Shown here one piece after another: positions 1-34,343 of a stretch of DNA of 34,343 nucleotides. Source of the DNA: Chloroflexota bacterium (GTDB taxonomy: Bacteria; Chloroflexota; Dormibacteria; CF-121); the NCBI GenBank assembly GCA_005881175.1, contig VBEN01000024.1, forward strand, positions 1 to 34,343, given 5' to 3'. Within the stretch, counting starts at the first letter, position 1. Every line of letters begins with the position of its first letter. Position numbers and translations under genes: made by a program. The notes under the pieces were generated by a model that was not told the DNA's origin, made no database searches, and saw only the letters and a program-made list of their open reading frames with translations.

Positions 1-411
1 GGCCATCGAGCCGGGCAACCCAAGCCGAACGGCTGACGCGATGATCAGCAGGTAGAAGAGAAGGGAAAAATCGGTCGGAGCGCCGTATCCGCCCGAAAAA
101 TAGAGGATGCTGGTCGCCACCATGAGATCGATGCCGGTGGTGAGAAAGCCGAACCAGCGGCCCGGCCGAAAGCCACGCACCAGGACGACGGAAACCACCA
201 GATTGACCAGGCCCCAGGAGAACAAGATGGTGTCGACGATGAAGACGGAGGCCGACGAATTCTGGTTGCCAAAGTGGTTGAGGATGACGCCCGCCGCCAG
301 CACCACCCAGCGGCCCACCACCGTGATGCGCTCGGCGCTGGCGAGCACGGCCGCCTGACTGTCGCGGACCACGCCCGAGTAGTCGCCAATCGAGGTCTCA
401 GCCTCCGCCAC
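1..411 (-). CDS. N-terminal part of a multi-TM membrane sensor-like protein (partial)
   Basis: The gene runs off the window at base 1 and is absent from the ORF track. Reading the minus strand from a GTG at 411 gives 137 uninterrupted codons, starting VAEAETSIGDYSG. After about 30 soluble residues there are four or five hydrophobic segments (for example GRWVLLAAGVILNHFG, FIVDTILFSWGLVNLVVSVVLV, LMVATSILYFSGG, DFSLLFYLLIIASAVRLG). The last two, with a short GGYGAPTDF loop, resemble the membrane-embedded N-termini of bacterial sensor histidine kinases or GGDEF proteins; the catalytic part would lie outside the window, so the output domain is unknown. The GTG overlaps the last 14 bases of the upstream polymerase/ligase-like gene, which suggests translational coupling. 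The start is inferred; the reading frame is well supported by its hydrophobicity pattern. Confidence 0.7.
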   Translation of the reverse strand, partial: MAEAETSIGDYSGVVRDSQAAVLASAERITVVGRWVVLAAGVILNHFGNQNSSASVFIVDTILFSWGLVNLVVSVVLVRGFRPGRWFGFLTTGIDLMVATSILYFSGGYGAPTDFSLLFYLLIIASAVRLGLPGSMA

Positions 412-1681
412 GGCCGTATAACGCGGTTTCCCCCGGAGGGCTTGTCCGACCATTCCAGCGGTGAGCCGCCCACAGCATGCCGAGGAGCGCCCAGAACTCC
501 AGACTCAGGTCGTTCTTGAAGAAGGGGACGTCGACGAGGCCGTGCGCGAACATGGCAACCAGTACGAGGATGACCCCCAGGTCGTAAGGGCGCCAGCGGA
601 GCTCGTGCACCCGCCACCCCCGCCAGCCAAGGACGAAGGCCCGGACGGTCAGCCAGCCGAACGCGAACAGGCCGGGGAGCCCGGTCACTGTCCAGAAGTT
701 CAGCACGATGTTGTGCGGGTAGATGACCCTGGGAAGGTCCTGCCAGAAGGGTCCCATCGCCTGCTGGTAATAGGACAGGCCGATGCCGAGGACCGGATGA
801 TGGCTCATCATCCGCAGCGTCTGTTCCCAGATCCGGATCCGGAAGTCCAGCGTGTTGCCCGGCACTGTGTGCAGCTCGTAGGCAATCCGAGCCCGAATCA
901 GCGGGACCTGGCTGATGGCCAGGCCTGCCGCGATGACGGCGGGAACCAGCAGCCTCGCCCATCGATGCGAAATGGCCAGCCCAAGGCCGACCGCCCCGAG
1001 CGCGAGGTAGCCGCCACGCGAGAAGCTGAGCAGGCAGGCCGGCAAGGCCAGCATCAGGAACAGCGCGCTGAGCCACCGCACCGCTCGACCCTTGCCGTAG
1101 AGGACCAAGCTGGCGGCCATCGCCACCAGCGGCACAAGGTAGAGCGACACCGCGTTGGCGGTCTGGTAGATGGCGACGGGCGGCGTGGTGCTGAGATCGA
1201 GGACGTGATGGCGAAGAGCATCGAGCACGATAGCGGCGTTCAGGACCGCGGCCACCGCGCCGCCGACACCGAAACCGAGCAGGATCAGGCCCACTCGCCA
1301 GGGCGACGAGGCGATCGTGGCGACGATCAGAAAAAATGCGGCCGGCTCGATGAAGTAGGCTCGATAGAGTCCCAGCGCGGCCCGATGATCGCCGGAGACG
1401 AGGACCGAAACGGCGCCGGCGGCGATGAAGACCGCGGCCGGCACCGTGAGGGGGCCACGCCAGTGGATGCCCTCCCGCTGTTGAATCGTTTCCAGCGCGA
1501 AGACGGCCATCGTGGCCAGGAGCGCCAGTTCGAGCAAGGTCGTCGGGAGCGGTCCCACGTGCCAGCGGATCACGTAGGCGGGCGCGAGGGCCGCGGCGAC
1601 CGCGGCGGCGACCAGCGTATAGCGGTATCGCTGGCGCACCGCTGCCGTCGCCGGCTGGGCACCGGGACGGGATTGTGTCAT
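398..1681 (-). CDS. O-antigen ligase/polymerase family membrane protein (Wzy_C/RfaL-like)
   Basis: A 427-residue integral membrane protein with about ten to twelve hydrophobic helices. A large non-membrane loop at about 260-330 carries the features usual for the Wzy_C/O-antigen ligase family: an arginine-rich stretch, RIRIWEQTLRMMSHHPVLGIG, and a later YPHNIVLNFWTVTGLPGL segment where His-Asn is typical of the ligase family. The role would be polymerising or transferring a lipid-linked glycan at the outer face of the membrane; which of these cannot be told from sequence. The ATG at 1681 has a GAGG about 4 nt upstream. It faces a divergent GT4 glycosyltransferase and its 3' end overlaps the sensor-like gene, in keeping with a surface polysaccharide locus. 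Confidence 0.8.
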   Translation of the reverse strand: MTQSRPGAQPATAAVRQRYRYTLVAAAVAAALAPAYVIRWHVGPLPTTLLELALLATMAVFALETIQQREGIHWRGPLTVPAAVFIAAGAVSVLVSGDHRAALGLYRAYFIEPAAFFLIVATIASSPWRVGLILLGFGVGGAVAAVLNAAIVLDALRHHVLDLSTTPPVAIYQTANAVSLYLVPLVAMAASLVLYGKGRAVRWLSALFLMLALPACLLSFSRGGYLALGAVGLGLAISHRWARLLVPAVIAAGLAISQVPLIRARIAYELHTVPGNTLDFRIRIWEQTLRMMSHHPVLGIGLSYYQQAMGPFWQDLPRVIYPHNIVLNFWTVTGLPGLFAFGWLTVRAFVLGWRGWRVHELRWRPYDLGVILVLVAMFAHGLVDVPFFKNDLSLEFWALLGMLWAAHRWNGRTSPPGETALYGRGGG

Positions 1682-1734
1682 CGCCTCGTCAGACGTGCGC
1701 GATAATCCTATGGATCGCTCACCATGAGGCCGGA

Positions 1735-2883
1735 TTGACCGCGAAGGGGATCGGCTTCGACGCGCGCCTGATCGGGGCGCTGGGCATTGGTCGCTATATT
1801 AGCGGCCTTCTTCCGAAACTCGCCCTCATCCTCGGTGAGCGCCTCACCGTGGTTGCCAACCGGAAGGATGCGGCGATCGTGCGAGCCTTGATCGGTGGAT
1901 TGCCGCACCTGATGACGGTTAACGCCCAACCCTATCGCCTGGCGGAACAGTCGTTGCTTCCGCTCAGCCTGCTCCGCGCCGAGCTGGGCTTGATCCATTT
2001 CCCGCACTACAACCTCCCTCTGGTCAAGCCCGGACACTTCGTGGTCACCGTTCATGACCTCTTCCCCTTTCAATTTCCCCAGATCCATTCGGGCCCACTG
2101 CCGCGGGCGGTGAACCAGATGCTGATGCGCAACGCCGTCCGGCGCGCCGACCGCATCATCACGCCGTCGAAAGCGACCGCACTGGCGGTTAAACAGAGCT
2201 TCCCTGCATCGGCCGATCGGGTGCTGGCGATCGCAGAGGCTGCCGACGATCGCTTCAACGCCCTCCGCAATCCGCAGGGCGAGGCCGCCTGGCAGACGCG
2301 ACTCAAAATCCGCCCACCGTATGTCTTTTATCTCGGTCAGTGGAAGGCATACAAGAACCTGCCGCTGCTGCTGGAGGCATTCCAGATCGTCAGACGCACT
2401 CATCCGGCCAGTCAGCTGGTGCTCGCCGGTGACGACCCGCGCCACCCGGAAGTCCGCCAGCTGGCCGCAGGACTGCCCGAGGGTTCCATCGTGCTGCCGG
2501 GCCGGCTCCCGGAGAGTGCGGTCCCCGACCTTTACCGGGGCGCGGCCGTCGTGGTGCTGCCTTCACGAGCCGAGGGCTTCGGCTTGCCGGTGATCGAGGC
2601 GATGGCCTGCGGAGTCCCGGTGGTTTGCAGCGACCTGCCGGTGCTCCGCGAGATTGCCGATGGCGTCGCCGTCTTCTGCGATCCGGCTGACCCGGCGGCC
2701 TTCGCGCGAGCGATGAGTGAGATCCTTGATGGGGGAACCGGTGACCACCGCCGACTTGGGATCGAGCGGGCCAAAGCCTTCACCTGGGAGCGGGCCGCCC
2801 AGCAGACGGTGGAAGCCTACGAGATCGTTCTTGGTGTTCGCCTAATAGGCCACCGAACGCCTCGCCGCCGCGAAGATCGTTGA
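1735..2883 (+). CDS. GT4-family glycosyltransferase (GT-B fold)
   Basis: A 382-residue retaining glycosyltransferase of the GT4 type. The N-terminal domain begins GIGFDARLIGALGIGRYISGL, the usual beta-strand plus acceptor-side glycine loop. The C-terminal donor domain has PPYVFYLGQWKAYKNLPLLL, QLVLAGDD, and the signature LPSRAEGFGLPVIEAMACG (EX7E), followed by PVVCSDLPVLREIADG. I chose the TTG at 1735 because a GAGG at 1726-1729 lies 5 nt upstream and the family start aligns there; the upstream ATG of the ORF track (1675) overlaps the divergent gene. It probably adds a sugar to a lipid-linked oligosaccharide in the cytoplasm. The last 20 or so residues (RLIGHRTPRRREDR) look unlike the family and overlap the convergent glycosylphosphotransferase by 104 bp. 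Confidence 0.85.
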   Translation: MTAKGIGFDARLIGALGIGRYISGLLPKLALILGERLTVVANRKDAAIVRALIGGLPHLMTVNAQPYRLAEQSLLPLSLLRAELGLIHFPHYNLPLVKPGHFVVTVHDLFPFQFPQIHSGPLPRAVNQMLMRNAVRRADRIITPSKATALAVKQSFPASADRVLAIAEAADDRFNALRNPQGEAAWQTRLKIRPPYVFYLGQWKAYKNLPLLLEAFQIVRRTHPASQLVLAGDDPRHPEVRQLAAGLPEGSIVLPGRLPESAVPDLYRGAAVVVLPSRAEGFGLPVIEAMACGVPVVCSDLPVLREIADGVAVFCDPADPAAFARAMSEILDGGTGDHRRLGIERAKAFTWERAAQQTVEAYEIVLGVRLIGHRTPRRREDR

Positions 2884-4210
2884 CCTGGGCCCAACCGGTG
2901 AGGCCGGGTCGCACCTGGTGGCGCTCCAAGTAGCGAGGGATCTCTTCGGTAAAGCGCTCCACCAGAAAGATCGGCATCGGCCGCGGGCCGACCAGGCTCA
3001 TGTCGCCCTTGAGGATGTTGATGAGCTGGGGCAATTCATCGAGACTGAGCCGGCGCAGCATCCGACCAACCGGCGTGCAGCGGTCGTCGTCCGGCCTGGC
3101 GACGACCGGTCCGGTCTGGGCTTCGGCGTCGGGAATCATGGACCGGAACTTATAGACGGTGAACCGCTTGTCGTGGAGCCCCACTCTGGGCTGGCGGAAG
3201 AACACCGGCCCCCGGGGCGACGTCGCCTTGATCAAGATCGCGATCAGGAGCATGAGCGGGGAGGCGATGATGAGGCCGGCGGCGCTGACGAGGATGTCGA
3301 TGGCACGCTTCAGCACGGCGGCCGGCCCCCGCAGGCGGCTTCGGCGGATGCCGATCAGCGGAAGCCCATCGATCGCGTCCACCGCAGCACGCGTGCTCAT
3401 GACTTCGAGAAGGTCGGGGACCAGCTTGAACTCGGCCTGCAGGTCATCGCAGGTCTTGACCAGGTGCAGGATCTGGTCGTTGGTCGCGCCCGGCACCGCG
3501 AGAAAGACCTGGTCGACCCGCATCTGCGGGATCAGCTGCCGGAGGTCGGCGATTTGGCCGACGACGGGCGCGCCGGCGAACGCGCTTCCCACCTGCAGCC
3601 GGTCATCGAGAACACCGGCGACGTGATAGCCATATTGCGGGAACATCGCCATCCGCTGAATCAATAGCTGGCTGCCCGTGCCGGTGCCGACCATCAGCAC
3701 CCGCTCGGTGCCGATGCCGCGACGCCGGAGTCGGGTCTCGTACTGGCGCAGCAGGTAGCGCTCGATCGTCATCAGCACCGCCGCGATGATCACGGTGTAC
3801 ACGAACGTAAGTCGGGCGTATTCGAAACCGCGGTAGAGGGACATGCCCGCCAGCATCAACATCGCGGCCAGGGCGGTGCCGCTGCCCATGGCAAACACCT
3901 GGTCGACGAGGGTGCGCCCCCGCCAGGACCGGTATTGCTGATTGATCGCCAGCGAGAAAAGATAGATGGCGATGACCGCGGGGATCGCGGCCACGTAGGG
4001 ACCGAAGGCGAGCGGTTGCCCGACCACCTGGGGGATCCGGTCGAGGTGGTAGCGGTATTCATAGGCGAGGATCACGGAAGCGCCGGCGATCAGCGCATCT
4101 CCCGCAATCAGGACCAGGGGCAGCCAGTTCGGCCTGCGGAAAATGGCGGCCGGGGCGGCCAGCGGCTTCGCCGCGAGCTCGCCGCCCACCGTCCGGTAGG
4201 TTTCGGTCAC
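2780..4210 (-). CDS. Polyprenyl glycosylphosphotransferase (WbaP/WcaJ-type), C-terminus apparently truncated
   Basis: This enzyme family transfers a sugar-1-phosphate to undecaprenyl phosphate and so starts polysaccharide synthesis at the membrane. The N-terminal half has four or five TM helices and a CoA-binding-like Rossmann domain (ERVLMVGTGTGSQLLIQRM, about 155-175). The catalytic part follows one further TM segment (KRAIDILVSAAGLIIASPLM) with FFRQPRVG, FTVYKFRSM, RLSLDELPQLINILKGDMS and VGPRP. It continues to HQVRPGLTGWAQVNDLRGG, after which the usual 30-40 residue tail (EER...YD..Y....S...D) is missing and replaced by a short Arg/Pro-rich sequence. The GTG at 4210 overlaps the gatD stop (GTGA), so the two are translationally coupled. 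476 aa. Whether the shortened enzyme is active is uncertain. Confidence 0.88.
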   Translation of the reverse strand: MTETYRTVGGELAAKPLAAPAAIFRRPNWLPLVLIAGDALIAGASVILAYEYRYHLDRIPQVVGQPLAFGPYVAAIPAVIAIYLFSLAINQQYRSWRGRTLVDQVFAMGSGTALAAMLMLAGMSLYRGFEYARLTFVYTVIIAAVLMTIERYLLRQYETRLRRRGIGTERVLMVGTGTGSQLLIQRMAMFPQYGYHVAGVLDDRLQVGSAFAGAPVVGQIADLRQLIPQMRVDQVFLAVPGATNDQILHLVKTCDDLQAEFKLVPDLLEVMSTRAAVDAIDGLPLIGIRRSRLRGPAAVLKRAIDILVSAAGLIIASPLMLLIAILIKATSPRGPVFFRQPRVGLHDKRFTVYKFRSMIPDAEAQTGPVVARPDDDRCTPVGRMLRRLSLDELPQLINILKGDMSLVGPRPMPIFLVERFTEEIPRYLERHQVRPGLTGWAQVNDLRGGEAFGGLLGEHQERSRRLPPSAGRPAPR

Positions 4211-4953
4211 CGCCGAGCCCCAATCCGTTCTCGGACGGCGTTGTGTGCGGCCATCTCCATGGTGTCGTCCAATGCTTCAAAACGGACGGGCCCCCGCCGT
4301 TGTAACGCTCGTAGCAGCAAGAAGTCCGCGAAGTGCGGGTTCTTGGGGAGCAGCGAGCCGTGCAGATAGGTGCCGAATACGTTGCCGGCGGCCACACCCT
4401 CGGTCGCATCCTCGCCATTGTTGCCCGCGCCTCGGATCACCTGTCCGAGGGGCCGCAGTCCGGCGCCGAGGTAGGTCTTCCCGCTGTGGTTCTCGAAACC
4501 CACCAGGGTGGGGGGTTGCAGGCCCAGGTCCCTGGTCTCGATCACGATGTTGCCAATGTTTCGCCTGGCACCTGGCACCGTGTGCAGATCGGCCAGCGCC
4601 AGGCCAGGCAACTTCTTGCCGTCAGCCGTCACGTAGTACTCACCCAGCAGCTGGTATCCGCCGCAGACCGCGAGCACCACGGCCCCGCCGTGGATCGCTT
4701 CCCGAATCGCATCCACCTTGTGCGCGGCGGCATCGGTGAAGACCAACTCCTGGTCCCGGTCCTGTCCACCGCCCCAGAAGATCAGGTCGATGTCTGACAG
4801 GTCCGGGGCTGGGCCCCGTCCGATAGCGCGCACCTCGACCCGGATCCCCCGCCACTCGGCCCGCTTCTGCAGCGTCAGGATATTGCCTCGATCGCCATAG
4901 ATGTTCATCTCGTCCGCGTACAGGTGCGCAATGCGCAGCATGGGGCCGCTCAC
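4207..4953 (-). CDS. gatD: Lipid II isoglutaminyl synthase, glutaminase subunit GatD
   Basis: GatD releases ammonia from glutamine and passes it to MurT, which amidates the alpha-carboxyl of D-glutamate in lipid II. The protein starts around MLRIAHLYADEMNIYGDRGN, the family N-terminus. It has the class-I amidotransferase nucleophile in VLAVCGGYQLLGEYY (Cys about residue 97) and the catalytic His in FGTYLHGSLLPKNP. Two starts are possible: ATG at 4941, or the GTG at 4953 preferred here because a TACCAT box ends 7 nt before it, as at other leaderless starts in this window. The partner murT lies on the same strand 1.7 kb upstream, separated by two plus-strand genes; normally the two are adjacent. 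The 3' end overlaps the glycosylphosphotransferase by GTGA. Confidence 0.92.
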   Translation of the reverse strand: MSGPMLRIAHLYADEMNIYGDRGNILTLQKRAEWRGIRVEVRAIGRGPAPDLSDIDLIFWGGGQDRDQELVFTDAAAHKVDAIREAIHGGAVVLAVCGGYQLLGEYYVTADGKKLPGLALADLHTVPGARRNIGNIVIETRDLGLQPPTLVGFENHSGKTYLGAGLRPLGQVIRGAGNNGEDATEGVAAGNVFGTYLHGSLLPKNPHFADFLLLRALQRRGPVRFEALDDTMEMAAHNAVRERIGARR

Positions 4954-4959
4954 ATTGGG

Positions 4960-4966
4960 TATGGTA
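4960..4966. promoter_or_regulatory. Shared symmetric -10 element (TATGGTA) of gatD and the GT2 gene
   Basis: The heptamer TATGGTA reads TATGGT on the plus strand and TACCAT on the minus strand, one base offset. Each box ends 7 nt before a GTG: 4973 (+, GT2) and 4953 (-, gatD). This fits two leaderless transcripts fired from one bidirectional -10 element. No convincing -35 box is seen. Prediction from sequence only. Confidence 0.5.
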
Positions 4967-4972
4967 CGGCGC

Positions 4973-5680
4973 GTGGCTCGCCAGCTGGTCTGCATTCCCA
5001 CCTACAACGAGGCGAGCAACATCCTGGCGCTGATCGAGCAGGTGCACCTGGCCGCCCCCCAGGCGGACGTGCTCGTCATCGATGACAACTCGCCCGACGG
5101 GACCGGCGACCTGGTGAGGGATCGGATGCTCAAAGACGCCCGGTTGGAGGCCATGGCCCGACCCGGCAAACTTGGCCTGGGCACGGCCTACATGGCGGGC
5201 TTCGCCTTCGCCCTCCAGCACGGCTATCCCAGGGCGCTGACCATGGACGCGGACTTCTCCCATCCTCCGGAGCGGGTCCCGGCCTTGATCGAGGCCGTGG
5301 ACGACGGCGCCGATCTATCGGTTGGTTCCCGCTATGTCCCGGGCGGCGCCATTAGGGGGTGGGCGATCAGCCGCCGGATCTTGAGCGCCACGGCCAACCT
5401 CGTGGCACGCCAGACGCTGCGACTGCGGACCCGCGACTGCACCGGCGGATTTCGCTGTTACAGCCTGCGGTCGATGCAGTTCCTGGTCACCCGACCGTTG
5501 CGTTCTTCGGGCTACTCGGCGCTGATCGAGCTGCTGGCCCGTTGCGAACGGGCCGATCTATCGATCAAGGAGATCCCGATCACCTTCACGGACCGGACAC
5601 ACGGACGATCGAAGATCTCCCGACAGGAGATCTTCCGGGCCATGCTGACCGTGGCCCGGCTCGCCGGGAAGCGTACGTGA
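4973..5680 (+). CDS. Dolichyl/polyprenyl-phosphate mannose synthase-like GT2 glycosyltransferase
   Basis: A 235-residue GT2 enzyme of the DPM1 type, which transfers a sugar from a nucleotide donor to a polyprenyl phosphate on the cytoplasmic membrane face. Evident motifs are LVCIPTYNEASNI at the N-terminus, VLVIDDNSPDGTGD, GKLGLGTAYMAGFAFAL, the metal-binding MDADFSHPP (DXD), VGSRYVPGG and DCTGGFRCY. It ends without the C-terminal TM pair found in some homologues, so it is the soluble, membrane-associated type. The GTG at 4973 is chosen because TATGGT lies 7 nt upstream; an in-frame ATG at 4961 is the alternative. The next gene, a flippase-like protein, overlaps its stop codon by GTGA, so the two likely make and translocate a lipid-linked sugar. 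Confidence 0.88.
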   Translation: MARQLVCIPTYNEASNILALIEQVHLAAPQADVLVIDDNSPDGTGDLVRDRMLKDARLEAMARPGKLGLGTAYMAGFAFALQHGYPRALTMDADFSHPPERVPALIEAVDDGADLSVGSRYVPGGAIRGWAISRRILSATANLVARQTLRLRTRDCTGGFRCYSLRSMQFLVTRPLRSSGYSALIELLARCERADLSIKEIPITFTDRTHGRSKISRQEIFRAMLTVARLAGKRT

Positions 5681-6690
5681 GCCGCCGGCGCGCCATCCAG
5701 GCGGCCGTTCTGCTGGCCATCGGCCTGCTGATTCTCTATGGCGTCATCCGGACGGTGCACCCAGCCGAGGTCGGGCGCGCCATCCGGGGCGCCAGCCCGG
5801 GCTGGATCCTGGTCGCCGAGGCCGCCTTCCTCGCCTTCATCGTGGTGCGCGGCTGGCGCTGGCTGGTGATCCTGCGTGCCTCGGCGCCCCGGGCGGGGCT
5901 GGGGGACGCGATGGCGGTGACCGGCATCGGCTTCGCCGTAAACGCCGTCTCGCCCTTCAAGCTGGGCGAGCTGTTGCGAATCGGCGCCATCGCGCCGCGC
6001 GCCGGGATCGGGGTGGGTGAGGCGAGCGCGACGGTCGTCGTCGAGCGCGTGCTCGACGTGCTGGCATTGCTCGTGATCGCGGTGGGCGCGGCGGCGATCT
6101 CGGGTGCGGGATCGCACAGCTTCGGGCTGTGGAGCGGCGTCGTGCTGATTGCCGCCATCTCCATCGTCATCGCCCTGGTGGCATTCCTGGCGGTCACCTA
6201 TCCGCAACCGGCCCTGGCCATGATCGAGCGGATCGCGAAACCGTTGCCGGCTGCGGTGGGGAGATTCGTCGACACCTTCGCGGCATCCGTCCTCAAGGGC
6301 TTCGCCTCGCTTCGATCACCCCGGCGGCTCGCCGTCGCCAGTCTGTTGAGCCTGCTGGTCTGGCTCTGCATCGTCGTGGGCCTCGTCGCCTTCTTCCGCG
6401 CGCTGACACCGCAGCTGTCAGTCGCCACCCTGGTGCTGGCCTGCACCATCTTCGTGATCAGCCAGGCGATCAGCATCACGCCGGGGTCGGTTGGAACCTA
6501 CGAAGGCTTCTTCCTACTGGTCCTGAGTACGTTCGGCGCCCGACCGGCGGCGCTCGTTGCCGCGGTCGCCGTCCTCAGCCATGTCGGCAACATCGTGATC
6601 TTGCTGCTTGCCGGCGGCGCCGGCGCCTTATGGCTTCGCGTCAACCGGCCTTCCCTTCCAGTACGGCTGGAGCGCCCCGTCCCGAGTTAA
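5677..6690 (+). CDS. Lysylphosphatidylglycerol synthase TM / UPF0104-type flippase-like membrane protein
   Basis: A 337-residue membrane protein with about eight helices of the LPG_synthase_TM/UPF0104 family (AglD, YbhN relatives). Typical family segments are visible: VVRGWRWLVILRA after the second helix, VNAVSPFKLGELLRIGAI, ASATVVVERVLDVLALL, and ISITPGSVGTYEGFFLLVL near the C-terminus. The GTG at 5677 overlaps the stop of the GT2 gene (GTGA); the longer ORF-track start (5359) lies in the shadow of that gene. Coupling with a DPM-like enzyme suggests it flips or modifies the polyprenyl-linked sugar (inference from context). Its last 63 bp overlap the convergent murT gene. Confidence 0.85.
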   Translation: MSRRRAIQAAVLLAIGLLILYGVIRTVHPAEVGRAIRGASPGWILVAEAAFLAFIVVRGWRWLVILRASAPRAGLGDAMAVTGIGFAVNAVSPFKLGELLRIGAIAPRAGIGVGEASATVVVERVLDVLALLVIAVGAAAISGAGSHSFGLWSGVVLIAAISIVIALVAFLAVTYPQPALAMIERIAKPLPAAVGRFVDTFAASVLKGFASLRSPRRLAVASLLSLLVWLCIVVGLVAFFRALTPQLSVATLVLACTIFVISQAISITPGSVGTYEGFFLLVLSTFGARPAALVAAVAVLSHVGNIVILLLAGGAGALWLRVNRPSLPVRLERPVPS

Positions 6691-8046
6691 CACCGCGCGC
6701 AACTCCAGCATCGCGGTGTAGGTCGGCAGCACGAAGATCGTCTGACCGTCGGCGGTCGCCTCGCTCGCCCGCCTCAGCGCCAGGCGCCAGTCGCTGACCA
6801 CCTCGATCCGATCGTCAGGGATCTCCGCATATTTCAGCCGCACCCGCAGGTCGAGCGCGCGGTCGCCGCTCACGACGATGTGCCCCGCGACGTCTTTGAG
6901 CTGTTCGAAATCGACGTCCCAGATCCAGGATACGTCCCGACCGTCGGCGATCCGGTCGTTGAGCGCGATCAAAAATGAGCGGGCCTTCCCAAACTGGATC
7001 GCGGTCCGCAGGACTTCATTGAACCCGGTGGGATTCTTGGCGAGCAAGAGCACAGCCGGGCGACCATCGACCACGGTGTGCTCCATCCGCCCGAACGCCG
7101 GCGTGAAGTTCCGCAGCGCGGCGGCGCTGCTGGCGATCGAAACCCCCATCGCCTGGGCCGCCGCCACCGCCAGGACGACGTTGTACGCGTTGTACAGCCC
7201 TGATAGCGGCACATCGAAACCGGTCTCGTGCGCGCCATCGCTGATCCGTAGGCGCATCCGCTCCATGCCCTCGATCGCGACCGAGGACGCTCTGACGTCG
7301 GGCGACGGCCGGGCAAAGTCGCCGCGCGGGCAATGATAGTGGCCGACGTGCCCGAAATAGACGCCCTCGAACACGAATGCGCTTCCGCATCTCGGACAGA
7401 ATTTCGCGTCGGCGCCGTGGCTCAGCTCCGGCTGCAACAGTGACGGATCGTCCAGCCCCGCATAGACGACGCGCGGCAGTCCATCGCCCAGCGCCGCCAC
7501 CATCGGGTCGTCGGCATTCAGCACGGCGGTCACTCCCTCGGGCCCCTGGGTCAGCGCGCGGCGGATGTGGGCCGCCGTCGTCTCCAGCTCACCGTAGCGG
7601 TCGAGCTGGTCGCGGAACAGGTTCGTCACGATGATGGTCCCCGGCGCGATTTCCTGGACGAGCCGAGGCAGGCTCGCCTCATCGATTTCGAACAGCCCAA
7701 CATTCGCGTCCAGCCCGCCGGACCAGCTCGCACGATTCACCAGCGCCGCGGTCACCCCAAAGATCAGGTTGGCGCCGGCCTGGTTGGCGACGGTCCGCCG
7801 ACCCTGCGCCTCGAGGATGTGCCGCAGGAGCGCCGCCGTCGTCGTCTTTCCGTTCGTGCCGGTGACCACGACCGCGCCTTGGTCGAGCGACCGGGTCAGG
7901 GTGGTCAGAATTCTCGGATCCACCCACCGCGAGACATCGCCGGGAAGCGTTGTTCCACCGCCTCGTCGCAAGCCGCGACTCAAGCCTGCCGTCAGCTTGC
8001 CCGCCCAGAGCGCCGCCATGGCGCGGGCACCGAACCGTGCAAGCAT
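6628..8046 (-). CDS. murT: Lipid II isoglutaminyl synthase, Mur-ligase subunit MurT
   Basis: MurT activates the D-glutamate alpha-carboxyl of lipid II with ATP and adds ammonia delivered by GatD. The 472-residue protein has the Mur-ligase P-loop VTGTNGKTTTA (about 61-71), the LFEIDEASLP segment, and the C-terminal MurT domain with VSGDRALDLRVRLKYAEIP. A zinc-ribbon insertion is present, with C217 and C220 in FCPRCGS and C239 in HYHCPRGDFARP, but the expected fourth Cys is Gly242 (GGC instead of TGC). The ATG overlaps the ispE stop by one base (TGATG). GatD is not adjacent but lies beyond the inserted plus-strand GT2/flippase pair. The 3' end overlaps the flippase convergently by 63 bp. Confidence 0.94.
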   Translation of the reverse strand: MLARFGARAMAALWAGKLTAGLSRGLRRGGGTTLPGDVSRWVDPRILTTLTRSLDQGAVVVTGTNGKTTTAALLRHILEAQGRRTVANQAGANLIFGVTAALVNRASWSGGLDANVGLFEIDEASLPRLVQEIAPGTIIVTNLFRDQLDRYGELETTAAHIRRALTQGPEGVTAVLNADDPMVAALGDGLPRVVYAGLDDPSLLQPELSHGADAKFCPRCGSAFVFEGVYFGHVGHYHCPRGDFARPSPDVRASSVAIEGMERMRLRISDGAHETGFDVPLSGLYNAYNVVLAVAAAQAMGVSIASSAAALRNFTPAFGRMEHTVVDGRPAVLLLAKNPTGFNEVLRTAIQFGKARSFLIALNDRIADGRDVSWIWDVDFEQLKDVAGHIVVSGDRALDLRVRLKYAEIPDDRIEVVSDWRLALRRASEATADGQTIFVLPTYTAMLELRAVLTRDGALQPYWKGRPVDAKP

Positions 8047-8882
8047 CAGGAGGCGGCGGGGACGGGATGACAGAGCCAGGCAGGATATCCAAGACGCCGG
8101 ACCGTGGCCAGCGCCTTCTCCGCATCGCGTTGGTCCTGAAAACCGGCGAAGAACGCCGCCCCCGTACCGGTCATGGCCATTCCCGGAACGGCGGCCCGCA
8201 ATGGCTCGATGGCCTCATCCAGCGCGGCGAACAACCGGCGGCTCGTCCCCTCTAGATCATTTCCGAACTCGATCGCATTCTCATTCGCCAGCGCCCGGAC
8301 CAGCGCCGGCGTGCGATGCGCGGTCGGCTCGGTTCCGTCCACCGCCGCGTAGACGGAACGCGTGGAGATCGCCACCGGAGGACACACCACCAGGAAGCGC
8401 CAGCTCGCGGGGAACGGCAGGAGTGGCTCGATGGTCGATCCCAGCCCGGTCGCCCGCGCGGTCCCACCAGAGAGAAAGAACGGAACATCCTGGCCGACGT
8501 TGGTGGCGACCTCGACGAGCTCGGTCGACGTCAGCTTCAGGTCGTAGAGCTGGTTGGCGGCACGGAGGAACGCGGCGGCATCGGCACTGCCGCCGCCCAG
8601 GCCGGCGCCCATCGGGATCCGCTTGAAGAGCCGAAGGGTGAAGGGCAGATTCCGGCTCACCCGGCCTTCCAGCTCGCGGGCCGCCTTCAGCACCAGGTTC
8701 TCGCCATCGATCGGCGTGCCCACCACCTCGAAGACCCGGCAATCCGTGCGTTCGACCCAGACCAGGTCATGCAGCGAAATCGTCTGCATCACCGAGTCGA
8801 TCTCGTGGTAGCCGTCGGGGCGGCGACCGGTGACGTCCAGCGTCAAATTGAGCTTGGCGTATGCGGGCAGGATCAGCGCCAC
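8046..8882 (-). CDS. ispE: 4-diphosphocytidyl-2-C-methyl-D-erythritol kinase
   Basis: IspE phosphorylates CDP-methylerythritol in the non-mevalonate isoprenoid pathway, which also feeds undecaprenyl phosphate for the cell-wall genes next to it. The 278-residue GHMP kinase starts LILPAYAKLNLTLDVTGRR with the family's catalytic Lys, has GYHEIDSVMQTI, the ATP-binding glycine loop PMGAGLGGGSADAAAF (about 90-105), and the C-terminal GTGAAFFAGF motif. The start codon is GTG. A TAGAGT box (8893-8898) ends 10 nt upstream, just beyond a G-rich repeat that separates it from murJ. Its stop overlaps the murT start by one base, so ispE and murT form a translationally coupled pair. Confidence 0.95.
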   Translation of the reverse strand: MALILPAYAKLNLTLDVTGRRPDGYHEIDSVMQTISLHDLVWVERTDCRVFEVVGTPIDGENLVLKAARELEGRVSRNLPFTLRLFKRIPMGAGLGGGSADAAAFLRAANQLYDLKLTSTELVEVATNVGQDVPFFLSGGTARATGLGSTIEPLLPFPASWRFLVVCPPVAISTRSVYAAVDGTEPTAHRTPALVRALANENAIEFGNDLEGTSRRLFAALDEAIEPLRAAVPGMAMTGTGAAFFAGFQDQRDAEKALATVRRLGYPAWLCHPVPAAS

Positions 8883-8892
8883 GTCGACACGA

Positions 8893-8898
8893 ACTCTA
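8893..8898 (-). promoter_or_regulatory. Possible -10 box (TAGAGT) of ispE
   Basis: TAGAGT on the minus strand ends 10 nt before the ispE GTG, giving a leader of only a few bases. It lies between the murJ-proximal repeat and ispE, so ispE-murT could be transcribed independently of murJ. Weak on its own; it follows the pattern seen at other genes here. Confidence 0.35.
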
Positions 8899-8899
8899 T

Positions 8900-8936
8900 C
8901 CCCCTCCCCCCTTGTGGGGGAGGGTCGGGGTGGGGG
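8900..8936 (+). repeat. G-rich palindromic intergenic repeat, copy 1 (G4-capable)
   Basis: A 37-bp element between murJ and ispE, starting directly after the murJ stop codon. It folds as a C-run/G-run hairpin around CTTGTG, and the plus strand has four G tracts separated by 1, 2 and 1 bases (8916-8936), a strong G-quadruplex candidate. The second copy at 10512-10548 is in the opposite orientation and differs at 4 of 37 positions. It resembles REP-like extragenic palindromes of the same C/G-tract design that are seen in many high-GC bacteria. Confidence 0.8.
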
Positions 8937-10496
8937 CTATACGCGAGAGCGATCACGCCGGATCACCGAGAGCACGACGCCGACTTCCTCACTCCGCAAG
9001 CCAAGCTGGATCGCCACGTAGGTCGCCGCCGCGAGCGCGACCGCGGCCAGCGTCGCAATCAGCGGCCGCAGCCCACCCTGCAACGATCCGCCCGTGATTC
9101 CGTAAGCGACACCGGTCGTCACCAGGGCCATGGGCACGACCCCGATCAGCGCGCGCCGCACGGTGCGAAGGATGGCGCGTCCCTCCAATCCGCCGAGGCG
9201 CCCGCGCAGGGCACGCATGAGCAGAATCGCGTTGAGGGTGGCAGCGATAGAGGTGCCCAGCGCCAATCCGCCCTGGGCCAGCAGCTGGACCAGGATGACA
9301 TTGGTCCCCAGGTTGACTGCAATCACCACCAGCGAGATGCGGAGCGGCGTGATGACGTCCTGCAGCGCATAGAAGACCCGGACCAGCAGGGCCGTCGCCG
9401 CCTGGCCCGCCAGGCCCAGACTGAAGAACGTAAGGGCGTAGGCAGTCTGCCTGACCGACTCTTGGCTGAACTGGCCGCGCTCGAAGAGGGCGGCGGTGAT
9501 CGGCACGCCCAGGATCGCCAGTCCGACGGAGGCGGGGACGAGCACGAAGATATTGAGCCGCAACGCGAGCGCGGTGCGATGCCGAATAGAGTCGATCGCG
9601 CGGACGGCCGCATCTCGCGCCAGGAAAGGAAAGAGGACGAAGGCCAGCGCCTGCGAGAAGGTGCCCAGCGGCAGTTGCGCGATCGTGTCGGCGTAGCGCA
9701 GCGCTGCCACTCGACCATGGGGCAGCGATGTGCCCAGAATTGTGTCAACGAAGACGTTGACCTGGGCCGCCGCCAGCCCCAGCGCGATCGGGAACATCAG
9801 GCGGCCGACTTTGCGGACGCCCGGATCGGACACGCCCAGCGCCATGGTCGGGCGCCAACCGGTGCGCCAGAGTGACGGCAGCTGCACGCCGACGTGCAGG
9901 ATCGCCCCGCAAACCACCCCCACGGCCAGTGCGGTCACGCCATATCGTGGCGCGAACACGGCGGCCGCCACGATGATCGCGCCGTTGTAGAAGAGCGGCG
10001 CCAGCGCCTGAGCGAAGAACCGCTGATACGCCGTAAGGATCCCAATGACCATGCCGCCGGCGCCCAGGAAGATTGGTTGCAGCAGCAGGATCCGGGTGAG
10101 CGCGACGATCAGCTCATGGTCTTTGCCGCTGTAGCCAAACGCGATCAACGAGACGTACCAGGGCGCCACGACAAACAGCACGGCGGCGCCGACGGTCAGG
10201 ATCAGGAAGGACGCGTTGAGCACCCGACCGGCAATCTGCCGGGCTCGTTCCGGCTCATTCTTCGCGAGGTGCTCGGACAGCACTGGAATGAAAGCGGAGC
10301 TGATGGCGCCCGCGAGCAACAGATTGAACAGCAGGTCCGGGACGCCGAATGCCACCCGATAGTCATCGAGGTTGTGGTTGGTGCCAAACGTGTTGGCGAT
10401 CACCAGCTCGCGGACCGCGCCCAGGACGCGACTCAGCCCGTATGCGACCAGGATGAGCGTGGCGGCAGACGCGATGCGCCGCCGCTCGCTAGACAT
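8937..10496 (-). CDS. murJ: Lipid II flippase MurJ
   Basis: MurJ moves lipid II across the cytoplasmic membrane. The 519-residue MOP-superfamily protein has about 14 TM helices and opens with the family signature SAATLILVAYGLSRVLGAVRELVIANTFG, followed by DDYRVAFGVPDLLFNLLLAGAIS and SAFIPVLSEHL. Later segments include GTSLPHGRVAALRYADTIAQLPLGTFSQAL, matching the family's conserved central region. The ATG at 10496 follows a GATAAT box by 8 nt, so the mRNA may be leaderless. It is followed on the same strand by ispE and murT, making a cell-wall/isoprenoid group. Inverted copies of a G-rich repeat sit on either side of it. Confidence 0.94.
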   Translation of the reverse strand: MSSERRRIASAATLILVAYGLSRVLGAVRELVIANTFGTNHNLDDYRVAFGVPDLLFNLLLAGAISSAFIPVLSEHLAKNEPERARQIAGRVLNASFLILTVGAAVLFVVAPWYVSLIAFGYSGKDHELIVALTRILLLQPIFLGAGGMVIGILTAYQRFFAQALAPLFYNGAIIVAAAVFAPRYGVTALAVGVVCGAILHVGVQLPSLWRTGWRPTMALGVSDPGVRKVGRLMFPIALGLAAAQVNVFVDTILGTSLPHGRVAALRYADTIAQLPLGTFSQALAFVLFPFLARDAAVRAIDSIRHRTALALRLNIFVLVPASVGLAILGVPITAALFERGQFSQESVRQTAYALTFFSLGLAGQAATALLVRVFYALQDVITPLRISLVVIAVNLGTNVILVQLLAQGGLALGTSIAATLNAILLMRALRGRLGGLEGRAILRTVRRALIGVVPMALVTTGVAYGITGGSLQGGLRPLIATLAAVALAAATYVAIQLGLRSEEVGVVLSVIRRDRSRV

Positions 10497-10504
10497 CGGT
10501 GGTC

Positions 10505-10510
10505 ATTATC
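10505..10510 (-). promoter_or_regulatory. Probable -10 box (GATAAT) of murJ
   Basis: GATAAT on the minus strand ends 8 nt before the murJ ATG, consistent with a leaderless or near-leaderless start. It abuts the second G-rich repeat, which occupies the place where a -35 region would lie. Confidence 0.45.
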
Positions 10511-10511
10511 C

Positions 10512-10548
10512 CCCCCACCCCGGCCCTCCCTCACAAGGGGCGAGGGAG
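10512..10548 (+). repeat. G-rich palindromic intergenic repeat, copy 2 (inverted)
   Basis: Second copy of the 37-bp element, in the divergent region between murJ and rpsT and inverted relative to copy 1 (33 of 37 positions the same). Its minus strand carries four G tracts with 1-2 base spacers, again a G-quadruplex candidate. It covers the upstream regions of both murJ and rpsT promoters. Confidence 0.78.
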
Positions 10549-10569
10549 AGACCGTCTTGAGGTCTCGGA

Positions 10570-10575
10570 TATAAT
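10570..10575 (+). promoter_or_regulatory. Consensus -10 box (TATAAT) of rpsT
   Basis: A perfect TATAAT ends 10 nt before the rpsT ATG. Transcription starting about 7 nt downstream would leave a leader of about 4 nt and no Shine-Dalgarno site. No -35 box is seen at 16-18 bp; a TTGAGG at 10557 is too close. Confidence 0.6.
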
Positions 10576-10585
10576 CACCGCTCGC

Positions 10586-10948
10586 ATGGCGAATACCCAG
10601 TCGGCAAAAAAGCGCGTGCGCGCCTCGCTGCGGAAGCGCGATCGGAATCGCTCCACCCGCTCGGCGGTGAAGACGCTGGTCTCGCGTGCCAGGCGCCCGG
10701 CGCTGCCGGATGCGGCCAGCCTGACGAGCGAAGAGGTGCGCCGTGCCATCAGCGCGCTCGACAAGGCCGCAGAAAAGGGCGTCCTGCATGCGAATAATGC
10801 CTCCCGTCGCAAGGCGCGCCTGATGAGTGCGCTCGCCAAGCTGGCCCCGGCTGCCGAGCCGCAGCAAAAGGCCCCTCCCAAAAGTAGAACCAAAGCATCA
10901 CCGGCCCTGGCAAAGCCGGCGACGAAGACCGGAAAGACCCGCTCCTAG
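10586..10948 (+). CDS. rpsT: 30S ribosomal protein S20
   Basis: S20 binds 16S rRNA early in small-subunit assembly. The family start MANTQSAKKRVRASLRKRDRN fixes the ATG at 10586; the ORF-track extension upstream runs through the repeat and promoter. The core continues NRSTRSAVKTLVSRAR, AISALDKAAEKGVLHANNASRRKARL. At 120 residues it is about 30 longer than usual because of a Pro/Ala/Lys-rich basic tail after residue 88. The TATAAT box lies 10 nt before the ATG. Its TAG stop shares the four bases CTAG with the stop of the convergent haloperoxidase gene. Confidence 0.95.
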   Translation: MANTQSAKKRVRASLRKRDRNRSTRSAVKTLVSRARRPALPDAASLTSEEVRRAISALDKAAEKGVLHANNASRRKARLMSALAKLAPAAEPQQKAPPKSRTKASPALAKPATKTGKTRS

Positions 10949-12474
10949 GTCAAGTCGCCGTTGATATAGCTCTGGGCGCGGGCCCAGGCGAGCTCGGCGA
11001 CGCGGCGCCCGGCGGCCCTCGCCTCGAGGTCAGCCTGCTCGAAATGGATCCCCCCGTAGCGCCGGGAGAGCCCGGCCTGGTTCGCGGCATCACTGAAGGT
11101 GTGCCAGCGCAGCGTCAGAGCGCTCGCCGGGACGGCCCCGGGTTCGACCTTCGAGCTCCCGGCTGAAAACGTAACCGATGCGCCGAAGCGATCGCTGCGG
11201 GTGAAACGTCTCAGGATTTCCGCCCCGGCCGCGCTGAAAGTACTATGCCCCGAGCTGTACTCCGCAAAGGGCGGCGTCGGGAAGGTGGACGCTTGATACG
11301 GCAACCACTCGGAACCGTCCAGCAGCCGGGTACCTCGATACGGCCCACCCCAGGCACGGACCTGCTGTCCCTTAAAGGCGTAGCGGATGGCCGTGATTGG
11401 CCGGACCGAATCGAAGGCCCGCTTGTTATCCCAGCAGCAGATGCTGGCATCAAAGATCGCGTTCGTGAGGCCGAAGAAGAGCTTGACGTCGGCCTCCACC
11501 CCGTGCCGGTGGGCACCGTGATGGTCACGCCGCGAGACAAACTGAGCGAAGAGGTTCCAGTGTCCGGGCGGTAGTTCGGAATGAGGCCCGTCTGCCCAGT
11601 ATTCGGCGATCATCTTCTGCTCGTCGGTAAGAGCAGCGCTGAGGCCGAGCAGGGCACCAGCCTGTGACTCAAAGGCGCGCGATCCGAGCCTGGCCGGCCC
11701 GCTCGGGGATCGCAACTGGGCGACGCTGCTTAGCCCGAATGGCGTGACGTGCTGCCATTGGGCGCCCACGAAGGCCTGCGTCACAACCGCTCCGCTCGCG
11801 TCAACGTAGCGCAGCGGCTGCCACCGATTCGGGTCGTGGACCGCCGCTCCGTCGAAGTGGCTGCCCGGTCGTAGATCCATGGGATCGTTGACCGGCGCGT
11901 AGCGCGTGTAATCGGAGTAGGCGACACCGGGATTTCCACCGGGCTCATCGCCCAACTGGTTCGCGCCGTCGCGGTGCCGGTACTCGAGGACCGCCTGGGC
12001 GGCCAGATTGCCGACTCCGGCGGCAGTGCTGAGGTCGGTCGTCGTGTTGGCCGGGTCGTACCCCAGCCGCCTCATCAGCGGGTCGAAGACACTCACGCGG
12101 TCGCCGGGAAAGAGATCGACGGCCGCGCGGTAGGCGGCGAAGCTGACGGCCGTGTTGATGTTGGCAAGGGTGCGTTCCCAATGCGGTCGCCGGAGAGCTC
12201 CGCCGAATCGCGTCCCGATGGCGCGATCGTCGTACGCAGCCCAGGCATCAAAGACGCTCGTATGAACGATGGCCAGCGCGCGGGCAACCATCGGCGGGCC
12301 AAGCTTCGAATCCCGGGCGCCCTGAAGTGCCGCGTCGTTCCAGAGCAGAACGACGCTATCGCCGGAGGCGAATACGTCAAGCGGGACAGCGCCGAGCGCT
12401 GGGGCGGCCGCCGCCAGCACTCCCCACTTGAGCGCAGTTCGGCGCGTAATCCGCAGAGATTCGCGCTTGCTCAT
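10945..12474 (-). CDS. Tat-exported vanadium-dependent haloperoxidase / PAP2-superfamily protein
   Basis: A 509-residue protein with a twin-arginine signal (ITRRTALKWGVLAAAAPALG), so it is probably folded with its cofactor and exported. The C-terminal half carries the vanadate/phosphate site of the haloperoxidase-acid phosphatase superfamily in order: KRAFDSVRP (about 350), YSSGHSTFSAAG (about 405) and SRRYGGIHFEQAD (about 470). The family oxidises halides with peroxide or hydrolyses phosphate esters; the sequence cannot decide which. The start is supported by AAGGGG a few bases upstream of ATG 12474. It is the last of three minus-strand genes for exported proteins (13802 to 10945), and its stop shares CTAG with rpsT. 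Confidence 0.88.
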   Translation of the reverse strand: MSKRESLRITRRTALKWGVLAAAAPALGAVPLDVFASGDSVVLLWNDAALQGARDSKLGPPMVARALAIVHTSVFDAWAAYDDRAIGTRFGGALRRPHWERTLANINTAVSFAAYRAAVDLFPGDRVSVFDPLMRRLGYDPANTTTDLSTAAGVGNLAAQAVLEYRHRDGANQLGDEPGGNPGVAYSDYTRYAPVNDPMDLRPGSHFDGAAVHDPNRWQPLRYVDASGAVVTQAFVGAQWQHVTPFGLSSVAQLRSPSGPARLGSRAFESQAGALLGLSAALTDEQKMIAEYWADGPHSELPPGHWNLFAQFVSRRDHHGAHRHGVEADVKLFFGLTNAIFDASICCWDNKRAFDSVRPITAIRYAFKGQQVRAWGGPYRGTRLLDGSEWLPYQASTFPTPPFAEYSSGHSTFSAAGAEILRRFTRSDRFGASVTFSAGSSKVEPGAVPASALTLRWHTFSDAANQAGLSRRYGGIHFEQADLEARAAGRRVAELAWARAQSYINGDLT

Positions 12475-12502
12475 GATCCCCTTCCTCGGTGATGTGACAG
12501 GT

Positions 12503-12525
12503 GAGCGCTGGCGCTGACAGCGCTC
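12503..12525 (-). other. Intergenic inverted repeat in the exported-protein cassette
   Basis: GAGCGCT and AGCGCTC (7 bp) flank a 9-nt loop, between the haloperoxidase start and the upstream secreted protein gene. There is no T run, so it is not a standard terminator; it could stabilise or attenuate the transcript. Confidence 0.45.
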
Positions 12526-12546
12526 CCCGTGCCGGACGACAACAAC

Positions 12547-13095
12547 TTAATGGATCGTAACCTGACCCTCCAGCAGGATCTCCTGGAACGCTAGTCCCGA
12601 GATGACCAGCGTCGCCGTGGTGCCAGGGCCCCCTGCCTTCACAGTGAATGTGAAGGGCTCGTTTGTCCCCGCTCCTAGACCCGTGACGGTTGCCGTCCCG
12701 TGCAGGACCGCGGTTCCGTCTTTCACCGTTACCGACGTGACCTTGCCCGTCACGTACATCGCGTTCACCTCAAAGTCCCCGCTCTCCGGACTAAAGCTTG
12801 TCGCCACCGGGGGCATGAGTGCCAGGCACTCGAAGGCGCCACCCTGCGCATTGGCGTGGAAGGCCAGAACGGTGGTCACCGGTACAAGTCCGGGTCCGCC
12901 GCCCTCGATGATGGTCTTTCCGCCACCCGCTACTTGGTGGCCTCCATCTTTCGCGGCTCCAGCGCTTACGGGCAGCGCCGCGGACGCCAAAAGACCGAGC
13001 GCCAGCAGGATTCCTGCCCATCCGCCCACGCGACGTAACCATCGAGTCATCCCGCGCCGCGACTGCCTGTTCGAAAATCCGTCTTCTGCGACCAT
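12547..13095 (-). CDS. Secreted beta-rich protein of unknown function
   Basis: I do not recognise this 182-residue protein. It has a basic N-terminus, then a hydrophobic export segment (GWAGILLALGLLASAALPVSAGA, about 25-47), then a small domain rich in Val, Thr and Gly with alternating hydrophobic residues (GKVTSVTVKDGTAVLHGTA, PFTFTVKAGG), suggesting a beta sandwich. One Cys only (FECLALMPP). The ATG at 13095 is supported by GGGGAGGAG about 6 nt upstream; an internal ATG at 13050 (MTRWLRRVGG) would give a more standard signal length. It lies between two Tat-signal proteins and is probably co-expressed with them. It resembles, in size and composition, the other small exported protein of the cassette only loosely. 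Confidence 0.7.
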   Translation of the reverse strand: MVAEDGFSNRQSRRGMTRWLRRVGGWAGILLALGLLASAALPVSAGAAKDGGHQVAGGGKTIIEGGGPGLVPVTTVLAFHANAQGGAFECLALMPPVATSFSPESGDFEVNAMYVTGKVTSVTVKDGTAVLHGTATVTGLGAGTNEPFTFTVKAGGPGTTATLVISGLAFQEILLEGQVTIH

Positions 13096-13128
13096 CCCGT
13101 GCTCCTCCCCTTTAGCCGATCTACATTC

Positions 13129-13156
13129 AAGGGAGACGGCTGCGGCCGTCTCCCTT
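13129..13156. other. Strong intergenic hairpin in the exported-protein cassette
   Basis: AAGGGAGACGG and CCGTCTCCCTT pair perfectly over 11 bp (12 with the closing C-G), around a TGCG tetraloop. It sits between the stop of the 13182-13802 gene and the start of the 13095 gene. Only two or three T residues follow on either strand, so it may be a partial terminator or an mRNA stabiliser that sets different expression levels along the cassette. Confidence 0.6.
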
Positions 13157-13181
13157 TCATGCCGTGATTGCCACCGTCTAA

Positions 13182-13802
13182 CTAATCGTCGCGCTTACCA
13201 AGAAAGTGGAAGACCGTGGGACCACCAAGCCAGTGCGAGAAGTCGACGTACTCTCTGGTTGCGGTAATACCTTCGAACATGCAGTCGGGAGCACCCGGCA
13301 GGTGGCAGTCAACTGTCAGCACACCGCTCCTGCCATCGTCGTACTTGATCCTGAGCAAAACCAGACCGGCTGTTGCTGTCGCCTTTGTTCCTCCGGGAAT
13401 GCAATCCTCGAAGGGAGGGAACTGCCCGCCTGGCGCCGGGGTCCAGCTCAGCAGTTCGGTAACGCGGTAGTGGCCCGAGCCGGGGAGGCAGCGCGCATCA
13501 GCGGACGATACCGTCCAGGTTCCCCCGCCGGTGACGCCGCGAACGCATCGATTGCGGACGTTCGGAAAGGTCCCGGAGCCGGTCATCATGATGGTCGTTG
13601 CACCTTCGGCTTGCGCGGACGAGGTGCCACCGGGGCTGACGCAGCCGTCGACGATTTGGATCAGGTCCCATCGAACCCGTCCGCGGCCCTCCCCCTCATC
13701 TCCGTCGGCGAAGGCTGTGACCGGTGTCCCCAGGGCACCGGCGACACCCGCCGCCCCTACGCCTTTGAGGATCTGTCGCCGCGTGATGCGCAGGTCTTCC
13801 AT
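13182..13802 (-). CDS. Tat-exported cysteine-containing protein of unknown function
   Basis: The 206-residue product begins MEDLRITRRQILKGVGAAGV, a clear twin-arginine signal with an AFADG cleavage region. ATG 13802 has GGAGGGAG about 6 nt upstream, so I reject the longer ORF-track start. The mature part is acidic near its start (DGDEGEGRG), then has about seven cysteines in a beta-rich domain (VDGCVSPGG, RNRCVRGVTGGGTW, ARCLPGSG, EDCIPGG, VDCHLPGAPDCMFEG), probably disulphide bonded outside the cell. I recognise no family. It is the first gene of the three-gene exported cassette that ends with the haloperoxidase. Confidence 0.75.
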   Translation of the reverse strand: MEDLRITRRQILKGVGAAGVAGALGTPVTAFADGDEGEGRGRVRWDLIQIVDGCVSPGGTSSAQAEGATTIMMTGSGTFPNVRNRCVRGVTGGGTWTVSSADARCLPGSGHYRVTELLSWTPAPGGQFPPFEDCIPGGTKATATAGLVLLRIKYDDGRSGVLTVDCHLPGAPDCMFEGITATREYVDFSHWLGGPTVFHFLGKRDD

Positions 13803-13991
13803 GGCACTCCCTCCTTGAGAGAACAAGCGACCCTGCTCCCGAGGCCCGGTCCCCTTGCCGGGCAGGATCACGCTAAGCGAAATTGGTGCCCTTGGTCAAG
13901 CGAAACTTTCACCTTTCTTTACGGGCAAGCTGCGCTGCGTCAGATGAGCTTGAGCGAGGCGGCCAAAGGTTGCCGCCGACGCCGTAAGGGC

Positions 13992-14978
13992 CTAGCCTGC
14001 GGTGCTCAGCACCTGCTCGAGAATGAAGCCCTCAACGGCAAGCCGGGCATCGAGCTCACCCAACTTGATCTGCTCTTCGAGCTTGAGCAGCTGGTGGAAC
14101 CCGCGGTCCAGCTCGGCGGCGCTGTAGTCGGCCGCCTGGCGGAACGCTTTTTCCAGGACGAAGGGATGCTCCGAAAGTCTCGCCTGCAGGTCGGCTACTG
14201 TCCCACCACGATCCCGAATCGCGCGCGCCTGCAGCAGGCGGCGCCAGTGGCTGACCAGCGTGTAAAGCAGCCAGGTTGGTTCACGTCCCGCATCGAGCAA
14301 TGACTGCAGCACCCCGGCCACCTCGCCCGGGCGCGAGCTCCCCAGGGCATCGGTCAGGGCGAAGATCTCATCTTCGCGCGTGTCGCTGACCAGTGCACGC
14401 ACCGCGTCCTCGTCGATACGGGTCGATGGCAGCGCATAAATGGCGAGCTTGACGATCTCCTGGTCCAGCAGGCGCAGGTCGGGCGCTGCGCGCTCGAGCA
14501 GGAGCCGTACCGCGGTCGGCGTGATCGTCAGCCCGCGTTCTTCCGCGAGCTTGCGCACCCAGCCGGCGCGATCCGACCGGCGGGGCGGCTCGTAGCGCAG
14601 GATCCGGGCGCGCTTATCGCGTTCCATCGCCGCCACGGTTTTGTAGATCGGATTACCCGGCGCAATCGCCGCGTGGATGACAAGGATGAGCTGGGTCGTG
14701 TCCGGAATGCCCTCCAGATACGCGGCTGCGCGCTCCGCCCCGGCCCCCTTATCCCGTTTACCTGCCAGCAACCCCCAATCCCGGAGCACCAGGACACGGA
14801 CGGCGTCGATGAAGGGCAGGGTGCCGGCCTTCTCCGCGAAGGCATCAGCGCTCAGGCCGTCAGCCTGCAGATCTTCGTAGTTGAACTCCAGCGTGAGGCC
14901 CGAGCGGACGGGCTGCAGCAGGTCGCGAGCCGCCCGGTCAACCAGGTAGCTCTCGCCCCCGTGGACGAGCGTGATCAC
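13992..14978 (-). CDS. holA: DNA polymerase III subunit delta
   Basis: HolA is the clamp-loader subunit that opens the beta clamp during replication. The 328-residue protein begins VITLVHGGESYLVDRA, the usual start for the family; the ORF-track extension (15029) runs into the upstream gene. It continues with KAGTLPFIDAVRVLVLRDW, a segment RAGWVRKLAEERGLTITPTAV and LRLLDQEIVKLAIYA, then DEIFALTDALGSSRPGEV and LLYTLVSHWRRLLQARAI, all typical of delta domains II and III. The GTG at 14978 lies 13 nt after the stop of the dehydratase gene, so it is probably transcribed with it. The C-terminus ends EGFILEQVLSTAG. Confidence 0.9.
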   Translation of the reverse strand: MITLVHGGESYLVDRAARDLLQPVRSGLTLEFNYEDLQADGLSADAFAEKAGTLPFIDAVRVLVLRDWGLLAGKRDKGAGAERAAAYLEGIPDTTQLILVIHAAIAPGNPIYKTVAAMERDKRARILRYEPPRRSDRAGWVRKLAEERGLTITPTAVRLLLERAAPDLRLLDQEIVKLAIYALPSTRIDEDAVRALVSDTREDEIFALTDALGSSRPGEVAGVLQSLLDAGREPTWLLYTLVSHWRRLLQARAIRDRGGTVADLQARLSEHPFVLEKAFRQAADYSAAELDRGFHQLLKLEEQIKLGELDARLAVEGFILEQVLSTAG

Positions 14979-14991
14979 GAGGCCATGCGGT

Positions 14992-15372
14992 CTACTTCGC
15001 CTGGCTGCTCGCGCCCGCCGTTGGCGCAAAAACCCGGTCGATCTTCGCCGCCATGTAGAAATCGCTCTCGGTCAGGCCGTCGATTTTGTGCGTCCAGAGG
15101 TAGGCGCGCACCTCGCCCCAGCGGACATAGAGGTCCGGATGGTGACCTTCGGCCTCGGCGACCGGCGTGATCCGGTTTACGAAATCGACGGCGGCCACCC
15201 AATCCTTCACCTTGAACGACTTGATCAGCTTCTTATCGTTTTCGACCTGCCAGTCCTCGAGTTGCGCGAGCAGCGGCGCGATCTGCTCGTGGGTCAACGG
15301 GGGCGTCCCCCCTCGGCAGGGAACGCATTTGTTATCGGCGAGATTCGACGATGCCACGGCGGGCTCCTTCAT
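14992..15372 (-). CDS. 4a-hydroxytetrahydrobiopterin dehydratase (pterin carbinolamine dehydratase)
   Basis: A 126-residue PCD/DCoH protein that dehydrates 4a-hydroxy-tetrahydropterins. The catalytic motif is clear: AEAEGHHPDLYVRWGEVRAYLWTH, followed by KIDGLTESDFYMAAKID. An N-terminal CVPCRGG precedes the domain, as in many bacterial members. Its start overlaps the RpiB-like gene by 41 bp; a GTG at 15357 is an alternative start with a smaller overlap. In bacteria without phenylalanine hydroxylase this family is often placed beside molybdopterin genes; moaA lies just upstream here, which fits an accessory role in pterin metabolism (inference). Confidence 0.9.
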   Translation of the reverse strand: MKEPAVASSNLADNKCVPCRGGTPPLTHEQIAPLLAQLEDWQVENDKKLIKSFKVKDWVAAVDFVNRITPVAEAEGHHPDLYVRWGEVRAYLWTHKIDGLTESDFYMAAKIDRVFAPTAGASSQAK

Positions 15373-15796
15373 CCATCGCTCTGACTTTATCGATTACCGG
15401 CAACTCCGCCGGGTCCGGCTTTCCCTCGAGCCAGGCGTCGCAGATTTCGCGAGCCACCGCCTCGGGCGTTGAGCGGAGACTCATGACCACGATGTTGGCA
15501 TCGTTCCACCTGCGGGCGCCACGCGCGGTTTCAGCATCATGGCAGAGCGCGGCCCGGATGCCCGGCACCTTGTTTGCCGCAATGGTCGTGCCGGTTCCCG
15601 TCCAGCAGAAGAGAACGCCCTGGTCGGCCGCTCCCGACGCGACCCGCTCACCGACAGCTCTGGCCGCGTCGGCCCAATCCATCGGCTGGCCGGTCAGCGC
15701 CCCGAGCGGCTCCACCTCGATACCCTTGCTCTGCAGGTACTCGGTGACCACATCGGTGACCCGGGTCTTCTCATCACTGCCGATCGCCATGCGCAC
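15332..15796 (-). CDS. RpiB/LacA/LacB-family protein, non-canonical active site
   Basis: The 154-residue protein has the RpiB fold signatures: an N-terminal GSD, GVLFCWTGTGTTIAANKVPGIRAAL around the catalytic Cys, and ARGARRWNDANIVVMSLRS. Against canonical ribose-5-phosphate isomerase B, the DHAG near the N-terminus is DEKT and the HND motif is WND, so two active-site histidines are absent; CGTG is CWTG. I recall a similar CWTGTG subgroup among high-GC bacteria, so the substrate is probably not ribose 5-phosphate. The GTG at 15796 follows a TAGAAT box by exactly 6 nt, suggesting a leaderless mRNA. It overlaps the dehydratase gene by 41 bp and likely starts an operon with it and holA. Confidence 0.85.
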   Translation of the reverse strand: MRMAIGSDEKTRVTDVVTEYLQSKGIEVEPLGALTGQPMDWADAARAVGERVASGAADQGVLFCWTGTGTTIAANKVPGIRAALCHDAETARGARRWNDANIVVMSLRSTPEAVAREICDAWLEGKPDPAELPVIDKVRAMDEGARRGIVESRR

Positions 15797-15802
15797 GGGT
15801 CA

Positions 15803-15808
15803 ATTCTA
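15803..15808 (-). promoter_or_regulatory. Probable -10 box (TAGAAT) of the rpiB-like operon
   Basis: TAGAAT on the minus strand ends 6 nt before the GTG at 15796, the spacing expected when transcription starts at the start codon. Confidence 0.5.
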
Positions 15809-15838
15809 GGAGCGCTTCAGCGGCGACTCCGACGGCGG

Positions 15839-15982
15839 CTAGGCCGCGGTCTGGCCCCGAGGCGGTTGCCGCGCCACGAGATAGGCCACGAGGGCGAGGT
15901 ATTCCTGGGAATCAGCCGAGTCCAACCAGCGAATGTCGGAAGTGCTGCGACGGAATAGTGCAAAGACCTCGGCGACCGTCAG
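15839..15982 (-). CDS. Possible 47-residue protein with non-canonical start
   Basis: Between moaA and the RpiB-like gene there is an open frame reading LTVAEVFALFRRSTSDIRWLDSADSQEYLALVAYLVARQPPRGQTAA. Its composition looks protein-like (amphipathic helix, no bias of a shadow frame), and it appears only as the tail of a longer shadow ORF in the track. No ATG, GTG or TTG lies in frame after the moaA stop; the CTG at 15982 follows a TACACT box by 9 nt. It could be a small gene with a CTG start, or a remnant. No function can be proposed. Confidence 0.3.
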   Translation of the reverse strand: MTVAEVFALFRRSTSDIRWLDSADSQEYLALVAYLVARQPPRGQTAA

Positions 15983-16041
15983 CTTGGCGCCAGTGTAGCC
16001 CGGGTGGCACCGGCAAGCGCAGACGATTCCGCAAAAATTGG

Positions 16042-17052
16042 CTAGCCGCCGATCTGGCTCATGGTCTTCGCCGGACGGACGAAGTCCGCCTGGCCGATCT
16101 TGTGCCCCTCTTCCTTCTGCCAGACGGCCGCGACGACGAAGTCGCGGATCTCCGCGTCCGACGCCCCGCCGCGAAGCAGGGCCTTGACGTCGTGCTCCTG
16201 GATCGAGAACAAGCAGGTGCGCAGATGGCCCTCGGCCGTCAGGCGAATGCGATTGCAGACCCGGCAGAAGGCGTCGCTGACGGAGGGAATCACGCCGATC
16301 CCGCCCGGAGCACCGTCTCGAAACCGGAATCGGGTCGCGGGTGCGGGCCGCTGATCTTTGATGGGCTCCAGGGCGAACTCGCGGTCGATCGCCTCGATGA
16401 TCTCGCGACTTGCCACCACGCTGTCCATCGACCAGATGCCGTCGGCGTCGAGTGGCATGAACTCGATGAAGCGGACCTCGTAGCCCTCGCTCCGCGCCAG
16501 CCGCGCGAAGTCCAGGATTTCGTCGTCGTTGCGCCCGCGCATGACGACCATGTTGAGCTTGATGGGGCTGAACCCGGCCGCGCGCGCTGCGCCCAAACCG
16601 CGCAGGACCCGGTCGAGCGCGTCGCGCCGAGCCAGGTCCTTGAAGCGATCCGAGTGCAGCGTATCGAGACTCACGTTGAGCCGCTTGAGCCCGGCGGCGC
16701 GGAGGGCCGCCGCCTTTTCTTCCAGCAGGATCCCATTGGTCGTCATGGCGATATCGAGTGCGCCGTCGATCCCGGCAATCATCGCGGTGAGTTGTTCGAT
16801 TCCTTTGCGCACGAGCGGCTCGCCACCGGTAAGCCGAATGGTGCGGACGCCACACTGATCGACCAGGATCCTGGTCACCCGGACGATCTCCTCGAAGCTG
16901 AGCACGTCGTCGCGCGCCAGCCAGGGCAGGCCGGCGGCCGGCATGCAATAGACGCATCGGAAATTGCACCGGTCGGTGACTGAGATCCGCAGGTCATCGG
17001 CGATCCGGCCGAAGGTATCGCGGAGATGCACGACAGGCTGGGAGCTGGGCAC
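16042..17052 (-). CDS. moaA: GTP 3',8-cyclase MoaA
   Basis: MoaA is the radical-SAM enzyme for the first step of molybdenum-cofactor synthesis. The 336-residue protein has the N-terminal cluster motif CNFRCVYC (C29, C33, C36), RLTGGEPLVRKGI, TTNGILL, RLNVSLDTL, KLNMVVMRGRND, and the C-terminal second-cluster cysteines in FCRVCNRIRLTAEGHLRTCLF; it ends with the catalytic QIGG. I start it at the GTG at 17052 rather than the ORF-track ATG at 17076 because TATACT ends 6 nt upstream. That box is shared, on the other strand, with the DNA ligase promoter. No other mo-cofactor genes are in the window, apart from a possible link to the pterin dehydratase downstream. Confidence 0.95.
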   Translation of the reverse strand: MPSSQPVVHLRDTFGRIADDLRISVTDRCNFRCVYCMPAAGLPWLARDDVLSFEEIVRVTRILVDQCGVRTIRLTGGEPLVRKGIEQLTAMIAGIDGALDIAMTTNGILLEEKAAALRAAGLKRLNVSLDTLHSDRFKDLARRDALDRVLRGLGAARAAGFSPIKLNMVVMRGRNDDEILDFARLARSEGYEVRFIEFMPLDADGIWSMDSVVASREIIEAIDREFALEPIKDQRPAPATRFRFRDGAPGGIGVIPSVSDAFCRVCNRIRLTAEGHLRTCLFSIQEHDVKALLRGGASDAEIRDFVVAAVWQKEEGHKIGQADFVRPAKTMSQIGG

Positions 17053-17057
17053 GAATT

Positions 17058-17064
17058 TAGTATA
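17058..17064. promoter_or_regulatory. Shared symmetric -10 element (TAGTATA) of moaA and ligC
   Basis: TAGTATA reads TAGTAT on the plus strand, ending 7 nt before GTG 17071 (ligase), and TATACT on the minus strand, ending 6 nt before GTG 17052 (moaA). Only 18 bp separate the two start codons, so both mRNAs would be leaderless and compete for one element. Confidence 0.55.
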
Positions 17065-17070
17065 TGGGGC

Positions 17071-18093
17071 GTGCAATTAGGCGTCCTGCCCCCGTTCAGT
17101 CCGATGGAGGCGAAGGTCCAGTCGGAGCTGCCCCGCGGCGACGCCTGGCAGTACGAGCCGAAATGGGATGGCTTCCGCGCCGTCGCCTTCAAAGACGGCG
17201 ACGAGGTCGTCATCCACAGCCGCAACCAGAAACCGCTCACCCGCTACTTTCCCGAGCTGGTGCCGGCGATCCAGCGGATCAAGCCGAAACGCGCCGTGCT
17301 CGACGGCGAGATCGTGATCTTCACCGGGTTCGGGACCGATTTCGACGCCATGACGCTGCGAATCCACCCGGCCGCCTCGCGCGTCAACATGCTGGCCAAG
17401 GAGCAGCCCGCCACCTATATCGCATTCGACCTGCTGGCGGACGGCGATGAGAGCCTGCTCGACGTGCCGCTCAGGGAGCGCCGGCCGCGCCTTGAATCAC
17501 TCCTCGGTCGCAAGCCCGAGTCGATCAATCTCAGTCCGGTCACGCGTGACCGGGAGGTGGCGCTTAACTGGCTCAAGGAATATCGGGGAACCGGCCTCGA
17601 CGGCATCGTTGCCAAGCGCGTGGACAGTATTTACCATCCCGGCGAGCGCGCCATGATCAAGGTGAAAGAACAGCGCACCGCCGATTGCGTCGTCGGCGGC
17701 TTTCGCTGGGGCAATGACGGGAAACGCGTAGGCTCCCTGCTGCTCGGCGTGTATCGGGGCAAGACCCTCGAGTACATCGGCCATACGTCGGGTTTCGATG
17801 ACGCCCAGCGCCGCGAGCTGGTTGGTCTGCTCGAGCCGCTCCGTGGCGGCCCCAGTTTCGAGGGCGGCCGCGCCCCCGGCGGCCCGAGCCGCTGGTCGCA
17901 GGATCGCGACCTTGCCTGGGAACCGGTGCGGCCGGAGCTCGTGTGCGAGGTGGCTTTCGACCGGCTGGAGAACGACCGGTTCCGCCACGGGGTCGGCTTT
18001 GTGCGCTGGCGACCGGATAAATCGCCGAAGTCCTGCACGATGGCGCAACTCAAGGCCGAGGCCTCGGTCGAGCTAAAGAAGTTGTTCGCCTAG
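17071..18093 (+). CDS. ligC: ATP-dependent DNA ligase, LigC type
   Basis: A compact 340-residue ATP-dependent ligase that seals nicks through a lysyl-AMP. The adenylation motif is YEPKWDGFRAVAF (Lys31), followed by DGEIVIF, YIAFDLLADG, GLDGIVAKRVDSIYHPGERA (motif IV) and MIKVKEQRTADCVVGGF (motif V). The OB-fold domain runs from about 215 with LLLGVYRG and VGFVRWRPDKSP near the end. There is no polymerase, nuclease or zinc-finger extension, so it matches the LigC form used with Ku/NHEJ-like or base-excision repair in high-GC bacteria. The GTG at 17071 follows TAGTAT by 7 nt. A polynucleotide-kinase-like gene lies 2.6 kb downstream. Confidence 0.92.
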   Translation: MQLGVLPPFSPMEAKVQSELPRGDAWQYEPKWDGFRAVAFKDGDEVVIHSRNQKPLTRYFPELVPAIQRIKPKRAVLDGEIVIFTGFGTDFDAMTLRIHPAASRVNMLAKEQPATYIAFDLLADGDESLLDVPLRERRPRLESLLGRKPESINLSPVTRDREVALNWLKEYRGTGLDGIVAKRVDSIYHPGERAMIKVKEQRTADCVVGGFRWGNDGKRVGSLLLGVYRGKTLEYIGHTSGFDDAQRRELVGLLEPLRGGPSFEGGRAPGGPSRWSQDRDLAWEPVRPELVCEVAFDRLENDRFRHGVGFVRWRPDKSPKSCTMAQLKAEASVELKKLFA

Positions 18094-18302
18094 CGCCGGC
18101 GGCGTTTGCCGGCGTCGCGCTCCTGCTTCGCCTCGTACTCGCCGGAAACTTCGCGATCGAGCTCGGAGGCCGCGGTCTTGGCCTTCTCCGGGAGGGGCCG
18201 ATCCTCCCCCTCACGCTCGACCTTCCTCGCGATGTCAGACGGTTCCAGCGGCGGCTCCGGTGTCGGGCCGCCGGTGATCGACTCCGCCTCGGGCTCAGCC
18301 AT
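18090..18302 (-). CDS. Small charged hypothetical protein
   Basis: A 70-residue, highly charged protein (AEPEAESITGGPTPEPPLEP at the start, GKRRRR at the end) that looks disordered. I recognise no domain. The start is supported by GGGAGG 8 nt upstream of ATG 18302 and by the divergent position opposite the CBS-domain gene. Its stop shares CTAG with the ligase stop. A CGCCGGC/GCCGGCG hairpin lies in its last codons and may end transcription from both sides, though it has no T run. Confidence 0.55.
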   Translation of the reverse strand: MAEPEAESITGGPTPEPPLEPSDIARKVEREGEDRPLPEKAKTAASELDREVSGEYEAKQERDAGKRRRR

Positions 18303-18348
18303 AATTCAGGCCTCCCTTTAAGTTGCTACTTGCGCTATCATTTTAGGA

Positions 18349-18354
18349 TATAAT
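18349..18354 (+). promoter_or_regulatory. -10 box (TATAAT) of the CBS-BON operon
   Basis: A perfect TATAAT about 52 nt before the CBS gene ATG. Unlike many genes here, this one has a leader of about 45 nt with a good Shine-Dalgarno (GGGAGGTG) 5 nt before ATG 18407. No well-spaced -35 box is seen. Confidence 0.5.
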
Positions 18355-18406
18355 CTGAGGCTTACATGCAAATGAAGCCGCAAAAGGCGCTCAGGGAGGT
18401 GCCCCG

Positions 18407-18823
18407 ATGAAAGTACGAGACGCAATGGCCAAGACCGTGACGTCGGCCAAAAAGAACGACAAGGTGATCGACGTCGCCAAAAAGATGAAGCAGGAAGACG
18501 CGGGGTTCATCCCGGTCATTGAAGACGGTGGAACGGTGATTGGCGTGATCACCGATCGCGACATCGTGATCCGTTGCATTGCCGAGGGGCACGACCCCCG
18601 GGGCGAGACGGCCGAGCACGTGATGAGCACGCAGGTCACGATCATTTCGCCGGAGGACGACATCGAGGAGGCGGGCCGCAAGATGGAACGCGAGGAGATC
18701 CGGCGCTTGGCGGTTGCCGAGAACGGTCGCCTGGTTGGCGTTCTCAGCCATGGCAACCTGGTCCAGGCGACCAAAAACAAAACGGCCGAGAAGGTGACGG
18801 AGGGGGTGACGCGGGGTGCCTGA
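18407..18823 (+). CDS. Tandem CBS-domain protein
   Basis: A 138-residue protein made of two CBS domains (about 1-60 and 70-130), a Bateman module that binds adenine nucleotides and acts as an energy or redox sensor. Typical CBS segments are GFIPVIEDGGTVIGVITDRDI and RRLAVAENGRLVGVLSHGNL. The linker HDPRGETAEHVMS matches stand-alone CBS proteins linked to stress response. ATG 18407 has GGGAGGTG 5 nt upstream. The next gene starts 8 nt before its stop, so they are translationally coupled. Confidence 0.92.
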   Translation: MKVRDAMAKTVTSAKKNDKVIDVAKKMKQEDAGFIPVIEDGGTVIGVITDRDIVIRCIAEGHDPRGETAEHVMSTQVTIISPEDDIEEAGRKMEREEIRRLAVAENGRLVGVLSHGNLVQATKNKTAEKVTEGVTRGA

Positions 18824-19490
18824 CCTGAAGCAGGTTGACCTCAAGCAAGTCAGTAGCGACGTCGCCGATCGGGTCGGCCGGGCTGCGAAAGAGCTGACGA
18901 GCGGTGCCGGAAACGCCGCTCGGGAGCTCGCCGCCTCCGCTGAGGAGTCGGTCAACACCCAGATCCGTAAGCAGACAAAGGCGGCACGCAAGCGGCTGCC
19001 CGCGCGCGGCGGGCCGTCCCCGCTCTCGATCATCGCCGGCGCCATCAGCGGTGCGGTCGCTGTTTATTTCCTCGATCCGGAACGTGGCCGCGCCCGACGC
19101 GCCGTATTCGCCGATTGGTCGGCCGCCCGACTGCGCCGTGGCTGGCGCGCGTTGAACCAGTGGGGGAGGCGGACCGGCACCACCGCGGCGGCCCTCCCCC
19201 AGCGGATGGTGACGCTGCGATCCGCGCCGTCCCCCGTGGATGATCTGACTTTGCGCGACCGTGTGGAAAGCGAGGTCTTGCGCAATCGTGATCTGCCGAA
19301 GGGACAGATCAATTTCGATGTCGAGTCCAGCGTCGTTACCGTTCGGGGCCAGGTGGACAACGCCTACCAGATCGCGACCATTGAGAAGGCCGTCCTGAAG
19401 GTGCCGGGCGTCGGCGGCGTTGAAAACCTTCTGCACGTCAGCGGCACGCCGGCCCCCAACAAGGCGGAAGCCCGGGAGAACATCAGCTAA
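18816..19490 (+). CDS. BON-domain protein with a membrane-proximal segment
   Basis: A 224-residue protein. The N-terminal 75 residues are helical and charged (repeats of Glu/Ala/Lys, GAGNAARELAASAEES), then one hydrophobic segment SPLSIIAGAISGAVAVYFLDPERGRARRA, whose DPERGRxRR ending is common in small stress proteins. A BON domain at about 140-215 (LRDRVESEVLRNRDLPKGQINFDV, VEKVPGVGGVENL-like end) would bind phospholipid surfaces. It starts at GTG 18816, overlapping the CBS gene by 8 bp. The pair suggests a nucleotide-responsive membrane protection system (inference). A clear terminator follows at 19510-19547. Confidence 0.85.
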   Translation: MPDLKQVDLKQVSSDVADRVGRAAKELTSGAGNAARELAASAEESVNTQIRKQTKAARKRLPARGGPSPLSIIAGAISGAVAVYFLDPERGRARRAVFADWSAARLRRGWRALNQWGRRTGTTAAALPQRMVTLRSAPSPVDDLTLRDRVESEVLRNRDLPKGQINFDVESSVVTVRGQVDNAYQIATIEKAVLKVPGVGGVENLLHVSGTPAPNKAEARENIS

Positions 19491-19509
19491 ATAGAGCTCG
19501 AGTCGGTTT

Positions 19510-19547
19510 GAGCGGTCGGCATTTCCCCCGCCGGCCGCTCTTTTCGT
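19510..19547 (+). terminator. Rho-independent terminator of the CBS-BON operon
   Basis: An 11-bp stem, GAGCGGTCGGC with GCCGGCCGCTC (one G-T pair), 9-nt loop, then TTTTCGTT. It lies 20 bp after the BON gene stop. Confidence 0.85.
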
Positions 19548-19573
19548 TGCGGCCTGCTCCCATCCGCGCCTAC

Positions 19574-19579
19574 TAGACT
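19574..19579 (+). promoter_or_regulatory. Probable -10 box (TAGACT) of the DUF763 gene
   Basis: TAGACT ends 7 nt before the ATG at 19587, following the terminator of the previous operon. The spacing fits a leaderless mRNA. Confidence 0.5.
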
Positions 19580-19586
19580 TCAGCCG

Positions 19587-20675
19587 ATGCGCACCGGCAC
19601 CGCCGATCTACCGCTGCACAGCGGCCGCGCACCCCGCTGGTTGTTCGAGCGCATGACCTCGCTGGCCCGCGAGATGACGCTGGCGATCCTTTCGGAGGAA
19701 GGCGCGCCAGGCCTGCTGCGCCGGCTTGCCGATCCGGTCTGGTTCCAGGCCTTCGGCTGCGTGCTCGGTTTCGATTGGCACAGCAGTGGACTGACCACGA
19801 CCGCCTGCGGCGCGCTGAAGCAAGGCCTGAAGGATCTCTCGGGCGAGACCGGGATCTTCATTGCAGGCGGCAAGGGCAAGACGTCGCGCAAGACACCGCA
19901 GGAGATCGAGTCCGCGTGCTGGACCACCGGCCAGGATGCCGCGCCACTCATTCGCGCCAGCCGGCTCTCGGCGAAGGTCGATTCGGCCGCCGTGCAGGAC
20001 GGCTTCCAGGTCTATCACCACAGCTTCTTCTTCACGAGCGACGGTTCCTGGGCCGTGGTGCAGCAAGGCATGAACGAGCGCTCCCTGATGGCACGCCGGT
20101 ATCACTGGCTGCCGCCCGAGCGATTCGACTGGGACCCGCATGCCGCCGTCGCGGGGCAGCCCACCCAGGACGTCCTCAATCTCGTGGCATCCGAAGGCGA
20201 GGGCAACCGAACGGTCGCCGTCGAGATCGCCCGTGAGAATCCGACCAAACTTGTTATCGAACTTACGCGGATGCGAACGGTCTCCTTGCCTCGCCACCAT
20301 GAGATCCGGCTGAGCGACATCCACCCCGATCGGTTGGCGCGGATTCTGCTGACGACGTATGAGCGGCAGCCCGAGGACTACACCGCGTTGCTGGCGGTGC
20401 CAGGCGTTGGCGCCAAAGCCTTGCGCGCGCTGGCGCTGGTCGCCGAGCTGACCTACGGCGAGCCGGCGTCGGTGCGGGATCCGGTCTCCTATTCCTTCGC
20501 CCACGGCGGCAAGGATGGGACCCCTTTTCCGGTCGATCGATCGACGTATGACGCCACCATCGCGTCCTTGCGCCACGCGGTCCAGGACACGCGCGCGGGG
20601 CTGACGGAGAAGTCGGCGGCGCTCAAGCGCCTCGCCGGCGTGGAGCGATCGCTCATCTCCACGGCGGCGTCGTGA
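19587..20675 (+). CDS. DUF763 family protein with a helix-hairpin-helix motif
   Basis: The 362-residue protein begins RTGTADLPLHSGRAPRWLFERM, the hallmark of DUF763. The family has no known function but is conserved in archaea and some bacteria. Further conserved segments are FGCVLGFDWHSSGLTTTACGALK, the GGKGKTSRKTP loop and WAVVQQGMN. Near residue 270 a helix-hairpin-helix LLAVPGVGAKALRALALVAEL predicts non-specific nucleic-acid binding. The C-terminal part with YSFAHGGKDGTPFPVDRSTYD is also characteristic of the family. TAGACT lies 7 nt before ATG. It overlaps the next gene, a polynucleotide-kinase-like protein, by GTGA, which supports a role in DNA or RNA processing (inference). Confidence 0.9.
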   Translation: MRTGTADLPLHSGRAPRWLFERMTSLAREMTLAILSEEGAPGLLRRLADPVWFQAFGCVLGFDWHSSGLTTTACGALKQGLKDLSGETGIFIAGGKGKTSRKTPQEIESACWTTGQDAAPLIRASRLSAKVDSAAVQDGFQVYHHSFFFTSDGSWAVVQQGMNERSLMARRYHWLPPERFDWDPHAAVAGQPTQDVLNLVASEGEGNRTVAVEIARENPTKLVIELTRMRTVSLPRHHEIRLSDIHPDRLARILLTTYERQPEDYTALLAVPGVGAKALRALALVAELTYGEPASVRDPVSYSFAHGGKDGTPFPVDRSTYDATIASLRHAVQDTRAGLTEKSAALKRLAGVERSLISTAAS

Positions 20676-21223
20676 CCGCAACCGGCGAACGAATGGAGAT
20701 TCCTGCAACCGCCCTGGTGCTCCTGATCGGCGCGGCGGGCTCCGGCAAGTCGACCTTCGCGGCCCGGCATTTCGCGTCCGGCGATGTCGTTTCCTCCGAC
20801 CAGCTGCGGGCGCGCATCGGCGAGAGCGAATCTGACCAGCGGGCCAACGAGGACGTCTTCGAGCGCTTGCAGGCGCTCGTACAAGACCGGCTGGCCGCCG
20901 GCGTGCTGACGATCATCGACGCCACGAACACAGACTGGATGCGACGCACTGCGCTGATCGGGATGGCGCGCCATCACCGGCGTCCGGTGATCGCCATTGT
21001 CTTCGACCTCCCGTTGGAGATCTGTCTGAACCGGATTGCGGCGCGCCCGCGCACCGTGCGGGCCGCCGTCGTCAGGCGACAAGTCAGTGAGGTGCGCCAC
21101 GACCGCGAGCGGCTCGACCTCGAGGGCTTCGCGGCGATCTACGTGCTCGCGTCAACTCATGAGGTCGAGGGCGCCAGCGTGGATATCAAAAAGGGCCCGG
21201 TCGTCCGGGCCCTCTCCTCGTAG
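20672..21223 (+). CDS. P-loop polynucleotide kinase-like protein
   Basis: A 183-residue P-loop kinase with Walker A GAAGSGKST (about 20-28), VVSSDQLRARIG, TIIDATNTDWMRRTAL and a C-terminal RRQVSEVRHDRERLDLEGF. This order matches the kinase domain of bacterial and T4-type polynucleotide kinase (5'-OH phosphorylation), although some small-molecule kinases share it. There are no phosphatase or ligase domains, so it is a stand-alone kinase. The GTG at 20672 overlaps the DUF763 stop (GTGA); an ATG at 20693 is an alternative. With DUF763 and LigC nearby it suggests end-healing and sealing functions. The final residues KKGPVVRALSS are encoded by a terminator hairpin of the convergent gene. Confidence 0.82.
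   Translation: MTATGERMEIPATALVLLIGAAGSGKSTFAARHFASGDVVSSDQLRARIGESESDQRANEDVFERLQALVQDRLAAGVLTIIDATNTDWMRRTALIGMARHHRRPVIAIVFDLPLEICLNRIAARPRTVRAAVVRRQVSEVRHDRERLDLEGFAAIYVLASTHEVEGASVDIKKGPVVRALSS
21188..21213 (-). terminator. Terminator of the convergent secreted-protein gene, inside the kinase 3' end
   Basis: AGGGCCCGG and CCGGGCCCT form a perfect 9-bp stem with a TCGT loop. On the minus strand it is followed by a T run (TTTTT with the stem base), so it terminates the gene ending at 21237. It lies within the last codons of the plus-strand kinase gene. Confidence 0.75.
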
Positions 21224-21236
21224 CAGCGAGCGTCAC

Positions 21237-21818
21237 TCAGTCGCGATGAGCGCAGGCGGTCGCAACCGCGGCAAACGCCGCCTTCAACCCAGCCAGGTCC
21301 GTCGTGCGGGGTGCCTGTAACAGGGTCTGTAGGTTCGTGATGGCGGACTGGCAAGCCGCACTCGGAGCCGGCAGGCACGCCGTGCGCGCCGCCGTCAGGG
21401 CATTGCGCCACTGTTGCGCCTCCGCCAGGTCTTCGGCGCGCGCGGCCTGCAACGCGGTCAACGACAGCGGTTGCCGGCTGGCCAGCTCCGCGGCGTCCTC
21501 GGCCACCTCGGCCTGATGCAAGGCCTTCAAGGCATTGATCGCCTGCTGGCAAGCGGCTGACAGCGTGAACCTGGCCGCCGCCGGCTTGACCGCCGCGAGC
21601 GGTTTTTCGGCAGGCCCGGCGATCGCCGGCGCCGTGATGGCCCCGCGGGTTGCCACGGAGACCTCGTCGCGGTCGGCCCTCATGATGGTTGTCGTCCCTG
21701 CAACCAGGCTCACGACGCTCCCCGGCGAGCCCTGGTGGCTGTTGCTGCTGGCGTTCGCGGTGAGGGTTGCGATCCCGATGGCCGCGATCGCCCCCGTTAT
21801 CATCGCCTTTGTTCGCAC
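21237..21818 (-). CDS. Secreted helical protein with two Cys-containing repeats
   Basis: I do not recognise this 193-residue protein. A signal peptide (MITGAIAAIGIATLTANASS) is followed by a low-complexity Ala/Pro linker. The C-terminal part has two related helical units: SAACQQAINALKALHQAE ... TAARTACL, and SAACQSAITNLQTLLQAP ... AVATACA. Each unit begins with SAACQxAI and ends with TAC, so each probably forms a disulphide-closed helical hairpin. GTG 21818 has AAGGAGG about 7 nt upstream. It lies alone between the kinase gene and the Tad genes and ends at the terminator at 21188-21213. Confidence 0.72.
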   Translation of the reverse strand: MRTKAMITGAIAAIGIATLTANASSNSHQGSPGSVVSLVAGTTTIMRADRDEVSVATRGAITAPAIAGPAEKPLAAVKPAAARFTLSAACQQAINALKALHQAEVAEDAAELASRQPLSLTALQAARAEDLAEAQQWRNALTAARTACLPAPSAACQSAITNLQTLLQAPRTTDLAGLKAAFAAVATACAHRD

Positions 21819-21947
21819 GATTCGTCCTCCTTGGCGGGTAGTCGTCTTGTAAAACGGCGACGGCTGAGCCCGCTTACGCCCGGTTAAGAATCATCTAGAC
21901 CCCTAGGCGAACGTTAGTTCGGAACGGCTCGAATCACGGTCGCGGAG

Positions 21948-23783
21948 TCAGGGCACGAGGTGGACCGGCCCGCCCTTCAGGCCGACGGCCACTGTCACTG
22001 TGTCGTAGGTGATGGTCGCCGGACCCGTGACGTACTGCAGCTTCCACCAGTCTTGTCCTGGCGGCGGGTTGTAGGAGGACGGAATCGGAATTTCGAGGTG
22101 GATCCACTGGCTATTGGCTGACACCCCGGTGCGGGTGTCCACGGCGGTGAAGGACGCCAGCCGGTTGGTGGAGGCGCTGGCCCAAACCCGATAATTCCGC
22201 GCCGCGAGACTCGAGCGCTTTTGGCCCAGATCGTAGATATTGATGCCCAACGGCGAGGTCGCGACCGCCCCCGCCGGGTCCAGGATATTGATGGCGACAA
22301 AACCGCTCGTGCTGAAGACGTCGCCGGGGTCCCAGAGATCGATCGTAACCGTGAGGCCGGCGTAGTCACGGGGCAGCTGGAACAGATTCATGGTGAAGCT
22401 TCCCCCGAGTCCGGCATCGAATGGGGTGAAGAAGCACATGTCGTACCAAGCCGCTGTCTGGCAGCTGGTGCAGGCAGTGCGGCTGGCATCACCATTGACC
22501 GCGCGCAACGCATAACCTTTCTTGCCGATCGTGCTCGAGCTGGTAAAGCTCCGCCCATTGTTGTCCAGGGTGTCGACCCGCAACCGGTAGGTACCGGGCA
22601 CCAGCACGCCTCCCTGGTCATAGGTGCTGAATGCCCCTGTCTGCTGCAAGCTGACAAGGCCGTCGTCCTGCGGCTCGCTGTACGTGGCGGGGTCAATCCA
22701 ATTGTGATAGATCAGCATGTTGGTTGGCAGACCACCCGAGTAGCTCTGCGTCACCCTGCGTCCCCGACTCGAGCCGCCCATGACGAGGTACTGGTTCGAT
22801 GCCATCGACCAGTTGCTGGCGTCGATGGGGTAAACAGTGGTCTGCGAAAGGAGCACGTCGCTGCTGCGAATGAAGAGATTGTTCACCCAGTAAAGGCTGT
22901 AGCGCATCGCCGGATAGTTCGCGGCCGTCGCCCCGCCCATGTCGTCGTCCTCGTGATACCAGCTGATCCCACGGGTCGAACACGCGCGCAGAGCCGGGTT
23001 CTGGTTGTCGTTATTGCAGAAGTTTGCCGCGGCGCCGTACCCATCGGGGGCATAAGCGGCGTTGTAAATCTGAATCACCCCGCCCGCCCCACCACCAGGG
23101 ATGGTGACGCGGTAGTTGTAGCCTCCTCGGTCGGAAACCGAAGGATCCATGAGCTCCGTGGCGTTGGCGTAGCTGATCTGGTGGACGTCGTCCGTGGCGC
23201 CGGCACCGGCGGGCGGATTGAACGGACTTGGCGTGAAGGCGTCGCCATACCCGCGGTCGGTACCCCAACCCTCAGTCCGCATGAACGAGAACCTTGTGCG
23301 TCCCAGCTCGCCGAGCGCAGCGCCCAGCTGGCTCCCGGGCTCGCCCAGGGAGATCGGCGGCAGGTAGGCCGCCACCGCGATCTTCTTTACAACATAGGGG
23401 CGGAAGCCGAACGCCTCCATGAAAAATACCGGTGCCGTGCGCTCGACGGTCACCTGGAGCTGGTTCGGGTAGCCGGTGACCCGACTCGGGGTGACCACGA
23501 TCCCGTTGGCCGCGTCGGCGGTGTCGAACCCGTTGCGCCTTGCCTCGTCGAGGGCGCGGTCGGTCGCATCGTTACGCGATCCCGGCGGCATGGCATTACT
23601 CGGGCTGAACTGGTCGGGCATGAAGACGACCCCAGACAGGGCGGCAGCGGCCGCGGCCCGCTCGGTGGCGACGCTATAGAAATAACCGACCACCATGTCG
23701 ACCCCCAGACCAACCCCAGCGATGAGCAATGTCCCGGCCATGGCGACCACGACGATGGCCTGCCCGAATTGCGAGCGTTTCAT
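21948..23783 (-). CDS. TadG-like pilus-associated protein
   Basis: The 611-residue protein begins GQAIVVVAMAGTLLIAGVGLGVDMVVGYF, the type of N-terminal hydrophobic helix found in TadG-like (Tad_N) proteins, then ERAAAAAALSGV. The long extracellular part is Gly/Asn/Tyr-rich with repeated beta-like segments (GTYRLRVDTLDNN, GLTVTIDLWDPGDVF) and about six cysteines (NFCNND, RACSTRG, ACTSCQTAAW). Members of this group sit at the cell surface as part of Flp/Tad pilus machinery or as adhesins. Its ATG overlaps the stop of the preceding TadE-like gene (ATGA). No CpaF-type ATPase or TadB/C is in the window. Confidence 0.82.
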   Translation of the reverse strand: MKRSQFGQAIVVVAMAGTLLIAGVGLGVDMVVGYFYSVATERAAAAAALSGVVFMPDQFSPSNAMPPGSRNDATDRALDEARRNGFDTADAANGIVVTPSRVTGYPNQLQVTVERTAPVFFMEAFGFRPYVVKKIAVAAYLPPISLGEPGSQLGAALGELGRTRFSFMRTEGWGTDRGYGDAFTPSPFNPPAGAGATDDVHQISYANATELMDPSVSDRGGYNYRVTIPGGGAGGVIQIYNAAYAPDGYGAAANFCNNDNQNPALRACSTRGISWYHEDDDMGGATAANYPAMRYSLYWVNNLFIRSSDVLLSQTTVYPIDASNWSMASNQYLVMGGSSRGRRVTQSYSGGLPTNMLIYHNWIDPATYSEPQDDGLVSLQQTGAFSTYDQGGVLVPGTYRLRVDTLDNNGRSFTSSSTIGKKGYALRAVNGDASRTACTSCQTAAWYDMCFFTPFDAGLGGSFTMNLFQLPRDYAGLTVTIDLWDPGDVFSTSGFVAINILDPAGAVATSPLGINIYDLGQKRSSLAARNYRVWASASTNRLASFTAVDTRTGVSANSQWIHLEIPIPSSYNPPPGQDWWKLQYVTGPATITYDTVTVAVGLKGGPVHLVP

Positions 23784-24346
23784 CCCAGAATCGGTGCCGC
23801 CTTCATGACCGAATAGTCGGAGAGGGTGAGGTTCTTGGGAAAGATGCCGGCCGGAGCGTTGTAGGTCCAGACCAGCCTGACCCCAATGGAAGTCTCGTTG
23901 GGGGGAGTCTGCTTTCGCTTGTTGATGGGGAAAGTCTGCGTCCCGACGGTCACGTCACCACCAGGGCTGATGAAGTACTTATCGACGAGATCCACGCCCG
24001 ACCGATAGTTGCCGTCCTCCCTCGTGGGCGCATAAATATCGATTTCTGACACGGTGCTGGATGTCATGCCGCCGGCCATCGCTAGAACGTTATGGACGAT
24101 CTGCATGTCGATATCGGCGGTCGTGGCTCCCGGGTTTGACTGCGACCCGCCGAGCTCCGCCGCCAGGCGAGCGCCCTGGCGAACGGCGGACCCGGACGTG
24201 ACTTTGTCCGAGGCCATGATGCTGGCGTCGAAACCACCCATGAGCAGCAAGGCGAGCAAAGGGGTCAGAATGGCGAGCTCCACGAGAGACTGGCCGAGCC
24301 GGCGATGCCGATCGGGCGCACAAGCGAAACGGAGGCGTGTCCGCAT
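23780..24346 (-). CDS. TadE-like pseudopilin
   Basis: A 188-residue TadE-family protein with the N-terminal prepilin-like helix GQSLVELAILTPLLALLLMGGFDASIM preceded by basic residues (RHRRLG). The rest is a short extracellular domain ending VMKAAPILG. The real start is the ATG at 24346, one base after the stop of the previous TadE gene; the ORF-track start (24469) lies inside that gene. It overlaps the TadG-like gene by ATGA. The three genes are therefore one tightly coupled unit that makes minor pilins or surface proteins. Confidence 0.85.
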   Translation of the reverse strand: MRTRLRFACAPDRHRRLGQSLVELAILTPLLALLLMGGFDASIMASDKVTSGSAVRQGARLAAELGGSQSNPGATTADIDMQIVHNVLAMAGGMTSSTVSEIDIYAPTREDGNYRSGVDLVDKYFISPGGDVTVGTQTFPINKRKQTPPNETSIGVRLVWTYNAPAGIFPKNLTLSDYSVMKAAPILG

Positions 24347-24347
24347 G

Positions 24348-24881
24348 TCAGTAGCTCTGCGGCTCCAGCCGGATGTAATGGGTGACGGTGCTCTGCAGCG
24401 GACCGAGCGGCGCCAAAAAGCCAGCCTTCCACCTGTAGGTGAAATGGACGGTAATGCCCAGAAAATCACTGGTGCCGTTGCCGACGTTGCGTGATGCCGC
24501 TGTCCAGGGCTCGGGCATCATCGGGGTGCCGTCAACACGGTACCGGTTGAAGAAGATGGTGTCGGGCGTCAGGTTTCCATTCGCGTCCTGATTGAGCTTG
24601 TAGACGTCGACCTCATCCACGGAAAAGATTCCGGTGGCTCCGACGTGTTCGCGAATCACTCGGATCGACTGGTCATCGGCCGTGGCCGCATTGCCGAGTT
24701 GAGCAGCCATGCGGGCACCGTCAACGGTGGCATAGCGAGCGGTTCCCACGCTGAACATGAGAAGACCGCCATCCAGCACCCCCAGCATGAGCATGAAGAG
24801 CACGGGTAGGACAACAGCGAACTCGGTCATCGCCTGGCCGTAGCCGCGTTCCCCTCGACCCCGCCGCCTTACGGGAATCAT
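24348..24881 (-). CDS. TadE-like pseudopilin
   Basis: A 177-residue TadE-type protein: basic start (MIPVRRRGRGERG) followed by GQAMTEFAVVLPVLFMLMLGVLDGGLLMF, where the Glu five residues after the cleavage glycine fits prepilin-type proteins, then GTARYATVDGARMAAQLG. The C-terminal domain has FLGITVHFTYRWKAGFLAPLG. It is the first gene of the Tad unit; ATG 24881 has GAGGGG 5 nt upstream. The 173 bp to the divergent dehydrogenase hold its promoter; I see no clear box there on the minus strand. Confidence 0.86.
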   Translation of the reverse strand: MIPVRRRGRGERGYGQAMTEFAVVLPVLFMLMLGVLDGGLLMFSVGTARYATVDGARMAAQLGNAATADDQSIRVIREHVGATGIFSVDEVDVYKLNQDANGNLTPDTIFFNRYRVDGTPMMPEPWTAASRNVGNGTSDFLGITVHFTYRWKAGFLAPLGPLQSTVTHYIRLEPQSY

Positions 24882-25042
24882 TACAGCCCCTCATAACAGC
24901 AACGTTGAGATCGCGTCCGTCCAATGTCGGCCGGGCAAGTTGCGACAGGTGTCTTGGGCCCGCGATTTCCATTACCGAGCCGCGACCATCGTCACGCCGC
25001 CGTGCGCGCGCCGGGGTTGTCCAGTGCATGGCGCGGTCGGTG

Positions 25043-25048
25043 TAGTGT
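25043..25048 (+). promoter_or_regulatory. Probable -10 box (TAGTGT) of the 2-hydroxyacid dehydrogenase
   Basis: TAGTGT ends 6 nt before GTG 25055, the spacing of a leaderless start. Confidence 0.45.
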
Positions 25049-25054
25049 CAGCGC

Positions 25055-25981
25055 GTGCCGATTGACGTCTGGATCCCGGCGGGCACGGCGCCCGAGCACC
25101 GGGCGCTACTGCCGGGGGGAATCGCCGTTCACCAACTACCGGCGGCTGGGCCTCTCCCCGATCGGCTGGGTCGTGGCGAGTTCCTTATCGCCGATTACAA
25201 CCCGCCACGCGTGATCGAGTCGATCCATCGGCTCGATGATCTTCGCGTGGTTCAGGCGATGGCCGCGGGAGTCGATTGGTTGCTGGATGCCATCCCCTCT
25301 GGCGTGACCCTCTGCGATGGCGCCGGCGTCCACGACGTGCCGGTCGCCGAGTGGGTAGTGATGACGATGCTCGCCGCCTACCACAACCTGCCCACGTACG
25401 TCGATGCGCAACGCCGCGAACGTTGGCATCGCGGCGGCATCGATGCCGGAGGCGATGACCTGGAGGGAACGACCGTGCTCATCGTCGGATACGGATCCAT
25501 CGGTCGGGCGGTCGAGGCGCGGTTGACGTCCTTTGGTGTCAAGCTGCTGCGGGTGGCGCGCCATCCGCGCGAGGGCGTGCATCCGCTATCTGAGCTGGCG
25601 GCGTTGCTGCCCGAGGCCGACGTGGTCGTCATCCTCCTTCCCCTGACCGCGGAGACCCGACGCCTGGTGGACGCCCGTTTCCTGTCCGCCATGCGACCGG
25701 GAGCGCTCCTGATTAATCCGGCACGGGGCGCGATCGTCGACACTGAGGCGCTAACCGGCGCAGTTCTGGCCAGTCGGCTGCGCGCCGCGCTGGACGTGAC
25801 CGATCCTGAACCGCTCCCCGACGGCCATCCGCTGTGGTCGGCCCCAGGCGTGCTGATCACGCCGCACGTCGCCGGATCGGTACGAAAACTGTTGGACCGT
25901 GCCTGGCGGCTGATCGCCGACCAGGTGCGCCGCTACCAGATTGGCGACCCCCTGCGAAACGTCGTCGTCGACGGCTACTGA
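25055..25981 (+). CDS. D-isomer-specific 2-hydroxyacid dehydrogenase family protein
   Basis: A 308-residue NAD-dependent oxidoreductase. The Rossmann motif is TVLIVGYGSIGRAVEARL (about 145-160). Catalytic residues appear in the family order: NPARGAIVDTEAL (Arg), DVTDPEPLPDGHPLW (Glu) and ITPHVAGS (His). The family includes phosphoglycerate, glyoxylate and hydroxypyruvate reductases; the sequence does not fix the substrate. GTG 25055 is at the expected distance from TAGTGT. It is convergent with msrA, the two stops being 2 bp apart. Confidence 0.9.
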   Translation: MPIDVWIPAGTAPEHRALLPGGIAVHQLPAAGPLPDRLGRGEFLIADYNPPRVIESIHRLDDLRVVQAMAAGVDWLLDAIPSGVTLCDGAGVHDVPVAEWVVMTMLAAYHNLPTYVDAQRRERWHRGGIDAGGDDLEGTTVLIVGYGSIGRAVEARLTSFGVKLLRVARHPREGVHPLSELAALLPEADVVVILLPLTAETRRLVDARFLSAMRPGALLINPARGAIVDTEALTGAVLASRLRAALDVTDPEPLPDGHPLWSAPGVLITPHVAGSVRKLLDRAWRLIADQVRRYQIGDPLRNVVVDGY

Positions 25982-25983
25982 AG

Positions 25984-26595
25984 CTAGCGGTTACGGACCT
26001 TTTCCTGGGATGCCTGATAGGCGCGAACCTTTCTGACCTTGGGCTGCGCGTTGACGACGATATAGGGATTTAAGGGATTCCGAGCGGCATAGTCCTGGTG
26101 ATAGGTCTCCGCTGTGAAAAAGGCCTCCAGCGGCGTGACCTCGGTAACGATCGGGGCGTCGAAGACCCGCGCTTTGTTCAGCTGGTCGATGTATGCCTCG
26201 GCCACGCGCTTTTGCTCATCATCGGCGAAGAAGATCGCCGAGCGGTATTGCCGGCCGGAGTCCGGTCCCTGGCGATTGAGCTGCGTCGGGTCGTGCGCGA
26301 TGGAGAAAAACACCTTGAGGATCTGGCCGTAACTGATCTGGCTCGGGTCATAGAGAACCTCGACCGCCTCGGCGTGCTTCGTGGTACCGCTCGAAACCGT
26401 CTCATAGTCTGCGGTCTCGGCTGAGCCACCCGCGTACCCGGATTTGACAGACGAGACACCCTTGAGATTCTTATAGACGGCCTCGACACACCAGAAACAG
26501 CCGCCGGCCAGGACCGCCCGGCTCTGTCCGGCCTTGTCGGCGAGGGCGGAGTCGACGATGGGATCAGGGAAGTCCTCAGGTGAGACGCGCGCCAT
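25984..26595 (-). CDS. msrA: Peptide-methionine (S)-S-oxide reductase MsrA
   Basis: MsrA repairs oxidised methionine. The 203-residue protein has the catalytic motif [17 protein letters not shown] (Cys33), [53 protein letters not shown] and [16 protein letters not shown], all as in the family. ATG 26595 follows a TACAAT box by 6 nt, so the mRNA is probably leaderless. There is no signal peptide, so it is cytoplasmic. The divergent gene on the other side of this short promoter region is an Imm26-like protein. Confidence 0.95.
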
Positions 26596-26601
26596 CGCAT
26601 C

Positions 26602-26607
26602 ATTGTA
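26602..26607 (-). promoter_or_regulatory. Probable -10 box (TACAAT) of msrA
   Basis: TACAAT on the minus strand ends 6 nt before ATG 26595. Confidence 0.5.
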
Positions 26608-26618
26608 TGTTTCGCGGA

Positions 26619-26624
26619 TATGCT
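26619..26624 (+). promoter_or_regulatory. Probable -10 box (TATGCT) of the Imm26-like gene
   Basis: TATGCT ends 8 nt before ATG 26633. It lies 11 bp from the divergent msrA box, so here the two promoters are close but separate. Confidence 0.4.
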
Positions 26625-26632
26625 GATGAAGA

Positions 26633-27142
26633 ATGCCTCAGCAAAATGGGGTCAGCCCCAAGCTGGGCGACGTCTTCGCGGTCCCGATCAATGAATCCCA
26701 GGTCGGATACGGGCAAGTAGCAGGGCAACGATTTACGTCGTATCTGCTGGCCATTTTCAAGACGGCCTACCGGCGTGGGGAGCACCCCGAGCTCAGTCGC
26801 ATTACGGCGGATGACATCGCCTTTCTTGCGGAATCGCTCGATGCCAAGATCTGGAATGGCGACTGGGCAATCGTTGGAAACCTCCCGCCTGACCGGTCCC
26901 GTATTCGACTTCCTGTCTATAAGGTGACGGTCGGAAATATCAACAGTTGGTTCGTCGAGAGCTATGACGGGAGCCAGCGAAGGCCGGCGCGCCCAGATGA
27001 GTTGAACGTCCTGGCACTGCGCACCGTGGTCGCGCCCGTACGCCTCGAGAAGGCGTTGCAGGCATTGCATGGCGCCCGGCCCTGGGAACCCACCTTTGAC
27101 CAGCTGCAATACAGCCGGGTGAGCCGTCCCGGTGAGAGCTAA
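26633..27142 (+). CDS. Immunity protein 26 (Imm26)-like protein
   Basis: A 169-residue protein whose N-terminal [24 protein letters not shown] is the hallmark of the Imm26 fold, a small beta-barrel type domain named for polymorphic toxin immunity proteins; the remainder ([32 protein letters not shown]) also fits. No toxin, HNH nuclease or secretion gene is next to it, so immunity is not supported by context; stand-alone Imm26-like genes are often housekeeping-like. The ATG follows TATGCT by 8 nt. Confidence 0.65.
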
Positions 27143-27195
27143 CGCGGACATTGGGGCATCCGGTCGAAGGCTGAGCTCTGATCGACCAGCAATGA

Positions 27196-29388
27196 CTAGT
27201 CGACGGGTCGGAATCCAAGCACGGTTCCTACTAGCTCGACTGTGGAGAGCCGATCGGTTCGGTAGACTGGCGCTCCTCGCAAGGCCAGCAGGACGGCCCG
27301 CACCGGCAGACCATCGCGACTGTTCGCCGCGACCTGGATGACACTGAAGCCGTGGCCCGTTCCCTGCCACTGTTGCGGGCCGCCACTGGTAAAGATCGCA
27401 CCATCGATATCGGGTGGCAACGAGGGCCCGCTCGTCTCCGGTGGCACGAAAGCGAGCACGGCGTGGCCAACCGCAAGCAACCAGCTTCGCCCGTCGCCGG
27501 CCAGGTTTAGCGCCACTCCATCCAGCTGCAGCGGGCCTGTGGCCCGCTCCACGGCGATACCGGCACTCTGGGCCTGCTGCACGAGCGCCCGCAGCGTCGC
27601 GCTCCACGGGTCGGGATCGGCGATGACAAGCCGGCCGATCTGGAATCGGTCGAGCACAGATGAGGCGGCGCCAATGTTCGTCCGGCGCCCGCCGGTGATC
27701 AGCCAGACATCGATCGTCCGCGCCGTTGGCGGCAGGGCCCGACCGATCGACTGCGCGAGGCGGTCGGCGTCAGGCCCGGCATCGATCAGCAGCTGGTGAC
27801 CGTTCGCGGTCCGGACGAGGACCGCGGACCCGGTGCCGACGTCCAGCGCGTAGACGTGCACCCGTCCATCGGGCGCAATCAGCAGCAGGGCGAGGGCGGC
27901 GAAAGCTGCCGCGCCGAGCGCCGCCCAGATCTTTCGCCGCCAGAAAAACTGACGGAGCTTTACGCCGGCGAGCGCCCCGCCGTTGAGGATGGCGGCCGCG
28001 GCCAGCCAGCGAGCGGGAAAGTACGGCGTCGGGATCGCGGCGAAAGGCAGGCTTCCCATAAGCTGGATCACCGCCTCGAACCAGCGGGCGACTGCGCCCG
28101 CCATCTGCAGCGGAAGCCAGCCGACGATCGGCAGGAAGCTTCCGGCAGCCGCGCCGACGGCGCCGGCGACCATCATGAACGGGACAAGCGGCACAACCAG
28201 GAGGTTGGCCAGGGGGGCGATGACCGAGACCTGATGCACTTGCGCAACTAGCAAGGGCCAGGTCATGGCCTGCGCGGATAGGGTGGCGGCCAGCGCCTCG
28301 CGGAGCGGTCCGGGAAGCCAGCGCAGCAGCCTCGTCAATGAATCCGCCCAAATAACGATGCCCAGCGTGGCCGCAAACGAAAGGGTGAACCCGACGTCGC
28401 GGACCAGGCTCGGCTTGATCCCAAGCAGTACCGCGGCGGCCAGCGCGAGGGCGACGCTCACATGGCTCTGCCGGTGGATCATGCCGGCGAGGATGACCAG
28501 CCCACCCATCAGGGTTGCCCGCAGGGCAGCCGGAGAAGCTCCCGATAGAAGGGCGTAGCCGATGATGGCGATTAGGGCCGTGACCGCCGCGCCCCGCGAC
28601 CAGATACGGCCGAGCCCCTGTTGCACGAGTCGGGCGAGCAGGGCGACATTCAAACCGGATGCGACAACGATATGGACGAGCCCGCTGGCGATCATCTGCT
28701 GCGCCAGCGCCTGCGGCAGGGCCGCGCGGTAGCCGAAGACGACGCCCAGCAACAGCGCCGCCTGCGGTTCGGGTAGCGCCCGGTCGACCGTGTCGACCAG
28801 CGCATGACGCACGGAATAGAGGAGTGTGTGGGGCGGATCGCCCGGATGTGAGGTGACTCGAACCAGCCGGGCCGAAGGCATCACGCCGGCGATGCCCTGC
28901 TCGGCGAGGTAGGTGCGGTAATCGAACTGGTCGAAGCGGGGCGGCGTCAGGATCTCGCCACTGAGCACAACCAGGTCGCCGTAATGCACGGGCGTCGAGC
29001 CGTAAGCCGTCGCCAGGATGCGCAGGCGACTGGTCGTCTGGTCCAGGCCGCCGAGCACGTGGTCAAGCTGCACGGTTAGCCGGCGGGTTCCCTTGCGCTC
29101 GACCGGGTCATCGTCGACCGTTCCTGAGACGGCGACGGTCTGACCGGCGAGGCTGGCGGGCAACTCGACGGTCGGCGCCAGCACGCCGCGGCCGGCTCCG
29201 AGCAGCAACGCGAGCAGGGCCAGTCCGGCGAGTGGCGCGAGCCGCCGGGTGACGAGCGCGACTCCGACGGCCAGCAAAGCCGCCAGCACCAGCCACGGGA
29301 TCAGCGGGCTCATCAGTATCGCGATAGCCACACCGACACTCCACGAGGCGAGCAGGGCGGCAAGCGTCCACCATGGCCAGGGATTCAG
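27196..29388 (-). CDS. comEC: ComEC/Rec2 DNA uptake channel, degenerate MBL domain
   Basis: ComEC carries single-stranded DNA through the membrane during transformation. The protein (730 residues from CTG 29388) has an N-terminal TM region and soluble OB-like part (VAVSGTVDDDPVERKGTRRL), then the Competence domain with ASGLVHIVVASGLNVALLARL, GASPAALRATLMGGLVILAG, DVGFTLSFAATLGIVIW and VHQVSVIAPLANLLVVPLVPF. The C-terminal metallo-beta-lactamase-like domain starts HVYALDVGTGSAVLVRTANG, but where HxxxDH is expected it has LITGGRRTNIGAASSVL, and QGD is TGS. The nuclease-like activity is therefore probably lost. No ATG, GTG or TTG is available at the comEA junction; CTG 29388 overlaps the comEA stop as CTGA, and the first GTG (29331) would remove half of the first helix. 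Confidence 0.88.
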   Translation of the reverse strand: MNPWPWWTLAALLASWSVGVAIAILMSPLIPWLVLAALLAVGVALVTRRLAPLAGLALLALLLGAGRGVLAPTVELPASLAGQTVAVSGTVDDDPVERKGTRRLTVQLDHVLGGLDQTTSRLRILATAYGSTPVHYGDLVVLSGEILTPPRFDQFDYRTYLAEQGIAGVMPSARLVRVTSHPGDPPHTLLYSVRHALVDTVDRALPEPQAALLLGVVFGYRAALPQALAQQMIASGLVHIVVASGLNVALLARLVQQGLGRIWSRGAAVTALIAIIGYALLSGASPAALRATLMGGLVILAGMIHRQSHVSVALALAAAVLLGIKPSLVRDVGFTLSFAATLGIVIWADSLTRLLRWLPGPLREALAATLSAQAMTWPLLVAQVHQVSVIAPLANLLVVPLVPFMMVAGAVGAAAGSFLPIVGWLPLQMAGAVARWFEAVIQLMGSLPFAAIPTPYFPARWLAAAAILNGGALAGVKLRQFFWRRKIWAALGAAAFAALALLLIAPDGRVHVYALDVGTGSAVLVRTANGHQLLIDAGPDADRLAQSIGRALPPTARTIDVWLITGGRRTNIGAASSVLDRFQIGRLVIADPDPWSATLRALVQQAQSAGIAVERATGPLQLDGVALNLAGDGRSWLLAVGHAVLAFVPPETSGPSLPPDIDGAIFTSGGPQQWQGTGHGFSVIQVAANSRDGLPVRAVLLALRGAPVYRTDRLSTVELVGTVLGFRPVD

Positions 29389-29987
29389 TTGACGGTCAGC
29401 GACTTCGCGAGCTCCCCGTAAGTGTTGGCGTCGAGTCCCATCGCCGACTTGAGTTCCGTCAGCAGCACGAAACCGCCGAAGTCCTGCCGGTAACTGATGA
29501 TCGCGTCGGCCAGCGCCGCGTCCATGCCGGGAACCCTGAGCAGTTGCTCCCGTGTTGCGCTGTTGATGTCGAGCTTGGCTTTCTTTCCTTTCGCGCAGTG
29601 GCCGATCAGGGGAACTGCGATCTGACTGGCGTCCCTGACGTGCGCGGCCAGGTTCGGTAGGCAATTCGGATCGGCGTCGTCCAGCAGCCCGCCCGCCGCA
29701 ACGATCGCGTCGCTGATCCGCAAGGTTGAGCCGAGCGTGTACAACCCGGGATGCCGTACCGCCCCGCTGACGTAGACAATCACGGTGCGCTCCTGGGCCG
29801 CCTCGACGTCGTCAGCCGAAATGACTGCGGGCGAGTCAACCGGCGCCGCCGGACGCGGCCAGAGCGTGTAAACGCCCGCCGCCAGAACCGCGAGCGCCAG
29901 CACCGCGGCGAGCTGCCAGCTGTGCCGGTACAACCAGCCGTTCAGACCCTGGCGCCATTCGATAAACCGTTCTGTGTGCTTGCGCAA
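29385..29987 (-). CDS. comEA: ComEA-type DNA receptor with SLBB and HhH domains
   Basis: ComEA binds double-stranded DNA outside the membrane and passes it to ComEC. The 200-residue protein has a short basic N-terminus, a TM helix LAAVLALAVLAAGVYTLW, an SLBB domain (VIVYVSGAVRHPGLYTLGST ... LRISDAIVAAGGL) and a C-terminal helix-hairpin-helix pair, LDINSATREQLLRVPGMDAALADAIISYR. Start is uncertain: TTG 29987 is the first standard codon after the leuS stop at 30038; a CTG at 30011 is also possible. It follows leuS by about 50 bp and overlaps comEC (CTGA). Confidence 0.88.
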   Translation of the reverse strand: MRKHTERFIEWRQGLNGWLYRHSWQLAAVLALAVLAAGVYTLWPRPAAPVDSPAVISADDVEAAQERTVIVYVSGAVRHPGLYTLGSTLRISDAIVAAGGLLDDADPNCLPNLAAHVRDASQIAVPLIGHCAKGKKAKLDINSATREQLLRVPGMDAALADAIISYRQDFGGFVLLTELKSAMGLDANTYGELAKSLTVN

Positions 29988-30037
29988 ACTTAAGTCAAAG
30001 GGCGCGGACAGGTCCTCGGCCGCATGACCGGCGAGCT

Positions 30038-32497
30038 CTAGCCCGTGACCAGGTTGATCAAACGGTCGGGGACGTGGACCGCGCGTTGAACCCGACGCCC
30101 GCCGATGGCCCGCTCGACATTCGGGCTTTTCAAGGCTCGCGCCTGGGCATCGGATTGGTCGATGCCGGCCGGCATCTCGATCCGGTCGCGGAGCCGCCCG
30201 TCGACCTGCACGACCACGGTGACCTTGGCTCGACGCAGGATCGTCGGATCGGGCTCGGGCCAGGGCTGATAGACGAGGAGGCCTTCCCCGCCCAGCCGCT
30301 GCCAGAGCTCTTCGGCCAGATGCGGCGCGAAGGGACCGAGCAGCCGCGTCAGGTCGCGGCAGGCCGCCTCCCAGGCATCGTTGCGCCGGCCGCCCGCCTG
30401 CAGGTAGTCCTGCATCGCATTCGACAGTTCCATCAGCGCCGACATCGCCGTGTTGAAATGGAAGGCCTCGACGTCGCGGGTGACTTTTTCGATCGTCTCG
30501 TGCAGCTTGCGAGTCAGCTCTTCGCTGGGTACGCGCGCCATTCCCGGAACCACCCCGTCTTCCTCGCCCACGATCTGCCGCCAGATCCGATGCAGGAAAC
30601 GCGCGACGCCGTCGACGCCGCGGTCGTTCCACTCAGCGTCCTGATCGGGGGGACCGATGAAGAGCTCGTAGACCCGGCCGGTATCGGCCCCGTACTTCTC
30701 CACCATGTAGTCGGGCGTGATGCCGTTGCCCTTCGACTTCGACATGACGTAGCCATTGCGATGGATCATGCCCTGCGTGAAGAGGGCCGCGAATGGCTCG
30801 TCGACCGAGACCATCTTCGCGTCGAAGAGCACCTTCATGAAGAATCGCGAGTAGAGCAGGTGCAAAATGGCGTGCTCAATCCCACCGGTGTACTGGTCGA
30901 CCGGCATCCAGTAATCCACGCGCTTCTTATCAAAAGGCTGGGAGGGATCGTCGCCGCTGGCGTAGCGCAGGAAATACCAGGACGAGTCGACAAAGGTATC
31001 CATCGTGTCCGTCTCGCGCCGCGAGGGCTTGCCGCATTTCGGGCAGGTGGTGTTGACGAATGACGGCGTGTGTGCCAGGGGGTTCTGGCCGTCGGAGCGA
31101 AATTCGACCTCTGCCGGGAGGCGCACCGGCAACTGGCGGTCGGGCACGGGCACGATGCCGTGGTCCGGACAATAGATGATGGGGATGGGCACGCCCCAAT
31201 AGCGCTGTCGCGAGATCAGCCAATCGCGCAGGCGATAGGTGATGGTGCGCTTGCCGATGCCCTTCCGCTCGGCTTCGGCCGTGATCCGCTCGATTCCCTC
31301 CTTGACGCTGAGCCCGTTGAACGCACCCGAATTGACCAGGACACCGTCGTAGGCCTCGAAGGCTGTGTCGAGAGGCTTGTCCGCCGCGTCGAGACTTGGG
31401 CCGATGACCCGCCGGATCGGCAGCTTGTGCTGGCGCGCGAACTCGAAGTCGCGGCTGTCGTGGCCAGGAACGGCCATGATGGCGCCGGTGCCATAGTTGG
31501 CCAGCACGTAGTCGGCGATCCAGATTGGAATTCGCTCTTCGCTAAAGGGATTGATCGCATACGCGCCGGAAAAGACGCCGGTTTTCTCGTGCTCCGTGGA
31601 GAGACGCTCGATTTCGGTCTCCGCCTTGGTCCGCTCGATGTAGGCGTCCACGGCGGCCCGCTGGTCCGGCGTCACGATCTTAGGGAGGATTTCATGCTCG
31701 GGCGCCACCACCATGAAGGTGGCGCCGAACACGGTGTCGGGCCGGGTGGTGAACACCCGGAGCTTGCCCTCGCGCTCAAGGAAGAAGTCGAGGTCCGCGC
31801 CTTCGCTGCGCCCAATCCAGTTGGCCTGCATCACCTTGACACGCTCCGGCCAGCGATCGAGCTTGTTGAGATCATCGAGGAGCCGCTGCGCATAGGCGGT
31901 GATCTTGAAGAACCACTGCTCCAGCTCTTTTTTCGTCGGCTTGGTGCCGCAGCGCCAGCAGACGCCGTTGACGATCTGCTCGTTGGCGAGCACGGTGTTG
32001 TCCTTCGGGCACCAGTTGACCCAGGCCTTCTGCTTGTAGGCGAGGCCCTGCTCGAGGAACTTCAAGAAGAGCCACTGCGTCCAGCGGTAGTAATCCTCGT
32101 TAGAGGTCGTCACTTCGCGGTCCCAGGCATAGAGCACGCCCATGAGATCCAGCTCGTGCTTCGAGATGGCGATGTTGCCCTCGATCGATACCCGGGGCGG
32201 GATGCCGCTCTGGATCGCGGCATTCTCCGCCGGCAGCCCGAAGGCGTCCCAGCCGAACGGATTGAGCACGTTGAAGCCGCGCATCAGCTTGTACCGAGCG
32301 AAGGCATCGCCGATGACGTAGTTCCGGAAGTGCCCCATGTGCAGCGGCCCCGAGGGGTACGGAAACATCACGAGGTTGTAGAACTTCGGCTTGTTACCGT
32401 CTTCCCTTGCCCGGAACAGGCCGGCCTTCTTCCAGGCGTCGCGCCACTTTGGCTCGATCGCCTGCGGATCGTAGACGGGGGCAACGGTCTTGGCCAT
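30038..32497 (-). CDS. leuS: Leucyl-tRNA synthetase
   Basis: Charges tRNA-Leu. The 819-residue class-I synthetase has PYPSGPLHMGHFRNYVIGDA (HIGH motif as HMGH at 53-56), WNWCPKDNTVLANEQ-type zinc region (NWCPKDNTVLANEQ, VCWRCG), the editing domain FTTRPDTVFGATF, LRDWLISRQRYWGVPIPIIYC and YVMSKSKGNG (KMSKS, about 585). The C-terminal anticodon-binding part has LLGPFAPHLAEELWQ. Start is ATG 32497 (MAKTVAPVYDPQ); the ORF-track extension runs through a tRNA gene. Only 13 nt separate the tRNA-Ala 3' end from this ATG, with no Shine-Dalgarno, so it may be expressed from the tRNA promoter after processing. Confidence 0.97.
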   Translation of the reverse strand: MAKTVAPVYDPQAIEPKWRDAWKKAGLFRAREDGNKPKFYNLVMFPYPSGPLHMGHFRNYVIGDAFARYKLMRGFNVLNPFGWDAFGLPAENAAIQSGIPPRVSIEGNIAISKHELDLMGVLYAWDREVTTSNEDYYRWTQWLFLKFLEQGLAYKQKAWVNWCPKDNTVLANEQIVNGVCWRCGTKPTKKELEQWFFKITAYAQRLLDDLNKLDRWPERVKVMQANWIGRSEGADLDFFLEREGKLRVFTTRPDTVFGATFMVVAPEHEILPKIVTPDQRAAVDAYIERTKAETEIERLSTEHEKTGVFSGAYAINPFSEERIPIWIADYVLANYGTGAIMAVPGHDSRDFEFARQHKLPIRRVIGPSLDAADKPLDTAFEAYDGVLVNSGAFNGLSVKEGIERITAEAERKGIGKRTITYRLRDWLISRQRYWGVPIPIIYCPDHGIVPVPDRQLPVRLPAEVEFRSDGQNPLAHTPSFVNTTCPKCGKPSRRETDTMDTFVDSSWYFLRYASGDDPSQPFDKKRVDYWMPVDQYTGGIEHAILHLLYSRFFMKVLFDAKMVSVDEPFAALFTQGMIHRNGYVMSKSKGNGITPDYMVEKYGADTGRVYELFIGPPDQDAEWNDRGVDGVARFLHRIWRQIVGEEDGVVPGMARVPSEELTRKLHETIEKVTRDVEAFHFNTAMSALMELSNAMQDYLQAGGRRNDAWEAACRDLTRLLGPFAPHLAEELWQRLGGEGLLVYQPWPEPDPTILRRAKVTVVVQVDGRLRDRIEMPAGIDQSDAQARALKSPNVERAIGGRRVQRAVHVPDRLINLVTG

Positions 32498-32510
32498 GGG
32501 ACTAAATGAA

Positions 32511-32586
32511 TGGTGGAGCCGACGAGATTCGAACTCGTGACCTATTGCATGCCATGCAATCGCGCTCCCAGCTGCGCCACGGCCCC
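32511..32586 (-). tRNA. tRNA-Ala (anticodon GGC)
   Basis: Minus strand, 76 nt. The 7-bp acceptor stem pairs GGGGCCG with CGGCTCC (one G-U), followed by A73 and an encoded CCA. The D stem GCGC/GCGC, anticodon stem ATTGC/GCAAT with loop ATGGCAT (anticodon GGC), a 5-nt variable loop and T arm ACGAG-TTCGAAT-CTCGT are all complete. It reads GCC and GCT codons. It lies directly before leuS on the same strand. Confidence 0.96.
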
Positions 32587-32677
32587 ACATACGCGGGTCG
32601 AGGGTCAAGTTTAGCAACCCGGCCGCGCGAGCACTCACCCCGGAACCACGGGACGCAGTATACACGATTTTGTGGTA

Positions 32678-32689
32678 CTGTCGCGACAG
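32678..32689. promoter_or_regulatory. Perfect 12-bp palindrome upstream of the HIT gene
   Basis: CTGTCGCGACAG is a perfect inverted repeat ending 20 bp before ATG 32710. It overlaps the end of a TACTGT that could be the -10 box, so a dimeric regulator binding there could block transcription. The regulator is unknown; the palindrome alone is modest evidence. Confidence 0.4.
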
Positions 32690-32709
32690 AAGCGAGGCGG
32701 TCGACTTCT

Positions 32710-33213
32710 ATGATTCAGCCGGTGCAGCACATCTGGGCCCCCTGGCGGATGGCGTTCATCAAGGCCGACAGGCCGGCGGGTTGCTTCTTCTGTGAGGCGG
32801 CCGGCGCCGATCGCAGCCAGGAGGCCGCCCACCTGCTCCTCGCCCGGACCGGCCTGTCGCTGGCAATGCTGAATCGTTATCCCTACAACAACGGCCATCT
32901 GATGGTCGCGCCGGTGGTGCACCTGGCAAACCTGGAAGACCTGCCGCCGGCAACGGCGAGCGACATGGCTGCCCTGACGCAGCGCTCGCTTCGCGTACTC
33001 CGCGAGGTGCTGAAACCACAGGGCTTCAACCTGGGCATCAATGCCGGCAAGATCGCGGGGGCGGGGGTCGCGGACCATGTTCATCAGCATGTCGTCCCCC
33101 GCTGGGACGGCGACACGAACTTCATGCCGGTGATCGCGGAGACGAAAGTCCTTAACGAAAGCCTTACGGCCAGCTATCAGCAGCTCCGCGCGGGGTTCGA
33201 CCGTATGCCGTAA
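32710..33213 (+). CDS. HIT-family protein (Ap4A phosphorylase/hydrolase-like)
   Basis: A 167-residue histidine-triad protein. It has a zinc-type CFFCEA near residue 25, NRYPYNNGHLMVAPVVH and the catalytic triad HVHQHVVPRW (His 123, 125, 127). The arrangement with a preceding QHIWAPWRM-type N-terminus matches the bacterial Ap4A phosphorylase-like HIT group, which cleaves dinucleoside polyphosphates. ATG 32710 is the family start; the ORF-track extension upstream passes through the tRNA. It is transcribed divergently from leuS and tRNA-Ala. A 9-bp hairpin follows its stop. Confidence 0.92.
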   Translation: MIQPVQHIWAPWRMAFIKADRPAGCFFCEAAGADRSQEAAHLLLARTGLSLAMLNRYPYNNGHLMVAPVVHLANLEDLPPATASDMAALTQRSLRVLREVLKPQGFNLGINAGKIAGAGVADHVHQHVVPRWDGDTNFMPVIAETKVLNESLTASYQQLRAGFDRMP

Positions 33214-33237
33214 CGGCGATCGTTAGTTGATCGCCGT
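33213..33237 (+). terminator. Hairpin after the HIT gene
   Basis: ACGGCGATC and GATCGCCGT form a perfect 9-bp stem with a 7-nt loop, beginning in the HIT stop codon. There is no T run, so it is a terminator-like or RNA-stabilising hairpin rather than a textbook terminator. Confidence 0.5.
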
Positions 33238-33296
33238 GCAATTGGGTCGAACGGCGGATGGACCGCACGGAATGCGGTGCTACCGTCGTTTCAGCT

Positions 33297-33572
33297 ATGA
33301 AGCGACGGCGAATGAAGTCCGGCCAGGCGCTGATCGAATATGCATTCCTCATGGTGTTACTGGCGACCATCACTTTCGCCGTCGTCGCGCTGGCCGGCAA
33401 CCAGCTCAGCGGGCTCTACAGCGAAGTCAGCTACGAGCTCACGCACCTCACCGATGCGACCACCCTGGCGCCGGACGGGACGACGCTCAGCCCCGGCGCC
33501 ACCCCGGTTTCCGGCAGCTGTCCGCCCGGGCAGACACTCCAGTTGAGGGGGCACATGTGGAAATGCAAGTAG
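33297..33572 (+). CDS. Flp-type pilin
   Basis: A 91-residue pilin-like protein: MKRRRMKSGQALIEYAFLMV has the prepilin-type site, G followed by QALIEY with Glu5 and Tyr6, as in Flp pilins. One hydrophobic helix follows (AFLMVLLATITFAVVALAG), then a short Thr/Pro-rich tail with two cysteines near the end. Flp pilins are the main subunit of Tad pili; the TadE/TadG-type genes are 9 kb away in this window. ATG 33297 is chosen because the basic leader begins there; TACCGT ends 10 nt upstream. The next gene starts 16 nt before its stop. Confidence 0.85.
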   Translation: MKRRRMKSGQALIEYAFLMVLLATITFAVVALAGNQLSGLYSEVSYELTHLTDATTLAPDGTTLSPGATPVSGSCPPGQTLQLRGHMWKCK

Positions 33573-33877
33573 ATCCGCGCCCGATTGAACTGCCGCGGGC
33601 GATGACGCCACGCTGGCTCAGCCGGCTGCTCGCTGACCGCCAGCTCTGGAAGAACGCGATTTACTCGATCGCGTTCATTACCTACCTGTGCTCATTCCTG
33701 TTCTTCGGTCTGGCCATTGCCGACATCCGCGAGTCGGGAGGGACGATCGCTGCCGTCATCGACCTGATCGTCGCGATGTATTTCGTCATCCAGGTGATTT
33801 TTCTTTTCGTCCTCTCCGGCGCGGTGGAGCGGCGGCGGCAGAACCAACCGATCGATTTTCCCGACCGGCGCGGCTAG
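33557..33877 (+). CDS. Small membrane protein of unknown function
   Basis: A 106-residue protein with two strong hydrophobic helices (KNAIYSIAFITYLCSFLFFGLAI and TIAAVIDLIVAMYFVIQVIFLFVLSG) and a basic ending RRRQNQP. I recognise no family. GTG 33557 has GAGGGGG about 6 nt upstream and overlaps the end of the Flp pilin gene by 16 bp, so the two are coupled; an ATG at 33563 is an alternative. The upstream half of the ORF-track entry is a shadow of the pilin gene. It may be a pilus-associated or pilin-processing partner (inference). Confidence 0.68.
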   Translation: MEMQVDPRPIELPRAMTPRWLSRLLADRQLWKNAIYSIAFITYLCSFLFFGLAIADIRESGGTIAAVIDLIVAMYFVIQVIFLFVLSGAVERRRQNQPIDFPDRRG

Positions 33878-33882
33878 GACGA

Positions 33883-34343
<461 letters not shown>

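Follow-up and report, generated by a model that had tools for sequence, protein, structure and literature searches.

Three adjacent genes, here called A, B and C, were found to encode a candidate extracellular oxidation system in which C is, by every sequence test available, a vanadium-dependent haloperoxidase (VHPO). We consider it fairly likely that this is a halide-oxidising VHPO system in which A and B are dedicated, co-inherited exported accessory proteins working beside the enzyme, a reading that draws on gene content, catalytic residues, co-occurrence and predicted beta folds. The window (the whole stretch of 34,343 nucleotides that was analysed) is contig C136 of a draft genome of 2.88 Mb in 246 contigs from an uncultured soil bacterium of the Chloroflexota. 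Among named genomes, CF_-series MAGs of soil Chloroflexi are the closest to it. The genes and their immediate surroundings are the following:

10577..10948, plus strand: rpsT (ribosomal protein S20), which converges on C and overlaps its stop by 4 bp
10945..12474, minus strand: gene C, 509-aa VHPO homologue with a Tat motif
12547..13095, minus strand: gene B, 182-aa putatively exported protein, Sec-like signal followed by an eight-strand beta domain, single Cys C90
13130..13161, minus strand: A-B intergenic hairpin with a perfect 12-bp stem, AAGGGAGACGGC/GCCGUCUCCCUU
13182..13802, minus strand: gene A, 206-aa putatively exported protein, Tat signal RITRRQILKG, beta-rich barrel-like domain, six Cys
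13992..15029, minus strand: holA (DNA polymerase III delta), upstream neighbour of the cassette

As the sequence-only reading had described, the three open reading frames are adjacent on the minus strand and take up exactly 10945-13802 (A from 13802 to 13182, B from 13095 to 12547 and C from 12474 to 10945). The gaps measure 86 bp between A and B and 72 bp between B and C, and each gene is preceded by a purine-rich, Shine-Dalgarno-like run (AAGGAGGG for A, GGGGAGGAG for B and GAGGAAGGGG for C). Stable hairpins had also been claimed between the genes: this holds for the A-B gap, whose hairpin (-34.4 kcal/mol, z -3.3 against shuffled sequence) is the sole intergenic one that beats chance, and does not hold for the B-C gap, where the value (z -0.7) is at chance level. 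As the A-B hairpin has no clear U-run on the minus strand, it is not a clear terminator, and an operon bounded by terminator-like hairpins was rejected. A sigma-70-type promoter was sought at the cassette and gave no match. The flanks consist mostly of housekeeping genes, with murJ lying beyond rpsT on the downstream side.

The product of C matches the profiles PF21167 (DUF6851; 144.7 bits, E 3e-42) and PF22778 (VCPO_2nd; 115.6 bits, E 3.5e-33), both with a cut-off of 27, and the latter passed its cut-off in the genome-wide search as well. The vanadate-binding set is complete (K351, R358, S408-G409-H410, R471 and H477) and is accompanied by W348, P401 and F403, which bears out the initial naming of C as a vanadium haloperoxidase homologue. 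None of the vanadate-binding residues, whose absence the sequence-only reading had named as evidence against such an enzyme, is missing from C in the alignment. This comprised 79 rows, in which the window protein is counted twice and several rows with ligand exceptions are truncated proteins; K351, R358 and H410 are conserved in 79/79, S408 in 78/79, and G409, R471 and H477 in 76/79.

The chloroperoxidase of Curvularia inaequalis is a fungal enzyme that is not known to have partner genes. Its K353, R360, S402-G403-H404, R490, H496, W350, P395 and F397 are matched in C at the same spacing, the sequence match being confined to residues 290-426 (E 5e-6). Some of these residue names and roles are from PMC10427571. 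With the bacterial VHPO of Zobellia galactanivorans (4cit), C has in common the active-site segment TPPFPEYTSGHS (TPPF..EYxSGHS) and SRMYGGIHY, in an alignment that is partial and comprises two stretches only. C would very probably be able to make bleach-like halogenating agents from halide salts and hydrogen peroxide. Since the halide specificity of VHPOs has been placed in the outer spheres (PMC11871015), the halide preference of C is not readable from its sequence.

Two other identities of the enzyme were weighed. VHPOs and PAP2 phosphatases have a common fold and a common vanadate/phosphate pocket, and C gives a weak match to PF01569, as would suit the alternative that C is no haloperoxidase but an exported acid phosphatase from the PAP2 superfamily. 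However, this match scores 13.5 bits where the cut-off is 27.2, with PF22778 and PF21167 far above theirs, and the VHPO active-site residues W348, P401 and F403 are retained; the phosphatase reading was rejected on its PAP2 score and is, in our view, highly improbable. Somewhat less remote, and still improbable, is that C is a selective biosynthetic-pathway VHPO like Streptomyces NapH1 and that A or B shapes the substrate. C is homologous over most of its length to 9l8x, 9ptr, NapH3 and NapH1 (E 1e-46 to 1e-63 in a single-sequence search; full-length homology to NapH1/NapH3) and has the same K, R, R, H vanadate set, while B is weakly fold-like the cyclase barrels AbyU and PloI4, a likeness that is insignificant (E 0.08 or worse). 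The active sites differ in that C has SGH410 and TPPF, whereas NapH1/NapH3 and 9ptr/9l8x have SG-S, SA-S or SG-F and lack TPPF, the position of H410 being taken by Ser, Ala or Phe in NapH-type enzymes. C differs further from these enzymes in bearing a putative export signal, in having the partners A and B, and in the absence of a biosynthetic cluster among its mostly housekeeping neighbours. Because the NapH-type enzymes have no His at the position of H410, the active site of C appears to be closer to that of enzymes which release hypohalous acid in free form than to that of the selective biosynthetic type.

Neither A nor B matched any functional Pfam or NCBIfam family (B being scanned in NCBIfam as the window protein only), in agreement with the initial observation that two of the three proteins have no recognisable family. 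A sequence search against solved structures returned nothing for either protein, apart from a match of B to FUBI/ribosomal eS30 (E 0.004, low score, about 60 residues covered) that was set aside as likely chance. Structure prediction, which had been proposed in the sequence-only reading, gave a beta-rich model of high confidence for A and a model of fair quality for B when AlphaFold2 was run on the family alignments: A (mean pLDDT 82.6, 120 residues with at least 90) is predicted as an all-beta domain with some twelve strands, and for B (mean pLDDT 75.3) eight strands are predicted, the model being good from residue 110 onwards. Foldseek comparison of the two models with the PDB gave no match at E<=0.001, and a viral origin of A was rejected, with no BFVD match at E<=0.001. 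B shows a weak Foldseek likeness to calycin-like barrels (YceI-like proteins, nitrophorin and spirotetronate cyclases; best E 0.04-0.06, low TM-scores, probability 0.9 for YceI), with no sequence relation to them, and the matches of A to such barrels are weaker still. Homology between A and B was also rejected (hhalign probability 4%). The barrel folds of the two proteins say little on function.

Two Tat-signal proteins and one secreted protein had been proposed for the cassette. This stands for A, whose Tat signal scores above the cut-off of TIGR01409 (21.1 bits, cut-off 16.7) and just under that of PF10518 (22.0, cut-off 22.7). In C the motif ITRRTALKW is visible in the sequence, with a PF10518 score (16.2 bits) below the cut-off of 22.7, and B is Sec-like in appearance, having a hydrophobic h-region and no clear twin-arginine consensus. 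A TatC gene is present in the source genome.

One cysteine is invariant in each of the two families, C166 in A (20/20 members) and C90 in B (17/17 members), and most VHPO-linked members have no other cysteine in the mature protein. The earlier description of A as Cys-rich is correct for the window protein, with its six cysteines, but not for the family, as most VHPO-linked homologues have exactly one; the six-Cys state is a local elaboration common to the close relative CF_13 (L066). One cysteine each in A and B makes an A-B disulfide attractive. A fixed bond of this kind is only a possibility, as C174 is a possible in-chain partner in the window protein A.

Conserved co-occurrence of the three proteins was assessed in 110 genomes of the class, in which strong relatives were counted; C was found in 19 of them, A in 25 and B in 15 (E<1e-20). 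All 15 genomes with B also carry C (Fisher p 3e-15, kinship ignored), no case of B at E<1e-20 without C being found among the 110, and A is present in 17 of the 19 genomes with C (Fisher p 4e-12, kinship likewise ignored). Rather than varying freely, the neighbours A and B thus recur beside the VHPO far above chance. The A-B-C order is found again in several species of the genus, in another genus of the family and in another family, and both order and strand vary between relatives: A and B relatives adjoin a VHPO in Actinomycetota MAGs (e.g., C-B-A), the order is B-A-C in other Chloroflexota, and in one Acidobacteriota MAG A and B lie beside C on the strand opposite to it (phylum labels of distant members being those of the records, since MAG contigs can be misbinned). 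A-family paralogues are found alone in many genomes, and many VHPOs of the same wider family occur without A and B. In a maximum-likelihood tree of 75 C proteins, the A/B-bearing ones cluster (6 changes versus 13.9 when shuffled), most of them in a single group (support 97/70) made up of 19 proteins from soil Chloroflexota and Actinomycetota, in which some unlabelled rows are contig edges (L068) or have an A that the simple gene caller overlooked (L075). Most VHPOs outside this group lack both A and B.

In sister species the cassette is located at different chromosomal sites, which supports a functional module. It lies at another site, beside an amidase-like gene, in three genomes (G001, G002 and G010). 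The distance from holA to rpsT is 142-175 bp in G001 and G006, with no cassette between them, and the two genes are also close, again with no cassette there, in several more distant class members, so that the cassette looks like an insertion at the holA/rpsT slot. In the closest relative, CF_36 (L064, G007), this slot holds a VHPO 85% identical to C in the order rpiB-PCD-holA-X-VHPO-rpsT-murJ. Two exported-protein genes are found there instead on the other strand, one of them with a terminal LPQTG-like sorting signal, and this genome, which is 90% complete, lacks A and B throughout. In at least one case, A and B have proved dispensable, and A-B-C is not an obligate or fixed unit; the two proteins are best read as co-inherited but non-essential accessory proteins.

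This reading of A and B was set against two others, each of which we hold to be rather unlikely. C may be an active exported VHPO whose secreted neighbours A and B only happen to share a variable surface-protein slot with it and do not function jointly. Such a slot would fit the other exported genes carried between holA and rpsT in relatives (L064, L273), including a sortase-like gene and one for an LPxTG-like protein, the occurrence of A alone elsewhere and the lack of both A and B in CF_36. However, A and B are found with C at other chromosomal sites and in other phyla as well, and at E<1e-20 no B without C was found in the 110 class genomes, which is not expected of random co-location. Alternatively, A and B may be scavengers or sensors of hypohalous acid (HOX) that protect the producer, their lone invariant cysteine being oxidised by HOX or joining A to B by a disulfide. 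The presence of exactly one cysteine in most VHPO-linked A and in mature B, and the putative export of both with a HOX-making enzyme, are consistent with such a role, but the cysteine is likewise invariant in A variants of the same alignment that are shorter and richer in Cys, C174 could cap the nearby C166 of the window protein by an intramolecular disulfide, and a one-Cys stoichiometric scavenger would be poor protection.

For the halide-oxidising system with accessory proteins, we infer the following course of export, enzyme activity, halide use and action of A and B. C would be exported folded through Tat and would bind vanadate via H477, K351, R358, S408-G409 and R471. With H410 as its putative acid-base residue, it would turn a halide, either bromide or iodide and possibly chloride, into hypohalous acid by oxidation with extracellular H2O2, and in the vicinity of the cell this product may halogenate or oxidise organic matter, competitors or signals. 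Next to the cassette, neither an H2O2 source nor a halide gene was recognised, so the peroxide would come from the surroundings or from other genes. A and B would be exported alongside C and act beside the enzyme at the cell surface, our first guess being that they bind a hydrophobic ligand or substrate near it, and our second that they protect the producer from hypohalous acid, with the invariant cysteine as a reactive or tethering site. The extracellular halogenation system suggested by the sequence-only reading remains the best reading in view of the ligands and the co-occurrence, but not as an obligate three-part unit, since CF_36 keeps C alone. A bolder proposal, namely a three-part extracellular halogenation machine in which A and B set the substrate, position or safety of the secreted VHPO and which, being spread among uncultured Chloroflexota, Actinomycetota and Acidobacteriota of soils, is one of the missing agents of natural organohalogen formation there, seems doubtful to us.

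The organisms and enzymes that form organohalogens in soil are described as largely unknown in PMC4926216, and a 2018 review regards haloperoxidases of proven activity as apparently confined to some plant-associated fungi and pseudofungi (PMC6299022). A putatively exported VHPO with an intact active site and two recurrent partners, present in soil Chloroflexota, Actinomycetota and Acidobacteriota MAGs, is a concrete candidate for soil organohalogen formation, and if A or B were to change the selectivity of the enzyme, this would be useful for biocatalysis. The suggestion that the system may be undescribed seems to apply to the three-part unit and to the accessory families A and B, but not to its chemistry, as this variant system is centred on a known enzyme family. 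Neither these two families nor their link with VHPOs was found in the family libraries and open literature searched. No description of the A-B-VHPO set appeared in titles and abstracts of the open literature, which is weak evidence of absence with most subscription journals outside its scope, and the open literature yielded nothing on "DUF6851". Plasmid records hold proteins up to 52% identical to C, which are already annotated as VHPO or DUF6851.

In this genus, the interval between holA and rpsT, which holds the three-gene cassette (A, B and the vanadium-dependent haloperoxidase, VHPO, gene C) in the window, appears to serve as a slot into which genes for exported proteins insert. The following regions were compared:

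window 10948-13992, holA/rpsT slot
L064:2651-4200, compared locus (genome G007, CF_36)
L273:2505-3520, compared locus

Among the relatives, the interval is almost empty in G001 and G006 (142-175 bp). In G007 it codes for an LPxTG-like protein, next to a sortase-like gene. A related exported protein occupies the slot of G011, and yet another insert was identified in G003.

In G035 a VHPO remnant of 141 aa, comprising the C-terminal part only (L260:7421-7843), is located close to an intact A gene, which suggests a cassette in decay. The VHPO reading frame of G001 (C87:9906-11401, equal to L067:6001-7496) is broken near the N-terminal part, by a frame change or a TGA; the gene is a pseudogene, or the assembly is at fault here.

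The use of the A family is not confined to the VHPO cassette: members were found without any VHPO nearby at four loci, some of them paired with a B relative (G218):

L252:1792-2649, A-family locus
L253:5328-6083, A-family locus (G218)
L254:6595-7161, A-family locus (G292)
L261:5367-5870, A-family locus (G043)

A small protein different from A and B precedes the VHPO in three Acidobacteriota loci; in two of them, L083 and L084, it carries a Tat-like signal. This protein is perhaps a second kind of VHPO partner that takes the place of A and B:

L083:3361-4572, VHPO locus with small protein
L084:3160-4119, VHPO locus with small protein
L132:5342-5785, VHPO locus with small protein

A peptide methionine sulfoxide reductase (PF01625) and an Imm26-family protein (PF15428) are neighbours (window 25987-26595 and 26633-27139), some 12 kb away from the cassette; connecting this pair with oxidant stress is no more than an idea. 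A surface pilus set may be encoded at 21240-24881, made up of two proteins that match no Pfam family (window 21240-21818 and 21951-23783) and a TadE-like protein (window 24351-24881).

Follow-up and report, generated by a model that had tools for sequence, protein, structure and literature searches.

The window analysed here is a stretch of 34,343 nucleotides, contig C136 of a soil Chloroflexota metagenome-assembled genome (G000; 2.88 Mb in 246 contigs). It contains moaA and a gene for a LigC-type ATP-dependent DNA ligase (ligC) in divergent orientation, with a very short spacer between them, and, at a distance from this pair, a second divergent pair with a comparable spacer. The relevant features are the following:

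16042..17052, minus strand: moaA, GTP 3',8-cyclase, GTG start (Pfam Radical_SAM and Mob_synth_C; TIGR02666 above cut-off)
17053..17070, no strand assigned: entire intergenic spacer, 18 bp (read from the sequence; gap conserved among relatives)
17058..17064, no strand assigned: putative shared near-symmetric -10 core TAGTATA (from the sequence; identical in 15/15 sequences, window included)
17058..17063, plus strand: predicted -10 box TAGTAT of the ligase gene, 7 nt before GTG 17071 (from the sequence and the lineage TANNNT peak)
17059..17064, minus strand (read 17064-17059): predicted -10 box TATACT of moaA, 6 nt before GTG 17052 (same grounds)
17071..18093, plus strand: ligC-type ATP-dependent DNA ligase, GTG start (Pfam DNA_ligase_A_M and A_C; NCBIfam PRK08224 above cut-off)
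4960..4966, no strand assigned: putative second shared core TATGGTA between gatD (GTG 4953, minus strand) and a GT2 glycosyltransferase gene (GTG 4973, plus strand) (from sequence and domains)

A preliminary description of this DNA placed GTG 17052 and GTG 17071 18 bp apart and assigned boxes on both strands, 6-7 nt from these codons, to the heptamer TAGTATA, and the sequence bears out both statements. Positions 17050-17073 read CAC GAATT TAGTATA TGGGGC GTG, with 18 bp between the two GTG codons, whose first bases are 19 positions apart. The first T of the TANNNT box falls at -12 relative to moaA and at -13 relative to the ligase gene, close to the 12 bp typical of leaderless genes, and TAGTATA has the symmetric form TANNNTA in which both strands use the same bases. 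Only 97 sites of this rare form occur in 742 kb, and TAGTATA at 17058-17064 is the sole occurrence of the heptamer in the sampled own-genome DNA. A spacer of only 18 bp leaves room for neither 5' leaders nor Shine-Dalgarno sites. A scan of the interval 16800-17300 detected no -35/-10 promoter pair, and a single-strand hairpin at the core site scores no better than in shuffled sequences (z -0.66).

The profile alignments begin at residue 1 of the ligase (NCBIfam PRK08224) and at residue 10 of MoaA (TIGR02666), and GTG 17052 and GTG 17071 are plausible as the predicted starts. Two ATG codons, one in frame at 17026 and one out of frame at 17064, lie ahead of the ligase start or overlap it, and automatic gene calling could be misled by them. 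In another genome (G001, contig C93), the ligase is matched as two pieces in different frames (L096, L097), which suggests a frameshift or an assembly error.

A simple codon-usage gene finder was applied to two samples, 248 kb from the own genome and 400 kb from a congener, G014, and the predicted starts reveal a TANNNT signal in the lineage. The motif is found at -12, -13 and -14 of 13, 7 and 6 of the 217 genes, respectively, in the own sample, and of 12, 12 and 10 of the 313 genes in G014, compared with approximately 1-2 per position elsewhere; the control motif ATNNNA gives no peak at -12 to -14 upstream of the predicted starts in either sample. Zheng et al. (2011, PMC3160421) described a leaderless TANNNT signal with its box some 12 bp ahead of the start codon and put the share of leaderless genes at about 4-6% in 4 of 12 Chloroflexi genomes; in Deinococcus, TANNNT has been shown to function as the -10 region (Zhong 2025, PMC12340547). 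The peak at -12 to -14 is this signal, the mark of leaderless promoters. Many starts in these samples are also preceded by Shine-Dalgarno-like sites, so that both modes coexist in the lineage. The boxes located 6 and 7 nt from the moaA and ligC starts match the lineage peak, which counts in favor of a leaderless promoter.

The core between moaA and ligC was compared among orthologues drawn from the genus and the family, where g1 denotes the own genus, and g4 (L212), g2 (L013/L213) and g3 (L214) denote other genera. The TAGTATA heptamer is identical in all 15 readable sequences, 14 of which come from the genus (window included) and one from g4. The spacer is 18 bp long in 14 of the 15 sequences and 17 bp long in L097, and the flanks vary (GAATT, GAACT, GAAAT, CAACC or GAAACC on the left; TGGGGC, TGAGTC, TGTGGC, TGGGC or GGTGC on the right). 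Among the same sequences, 10 of the 128 four-fold degenerate sites are invariant (about 8%; 3/32 in ligC and 7/96 in moaA), and the corresponding probability of seven consecutive invariant positions, p^7, is about 2e-8 under the assumption that the sites are independent, so that such a run would be very unlikely in the absence of selection. The invariant positions include both outer bases, the first T, which serves the plus-strand box only, and the last A, which serves the minus-strand box only. In g4, the core is shifted by one base within an unchanged 18-bp gap. In g2, moaA and the ligase gene are still divergent, 31 bp apart, without a shared core; the boxes, read by eye, are TACACT, 6 nt from the moaA GTG, and CACAAT, an imperfect box at the same distance (6 nt) from the ligase ATG. 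In g3, moaA was not found adjoining the ligase gene. Thus, the shared core is a feature of g1 and g4, and sharing is not essential, since the two genes have remained divergent in the outgroup g2 with no common core.

The gatD/GT2 core is found as TATSGTA (TATGGTA or TATCGTA) in every readable relative from g1, g4 and g2, and as TATAGTA in g3. Only the center varies and both outer TA pairs are kept, as expected of a core that is used on two strands. With this core conserved as well, the moaA/ligC and gatD/GT2 cores both look selected. The earlier proposal that moaA and ligC share a symmetric promoter is well supported by the conservation of their core in two genera and by that of the gatD/GT2 core, but the layout is not exactly that of gatD/GT2, as had been stated: there, flanks of 6 + 6 make up a 19-bp gap with the core, compared with 5 + 6 and 18 bp here.

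The genome search that the preliminary description called for, aimed at divergent starts centered on TANNNTA, gives a mixed result. The census with gene context covers samples of the genomes, and part of the own-genome sample was chosen because of earlier pattern hits. Counted over 15 whole genomes, the pattern CAYN5TANNNTAN6RTG has 31 matches versus 28 for the reversed control, so that pattern counting without gene context proves nothing. When gene context is included, the gaps between divergent starts that carry both boxes are concentrated at 17-19 bp (4/11 in the own sample, partly ascertained, and 4/12 in G014, where two of the four correspond by orthology to the two loci of the window), compared with mostly 0-1, and at most 3, for other motifs. 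An initial estimate of the enrichment, 4 of 97 TANNNTA sites in the own sample (p ~5e-6), was rejected as inflated because the window had been chosen beforehand and four contigs (C59, C87, C152 and C210) had been included on account of being flagged by the pattern. With the window, these four contigs and both known loci in G014 excluded, divergent starts flank 2 of the 209 remaining TANNNTA sites, whereas for the control, other palindromic motifs, the figure is 46 of 55,512 (p = 0.014); this independent genome-wide enrichment is modest. In the own genome, there are at least 4 verified shared-core loci against approximately 400 divergent pairs (an extrapolated number), that is, about 1%. The 6,6 spacing pattern adds the gatD locus along with candidates on C28 and C131, the former of which is not located between gene starts. 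No such pair is present in the family-level sample G015, which, at 242 kb and 35 leaderless-type starts, is too small to carry weight. The presence of two such loci in one 34-kb window is a coincidence, and the case rests on conservation, not on recurrence. The earlier reading of the recurrence as design rather than chance is supported only in part: recurrence within the window is weak evidence and the arrangement is rare.

Two types of known promoters are relevant for comparison. The first, reported by Warman and colleagues (2021, Nat Microbiol 6:746) and taken here as later papers describe it, comprises bidirectional promoters built on one symmetric -10 element, with start sites 7-25 bp apart; according to PMC10268837, the separation is most often 18 bp, and -7T and -11A are reciprocally paired. 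As recounted there and in PMC12825309, divergent genes flank 24% of those in E. coli. A T at -18, opposite the initiating A, is common but not required (PMC10268837). The moaA/ligC spacer resembles these promoters in that one -10 element would be read on both strands, with positions 17059 and 17063 pairing reciprocally as -7T/-11A of the two directions, and in that the separation of the start sites, inferred from the start codons alone, would be 18-19 bp, close to the usual 18 bp. Unlike in the Warman type, both predicted start sites coincide with start codons and the promoter would be the entire spacer; also unlike the E. coli type, the spacer lacks the -18T, as would follow from initiation at G (GTG codons), and no -35 match was found. 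With the leaderless TANNNT promoters (PMC3160421, PMC3898074, PMC12340547), the locus has in common a box about 12 bp upstream and the lack of a Shine-Dalgarno site and of a clear -35 element, but those promoters have been described for single genes whereas the moaA/ligC box is common to two. Closely juxtaposed divergent promoters are reported to be common in Mycobacterium tuberculosis (Cortes et al., PMC3898074). In this bacterium, Rv1129c and prpD are divergent and, as predicted here for moaA and ligC, both leaderless, in that case by start-site mapping (Cortes 2013, PMC3898074); with 120 bp separating their start sites (1254510 and 1254630), they have, unlike moaA and ligC, no common core. 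In the literature searched, we found no publication on divergent leaderless genes with one common -10 core. Given the precedents of Cortes et al. and our second-hand knowledge of Warman 2021, a new class is not claimed, and the moaA/ligC spacer is best read as a conserved, unusually compact example of an already known promoter type.

These observations suggest that the 18-bp spacer is, with high probability, a bidirectional promoter of the symmetric -10 kind already known, here with leaderless messages on both sides. The polymerase with the housekeeping sigma factor would engage the single near-symmetric core in either orientation, so that in one orientation the moaA RNA would begin at or adjoining G17052, and in the other, the ligase RNA would begin at or adjoining G17071. 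Both messages would then be leaderless or nearly so, the promoter would fill the spacer from one start codon to the other, and both messages would be translated from a 5'-terminal GTG. The actual start sites, the sigma factor, the leaderless translation and the firing in both directions from TAGTATA are what we infer from the anatomy of the locus. A stronger version, in which TAGTATA is selectively kept as the sole complete promoter and the orientation of the polymerase alone sets the moaA/ligase output ratio, forming a coupled circuit without other cis elements, is speculative and appears unlikely.

Tight packing of divergent genes could also bring two independent leaderless promoters into overlap, in which case each direction would be transcribed independently and the arrangement would reflect compaction without regulatory meaning. 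We rate this explanation at slightly better than an even chance, and it does not exclude the leaderless bidirectional promoter because it is compatible with the main anatomy and denies only the regulatory consequence. It is consistent with the occurrence of the arrangement in only about 1% of divergent pairs, with the separate boxes between the same genes, 31 bp apart, in g2, and with the behavior of bidirectional promoters in E. coli, five of which showed no competition at basal activity (PMC12825309). The persistence of the shared core across two genera speaks against it, although conservation does not reveal the reason. The E. coli results are also pertinent to the possibility of a mutual-exclusion switch, whereby a polymerase on one gene would block the other and the cell would trade moaA against the ligase. 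One polymerase footprint spans both boxes, so that simultaneous binding would be sterically impossible by geometry, and competition did appear in E. coli, only once one direction was strongly activated (PMC12825309). However, GTP 3',8-cyclase and DNA ligase have no known functional link, an activator would not fit between the genes, and competition was absent in E. coli at the basal level, at which the five tested promoters are too weak. By this analogy, the mutual exclusion that the preliminary description had raised is possible but not the default expectation, and we regard such a switch as quite unlikely.

The two remaining alternatives question the double use of the core. It could serve one direction only, the start site of the other gene being distal, inside its neighbor, and the second box arising by chance; one functional box and one chance base can yield a symmetric heptamer, and the start codons and start sites rest on sequence prediction. 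This alternative is very unlikely given that neither outer base of the core varies among the 15 sequences, that each start codon stands at a leaderless distance from its box, and that no nearby -35/-10 promoter was found (16800-17300). The least probable option, which we consider highly improbable, is that the heptamer is conserved as coding sequence, with translation starting upstream at ATG 17026 (ligase) or TTG 17076 (moaA). Both frames are indeed open in the window back to these codons, but the TAG within the core forms an in-frame stop shortly before the ligase GTG in L097 and L212, so that the stretch is not ligase-coding there; furthermore, the gap differs by one base in L097, moaA of L212 lacks a start codon farther upstream in this stretch, and GTG 17031, the other internal candidate for the moaA start, is not conserved.

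The leaderless bidirectional promoter proposed here would combine leaderless genes with symmetric bidirectional promoters, each a known concept, in a spacer (18 bp) that is nearly the smallest that the geometry permits. The comparison across genera indicates that such a compact promoter unit can be conserved, and the conserved unit supports specific start codons for moaA and the ligase gene in this lineage. The locus also offers a clean natural test of coupling between divergent promoters with one common -10 element.

Other divergent pairs of real genes whose closely spaced starts both have leaderless-type boxes include CoA-transferase and DNA polymerase X (L179, L164), DUF2269 and a polyketide-cyclase-like protein (L177), and an ABM-domain protein and MsrA (L138). 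Between the genes of the CoA-transferase family III and the DNA polymerase X family, a third conserved core, TAGGTTA (TAACCTA on the other strand), is found in a gap of 18-19 bp (L179:4703 on contig C87 of the own genome, and L164:7731 on contig C14 of G014). At three loci (L191:198-220, L127:19337-19362 and L152:10542-10567), divergent starts are 21-24 bp apart and the boxes overlap only at the central TA (ANNNTANNNT), possibly representing the 23-bp class of bidirectional promoter, with uncertain start codons, some of which are TTG; L191 pairs with a SpoIIM-domain gene and L152 with a sigma-70 family gene. A candidate regulator site, GCCCCATATACT, was rejected, with one recurrence in G014 (L165) and none elsewhere in the own sample. 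Also in G014 (L165:16472, contig C14), GCCCCATATACTTGG lies upstream of another GTG-started gene and closely resembles the sequence upstream of moaA, which may be due to chance or to a shared site. On contig C131 of the own genome (G000:C131:1638-1662), a near-perfect palindrome, CATAGTGGGTAGAGTATGCACTATG, with start codons on either side, has an operator-like appearance.
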